IMG/VR virus record: IMGVR_UViG_3300028738_000083 | Location: 1 to 21,391 of that record | Origin: a virus | Direction: 5' to 3' (one strand) | DNA: 21,391 nt | Shown here: in pieces, positions 1 through 21,391 of the stretch | How the letters are laid out: every line of letters starts with the position of its first letter | Numbering within the stretch: the stretch's first letter is position 1 | Position numbers and translations under genes: made by a program | Notes under the pieces: model-generated | Databases searched by the model: none | Told to the model about the DNA's origin: nothing | The model's input: only the letters and a program-made list of their open reading frames with translations

Positions 1-1
1 T

Positions 2-400
2 ATTTTAAATCTGTTAAGCAATTACCAGGTTACTGCTCCAGCTAATTTTTTCGCACTGGATCCACAACGATTTGATTGCATCATTATGAATCCACCTTTC
101 TCAATGAAATACGCTTATGGTGTACCTGAAGATTTGAATATGAACGGTATGAGGTTAGGATATCATATACTGCTGCAGTGTATGAAAATGTCAGATCATG
201 TAATTGCCCTGATGCCACTTTTTACTATTTCCGACTCAGATGTGCGCCTGCGGTACCTCAAACAATTCGGATTGAAATCGATCACCATTTTACCCCGGAA
301 GACTTTTAAGTATGTACGGATCCAGACCGCGGTTTTCGAGTTAATAAAAGGCTGGCAGGAACCAACCGTATTCGAAGCATTTGAATTAATGCAGGCATAG
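2..400 (+). CDS. DNA adenine-N6 methyltransferase, 3' end (5'-truncated by window)
   Basis: The frame is open from base 2 to a TAG at 398-400, so only the C-terminal 132 residues are present and the true start lies outside. Residues 25-34 read FDCIIMNPPF. The NPPF tetrapeptide preceded by a hydrophobic strand ending in acid-Cys-Ile-Ile is motif IV of the N6-adenine DNA methyltransferase family and forms the target-adenine pocket. The S-adenosylmethionine-binding motif I should lie upstream of the window. The remaining approximately 100 residues look like the end of the Rossmann-like core, with the strand sequence HVIALMPLF. In a phage such an enzyme usually masks restriction sites or marks phage DNA. 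A terminator follows directly, so this gene closes an upstream operon. The family call is fairly sure; specificity and solitary versus R-M status cannot be read. Confidence 0.72.
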   Translation: MLNLLSNYQVTAPANFFALDPQRFDCIIMNPPFSMKYAYGVPEDLNMNGMRLGYHILLQCMKMSDHVIALMPLFTISDSDVRLRYLKQFGLKSITILPRKTFKYVRIQTAVFELIKGWQEPTVFEAFELMQA

Positions 401-414
401 CAACAATGATACTG

Positions 415-443
415 AAGCCAGATCCGCCCGGGTCTGGCTTTTT
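415..443 (+). terminator. Rho-independent terminator after methyltransferase gene
   Basis: AAGCCAGA at 415-422 pairs perfectly with TCTGGCTT at 433-440 around a 10-nt GC-rich loop and is followed by further T residues. It sits 15 nt after the methyltransferase stop codon, consistent with the end of a transcript. Confidence 0.8.
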
Positions 444-570
444 ACTTCCTGATCCGGCCGCGGGGCCTCCTTATTTTTTTTCTCCCATCCACATCTCTTA
501 AACAGTAATACAATAGAAACTTTTAAAAGGAACTCTTAAACAATTTTAAGAGTATAAAAAAAAGTTTTCG

Positions 571-757
571 GCTTACAACCTTACAACCTACCATATAAAG
601 CACTGATTTATAAAGCGTATGAGGTTGTAAGTGACCCCAAAAAACAAGGTTACAACCCACTTACAACCGCTTACAACCAAAACAAGGTTACAACCGTGTT
701 TTTGCTTTCAACGTATTGCATATCAAATAAATAAAAAGCGGTTGTAGGTTGTAAGTG
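571..757. repeat. Cluster of TTACAACC boxes, iteron-like or operator-like
   Basis: Eight exact copies of the octamer TTACAACC lie within 187 bp. Six are on the + strand (starting 573, 581, 650, 661, 671, 688) and two on the - strand (623-630 and 747-754); a one-mismatch inverted copy (740-747) abuts the last. Longer shared words are visible: CACTTACAACC occurs once direct and twice inverted, ACAAGGTTACAACC occurs twice, GCTTACAACC occurs twice. The stretch has no coding potential and is AT-rich between the boxes. Dense mixed-orientation boxes like these are typical of replication-initiator iterons or multi-site operators. No replication gene is visible next to it, so the binding protein is unknown. 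Confidence 0.8.
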
Positions 758-778
758 GATTTTGAAAAACTTTTTTAT

Positions 779-812
779 TTTGGCGTTTTTCGAAGGAATT
801 CTATTATCTTAG
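779..812 (+). promoter_or_regulatory. Putative Bacteroidota-type promoter for the gene at 864
   Basis: TTTG at 779-782 and TATCTTAG at 805-812 (one mismatch to TAnnTTTG) are separated by 22 nt, slightly longer than usual. The start codon is about 50 nt downstream. This is a moderate match only. Confidence 0.35.
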
Positions 813-821
813 CGTAATCTG

Positions 822-857
822 TTCGGGAAAATTGAAGAAATATCAATTTAACCCGAA
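822..857 (+). promoter_or_regulatory. Leader hairpin upstream of the gene at 864
   Basis: TTCGGG (822-827) pairs with CCCGAA (852-857) and AAATTG (829-834) with CAATTT (844-849), giving a 12-bp stem with a small 1x2 internal loop and a 9-nt apical loop. It lies between the putative promoter and the start codon, ending 6 nt before ATG, so it could affect ribosome access or mRNA stability. No T tract follows, so it is not a typical terminator. Confidence 0.5.
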
Positions 858-863
858 AGTTCT

Positions 864-1382
864 ATGATCAAAAATGCGAAGTATAGACCCAAACCTCAGG
901 TAACTATCAACCTCGATCCGATTCGCGAAGCTTATTGCCGCTTTATTTTCAAGACTCCAGAGAACCAGCCCGAAATAACCATACATCTGAAACACGATCT
1001 GGGTATGCTCATTCACTCACATGTAAGATCGAGCCATTGTTTTCGCAAAAGTCCTTCCCTTATCAATCCGGTTACCATTATTTTGCCAACCAACCCCGTT
1101 AATCAAAACGGTATTCTTTCGGGCTTCCTGTTTGTCGACAGCTGGGGACTACAAAAAATTGAAAATGCAATTGAATACGACTTTCGAAAGTGGGTTGAAC
1201 GGCGGTACGAAATTGGCTACCGGAAACGCTTCGACCGGAAGGATATTATTGAGGCAATTTTAAGAGGACTGAACGTGCGTAATAACGTAGCAAATTTCGA
1301 CGCGATTAAAAAAATTGACTACCGAAATCATCGGAAAATTGAAGAAATAAGATTTGCAGAACTCTTATTATCTGATACTTAG
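864..1382 (+). CDS. Hypothetical phage protein, 172 aa
   Basis: I do not recognise this family. The protein is basic, with no signal peptide or membrane segment. The N-terminal half (about residues 10-90) alternates hydrophobic and polar residues as in beta structure. Residues about 105-150 hold a strongly charged stretch (FRKWVERRYEIGYRKRFDRK) followed by predicted helix and a further basic segment, which could contact nucleic acid. It is preceded by a possible promoter, a leader hairpin and the TTACAACC box cluster, and is followed by a 65-nt AT-rich gap before the next gene. The position between the box cluster and the capsid genes makes a regulator or DNA-binding role possible, but this is inference. 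The ATG at 864 is the first in frame after the hairpin. Confidence 0.7.
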   Translation: MIKNAKYRPKPQVTINLDPIREAYCRFIFKTPENQPEITIHLKHDLGMLIHSHVRSSHCFRKSPSLINPVTIILPTNPVNQNGILSGFLFVDSWGLQKIENAIEYDFRKWVERRYEIGYRKRFDRKDIIEAILRGLNVRNNVANFDAIKKIDYRNHRKIEEIRFAELLLSDT

Positions 1383-1447
1383 ATACTTATAATATTATTA
1401 TATACTTACTGTAAATAAACCGTGTTTTTACTATAAAATTTCAGGCC

Positions 1448-1888
1448 ATGGAAACAAAACTTTTATCAACCGACCGACCAATTTCAATCGATTACGTTTT
1501 TCAGACAGATGTTGAATCGATCAGTAACATTGATGCAAATACCCGGGCCGTAATTTTTAAAGCCGGAAAAGCCTGGAATGCGATTGCGACCACCATCGGA
1601 ACCATCGATTTTCAGGACTCACCCGAAGCAACAGCCGCTGGAACAATTTATAATAATAAACTTTCGGCAGTTTGTCCGGGTCACGAAGAAAGCACCCCGG
1701 GAGATATCTCCAGCATTTCAGGCCGTATGGTGCTGATCAGGATTACTTATAAAAGTGGTTTTAAAAAATTAATCGGCACGATGGAAGGAGCTCCCCGCAT
1801 GTTTATCGATACATCTTCGAACATTATAACCAGCCGCAAATTAAAGTCCAACTGGAAATCAACCGACCCAAATTTCTGGATACAATAG
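1448..1888 (+). CDS. Possible small virion structural protein, 146 aa
   Basis: The protein has many short beta-prone stretches, and a C-terminal segment (about residues 95-120) reading like a strand-rich fold with GRMVLIRITYKSGFKKLIG. No signal peptide, membrane segment or catalytic motif is visible. It lies immediately upstream of the prohead protease and capsid genes, in the same reading frame as the protease, and is separated from it by its own TAG stop plus 39 nt. Position and composition suggest a small head decoration, tail tube or connector component, but I cannot assign it from sequence alone. The start at 1448 follows an AT-rich stretch with no good ribosome binding site, as is common in Bacteroidota. 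Confidence 0.65.
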   Translation: METKLLSTDRPISIDYVFQTDVESISNIDANTRAVIFKAGKAWNAIATTIGTIDFQDSPEATAAGTIYNNKLSAVCPGHEESTPGDISSISGRMVLIRITYKSGFKKLIGTMEGAPRMFIDTSSNIITSRKLKSNWKSTDPNFWIQ

Positions 1889-1913
1889 TCCTTTAAATGC
1901 CATAGCACCCGAA

Positions 1914-1946
1914 GTAATATTGTATCTATGAGAGATACAGTATTAC
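1914..1946 (+). promoter_or_regulatory. 14-bp hairpin with the protease start codon in its loop
   Basis: GTAATATTGTATCT (1914-1927) pairs with AGATACAGTATTAC (1933-1946) over all 14 positions, with one U-G wobble. The 5-nt loop ATGAG begins with the ATG (1928-1930) of the S49 protease gene. As RNA this would present or sequester the start codon; as DNA it is a near-perfect palindrome suited to a dimeric binding protein. There is no T tract after it. Confidence 0.7.
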
Positions 1947-2899
1947 GACAGCAATGGCAGTTCCTGCTTACCTCGCAAATTTACCGTGGTTTGTGGGCGA
2001 TGCATCCCGGACAGGCCATGTCTCAGGGAGCAACCATTCAGCAATTAATGAACCGTGACTGGGCTGGATCTGATCAGACTGAAGATCTGGACAAAACCCG
2101 TGGCCGTTCCGCTCTTCCTGTTGCTGTGATATCAGCTGCCGGACATTTGTTTTCAGGATCCGAATCGTTCGATAAGGTTCCCCAGGGATCAACCGCGGTA
2201 ATTCCACTAAAAGGTACCATGCTGAAATACGGTACCATGTGTACATATGGAACCGAAGAAATTGCCGGACAAATTTTGGAAGCCGGTTCTCACCGTAATA
2301 TTTCATCCGTAATTATCGACATCGATTCGGGTGGAGGTGCTGTTGATGCAGTGGCGCCAATCGTTCAATCGATTATCAAGATCAGGAACGAAGCCAAAAA
2401 ACCTGTTGTTGCCAGCGCCGATTTATGTGCGAGTGCCGCCATGTGGGCAGCTTCGGCATGTACCCGCATAGTTGCCAATAACGAAATTTCTGCTGAATTC
2501 GGTTCTATCGGAGTAATGATGAGCTTCATGGATATCATTCCATACTACGAAAAGGAAGGTTTCAAATTCCATTCTATTTATGCTCCTGAGTCAGATTACA
2601 AAAACAAGCCTTTCCAATTAGCACTGGAAGGTAAGTACGAAGAAATTCAGAATGAAGAGCTTTCACCGCTTGCCCTTTCTTTCCAGAATGCCATTAAAGC
2701 CAACCGCGGTTCGAAACTTAATCTGGAAGTACCTGGATTACTCAATGGGCGAATGTTCTTCGCCAAAAATGATAAAGATAATTCACTTAACGCCAAAGAG
2801 GTGGGTTTGATTGACGAAGTTGGAACGTTTGACCTGGCTGTCAGGTTAGCGCGAGACTTAGCCAGATCAGCCTTTGTGGAAAAATACGTTCAATCTTAA
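1928..2899 (+). CDS. S49-family (SppA-like) prohead protease
   Basis: A serine peptidase of the SppA/ClpP fold, expected to act inside the prohead on the capsid protein's N-terminal region and on itself. The core spans about residues 88-310: strand VIPLKG (91-96), the oxyanion-region signature IDIDSGGGAVD (130-140), nucleophile Ser169 in CASAAMW, the FGSIGVM segment (191-197), and DYK with Lys225 as the probable general base. The Ser-Lys spacing of 56 residues fits the family. The first approximately 85 residues are an extension, including a segment with LTSQIYRGLWAM that resembles the N-terminus of other phage S49 enzymes. At 323 aa it is the usual length for a single-domain phage enzyme. 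An in-frame TAG lies 42 nt upstream and 1928 is the only ATG between. The capsid gene starts 12 nt after the stop. Confidence 0.88.
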   Translation: MRDTVLRQQWQFLLTSQIYRGLWAMHPGQAMSQGATIQQLMNRDWAGSDQTEDLDKTRGRSALPVAVISAAGHLFSGSESFDKVPQGSTAVIPLKGTMLKYGTMCTYGTEEIAGQILEAGSHRNISSVIIDIDSGGGAVDAVAPIVQSIIKIRNEAKKPVVASADLCASAAMWAASACTRIVANNEISAEFGSIGVMMSFMDIIPYYEKEGFKFHSIYAPESDYKNKPFQLALEGKYEEIQNEELSPLALSFQNAIKANRGSKLNLEVPGLLNGRMFFAKNDKDNSLNAKEVGLIDEVGTFDLAVRLARDLARSAFVEKYVQS

Positions 2900-2910
2900 A
2901 TTTTACAAAA

Positions 2911-4356
2911 ATGTTTAAACACGCACTGAGCATGGTTTTAGGCTTTTTGGGAATCGAAGCATTTGCGAAAGCAGATGGTAAATCGACACTTTCCGAAGAG
3001 CAGAAAAAACAGCTTTCCGAAGAATACGGAGAGCAGTTTGTATCCAAGTTCGAGGCTGATCTGGCAAAATTTGAAGCTAATGGAGAAGATCCACTACGCG
3101 CCCGCCTCGAAGTGAAACTGAACAATCTTGATGCTATCGTTGCAAAGCAAGAAAAAGCTCTGGAAACAATGAAAGCCGAGAATGTAACCCTTAAAGGACA
3201 GGTTGAAAAACTTGCCATTGTAACTGAGCCGGAACCGGCTGCTGAATACGTTTCGAACGAAAAAGGCAAAAAAGTTTTGAAATTCAAACCAAACATGGCA
3301 CATCAGCACAATAAAATTGCTGCTGATTACCTTGCTGGAGATCACCGCGTACTTGCTGCCGGTGAAACAATCACTGTCGATTCGGTAATTTCCGAATTTG
3401 GCGCTTTGATTGACTATGTGAAGCTGGACATGATTGGCCAGATCTTCCAGGGCTTTGAAACTGCTCAGTATTTGAACTGGAAACGCGAAATTCATTCGTA
3501 CAAGGCTGAAAAATCGTTGATCACTTCGGTGATTCAGCAATTTGTTCCAAAATGGACACCGCTGGGTGCCACCTCATTCACTCCGCTCACAATTCCATTG
3601 CGCCGGTTTAAAATCAACGTTCCAATTACTCCAGCTGATGTGAAAGATTGGATTTTCGGAATGTACGACGAATCGAAAGATTTGGAACAGCATCCGATTA
3701 CTCAGTATATCGTTAATCAACTGATTGCCCCAAAAGCAATGGAAGATTTGGATGATATTTGCGCAAACGGTGAATTTGACGAGCTCGTATGGGCTAATGT
3801 TGATGATGGTGATGCTGGTCAGGATCCTTTGAAATCAATTGATGGTTTCCTTACTCAATTGAGTAAAGACAAAGCTTTGGGTGCAGCCAAAAAAATGAAT
3901 TTCATTCCATTGGCATCGGTTATCACCGACGCTAATGTTTTGGCACAGGTGAACTTGTTTGTTGATTCGATCGACAAAAAGTACAAACGCCGCGACATGC
4001 CAGTGTTCATTGACCCAACTTTATACCGTATGTACAAACGTGCATACAAAAATAAATTTGGCGAAGGTTCTTCTGATCCTCAATTTGGTGGTGATGTGAT
4101 TGATTATACCCGCAACCGGCTTGTTCCAATGTACAACCTTACCGAAAAGGGTGCAATTTTTACCACTCCAAAAGAAAACTTCATCGGTTTGCGTCACATT
4201 AACGAACCAGGAGCTACCAACCTTAAAATGAAATCGTACGATTACGATGTGCATGTAATTGGTGAATTCCGTTTCGGTATTGGTTTTGCAATTGCTGAAG
4301 CTGTATTCTATTTCATTCCTGATGAAGTAGTTGATTCGGCCGGTGCCGGTGTATAA
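2911..4356 (+). CDS. Major capsid protein (HK97-like) with N-terminal scaffold-like segment
   Basis: 481 aa. About residues 20-115 are charged, rich in Glu, Lys and Ala and likely coiled-coil (the stretch around QKKQLSEEYGEQF and the heptad-like segment near LDAIVAKQEKALETMKAE). This matches the delta/scaffold domain that HK97-type capsid proteins carry and lose to the prohead protease encoded just upstream. From about residue 125 onward the sequence is globular. A long segment with IPLRRFKINVPIT (about 232-244) and a Gly/Phe-rich C-terminus (GEFRFGIGFAIAEAVFYF) resembles capsid proteins of Bacteroidales phages. A mature subunit of roughly 360 residues is inferred. No separate scaffold gene is visible. 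A hairpin follows the stop codon, as is common after highly expressed capsid genes. Confidence 0.82.
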   Translation: MFKHALSMVLGFLGIEAFAKADGKSTLSEEQKKQLSEEYGEQFVSKFEADLAKFEANGEDPLRARLEVKLNNLDAIVAKQEKALETMKAENVTLKGQVEKLAIVTEPEPAAEYVSNEKGKKVLKFKPNMAHQHNKIAADYLAGDHRVLAAGETITVDSVISEFGALIDYVKLDMIGQIFQGFETAQYLNWKREIHSYKAEKSLITSVIQQFVPKWTPLGATSFTPLTIPLRRFKINVPITPADVKDWIFGMYDESKDLEQHPITQYIVNQLIAPKAMEDLDDICANGEFDELVWANVDDGDAGQDPLKSIDGFLTQLSKDKALGAAKKMNFIPLASVITDANVLAQVNLFVDSIDKKYKRRDMPVFIDPTLYRMYKRAYKNKFGEGSSDPQFGGDVIDYTRNRLVPMYNLTEKGAIFTTPKENFIGLRHINEPGATNLKMKSYDYDVHVIGEFRFGIGFAIAEAVFYFIPDEVVDSAGAGV

Positions 4357-4363
4357 CCCATAG

Positions 4364-4389
4364 AGCAGCCCCGAGTAATCGGGGTTGCT
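4364..4389 (+). terminator. Hairpin terminator/attenuator after capsid gene
   Basis: AGCAGCCCCGA (4364-4374) pairs with TCGGGGTTGCT (4379-4389) over 11 bp with one G-U wobble and a GTAA tetraloop. The downstream tract is only TCTCT, so partial termination or 3'-end protection of the capsid mRNA is as likely as full termination. Confidence 0.65.
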
Positions 4390-4416
4390 TCTCTAATCTC
4401 TAAATAATTAAATATC

Positions 4417-4974
4417 ATGAAATTGATTTTATTATATGTACCGGTAAGCGTACCAAAAACGGGAGCAAATCCCGGAAGGCCAAAAGGAAAAGACGAAAAT
4501 ATCATCATTGTTCGCACTGCTGATATTGAAACATTCCCGACCCGTGACGCCAATGGCGTGAAAAGTGTAGCCCTTTCGAACTTAGTTCTGAAAACAGGCG
4601 CAAAAGCCATTGCCATTTATGCCACCCCGTCAACCATCAAACGGTTTGATACCGGCGAAGGTGATCCTGATGCCAAAGGTTGGCTGAATAACCTCGAATT
4701 TGAACATCCTGGTGATGAAGTTGGACTGGAAGAATTTTTGGAAAACAACATCAATGAAAATTTGATTGCGATTTCCAGCCGTCGCAACTGGGCCAGTGTG
4801 AAAATTCACGGTACCATTGAAGAGCCGCTTCAGTTTGATGCTGAACAGCAAGATGACAAAGATGGTTTAAAATCGACTATCAAATTGAAATCCATCATGC
4901 GCGGTCCTAAATCGATGGTTTACCTGGGAACAAAACCAGCTCTCGATACCGATAGCGGTGGTTTAGGAGTTTAA
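4417..4974 (+). CDS. Putative tail-tube-like or other virion protein, 185 aa
   Basis: The protein resembles proteins I have seen directly after capsid genes in Bacteroidales prophages. It has an N-terminal strand LILLYVPV, a phrase with GRPKGKDENIIIVRT, an acidic middle with GEGDPDAKGW, then an FEHPGDEVG segment and a C-terminal strand-rich part including KIHGTIEEPL. The acidic middle followed by repeated beta strands and a short flexible tail (GGLGV) is compatible with a tube-forming protein. The evidence is pattern and position, not a motif. It is a single gene between two hairpin terminators, suggesting a high-level mono- or bicistronic transcript with the capsid gene. A head-decoration protein is the main alternative. 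Confidence 0.6.
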   Translation: MKLILLYVPVSVPKTGANPGRPKGKDENIIIVRTADIETFPTRDANGVKSVALSNLVLKTGAKAIAIYATPSTIKRFDTGEGDPDAKGWLNNLEFEHPGDEVGLEEFLENNINENLIAISSRRNWASVKIHGTIEEPLQFDAEQQDDKDGLKSTIKLKSIMRGPKSMVYLGTKPALDTDSGGLGV

Positions 4975-4997
4975 GCCGATTAAATCCAATACGTGAA

Positions 4998-5026
4998 AGC
5001 CTGCAGATATCCTGCAGGCTTTTTTT
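4998..5026 (+). terminator. Strong rho-independent terminator
   Basis: AGCCTGCAG (4998-5006) and CTGCAGGCT (5012-5020) form a perfect 9-bp stem with a 5-nt loop, followed by six further T residues. It closes the capsid-region transcript. The gap to the next gene also holds a 12-bp palindrome TTGCAATTGCAA at 5037-5048, which may be an operator or chance. Confidence 0.9.
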
Positions 5027-5083
5027 AGTCCTTTTATTGCAATTGCAAATCAGGCAAATTCGGTAAACTCTAAATTTTATCAA

Positions 5084-6019
5084 ATGGAAGTACCTGTTAT
5101 TACACTACAAAACACGAAGGCCGAAATATTTGCAGCTTACCAGGGAAAGTTGCAATATATTGATGATTGCTTAAAGGAAAATCAATGGCTTCAGGATCAA
5201 CTTAAAGAATGTAAAAGTCAATTGGAAGCACCTGCAAATCAACCATTGGCTGAACTAATCTCAAAGCCTGAACATGTAACCGTTTGTATTCCTTATGTGA
5301 GAAGCTTAGCACAGGGTAACGAATTACAATTGGCTATCCGCGGATGGGCTGAAAACTTCAAGCAAGGAATGAACATTGTCGTGATCGGTGACCGTGAAGA
5401 CTGGATGAACGATTTGGTTCATGTGATCGAATGTGAACGGATCAGCAACAACCCACCACTCGATGTGGTACATAAAATGATGCTGGCCATTGAATCTGAC
5501 CAGGTAACTGATAAATTTATCTGGGCAAACGATGATCAGTATCTGATTTCTCCTTGTATGCTGGCCGATTTTGAAACCTTGAAATGCACAGGGAAACTGG
5601 GTGATAAAAACATGGGATCAACCCTTTATCAGCAGAACAAAAAACGAACCTTCGATTTTCTTGTCAAACATGGAGCCCCGACATGGGATTTTTCAACACA
5701 TACTCCATTTGTGTTTGAAAAGGACTTATTAGAAGATATGATTAAATCTTTTGAGCTGACCAAGGAAGCTCATTTGGTTGCAACATTATATTTCAATTGG
5801 TATTTCCCATATTTTATTCCTTACGAATGTGAAGGGCCGATTGCACTCGAAAACGATAACCTAAAAGTTGGAGTTTACCGTCAGAATGCCGATTTGGACC
5901 GTCTTAAAAAACTGATGCCCCGGAAAAAGATTCTGAGCAACTCTGAAAGCGGATGGTCACCGGCCCTTTCCGAAATATTGAACAAGCAATTTGCCTCTAA
6001 ATGCAGGTTCGAAAACTAA
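5084..6019 (+). CDS. GT-A-like glycosyltransferase (Stealth/capsule-type resemblance)
   Basis: 311 aa. About residues 1-55 look like a helical or coiled-coil lead (KENQWLQDQLKECKSQLE). The catalytic-like part starts near residue 65 with strand VTVCIPYVRS, then a second strand MNIVVIGDRED (96-106), and FIWANDDQYLIS at about 145-156. NDD at 149-151 sits where GT-A enzymes have the metal-binding DXD, and the phrase resembles the NDD of Stealth-type capsule phosphotransferases. A His-containing segment STHTPFVFEKD (about 204-214) is a second Stealth-like trait. Substrate unknown. Placed in the packaging run, it may glycosylate a virion component or modify the host surface. It overlaps the next gene by 19 nt. 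The fold call is moderate, the exact family uncertain. Confidence 0.6.
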   Translation: MEVPVITLQNTKAEIFAAYQGKLQYIDDCLKENQWLQDQLKECKSQLEAPANQPLAELISKPEHVTVCIPYVRSLAQGNELQLAIRGWAENFKQGMNIVVIGDREDWMNDLVHVIECERISNNPPLDVVHKMMLAIESDQVTDKFIWANDDQYLISPCMLADFETLKCTGKLGDKNMGSTLYQQNKKRTFDFLVKHGAPTWDFSTHTPFVFEKDLLEDMIKSFELTKEAHLVATLYFNWYFPYFIPYECEGPIALENDNLKVGVYRQNADLDRLKKLMPRKKILSNSESGWSPALSEILNKQFASKCRFEN

Positions 6020-6813
6020 CACTAAAGAACGACCGGGTAAGGGTCGTGGGATGGATGAGAAGCGGCGCACCAACGAAAGAAGGTGTGTCGCTTTATGCAT
6101 CCTTATTCCCGGATCCGGTTTTTCTGGCTAAACTCAAAAAAGATCCGGAAGGGAATCGTGAAGAGTTATACCTGACTTTTTGCGCCATGCTGGATATTAC
6201 TTACCAACGATTTGAACAGATAGTAAACGAATGGCATGCAAAAGAAAAACACATACCAAAACGTACAGAACGAAGTAATGAAGCAAAACAGCAAGGTGCT
6301 GGATCATTGCCTTCAAAAGTTGAAACAAAAAGGAATAGCTCAAGATCCTTCCGTAACGATTGGCCTTTCCTCTCCAGACCGGAATGTCCTCCGCAGCTTA
6401 AGGCATTAGCAGCTGATAAAATTAGTTGCTGGGAGCGATATACCGAAGCCCATAAACAACTGTTCGATTGCTCCAGTGTGGAAGAGTGTTACCAGGTTGC
6501 TTACACCCTGATTGAGAACTTCAAGGAAAACAGACAGATTTTTGAGGAACTTGATTACTATAAGCAACATAAATCGGTTTTGGGTTTGCATCGGATATTT
6601 GGGCAATTTAAGCGATTTGACGAACTCAGGGGCAAAAAGCCTATCGAGCTATTCAAATTATATAACGACACATTACCGCACCGGATTTGGCGCATCAACA
6701 GCGAAATAAAGAAAGGCGATAAACCCCACCTGAACGGTGAACGGGAACAACGACTAGCCGAAGTGCAGGCAGAACTGGCAGAGGTTAAACGATTATTGGG
6801 CATCGATGGGTAA
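6001..6813 (+). CDS. Hypothetical phage protein, 270 aa
   Basis: Not recognised. The protein is rich in charged and aromatic residues and probably mostly helical. Its N-terminal third has a short helical segment (FLAKLKKDPEGNREELYLTF), then a polar, low-complexity linker at about residues 82-118, then a helical C-terminal two-thirds ending in a coiled-coil-like stretch (QRLAEVQAELAEVKRLL). No membrane segments. It overlaps the gene before it by 19 nt and the gene after it by 8 nt, so it is translated as part of the packaging run. The linker plus terminal coiled coil would suit a DNA- or terminase-binding adaptor, but that is speculation. An alternative start is Met18. Confidence 0.65.
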   Translation: MQVRKLTLKNDRVRVVGWMRSGAPTKEGVSLYASLFPDPVFLAKLKKDPEGNREELYLTFCAMLDITYQRFEQIVNEWHAKEKHIPKRTERSNEAKQQGAGSLPSKVETKRNSSRSFRNDWPFLSRPECPPQLKALAADKISCWERYTEAHKQLFDCSSVEECYQVAYTLIENFKENRQIFEELDYYKQHKSVLGLHRIFGQFKRFDELRGKKPIELFKLYNDTLPHRIWRINSEIKKGDKPHLNGEREQRLAEVQAELAEVKRLLGIDG

Positions 6814-7408
6814 ATTCTTCGACATAAAGGATCTGAAGCCAAAGCCAATTGAAAAAGGCGAAGAAACGGGGATATCGACCAAAGAAACAAACTCGAAGTC
6901 GCTCCGGATCCGCTTTGATGAAATGCACGAACAGAAGATTGCAACCATCAAAATGCTGTGCGGTCGTCTTCCGGAAGAAAATGAAGTGTTTTTCCTGGAA
7001 TCAACCAACAGCTTCAATGCCTTTACTTTCATCGTTTACCTGATTAAACATGCCGGACGAATTGATGACCTGTTCATTGCAACCTATTCAATCAATACCC
7101 GGATCCTGGATAGTTTGTCTTCGAGGATCCACAACAATGAGATCGGAGAAATCTGCCTGTATATCGCTGAAAGTATCAGGTACCGGATGCCGAAAGTAAA
7201 GGACCAGCTCGACATGATGATCAAGAGCATGGATAATTTTCAGGTTGAATATGCCTGGACACATAAAAAAGTGATTGCCGCCCGTGTGGGCGATGCTCAT
7301 TATGTGATCGAAGGATCGGGAAACTTTTCGGAAAACAGCGCAGAGGAACAATACATTTTCATGAGATCAAAACGAATTTATGAATTCAGAACCGGATATA
7401 CTAAGTGA
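6806..7408 (+). CDS. PLD-like protein with a single HKD motif
   Basis: 200 aa. The C-terminal half carries an HKD-type signature: His153-Lys154-Lys155, an Asp at 163, then EGSGNFSEN with Gly170, Ser171 and Asn173, and Glu180/181 just after. HxK...GSxN is the hallmark of the phospholipase D superfamily. The Lys-Asp spacing is longer than the classic four residues. The first half (LFIATYSINTRILDSL at about 89-104) matches the conserved strand-helix that precedes the motif. Only one motif is present, as in Nuc-type PLD nucleases that dimerise to build the active site. The first approximately 40 residues are polar and variable. Location two genes before the terminase region suggests a DNA-processing or nuclease role. 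Overlaps its neighbours by 8 and 29 nt. Confidence 0.6.
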   Translation: MGKFFDIKDLKPKPIEKGEETGISTKETNSKSLRIRFDEMHEQKIATIKMLCGRLPEENEVFFLESTNSFNAFTFIVYLIKHAGRIDDLFIATYSINTRILDSLSSRIHNNEIGEICLYIAESIRYRMPKVKDQLDMMIKSMDNFQVEYAWTHKKVIAARVGDAHYVIEGSGNFSENSAEEQYIFMRSKRIYEFRTGYTK

Positions 7409-7721
7409 ATGGCCCTTTTGGTTTCCGCTTAATGAAGTTGAAACCCTTGAATACATTGCCGCAGTTGGCTATACTCCTGAAAAGGTTGCCATGTATTTTG
7501 GCATCGACCGGGAAACATTCCTGCAGGAGTTTTACCGTGAGGACAGCCGGATCAGGTTCCATTATGAGCGTGGGATCCTGGTGAACGAAGCAAACGAAAC
7601 GATTGCCACTCAAAAAGCAGCCAATGAAGGAAATGCCACCCAGGCGCAGCGCCTTGACAAACGACGATTTCAAATCAGATTTCAGGAATTGAAAGAAAGG
7701 ATTATTTATGGCAAAGAATAA
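7380..7721 (+). CDS. Candidate small terminase subunit / HTH protein, 113 aa
   Basis: Short basic-acidic helical protein. Residues about 20-50 (LEYIAAVGYTPEKVAMYFGIDRETF) have the helix-turn-helix-like layout seen in phage small terminases: a helix, the G-Y-T/S-P-E turn and a second helix ending in a short recognition-like segment. The C-terminal part contains ANEGNATQAQRLDKRR, similar to the A-x-x-G-N-x-x-A phrase common in such proteins. It would bind phage DNA at the pac or cos site and stimulate the large subunit. Its start overlaps the preceding gene by 29 nt; the next in-frame Met is too far inside to keep the HTH. The following gene is a second candidate for the same role. Confidence 0.5.
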   Translation: MNSEPDILSEWPFWFPLNEVETLEYIAAVGYTPEKVAMYFGIDRETFLQEFYREDSRIRFHYERGILVNEANETIATQKAANEGNATQAQRLDKRRFQIRFQELKERIIYGKE

Positions 7722-8331
7722 GTTCGAAATAAGCCGCTATCATGAAATTGCTGAATACATTGAAACCGGCAGCAAATCAAATCTTACTCCGGATGAGATT
7801 GATTATTTGGACATCCTTGTCAAAATGAACTCGATGCGTCGCCGGTATGGGATCAACGAAACGATTGCCTTCTTCAGTAAAAAGCCGTTTGATATCAGTT
7901 TGTATCGTGCCAAACAAATGTTCGAGGAATCAATCAATTTGTTCTATTCCGATGAAATTATAGATAAACGTGCTGCACGTAACCTGAAAGCCGAACAATT
8001 TGAACAGGCCGCACAACTTGCGTTGGAGGGAGCCACCTGTATCAAAGATCTTGAAGTTTACCGGGCATTGCTTTGGGATAGCTACAAAGCCCGCCAATTG
8101 GATCAGCCCGACCCGATCAATATTCCAAAAGAATTATACGAACGGCCAATCAAGATTTACACCATGAACCCGGTTCAGGCCAAATTACCACCAATCGACC
8201 GCAATGCCCTGGCTAAAGAAATTGATGAACTGGATGAGTCAGCCGCGGACAAAAAACGCTGGAAACAGGAAGCAATGGTTGAAGATATTGACTTTATTGA
8301 GATGCTCAATGACCAAACCGACGAAGATTGA
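7708..8331 (+). CDS. Terminase-associated hypothetical protein, 207 aa
   Basis: Mostly helical with no membrane segment. It has an N-terminal region with Tyr and acidic residues (HEIAEYIETGSKSNLTPDEI), a basic turn RRRYGINETIAFF, and a long helix LKAEQFEQAAQLALEGA in the middle. The last 35 residues are acidic (EIDELDESAADKK...). This layout, a DNA-contact half and an acidic tail next to the large terminase, would fit a small terminase or adaptor, so the two genes before the large subunit may share or split that job. It overlaps the gene before it by 14 nt and the terminase start by 23 nt. Function not proven. Confidence 0.55.
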   Translation: MAKNKFEISRYHEIAEYIETGSKSNLTPDEIDYLDILVKMNSMRRRYGINETIAFFSKKPFDISLYRAKQMFEESINLFYSDEIIDKRAARNLKAEQFEQAAQLALEGATCIKDLEVYRALLWDSYKARQLDQPDPINIPKELYERPIKIYTMNPVQAKLPPIDRNALAKEIDELDESAADKKRWKQEAMVEDIDFIEMLNDQTDED

Positions 8332-10012
8332 TCTGGACCGTCCGGACGTTGAAGTCCGTTACATGAACTGGTTGGCGCAAACCAGTGGAATAATGATGCC
8401 CGGATCACTTTATTTCATTGGTGGCCGGGGATCGACCAAAACAACCGCGTTTCAGGCTGAACGGCTTCAGGAAATGGTTTACGATATGCCGGGAGCTCCT
8501 GTTGCCCTGGTTGCTGATACGTTTACAAATCTTCAGAAAAATGTTTGGCCAACCATGCAGGAAGGTTTGCGCCTCCTGGGATGGGAAGAGGACATTCATT
8601 ACGTGGTTGAAAAAGAACCACTCGAACATTGGAAAGAAAAGCCAATTAATATTATCTCCAGCTACAAACACACCGTTATATTTTTCAATGGTTTTAACCT
8701 CACTTTTATTTCACTTGACCGGCCATCAACAGCAGCCGGAAAATCTTACGTTGCCATTATTGGTGATGAAGTAAAATTCTTCAGAGAAGATAAGATTGCC
8801 AAATTAACCAAAGCCGTTCGCGGATTTAAGGTCAGATACGGGCAATCTCCATTTTATCGCTCGCAGACTTTTACCACCGACATGCCGAATAAGAATTTGA
8901 TCGGTGAGCATGACTGGATCCTGAAGCATCGCAAAAGAATGGACGTTAAACAAATCGTTCGGATCCTGAAAGTTGGATTTGTTTACAATGACATCAAAAA
9001 AGAATATGTAATCGCTAAAGATTCAGGCGACCGCAAAGAATTGGCAATTGTCAAGCGTAAACTAGATAGATGGGAAGCGCGTTGGAGAAAGGTTCGAAAG
9101 AAATCTGTATTCTTTTGGGTGGCTAGCTCATTCATCAATGCCGATATTTTAGGAGTTGATTTCTTCTCTGAAGAGTTCGAAACAGATCTGGAAGACGTTG
9201 CACAGGCAATCCTTTCACTGAAGCCAAAGTTAATGGCCGGCAATCGCTTTTATTCAAAGCTTACAGAAAAGCATTTCTATCAGGATGGGGCCGATGCACA
9301 CTGGAGTGACTATTTCGGGATCCGGGATACAGAAGATTGCAGGATCCTGGCTAAGTTGGATAAGACAAAAGCCATTGATGCCGGTATGGACTTCGGTAAC
9401 ATGATGAGCATGATCATTGCCCAGGATGGAAAGAAACGAGACTATAATTTACTGAAAGAGTTATATACATTACCACCTAATTCAATCAGACAGTTAGCAG
9501 ATCAGTTCATTGAGTACTTCAAACCACACGAAGAGAAGACTCTTAATCTGTACTATGACCGTGCTGGTAACAACTACAACAAATCAGGACAGGACCTTGC
9601 ATCTCAAATAAAGAAAGCAATTGAAAAGAATGAGGAAGGCAAACGTACTGGCTGGAAGGTTATACTTCGGTCAATTGGACAGGCTACCATTCATTCAAAC
9701 ACTGAGTATAACTTCATGATCGATCTGCTATCTGAGACTAACACTGCTCTGCCTGTTGTGTGTATTGATCAGTTCAACTGTCCATGTCTCAAGTCTTCGC
9801 TTGAGAAGGCACCTTCAAAGGTTGTTACACGTAACAATCGTAAGATGATTGTCAAGGATAAGAAGAGTGAAGGCCTACCAATTCATAAGCTACCCAAAGA
9901 CTCAACCAACTTCTCTGATGCGTTCAAGTATCTGATGTGTCGCAAACAATGGCTCAACCTAAACAAGGGCATACGCAAGCAAAGCTCAGGTGATTTATCC
10001 ACGGTGGGATAA
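8309..10012 (+). CDS. Terminase large subunit (ATPase-nuclease)
   Basis: 567 aa. It packages DNA into proheads. The ATPase part carries a Walker A, GGRGSTKT, at 38-45 (Lys44) and a Walker B, VAIIGDE, at 148-154 (Asp153, catalytic Glu154). The RNase H-like nuclease part has candidate metal ligands Asp361 (AGMDFG), Asp417 (YYDRAG) and Asp537 (FSDAFKYL). I choose ATG 8309 (MTKPTK) because the frame upstream has low-complexity, out-of-phase reading of the previous gene; it gives a 23-nt overlap. From about base 9420 (residue 371) onward codon choice changes markedly (GAG, AAG, AAC and ACT favoured, GCC absent), although both halves remain in frame with no stop, suggesting an intragenic recombination junction close to the start of the nuclease domain. 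Confidence 0.9.
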   Translation: MTKPTKIDLDRPDVEVRYMNWLAQTSGIMMPGSLYFIGGRGSTKTTAFQAERLQEMVYDMPGAPVALVADTFTNLQKNVWPTMQEGLRLLGWEEDIHYVVEKEPLEHWKEKPINIISSYKHTVIFFNGFNLTFISLDRPSTAAGKSYVAIIGDEVKFFREDKIAKLTKAVRGFKVRYGQSPFYRSQTFTTDMPNKNLIGEHDWILKHRKRMDVKQIVRILKVGFVYNDIKKEYVIAKDSGDRKELAIVKRKLDRWEARWRKVRKKSVFFWVASSFINADILGVDFFSEEFETDLEDVAQAILSLKPKLMAGNRFYSKLTEKHFYQDGADAHWSDYFGIRDTEDCRILAKLDKTKAIDAGMDFGNMMSMIIAQDGKKRDYNLLKELYTLPPNSIRQLADQFIEYFKPHEEKTLNLYYDRAGNNYNKSGQDLASQIKKAIEKNEEGKRTGWKVILRSIGQATIHSNTEYNFMIDLLSETNTALPVVCIDQFNCPCLKSSLEKAPSKVVTRNNRKMIVKDKKSEGLPIHKLPKDSTNFSDAFKYLMCRKQWLNLNKGIRKQSSGDLSTVG

Positions 10013-10021
10013 ATAAAAGTT

Positions 10022-10104
10022 ACCCCTATTACATTAAAAGAGGGGCATGGTATCCATGCACCCCCAACCTAAAACAGGTTGGATTTACGAACCTGAGGGT
10101 CAGG
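10022..10104 (+). other. Run of hairpins in non-coding DNA after terminase; possible structured RNA or 3' element
   Basis: Three adjacent stems are visible. GGGGCATGG (10042-10050) pairs with CCATGC-A-CCC around TAT. CCAACCT (10064-10070) pairs with AGGTTGG (10076-10082) around AAAAC. CCTGA (10092-10096) pairs with TCAGG (10100-10104) around GGG. A weaker alternative pairs CCCCT (10023-10027) with AGGGG (10041-10045), competing with the first stem. No T tract follows, so this is not a classic terminator. An open frame of 62 codons overlaps it but has no features of a real gene. The rest of 10105-10534 is AT-rich with no gene that I can support. Confidence 0.45.
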
Positions 10105-10280
10105 CGGTTTATCATATTTCCGGCCATCGCGACCCTTTGCGACTGCAAGCACGATTGAGGGCGGGCTCGGAGTCAACCTTCAAACAACAAAAAATTGAAA
10201 ATTTTTTAGTTGGTTTTTGGTCTGGTTATCAATAATTTAACTGGTTTCGGTTTTTGCTGGATGGCGATTTGTTGACCGGT

Positions 10281-10383
10281 TGATTTTGGAAGTTGCCCCG
10301 AATGCGATTTTTTGAGGTTGATTTTGCCGGATGATTTTTGGAAGTTGCCCCAGATAAATTTTTCAGGTTTATGATTTTGCTTG
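10281..10383. repeat. Imperfect tandem repeat, two units of about 51 bp
   Basis: Two consecutive units share GGAAGTTGCCCC flanked on each side by TGATTTT-like tracts: unit 1 begins at 10281, unit 2 at 10332. T-rich strand asymmetry is strong and continues on both sides. It lies in the non-coding stretch between terminase and the accessory operon. Could be a degenerated regulatory or recombination site; no function can be assigned. Confidence 0.6.
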
Positions 10384-10534
10384 TTATTTGAAATGGTTCT
10401 TAATAGAGAGGCTGATAAATGGCTTTAAATCGCTTAACTCAATGTCTGATCTGATTTTTGATGAAAACTTTTTTTTCGTGCAATTGATAAAAAGCCAGTT
10501 GTTTAAATGTGTCAATTTGTTTTTAATATGCTGA

Positions 10535-10565
10535 TTTGTAATACTTTGAATGAATAATAAATTTG
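10535..10565 (+). promoter_or_regulatory. Consensus Bacteroidota promoter for the accessory operon
   Basis: TTTG at 10535-10538, a 19-nt spacer and an exact TAnnTTTG box (TAAATTTG, 10558-10565) match the known Bacteroidota sigma-factor consensus. Transcription would begin near 10572, giving a leader of about 95 nt before the gene at 10667. Confidence 0.65.
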
Positions 10566-10637
10566 CACAGGTCAATAAAAAGATGTAAATTAGTATTAGA
10601 AAATGAGAGGGAAACCAATCTGATTCTATCCAAATCC

Positions 10638-10651
10638 AATTTGTTTAACAT
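10638..10651 (+). promoter_or_regulatory. 14-nt leader element, copy 1 (AATTTGTTTAACAT)
   Basis: AATTTGTTTAACAT ends exactly 15 nt before the start codon at 10667. The identical 14-mer ends 15 nt before the next gene's start (second copy at 11183-11196), and the bases between also resemble each other, both ending in TCATG. Likely a translation or regulator site. Confidence 0.55.
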
Positions 10652-10666
10652 TTAAAAATTAATGTC

Positions 10667-11140
10667 ATGGTAGTAAAAAAAGTTACTGCGCCTTTTCAGG
10701 TGCAAAAGGGAGAGAACACCCCAGAATTAGAGCAAAAAGCTTTGCCAGTTTCAACCGAAACACCGGAAGCAAAAGAACCCACACCAGAGGAACTAAAACA
10801 AGTTATCGAGGACCTTAACAAAAGGCTTTCAGCAATTCCCACAGACCTAAAAACACGGGTCGAGTATTTCAACAAAAAAAATGAATTGATCCGCAGACTT
10901 TCAAAGCTTGACACAGACAAAGAAATTCTTTCCAATCACCTGGACAAACTTTCTGAAATTGCTGCAGCAAATGAATTTGAGAGTGAAGAGTATTATCTGA
11001 ACATCGAAGGCGGTAGCCAGTACAGTAAAAAAGCAGTTTACACGCTAAAAAATCCGGTTATTATTGGTGAACTCATTGCCTTTATTATCGGAAAGATTGA
11101 CAGCAAAAGGGATTCATTGAAAAAGGAAATTGAAGCCTAA
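10667..11140 (+). CDS. Hypothetical accessory protein, 157 aa
   Basis: Not recognised by name. About residues 1-45 are a polar, Pro/Glu-rich, probably disordered lead. Residues about 40-100 are a helical, coiled-coil-like region (EELKQVIEDLNKRLSAI and ELIRRLSKLDTDKEIL). A C-terminal globular part has GGSQYSKKAVYTLKNPVIIGELIAFI followed by a charged helix. Proteins of this shape occur beside ArdC-like and RadC-like genes in Bacteroidota mobile elements, as here. It is the first gene after a consensus promoter and is followed by a strong hairpin. A role in DNA protection or mobile-element maintenance is an inference from neighbours only. Confidence 0.65.
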   Translation: MVVKKVTAPFQVQKGENTPELEQKALPVSTETPEAKEPTPEELKQVIEDLNKRLSAIPTDLKTRVEYFNKKNELIRRLSKLDTDKEILSNHLDKLSEIAAANEFESEEYYLNIEGGSQYSKKAVYTLKNPVIIGELIAFIIGKIDSKRDSLKKEIEA

Positions 11141-11148
11141 GTAAAAGC

Positions 11149-11175
11149 GAAAAGGGGGTATCCCTCCCCCTTTTC
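11149..11175 (+). terminator. Perfect 10-bp hairpin, terminator or attenuator
   Basis: GAAAAGGGGG (11149-11158) pairs perfectly with CCCCCTTTTC (11166-11175), with a 7-nt loop. The four T residues are inside the stem, so termination may be partial. It would lower expression of the ArdC-like and RadC-like genes relative to the gene before it, or function in both directions. Confidence 0.7.
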
Positions 11176-11182
11176 AATCCAA

Positions 11183-11196
11183 AATTTGTTTAACAT
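11183..11196 (+). promoter_or_regulatory. 14-nt leader element, copy 2 (AATTTGTTTAACAT)
   Basis: Identical to 10638-10651 and at the same distance (15 nt) from the start codon of the gene at 11212. It begins 8 nt after the hairpin at 11149-11175. Two exact copies at identical spacing argue for a functional site rather than chance. Confidence 0.55.
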
Positions 11197-11211
11197 CAAT
11201 AAATTGACATC

Positions 11212-11634
11212 ATGAGCAAAGATACAGAATCAACACGGAAAGAACAATATTTGAAGAAAAGAAAAGAGTTAATTGAGCTTTCTCGATTTGTCCGGATGGG
11301 CGTAAAATCGGGAGCCTACGACAGTGTTAACGAAGGACTAAAAGAAATCTATCAGGAGACTAACTCCGAGATTGAAGAGTTTAAAACTTTTTGGCAATGG
11401 AAGGACGAAGGCGCCACAGTTCGCAAAGGACAAACAGCCTTTTTAATCTGGGGGCAACCTCGCAAGGGTGAACAGGTACCCGAAGGAGCAAACGAGCCAG
11501 AGGAGTATAAATATTGGCCTGTTTGTTACCTGTTTGCAAATACACAGGTTTACAAACCAGAACCGGCAGCAGAACCGGAGACACAGACAGAACCAGAGCC
11601 AGAACTTGAAACCGTTTCAGGCGATGAATACTAA
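11212..11634 (+). CDS. ArdC N-terminal-domain-like protein, 140 aa
   Basis: The middle of the protein (about residues 62-108) matches the pattern of the ArdC/DUF1738-type N-terminal domain: a WQWKDEGATVRKGQ phrase, then the strand FLIWGQPRK, then a YWPVCYLFANTQVY strand where the family has the aromatic-rich FNVEQ-like motif. That domain binds single-stranded DNA in antirestriction proteins. The metallopeptidase half of full ArdC, with its HExxH motif, is absent here. Residues 111-140 are an acidic Pro/Glu-rich tail (about ten Glu), suggesting a flexible end. It overlaps the RadC-like gene by 11 nt, so the two are probably translationally coupled. Together they suggest a role in protecting or processing incoming or single-stranded DNA, which is inference. 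Confidence 0.6.
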   Translation: MSKDTESTRKEQYLKKRKELIELSRFVRMGVKSGAYDSVNEGLKEIYQETNSEIEEFKTFWQWKDEGATVRKGQTAFLIWGQPRKGEQVPEGANEPEEYKYWPVCYLFANTQVYKPEPAAEPETQTEPEPELETVSGDEY

Positions 11635-12073
11635 TATTCCAACTTTGGCCGAAATTGAAATAATTTACCGGCCAAAATATAAAGCATCCGAACTGCCTAA
11701 AGTGGTTACATCTGCCGATGCATACAGCTATTTAAAAGATATTTTTCCAAGTCTGGATTATCGGGAGTTTTTCTATATCCTATGCCTGAATCGAAATAAT
11801 AACGTTTTGGGTTTCTGCCAAATTTCTGCAGGTGGTTTATGTGGTACGGTTGCCGATGTTCGAATGATTATGCAAACCGGATTGAAATCAAATTCATGCA
11901 GTTTAATTTTAAGCCATTGCCACCCGTCAGGAAATCTAATCCCGAGCGAAGCCGACAAAGATTTGACAAAGAAAATCAAGGAGGCCGGCAAAGTGCTAGA
12001 CATTGCAATCTTAGATCATCTTATTATTACTTCTGAATCTTATTTTTCGTTTGCGGATGAAGGTTTAATGTAA
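11624..12073 (+). CDS. RadC-like JAB/MPN domain protein, 149 aa
   Basis: Contains only the C-terminal JAB1/MPN domain of the RadC family, without the helix-hairpin-helix N-terminus of chromosomal RadC. The JAMM-type metal motif is complete: HCHPSGNLIPSEAD gives His-x-His, seven residues, Ser, two residues, Asp. The usual Asn between the two His is Cys here. The strand LNRNNNVLGFCQISAGG and the segment DHLIITSESYFSFADEG are also typical. Short RadC proteins of this kind are common in Bacteroidota plasmids, conjugative elements and phages; their biochemical role is unsettled. I chose ATG 11624 because it gives the normal N-terminus with an 11-nt overlap. A longer upstream reading lies out of phase over the preceding gene. 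Confidence 0.85.
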   Translation: MNTNIPTLAEIEIIYRPKYKASELPKVVTSADAYSYLKDIFPSLDYREFFYILCLNRNNNVLGFCQISAGGLCGTVADVRMIMQTGLKSNSCSLILSHCHPSGNLIPSEADKDLTKKIKEAGKVLDIAILDHLIITSESYFSFADEGLM

Positions 12074-12088
12074 TTATTTTCAATCGCA

Positions 12089-12112
12089 GGGGTGGCTTAT
12101 ATGCCATTCCCC
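12089..12112 (+). terminator. Weak hairpin after the RadC-like gene
   Basis: GGGGTGGC (12089-12096) pairs with GCCA-TT-CCCC (12103-12112) around TTATAT, with two unpaired T. No T tract follows, so it is a possible 3' end for the accessory operon rather than a clear terminator. The rest of 12113-12287 is non-coding and shows no other structure that I can support. Confidence 0.4.
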
Positions 12113-12287
12113 GGCGCGCTCAAAAAGGAGTTCCGTGCCGCCAGGCTTCGCCTTATTTTCTTCGTCAATGTTTCCTTCCTTTGTCAGTAAACCGGCACTC
12201 TACCGTATTTATTTATCTGATTTTTGACGATTAAATTCTCTCACTAAATCCCAATTCAAATTTAACCTTACAAAAAGGGGCTTCTGC

Positions 12288-12319
12288 TTGACTCGTATTG
12301 TTAAATCGCCGTATATTGC
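12288..12319 (+). promoter_or_regulatory. Putative promoter for the secreted protein/lipoprotein pair
   Basis: TTG at 12288-12290, 21-nt spacer, TATATTGC at 12312-12319 (two mismatches to TAnnTTTG). The start codon is 20 nt downstream, so transcription would begin just before it. Fits a separately expressed cargo pair. Confidence 0.45.
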
Positions 12320-12339
12320 AGAAACCATAAATCAATCAC

Positions 12340-12735
12340 ATGAAAAAACTATTCTTCATTATCCTTCTTTGCAGCTTTTCTGTTTTGCTTCAAGCTCAGA
12401 AAAATTACTTATTTGAATTGAATGGTAAAAAATTAGCTAAATCACAAAAATATGCACAAAAATCATCCGGTGATTATTTAAGGCAGGCAGGAACCTGCTA
12501 TCTGGTTGGAATAGGTGTTGCAATTACGGGATCTGCAATTTCTGTAATTGACATGAATAGCGGTGAAATCAATAATTCAGCTGCAATTATTGGAGGTACA
12601 ACGGCTGTTGGTGGATTGGTACTAACAATTATCGGACATTCTAAATTAATAAAGGCAGGTAAAGCACTTGATGCAGAGCGCAAAATTACCTTAGTTCCTT
12701 CATCTTCTGGATTAGGACTTGCACTTAAATTTTAA
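12340..12735 (+). CDS. Secreted/membrane hypothetical protein, 131 aa
   Basis: A signal peptide is clear: MKK, a hydrophobic core (LFFIILLCSFSVLL) and a likely cleavage near LQAQ at residue 20. After a basic stretch (residues 25-50) come two hydrophobic segments at about 52-70 and 81-99, separated by the polar loop DMNSGEINN. The C-terminus ends with a short strand LGLALKF and a terminal Phe, as in many Bacteroidota envelope proteins. Function unknown. It is 5 nt from the lipoprotein gene downstream, so both go to the envelope together. In a prophage, such a pair could be a lysogeny-expressed surface change, or part of a lysis system; the sequence does not decide. Confidence 0.7.
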   Translation: MKKLFFIILLCSFSVLLQAQKNYLFELNGKKLAKSQKYAQKSSGDYLRQAGTCYLVGIGVAITGSAISVIDMNSGEINNSAAIIGGTTAVGGLVLTIIGHSKLIKAGKALDAERKITLVPSSSGLGLALKF

Positions 12736-12740
12736 TTGAG

Positions 12741-12965
12741 ATGAATAAAATATTGATAGTCATAGTTGTTTTATTTTTGGTGTCCTGCAGTAATGGCAAT
12801 GAAATTTCTCAATTAAAAGAAAATCAGAAAAAGCTCGAAGCCAGAATTGATAAGCTCGAAAAAGATATGAAGGAACAAATGAAAATTGATTCAATTCTGC
12901 TCGAAATTCAAAAGCCACAGCCCGGATCACTTCTTTATGAACTCGATCACAAAAAAAATAGATAG
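12741..12965 (+). CDS. Small coiled-coil lipoprotein, 74 aa
   Basis: A type II signal peptide with lipobox LVSC places the lipidated Cys at residue 16. The mature part is a charged coiled coil (ISQLKENQKKLEARIDKLEK and on to about residue 50) with a short Pro-containing tail. The size, lipidation and coiled coil resemble both Lpp-type structural lipoproteins and outer-membrane spanin subunits, but no holin or endolysin gene is visible, so the lysis reading is weak. Translated right after the secreted protein gene (5 nt gap) from the same presumed promoter. Confidence 0.75.
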   Translation: MNKILIVIVVLFLVSCSNGNEISQLKENQKKLEARIDKLEKDMKEQMKIDSILLEIQKPQPGSLLYELDHKKNR

Positions 12966-12971
12966 TACATA

Positions 12972-13001
12972 TTGTTATTCAATTATGTATTCATACATTT
13001 G
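12972..13001 (+). promoter_or_regulatory. Consensus Bacteroidota promoter for the gene at 13169
   Basis: TTG (12972-12974), a 19-nt spacer and an exact TAnnTTTG box (TACATTTG, 12994-13001). The start of transcription would fall near 13008, on the first arm of the repeat system at 13006-13168, giving a leader of about 160 nt. Confidence 0.6.
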
Positions 13002-13005
13002 TAAC

Positions 13006-13168
13006 GCTTACACAACACAACAGGGTTTCGGAATTCGCCTTTAATGCAATTTCAACGAGATTTTTAAATATAGAGCTATCGGGATCAACTCTCTTTCGGG
13101 TTTCGGCCTGTTCGTGGTTGTGTAAGCACCCGGTGGCTCTTTTTGTTTCATTTAATGCTTACACAACC
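13006..13168 (+). promoter_or_regulatory. Three-arm inverted-repeat leader (possible switch or operators)
   Basis: Arm A, GCTTACACAACACAACAGG (13006-13024), arm B, containing GGTTGTGTAAGC (13116-13127) with CCTGTT just before it, and arm C, TGCTTACACAACC (13156-13168). B and C pair perfectly over 13 bp with a 27-nt loop, and C ends directly at the ATG at 13169. A and B also pair over 11 bp perfect plus an extended imperfect part (to 13107). A:B and B:C are mutually exclusive. The predicted transcript starts at arm A. The words also act as three DNA boxes, two direct and one inverted. Confidence 0.65.
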
Positions 13169-13399
13169 ATGAGTAAAAAACAAGCTTTCAAACTGATTTA
13201 CAAGGTAGAATCAGAAAAATTAATCGAAGTCGTTAGAGTAGCCTGGGAAGTAATTTCCGAAATGGGCCTGGAACCCGAAACAATCTCCCTGCCTGATGGC
13301 CGGGCAATTCCCTGGCACGCCACAGCAGCTCACCAGTTCGCCGCTGAAGGAAGTATTGACGAAGAAAAGTTTATTGAATGGTCTCTCTCAGAACAATAA
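13169..13399 (+). CDS. Small hypothetical protein, 76 aa
   Basis: Not recognised. An amphipathic helix (residues about 5-28, AFKLIYKVESEKLIEVVRVAWEV is too regular for chance) is followed by a polar hinge and a Trp-rich part including IPWHATAAHQF and FIEWSLSEQ. The start MSKKQ at 13169 immediately follows the third arm of the repeat leader; the same frame is open further upstream to 13118 (MCKHPV...), but that would read through the repeat arms. Its own consensus promoter and elaborate leader suggest regulated expression. The next gene starts 16 nt after its stop and is probably co-transcribed. Confidence 0.55.
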   Translation: MSKKQAFKLIYKVESEKLIEVVRVAWEVISEMGLEPETISLPDGRAIPWHATAAHQFAAEGSIDEEKFIEWSLSEQ

Positions 13400-13415
13400 T
13401 TCATAAATTTGAACT

Positions 13416-13814
13416 ATGAAAGAACTCCACGAACAAGCATTTGAATTGGTTGAACGCATCTTTAAAGATTGTGATCATGAATTAAAACAGTTCACTTATG
13501 GAGATAGAAGCCATGTTAAAATTTCTGCTCCTCAGGTTTTTATTGATCTGTTAACTGAAGGCTACAAAAACGCTTTCGGAATATGGCCACATAGATCTCC
13601 TGAAGGAAAAATTTATTTCCGTGATATTGAAGTCATTCCAAATTATGAAATGGAAGTTGTTTTATTTCATAAGAATTATCCTGAAATCCAGGATCAGCGT
13701 TTGATCTATAAGGTAAAGTTAAATTCAGGTAAAAATGTTAGGCCAGGAGAATTCAATAAAATTCATTTATCAAAAGACGAAAACGGGAATTTAACTGCAA
13801 CTTCTTTTTTTTAA
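13416..13814 (+). CDS. Hypothetical protein, 132 aa
   Basis: Not recognised. The N-terminal approximately 25 residues form a likely helix with Cys and acidic residues (ELVERIFKDCDHELKQF). Then a segment with aromatic and Pro residues (GIWPHRSPEGKIYFRDIEV) and several strands (MEVVLFHKNYPEIQ, RLIYKVKLNSGK) suggest a small alpha-beta domain. No signal peptide or membrane segment. It sits between the 76-aa gene (16 nt upstream) and a strong terminator, so it closes the accessory block. Confidence 0.65.
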   Translation: MKELHEQAFELVERIFKDCDHELKQFTYGDRSHVKISAPQVFIDLLTEGYKNAFGIWPHRSPEGKIYFRDIEVIPNYEMEVVLFHKNYPEIQDQRLIYKVKLNSGKNVRPGEFNKIHLSKDENGNLTATSFF

Positions 13815-13868
13815 GTTCCAGATAGGCCTGATATACCTCCATTTGATCCTACAAAACTTTATTATTTC

Positions 13869-13894
13869 AAAGCAGCTCCCGGGCTGCTTTTTTT
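13869..13894 (+). terminator. Strong rho-independent terminator closing the accessory block
   Basis: AAAGCAGC (13869-13876) pairs with GCTGCTTT (13883-13890) around TCCCGG, followed by four more T residues. It separates the accessory genes from the glycosyltransferase/portal run. Confidence 0.88.
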
Positions 13895-13938
13895 GTCCTT
13901 CACCGCTTACTTTACTTCCGGTACCTTTAAATAAAAAA

Positions 13939-14613
13939 ATGATCGCACTGGTACCCACCTGCAACCGTCCCGAATTGTTTGCCCGGCTTGTATCCAGGCT
14001 CGAAGGATTTGAAGTGATTGGATTCGTCAACAATTCGACGCCTGAAAATGAAGAACAATATTTAAAACTGAATTTACCTGAAGATACAACCTTAGTTTTT
14101 ACCGGCATTAAAGGCGAACCAAAAGCTTGTCATGTAATGATGTTTAAAATCATGCTACAATTTGTTCACGATGAATGCCTGGTGATTGAAGATGATGTTT
14201 TTCCCTGCTCAAACTTTTACGATGAACTTCAAAACCGGATCAGCACACTGAAAACTGAGACTGATCACTTCGTTTTAAGTCCGATTTATCTGCCAGAACG
14301 CAATTCCGATTTTTACACTGGAGGCAAAAGTAAGGCCGTAAAGATTGGCCCTTACCAGTTCATTGATCAGGCCTGGGTTGATGGCAATTTTTACATGACC
14401 TCCGCAGTTTTGGCCGCGATGAAACAATGGTTATCCGGAAAAGTGAAATCCTATCCGGCATCGAGCGGTATAGGAAGGCGAAATTCATTTGAAATTTACC
14501 GGCGAAAATGGAAAATGTACACTGCAATACCCACGCTGGTAGAACATTTAGATCAGGATAGCGTGATGTTTGGCGACCGTCGCAAAGAAATCCCATTGAT
14601 CGCCAAGTTTTAA
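13939..14613 (+). CDS. GT-A-like glycosyltransferase, 224 aa
   Basis: The N-terminus IALVPTCNRPELFARLVSRL is the opening strand-helix of GT-A enzymes, with TCNRP where nucleotide-sugar binding starts. LVIEDDVFPC at 81-90 carries the acidic pair that serves as the DXD-like metal site. The segment QAWVDGNFYMTSAVL (about 144-158) and VEHLDQDSVM (201-210), where other phage GT-A enzymes have a His-containing acceptor-side motif, complete the pattern. No membrane segment, so it should act in the cytoplasm. The substrate is unknown; a virion glycoprotein or host surface sugar is possible. Start at 13939 is chosen because the longer reading from 13843 runs through the terminator. Different from the enzyme at 5084 in length and in acidic motif (EDD versus NDD). 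Confidence 0.68.
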   Translation: MIALVPTCNRPELFARLVSRLEGFEVIGFVNNSTPENEEQYLKLNLPEDTTLVFTGIKGEPKACHVMMFKIMLQFVHDECLVIEDDVFPCSNFYDELQNRISTLKTETDHFVLSPIYLPERNSDFYTGGKSKAVKIGPYQFIDQAWVDGNFYMTSAVLAAMKQWLSGKVKSYPASSGIGRRNSFEIYRRKWKMYTAIPTLVEHLDQDSVMFGDRRKEIPLIAKF

Positions 14614-14657
14614 AATCTGTCCTTTTACCCTCGATTGCCGCGCTATAGCTTAGTATC

Positions 14658-14930
14658 ATGAAAGTTTACGAAGCTATAGACCAAATGCGGACCATCTCAA
14701 AACAGGGTGGCGAATTCTCCATGACTTTTATGGGTTACTCGGAAACTGCCGGAAAATCTGACGGTCCGGTATCGGTCGACCGTGCCAGGCTTCGCGCCCG
14801 GCCAAACTCCGATCAGAACCGGAATGCCGAAATGATGGAAGCTTACACCAACCTTGCCACCGGAGAAGCCCGCCAATTCTATCAGCCTTTACTCATGATT
14901 TTTAACGGACAAAAAATTGATTTGGAATGA
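14658..14930 (+). CDS. Small portal-associated hypothetical protein, 90 aa
   Basis: I recognise the type as a small conserved protein directly before portal genes in Bacteroidales phages, without a known function. It begins with a helix (KVYEAIDQMRTISKQ), then FSMTFMGYSE, then a basic stretch VDRARLRARP at about residues 40-49 and a short C-terminal strand (YQPLLMIFNGQKIDLE). Stop and next start overlap as ATGA with the portal gene, indicating translational coupling. It could act as a portal assembly or head-completion factor, which is only positional inference. Confidence 0.65.
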   Translation: MKVYEAIDQMRTISKQGGEFSMTFMGYSETAGKSDGPVSVDRARLRARPNSDQNRNAEMMEAYTNLATGEARQFYQPLLMIFNGQKIDLE

Positions 14931-16300
14931 AAAATAAACCTGATGTGATTGTAAAAGGCGACTCCGGAGTGATGAACATCCCGGATGTTGGTGTATTCTC
15001 GTTTTATACCGGCGCCGGAACTACCGACGATATGTGGAGCACGCTTGTTTTGAGTGATAACGGAGTACAATGGGAAGCATACCCCGATCTTATTGGAGGC
15101 AAAAAGATTGTTCCATACGGCTCAAACAACAATCTGCCGGTCGTGATCCGGAACATGATGGAAGAAAACAACCTTGCTCCGGGCATCCTTGAGCGCGAAA
15201 TGGGTTTACTCCATGGTCAGGGTCCGCAGTTGTATGTCGATAATGTGGTTAATGATGATATTGTTCGTAAATGGACCTTCGATCAGGAAATATGGGACTG
15301 GCTGAAATCGTGGAATTACCGCCGTTTCATCGACATGAGTACCGTGGAGTACAAATACCTGAAGGGAATATTTGTAAAGCGATATCTCCGCCGTGGCGCG
15401 CGTATTGGTCGCAATCCTGAATTTGTTCTGGAAGTATGCCCGGGAACTGATGCACGTTTGGCATGGGTCGATTCGCGTCGACTGGAAGATGTTCCAAACA
15501 TTTTTACAGGCGATTTCGAAAACAATTGCAGCCGCACCGGAATACGCACCTGGCCAATATGGAACAAATTCGATCCGTTTGGAGTGGCCGCTTCAATGAG
15601 TTACCACAACTCCTATTCATTCGCTCATAACTTCTATTCTATGCCCGCTTTTTGGGGATCGCGCAAATGGATCCAGCGCTCAAGTGATGTGCCAGATATC
15701 CTGAAATATTTGTCTGAAAACGGTCTGATGCTTACTCACCACATTCATTCACCATCAAACTACTGGGAAGAAAAGCGCGAGAAGTTAGAACTTAAGTTCC
15801 CTGGCAAAGATGCTATATACATCGATGAGAAATTGAAGGAATTAAAAACCGAAACCTTCAGGACAATTTCGGGAGTGCTGCAGGGGAAAAAGAATGTGGG
15901 TAAATTCATCGAAACGGTTGATGTGTGGGATGACGAAGCTCAATTGGTTCGCGCCTGGAAAGTTGAAGCCATAGACAATAAAACCGCCGATTTTATTGAA
16001 GCGCAGATTAAAATATCAGATAAGGCAGATGCCGCCACCACTTCAGGAATTGGATTGCACCCGGCACTATCGAACATGATGATGAACGGTAAATCTGCTT
16101 CAGGATCGGAAATGCTTTACGCGCTGAAATTGTACCTGGCATCTGATACCACCATTCCAGAAGAGGTGATTTTTGAACCGATCAACCAATGTATTGAAGC
16201 CATGTGGCCCGCTAAAAAGTGTCGCCTGGGATTCTATCACAAAATTGTGATGAAAGAAGAGAATGTTGCACCAACGGATCGCACCGTTTCAAACGTATAG
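14927..16300 (+). CDS. Phage portal protein, 457 aa
   Basis: Forms the dodecameric vertex through which DNA is packaged and to which the tail attaches. The N-terminal region has the phrase IVPYGSNNNLPVVIRNMM (about residues 61-78), then a GLLHGQGPQLY turn (about 93-103). Both are typical of Bacteroidota phage portals, which open with a P-Y-G-x-x-N-x-L-P phrase and a G-x-G turn. The helical central part and the C-terminal SASGSEMLYALKLYLASD also fit. No nucleotide-binding motif is seen, as expected. At 457 aa it is in the usual range. It follows the 90-aa gene with an ATGA overlap and is itself 2 nt from the next gene. The location about 5 kb after the terminase, with the accessory block between, is unusual. 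Confidence 0.8.
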   Translation: MKNKPDVIVKGDSGVMNIPDVGVFSFYTGAGTTDDMWSTLVLSDNGVQWEAYPDLIGGKKIVPYGSNNNLPVVIRNMMEENNLAPGILEREMGLLHGQGPQLYVDNVVNDDIVRKWTFDQEIWDWLKSWNYRRFIDMSTVEYKYLKGIFVKRYLRRGARIGRNPEFVLEVCPGTDARLAWVDSRRLEDVPNIFTGDFENNCSRTGIRTWPIWNKFDPFGVAASMSYHNSYSFAHNFYSMPAFWGSRKWIQRSSDVPDILKYLSENGLMLTHHIHSPSNYWEEKREKLELKFPGKDAIYIDEKLKELKTETFRTISGVLQGKKNVGKFIETVDVWDDEAQLVRAWKVEAIDNKTADFIEAQIKISDKADAATTSGIGLHPALSNMMMNGKSASGSEMLYALKLYLASDTTIPEEVIFEPINQCIEAMWPAKKCRLGFYHKIVMKEENVAPTDRTVSNV

Positions 16301-16302
16301 CC

Positions 16303-17361
16303 ATGATTTTTAATAAAAACAGCAACGGAAACGAAGAATTACGCATCCAGACGGGTTCGTACTACAAATCAAATGAGTTCGATAAGATCAGCGTAAAAAT
16401 CATGCTGGCATCCGAAGATCTGACTTTACTTATAGGTAAGGCTATTTTCGACCGTGCCGAAACGCACTATCTGAGCGACAATTACCTGTCAGTAACTGAA
16501 GTTTTACCGGTACCCGATCCTGTCGAAGATTCAGGTTCAGGAGGCGAAGGATTACCCGCTGCCGATTACTCTTTGCTCGATCGCCTCGTTCAGCACATTC
16601 AGTTACCCATCGCATTTTTAGCCACACTTTGGCACTACCAGGGGAATGATATCAGCCACGAAGATACCGGCCGAAAAATGAAGGTCGATAAAACTTCAGA
16701 ATCAATTGCCTGGGAATGGCAATATAACCGCGACGATGAAGCCGCTTTGCGCAATTACCGAAAAGCTTTCGACCGTCTGATCCGTTTTCTGAATGCCAAT
16801 GTCGATCAACTGCCGGAATGGAAAAATTCAACTGCAAAAAAAGATTCGCTCAGCCTGTTCATCAATACGGCAGAGCATTTTAATCGGTTATTCGCCATCG
16901 ACGATTCACCGGTCTTTTTCCTTCGCCTGGCTCCCATCATGCGCGAAATTGAACGCAAGCACATTAAACCCATCCTCGGAACGGAAAAGTTTAATGAGCT
17001 GAAAACGTTGATTCAGTCCGGAGCGGAAATATCCGAACAGAATCAGGAGTTGATTGATTTTATTTGCGATCCAATTCCACTGTTCACAATGAGCATGGCT
17101 GTTAAGCGCTTCTCGCTAACCGTGATCCCCGAAGGCGTTGTTCAAAATTTCTTTTCAGAAAGATCAACGACAAAAGCCAATATACCCGCCACCATCGACC
17201 TGGTAAATACAGTTTCAAAATCGCTTTGGAAGGATGGCGAATTTGTGCTGAATGAGTTAAAAAAATACTGGAGCATTAAAAATGCTGAAGAAGTAATTGA
17301 CGAAACGATCACTGAGTTTCTACCGGCCGGAAAAACAACCGATAAATTCATAGGATTATGA
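16303..17361 (+). CDS. Probable head-tail connector / virion protein, 352 aa
   Basis: Not named with certainty. Residues about 60-85 include a linker with Pro, Gly and Ser; the remaining part is helix-rich, with an internal stretch LAPIMREIERKHIKPILG and a long series including TIDLVNTVSKSLWKDGEF. I chose ATG 16303 because the longer reading from 16219 overlaps the end of the portal gene out of phase. It starts 2 nt after the portal stop and ends with an ATGA overlap with the next gene. Position right after the portal makes an adaptor or connector the most natural role, but the sequence shows no decisive motif. Confidence 0.6.
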   Translation: MIFNKNSNGNEELRIQTGSYYKSNEFDKISVKIMLASEDLTLLIGKAIFDRAETHYLSDNYLSVTEVLPVPDPVEDSGSGGEGLPAADYSLLDRLVQHIQLPIAFLATLWHYQGNDISHEDTGRKMKVDKTSESIAWEWQYNRDDEAALRNYRKAFDRLIRFLNANVDQLPEWKNSTAKKDSLSLFINTAEHFNRLFAIDDSPVFFLRLAPIMREIERKHIKPILGTEKFNELKTLIQSGAEISEQNQELIDFICDPIPLFTMSMAVKRFSLTVIPEGVVQNFFSERSTTKANIPATIDLVNTVSKSLWKDGEFVLNELKKYWSIKNAEEVIDETITEFLPAGKTTDKFIGL

Positions 17362-18287
17362 ACACCATCGAAATTCCCGAAAGGCAGATTAATGTAGAAT
17401 TTCCATCGTGTTGGGAAGAATTGACAAACGATCAGTTTGCTTTCGTCATGCAGGAATGGATCTCCCTGATGGATGGCAAAATTAACGAAGATGAATTCAG
17501 GCTGATCGTTCTGTATCATTTGCTCGACATCAAACGCGGACCGTTTCAGGACTGGAAAGACCGGCGCCTGAGCAAACAGCAGCTGGAGGACAAATTTGCA
17601 AACATCTGGCAATTGACCGAACTGCTAAACTGGCTTATCCGGATCGAAGTTATTGACGGGCAAAATGTAGGGATGCTAAATTATACCGGCATCCAAAACC
17701 GGATCCCGCGCATCGATGGTGAATGGGCATGGCTCGAAGGCCCTGATGATTGCCTGCTGAATATCACCTTTGCCGAATACCGTGCAGCATGGAACCATTT
17801 CGAAGCTTACACGCGCGACCATAAACACACCGATCTTGATCACCTGGTTGCGATACTTTACCGGCCGGTGCGGGCAAACTTCGACGATCTGAAGCATAAA
17901 CCCGATTTCGATGGACAGAACCGGGAGCCATTTAATCCTTACATAACCTCGCACTACGCAGAATTGGTCAAAAACCTGCCGTACTGGATGAAATTAACCA
18001 TCTACATGTGGTTTGGCAATTGCGATCGCTTTTTAAAAGAAGAGGAACTGGAAGTTTTTGGCAAACCGCTTTCTTTCACTCCACTGTTCAAAAAATCTCA
18101 GTCCGAATCTTCAGAAGCCGTTGAAATTCTGGATGAAAACGATTTGGGATTAACCGGCCTGCTTTACATGGTTTCCGAATCGAAATTATTCGGAACCATC
18201 GCCGAAACCGACCGGACAAACTACATCGACCTGTTAACGGCGCTGCTCTACTGGAAACAACAATCAGATAAAATTAAAACATCATGA
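17358..18287 (+). CDS. Hypothetical tail-region protein, 309 aa
   Basis: Not recognised at family level. The N-terminus IEIPERQINVEFPSCWEELT followed by NDQFAFVMQEWISL resembles the opening of phage proteins placed before tail genes in Bacteroidales prophages (aromatic segment, then E-x-L-T-x-x-Q-F). The remainder is helical and charged, rich in Trp, with no membrane segments. ATGA overlaps on both sides tie it to the 352-aa and 148-aa proteins. A tail assembly chaperone or neck component is plausible, though no frameshift site was found. Confidence 0.55.
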   Translation: MNTIEIPERQINVEFPSCWEELTNDQFAFVMQEWISLMDGKINEDEFRLIVLYHLLDIKRGPFQDWKDRRLSKQQLEDKFANIWQLTELLNWLIRIEVIDGQNVGMLNYTGIQNRIPRIDGEWAWLEGPDDCLLNITFAEYRAAWNHFEAYTRDHKHTDLDHLVAILYRPVRANFDDLKHKPDFDGQNREPFNPYITSHYAELVKNLPYWMKLTIYMWFGNCDRFLKEEELEVFGKPLSFTPLFKKSQSESSEAVEILDENDLGLTGLLYMVSESKLFGTIAETDRTNYIDLLTALLYWKQQSDKIKTS

Positions 18288-18730
18288 TCCGGATCACAGA
18301 TTTAAACGACCTGCTTACCTCTATGGTATCCGATATTTCCGGTGTGGCCGGATTTGTATTGGTTGCAAACGAAAATCACCTGGTTAAACGACTCTCTGAT
18401 AAAACAGGAGTTTGGCTGGGTGTAACCATTCCTTCTGCTGATCCTGAAACGGTGAATGAAGACAATGTGGCTGAAAATAATATTGTCTGGATTTTTATTG
18501 TGGAGAAGAAAGATCCCGGGAGCATGGACGCTACCGATGAACTGGAGCACTATCAAAAAATTCAGGACATTACTGCAGCAGTTAAAAACTGGCTCCGCGA
18601 TAAGAAATTGGAAGGAAACGAATTCCTTGAATATCTGAACCTGCAGAGCATCCATACCGATCCTGAATACCAGTTTGGCGGATGGAACGGCTGGAGCATT
18701 AATTTCAATTTCGACACTGACGGATATTAA
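18284..18730 (+). CDS. Possible tail completion / neck protein, 148 aa
   Basis: An alpha-beta protein. It has a helical opening (IRITDLNDLLTSMVSDI), strands AGFVLVANENHLVK and WIFIVEKKD, a long charged helix near YQKIQDITAAVKNWLRDK, and a C-terminal strand ending NFNFDTDGY. This topology, and the position between connector-like proteins and tape measure, resemble tail-terminator or neck proteins, which are generally small alpha-beta folds. The assignment is inference. One base separates its stop from the next start. Confidence 0.5.
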   Translation: MIRITDLNDLLTSMVSDISGVAGFVLVANENHLVKRLSDKTGVWLGVTIPSADPETVNEDNVAENNIVWIFIVEKKDPGSMDATDELEHYQKIQDITAAVKNWLRDKKLEGNEFLEYLNLQSIHTDPEYQFGGWNGWSINFNFDTDGY

Positions 18731-18731
18731 T

Positions 18732-19148
18732 ATGGAACTGGCACTTGTCCGCAAAGAATTCGTTAAGCAGATCCTGCAACAGGAAGGCAAAGAGTTGCAC
18801 GATAACCAGGGAAAGGCTATTGCGAAGCTGCTGCACTTTCACAGTAACCGGCTGATGGATACACGGCCATTTCGTGTGGAGTCAGAAGATGCCATGGACG
18901 GACAGTTTACCACTCAAATAACTGCTTACGGTCGTTTCCTGGATATCAAGCCAAAGAACAGGGTGATTAAGGAGCAAAGTAAATACACCCACTGGCGCCA
19001 ACGCAGACGAACAAAAGCTTTCCCGATTTACAACCGGTTTGTATTCGGGCATTATTATACAATCGCTTACCGGCTCATGTATGGGCTGACAGAAGAAGTT
19101 GCTGAAGGAATTAAGAAACAATTTGACACGCTGAACAATGGAAAATAA
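18732..19148 (+). CDS. Hypothetical tail-region protein, 138 aa
   Basis: Basic, helix-rich protein with no membrane segment. The N-terminal part has FVKQILQQEGKELHD; the middle carries several His/Arg residues (LLHFHSNRLMDTRPF), and the C-terminal half has the unusual HWRQRRRTKAFPIYNRF, then YYTIAYRLMYGLTEEVAEGI. I chose ATG 18732 since the longer reading from 18675 runs out of phase within the preceding gene. Its last 11 nt overlap the tape measure start, so translation is probably coupled. Could be a neck or head-tail joining protein; not recognised. Confidence 0.55.
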   Translation: MELALVRKEFVKQILQQEGKELHDNQGKAIAKLLHFHSNRLMDTRPFRVESEDAMDGQFTTQITAYGRFLDIKPKNRVIKEQSKYTHWRQRRRTKAFPIYNRFVFGHYYTIAYRLMYGLTEEVAEGIKKQFDTLNNGK

Positions 19149-21391
19149 ACTACGCGACGAAGATCTGAACCTGAATATTATCGTGAATGGCGATAAGAGC
19201 AAAAAGGAATTGGGCGACCTCGAAAAGAGTACCCGTGAGCTCACCGCACGAAACAAGGAACTGCGTATTGAAAAGGAAAAACTGATCCGTGCCGGAAAAC
19301 AGGAAAGCGACGAATTTAAGGCTGTAACCAAAGAAATAACCGAAAACAACCGGGTTCTGAAAACCAACGAAACCCGGATGACTGAGCTGCGAAAAGCGAT
19401 CGGACTTGCGGCTTTAACTATGGGCCAACTGCGGAGTGAACAAACCAGGCTCAAAAGGCTGATGGATTCATCAACTCCCGGAACTGAACAGTGGAAATTA
19501 TTCAAGTCACAACTTGAAAAGGTTGAAGGGCAGATGGAGAAAAACCGCAAGGGTGGTGAACGAATGCATTTGTCGCTTGGTAAAATGGCTGATGGCTTCA
19601 ATCGTTATTTTGCCATGATATCAGTGTGGGTGGCTTCACTCACTGGAGTAATATTTGGTTTCAAAAAAGCATCGAACGAATTCGCCATGTTTGATGACAA
19701 GGTGGCCGATGTGCAAAAAACTACCGGATTAGCCAAAGATGAAGTGTTGGCGCTCGATAAATCGTTGCAGAATCTTGATACCCGGACCGCGCAAAATGAT
19801 TTGCTTGATTTGGCAAAGATTGCTGGAAAATTGGGTTTGTCGGCCGAACCGGATGTAGAAGGGTTTGTCCGCGCTGCCGATAAAATTGCCGTAGCGCTCA
19901 CCGAAGATCTTGGAGGAAATATTGAGGAATCAATCAACGACATTGGTAAATTAACCGATATCTTCAAATTGAATGAAGATTACGGTATTGAAGCTTCGAT
20001 GATTAAGGTTGGTTCAACAATCAACGCGTTAGGAGCTGCCAGTACTGCCAACGAAGGTTACATTGTTGAATTCACCAAGCGGGTGGCCGGTATTGCACCC
20101 AGTGCCGGAATATCGATTGAGAAAGTAATGGGATTGGCTGCAACGCTGGACCAGTTCGGACAATCGAGTGAGGTGGCCAGTACTGTTTATGCCCAGGTTG
20201 TTCCTGACATGTTTAAAGATACCGCCACTTATGCGGCTATTGCAAAAATGTCGGTTTCTGATTTCAAGGATCTCCTGAACAAAGATGCCAACGAAGCTTT
20301 TATCCGGTTCCTTGCAGGTTTAAATGGCAACAATGGCGGACTTGCCGAAATGACACAAAAATTGGATGGACTTGGTTTGGAAGGCAAACGTTCCATTTCT
20401 GTACTAGGAGTGTTAGCCAACAACACTGAAACGCTTCGCGAACAGCAAGATTTATCTGCAAAATCATTTGAGCAGGGAACTTCATTAATCGCTGAATTCA
20501 ATATCAAGAATGAAACCATGCAGGCCCGGCTTGATAAATCAAAGAAAAGTCTGGCGCTGATTACCCGTGAACTTGGAGAAAGTCTTTCACCGGCCATGTT
20601 GGTAAGCACAAACGGAATCACCTACTTCATCAAAGGCGCTGTACAGGCTATCAGAATCTTCACCCAATACAAAGGAACCATTGTTGGTGCTGCTGTAGGA
20701 ATTGCAGCCTACACAATCGCTGTTAAGCTTGCCGCTAAATGGGATACCATCCATTATGGATATTTGGTAGTAAAAACTGCGATTACCAAAGCTTATGCCT
20801 GGGTTGTTGGTGTATTAACCGGCGAAGTTACCCTAGCCACCGTTGCTCAAAATGCCTGGAACATTGCACAAAAAGCCAATCCAATTGGTTTAATTATCGG
20901 ATTGCTTACTGCAGCAGCTACGGCCTATTTTATTTTCAAGGGAAAAGTAAAGGAAGCCACAGTTGAACAGAAAAAGTTTAACGATGAAATGGAGCGGGGC
21001 AAAGAACTAATGGGCCAAACCAAGACAATTGAAGAACGCGCCCGTGTAATGGCTACTATGAACGCCCGACAACTCGAAGAATTCAAAGGGAATCTGGAGG
21101 ATCAGATCAAAGCAGAGGAAGATTTTCACGGTAAACTGCTTACTGAAGCTCAGAAAACGCTCGATGCTGATGCAAAACTTCAGGAACTGTACAATAACCG
21201 CAAAGCCGATGGTTTGTCCGAAATGCAGAAAATAATGATTAATGCATTAATTGCAGGGCGCAAGCGTGAGTTGGTCCGTGAGTTACAGGATCAGGACAAT
21301 GCCAGTCAGGCCCGGCTTAAACAGCTCAGAAAATATCAGTCAGATGCCGATAAGATTTCAAAAAGTGGCGGCGGAAATGATGATACTCCTC
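19138..21391 (+). CDS. Tail tape measure protein, N-terminal 751 residues (3'-truncated by window)
   Basis: The frame from ATG 19138 is open to the window end (751 codons plus one base). About residues 20-85 are a coiled coil (KNKELRIEKEKLIRAG..., continuing), then a hydrophobic segment at about 158-176, then an alpha-helical stretch with AASTANEGYIVEFTKRVAGIA and STVYAQVVPDMF, which matches the TP901-type tape measure core. Further hydrophobic segments follow near 513-530 and 582-600, then charged helices to the edge. This set of features identifies a tape measure protein that sets tail length and guides DNA passage. The 5' start overlaps the previous gene by 11 nt. The full length and any C-terminal lytic domain are unseen. 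Confidence 0.9.
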   Translation, partial: MENKLRDEDLNLNIIVNGDKSKKELGDLEKSTRELTARNKELRIEKEKLIRAGKQESDEFKAVTKEITENNRVLKTNETRMTELRKAIGLAALTMGQLRSEQTRLKRLMDSSTPGTEQWKLFKSQLEKVEGQMEKNRKGGERMHLSLGKMADGFNRYFAMISVWVASLTGVIFGFKKASNEFAMFDDKVADVQKTTGLAKDEVLALDKSLQNLDTRTAQNDLLDLAKIAGKLGLSAEPDVEGFVRAADKIAVALTEDLGGNIEESINDIGKLTDIFKLNEDYGIEASMIKVGSTINALGAASTANEGYIVEFTKRVAGIAPSAGISIEKVMGLAATLDQFGQSSEVASTVYAQVVPDMFKDTATYAAIAKMSVSDFKDLLNKDANEAFIRFLAGLNGNNGGLAEMTQKLDGLGLEGKRSISVLGVLANNTETLREQQDLSAKSFEQGTSLIAEFNIKNETMQARLDKSKKSLALITRELGESLSPAMLVSTNGITYFIKGAVQAIRIFTQYKGTIVGAAVGIAAYTIAVKLAAKWDTIHYGYLVVKTAITKAYAWVVGVLTGEVTLATVAQNAWNIAQKANPIGLIIGLLTAAATAYFIFKGKVKEATVEQKKFNDEMERGKELMGQTKTIEERARVMATMNARQLEEFKGNLEDQIKAEEDFHGKLLTEAQKTLDADAKLQELYNNRKADGLSEMQKIMINALIAGRKRELVRELQDQDNASQARLKQLRKYQSDADKISKSGGGNDDTP

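Follow-up and report, generated by a model that had tools for sequence, protein, structure and literature searches.

The window analyzed here, i.e. the whole stretch of 21,391 nucleotides, corresponds to positions 1 to 21,391 of the phage record IMGVR_UViG_3300028738_000083. In the related phages L051 and L052 the terminase gene lies close to the counterpart of the gene found at 14658, so that the segment between 10.0 and 14.6 kb can be considered an accessory region. Inside it lies a self-standing unit formed by a promoter, a leader of 160 nt, two small genes encoding products of 76 and 132 aa, and an intrinsic terminator (Table 1). The accessory genes (10012-14658), located between the terminase and portal-side genes, include ArdC N-terminal-like, RadC-like, membrane, lipoprotein and glycosyltransferase genes; another -33/-7 promoter match is present at 10536-10565, as well as a strong intergenic hairpin with a GGGGG/CCCCC stem, terminator-like on the minus strand, at 11148-11176. 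Elsewhere in the window, TTACAACC/GGTTGTAA recurs many times, in either orientation, within the non-coding segment 575-760, which resembles an iteron or operator cluster and for which Rfam gave no match. A similar cluster built on GGTTACAA was seen in the related phage L062 (around positions 18700-19000), which also carries an apparent diversity-generating retroelement, with a reverse transcriptase adjoining two genes that share SSGFGFS...SVGSRLC C-termini (12832-13782 with 11699-12621; read by eye, without a family search).

Table 1. Features of the leader and its operon (positions in the window).
Feature	Position	Strand	Remarks
Promoter	12972..13001	+	-33 TTG 12972-12974, 19-nt spacer, -7 box TACATTTG 12994-13001; matches Bacteroidota consensus
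Arm A, predicted RNA 5' end	13006..13024 (core 13006-13016)	+	pairs with B
A:B helix, continued	13028..13037	+	partner 13097-13106, as predicted by folding the RNA as far as arm C
S1 helix, 5' strand GAGCUAUCGGG	13073..13083	+	pairs with 13129-13139; equivalents with different sequence in L059, L060, L164 and L065
Arm B, common partner	13107..13128	+	13107-13127 with A, 13112-13128 with C
S1 helix, 3' strand CCCGGUGGCUC	13129..13139	+	directly after B
U-run UUUUU after S1	13140..13144	+	terminator-like or pseudoknot loop; U-rich stretch after S1 in every member
Arm C	13156..13172	+	pairs with B; covers ATG at 13169
76-aa gene (MSKKQAFKLIYKVES...)	13169..13399	+	family of unknown function kept beside the leader; homologues in L003, L004, L005, L007, L059, L060, L164 and L065
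Second gene of the unit, 132 aa	13416..13814	+	ORF; function unknown
Intrinsic terminator closing the unit	13869..13897	+	stem 13869-13890, then T-run; conserved with L007 2332-2368

The promoter is of the sigma-ABfr type and was identified by its match to the -33/-7 consensus reported for Bacteroidota (PMC7366714). Homology with a near relative, L007 (= L014), which is located in a contig of a Prolixibacteraceae MAG that also has a tyrosine recombinase, starts exactly at the -33 box (12972), the DNA further upstream being unrelated; L007 has the two boxes at the same spacing, although the spacer itself is mostly different. The distance from the -7 box to arm A is short and fixed, 4 nt in all the leaders identified (3 nt in L065 if an extra C is counted in the arm). 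From the promoter and this constant spacing we infer that transcription starts at or beside the first base of arm A, where a first-pass annotation of this DNA had placed it; a start downstream of the arm, which according to that annotation would refute the proposal, is not suggested by anything in the sequence, with the reservation that the start site is unproven by experiment. Neither this fixed distance nor helix S1 or the terminator stem at 13869-13890 had been pointed out in that annotation.

The same annotation described a leader with three arms, in which B would be complementary to both A and C. The core word GCTTACACAAC is found in A (13006-13016) and again in C (13156-13166), and its inverted counterpart GTTGTGTAAGC in B (13117-13127). 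Pairing of A with B was as described, with 11 exact bp and an imperfect extension (13006-13024 with 13107-13127, two bulges). That of B with C exceeded the 13 exact bp originally given, reaching 14 bp (13115-13128/13156-13169), and 17 bp in full when one G.U pair, involving the U of the AUG, is included (13112-13128/13156-13172). Arm C is indeed at the start codon, but rather than ending directly at the ATG it spans it. B cannot serve both partners at once, so that the A:B and B:C helices are mutually exclusive. Dinucleotide shuffling of the 204-nt region, repeated 20,000 times, never yielded an 11-mer present twice forward and once inverted, and an exact inverted repeat of at least 14 nt appeared in 1 of 1000 shuffles; the whole window has no other exact inverted repeat of at least 13 nt within 150 nt. 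The fold of the leader region gave a z-score of -2.8.

Searches for described elements gave no candidate. With Rfam 15 (4227 families), the best hit for window positions 12700-13500 had an E value of 1.4, far below gathering scores, and the complete L059, L060, L065 and L007 sequences gave no match. A search of the open-access literature did not return any description either, and the first-pass annotation likewise could not assign the element to a described family; absence is not proven by this. Several candidates were discarded. When the leader was compared by Blast with phages and plasmids, only chance promoter-like matches came up, and exact arm patterns in viral contigs (L006) turned out to be a coincidence in coding DNA of an unrelated phage. 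The 18 bases in common with L012 and L013 were attributed to chance; weak matches in 36 of 140 Prolixibacteraceae genomes were short coding or unrelated segments, and L066, L096, L200 and L201 are not leader-bearing relatives. A covariance model built from two close sequences identified nothing new in 393 genomes, the model being too narrow. A coding leader was ruled out by three indels between the window and L007 within an otherwise 93% identical block, and a leader peptide (MLTQP) by its lack of conservation, the mini-ORF ATGCTTACACAACCATGA (13155-13172) existing only in these two sequences. An HDV-like ribozyme, which has a P1 of about 7 bp at the 5' end and a nested double pseudoknot, was rejected because in most members A:B has at least 13 bp, and with its extension it reaches up to 29 bp.

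The leader of L003 is identical to that of the window. In that of L007, three indels and roughly a dozen substitutions are spread over promoter and leader, with B, C and S1 unchanged. In its arm A the extension has been rewritten (from CACAACA to TCAGAATG) and pairing with B retained, a result that random 8-mers equal in 6% of trials; changes in arm A between the two sequences preserve A:B better than random only with P of about 0.05-0.12. This close pair alone would not decide whether A:B is conserved. Distant homologues were identified in G053 (L059) and G013 (L060) with a profile of the 76-aa protein, and in G147 (L065) with a wider profile, while the phage L164, with a leader resembling that of L060 and a gene of the 76-aa family behind it, was found through a DNA motif common to L059 and L060 and not via the gene. 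Four lineages could thus be compared (window/L007, L059, L060/L164 and L065), each with arm words of its own: A GCTAGAATACTATAA, B TTATAGTGTTCTAGC, C GCTAGAACACTATGG and S1 GGACCGCG/CGCGGTCC in L059; A GCGACATCATTACAA, B TTGTAATGGTGTCGC, C GCGACACCAT and S1 GAATCGAGGG/CCCTCGATTC in L060; A CGCTAAACAATCGT, B ACGATTGTTTAGCG and C CGCTAAACAATCGTAAT in L065. Arm C covers or abuts the ATG in the distant members. Besides the window, a phage of Bacteroidota, the device occurs in other phages and in one bacterial island.

The first ten core positions are paired, in A:B as well as in B:C, throughout the four lineages. Nine of the 12 core positions have changed in all three strands, the double changes preserving both helices, and this is the kind of compensatory change that the first-pass annotation had named beforehand as support. 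Relatives keeping only one pair of arms, which it had considered a refutation, were not found: every leader-bearing relative keeps both. Where A and C differ within the first ten positions, the change is always C to U opposite G (position 8 in L059, position 7 in L060 and L164), with a further C-to-U difference between A and C at position 11 in L007. These data bear on the alternative raised in the same annotation, namely three operator boxes for one repressor. In this reading A (forward), B (reverse) and C (forward) would be bound by a DNA-binding repressor, with the word diverging along with it. The arms do represent one word of 10-15 bp per lineage, and A overlaps the predicted start site. 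However, the word is not palindromic, over the first ten positions the boxes differ only by changes that preserve pairing through wobble, A:B outruns the common box in all members, S1 is conserved and unrelated to the box, and C sits on the start codon. Operators fit the data less well than RNA pairing, and we consider them very unlikely. The wobble pattern and S1 also point to RNA rather than to an element acting as DNA, such as an invertible segment, a MITE or an aba-like self-immunity site. The inverted and direct repeats beside a phage cargo gene recall such elements, and aba, which extends over the bstA start, depends on its own direct repeats (PMC8585504). Nevertheless, the orientation is the same in all members, no further copy exists in the window or in the genomes searched, no BstA-like protein is present, and the 76-aa product has no family match, all of which leaves a DNA-level element as barely conceivable.

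Helix S1 recurs in the lineages with different sequence, as 8-12 contiguous bp or, in L065, as 17 bp with one bulge. Its second strand begins 1-4 nt after B in L059, L060, L164 and L065 and is followed there by a U-rich run. The helix cannot be nested with either A:B or B:C and crosses both; its stability ranges from -15 to -26 kcal/mol, and its loop measures 45-60 nt. In 2000 shuffles, helices of this kind appeared 8 times for the window, 16 for L007 and never for L060 and L164; S1 alone is not rare in shuffles of L059 (152/2000) or for the contiguous part of L065 (679/2000). Apart from the helices, only a short A/U-rich motif before S1 is common to the lineages. A descriptor of the architecture (B:C of at least 9 bp, S1 of at least 7 bp next to B, A:B of at least 9 bp, and a start codon) gave 144 distinct matches in 2.76 Mb of loci; six had a -7 box, all of them the leaders described here, while none of 16 matches in 0.53 Mb of Markov resamples had it. 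The thresholds were set after seeing the members, so that these figures reflect specificity and not an independent discovery rate, and only four independent lineages are available. The conservation of A:B and B:C through sequence change, the recurrence of S1 and the fixed positions of the parts are shown by this sequence comparison, and what would be expected of a cis-acting leader with mutually exclusive helices, namely two exclusive pairings of one strand, both maintained through sequence change, is observed. This indicates that the leader is a real, so far unnamed RNA switch; the exclusive A:B and B:C pairings proposed initially are supported by the distant members, although neither pairing nor regulation has been proven by experiment.

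Pseudoknot-free folding of the RNA before C is transcribed gave a probability of A:B (10-bp core) of at least 0.97 in all members, provided that the RNA starts at the first G of A or no more than 4 nt before it. Once C is included, the energy difference between A:B and B:C ranges from -8.6 to +2.7 kcal/mol, so that both states are reachable. Trimming of the 5' end moves the balance toward B:C by 5 to 10 kcal/mol over at least six bases in most members, and the prediction for the window depends strongly on the start site, with the probability of A:B falling to 0.06 when the RNA is one base shorter. The leader is therefore predicted to be bistable and sensitive to its own 5' end, with the caveats that ViennaRNA ignores the pseudoknot and that the favoured state differs between members. 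As A is the 5' end, an RNA whose first bases were lost or masked would be driven into the OFF state.

In our opinion, with a probability of roughly 0.8, the leader (160 nt) is a structured RNA, conserved and acting in cis, which is bistable between A:B and B:C and controls the small operon downstream, an interpretation reached without RNA or expression data. Transcription would begin at or beside the first base of arm A and, as B emerges, A:B is predicted to form, leaving the start codon free. S1 would then compete, crossing A:B and B:C, either as a pseudoknot stacked on the B helix or as a terminator hindered by a long A:B. Once transcribed, C may displace A from B, and B:C would hide the A-rich initiation region and the AUG, turning translation off. 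Bacteroidetes lack a Shine-Dalgarno sequence and use instead an A-rich region before the start codon (PMC7366714); since C covers such a stretch, hiding it should lower initiation.

S1 may thus either lock the B helix by stacking or terminate transcription, and neither has been shown. In the second case the leader could be primarily a transcription attenuator, S1 and the U-run being an intrinsic terminator, the long A:B an antiterminator and B:C a second lock on the read-through mRNA. The stability of S1 and the U-rich run after it in every member are compatible with this, together with an A/U-rich tract before S1 in most of them, and in the window the extended A:B leaves about 13 nt to span, from which we infer that A:B and S1 can hardly coexist. 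On the other hand, the S1 loop is unusually long for an intrinsic terminator, the U-runs are weakened in L007 and L164 (CUUUU, UCUUU), A:B and S1 have no strand in common as they would in textbook attenuators, and a terminator scan made no call at S1. Attenuation is a real possibility that we do not favour over the translational switch. Going one step beyond the latter, the leader could represent a new class of switches that read their own 5' end, in which the choice of start site or the trimming of 1-6 bases flips the predicted state and S1 acts as a crossing lock, perhaps as a terminator, carried with a small protein family by Bacteroidota phages and islands; this extension is speculative.

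The six leaders found (window, L007, L059, L060, L164 and L065) all precede an operon of the 76-aa family, whose gene is first in five of them and second in L065, after a gene for a two-TM protein. The products of this family are charged and have 69-91 aa. In the window, the 76-aa protein is charged and has a predicted mixed alpha/beta fold (AlphaFold model with pLDDT 82), and neither it nor the 132-aa product has a match in Pfam, PHROGs or NCBIfam. It could be argued that the small protein binds the leader and fixes one of its states, as the constant association would suggest, but this association is partly built in, given that three members were found through the gene (L164 was found by the DNA motif), the model of the protein has no convincing structural relative, and L004 and L005 carry the gene without the leader. 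The leader is consequently dispensable for the gene as such, and autoregulation appears rather unlikely. With respect to the surroundings of these genes, in L004 a RadC-like gene and the 76-aa gene form a single continuous open frame (2338-3231), and the island adjoining the L065 leader (L103:12089-17574) contains Hachiman-like genes (a DUF1837-like protein and a helicase) and ThiF-like genes, as judged by eye.

A cis-acting translational switch of this type resembles several known systems without coinciding with any of them. As in translational riboswitch platforms (anti-sequestor/sequestor), one strand takes part in two exclusive helices and the second would hide the initiation region, but no conserved ligand-binding core is seen in the lineages compared, the first partner is the 5' end of the RNA itself, the additional helix S1 crosses both, and the leader is not in Rfam. 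In ermC-type translational attenuators the arms alternate and the initiation site is hidden by the default pairing. Both traits are predicted here, while there is no conserved leader peptide and the mini-ORF at arm C is missing in L059, L060, L164 and L065. Transcription attenuators with intrinsic terminators share the succession of a helix and a U-run, differing in the long loop of S1 and in the absence of a strand common to S1 and A:B. The mRNAs of type I toxins (hok, or AapA1 of Helicobacter pylori; PMC6733600) also form successive co-transcriptional structures around the start codon; here, however, the product is a charged protein of 69-91 aa and not a small hydrophobic toxin (a two-TM protein is encoded by the first gene only in L065), no antisense RNA is known, and B:C is the late structure. 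Finally, aba of the BstA prophages likewise bears repeats and lies where a prophage cargo gene begins, but it is reported to act at the DNA level and consists of 63 bp with terminal direct CCCGCC repeats (PMC8585504); in the leader it is RNA pairing that is conserved.

The comparison alone supports two rival helices built from three strands that change together; evidence for a switch is seldom so direct. To our knowledge, only a small number of regulatory RNAs have been described in Bacteroidota phages. The leader offers a compact and testable model of start-codon control for a phylum that initiates translation without Shine-Dalgarno sequences, and it points to an unstudied family of small proteins that is kept alongside it in phages and in one defence island.
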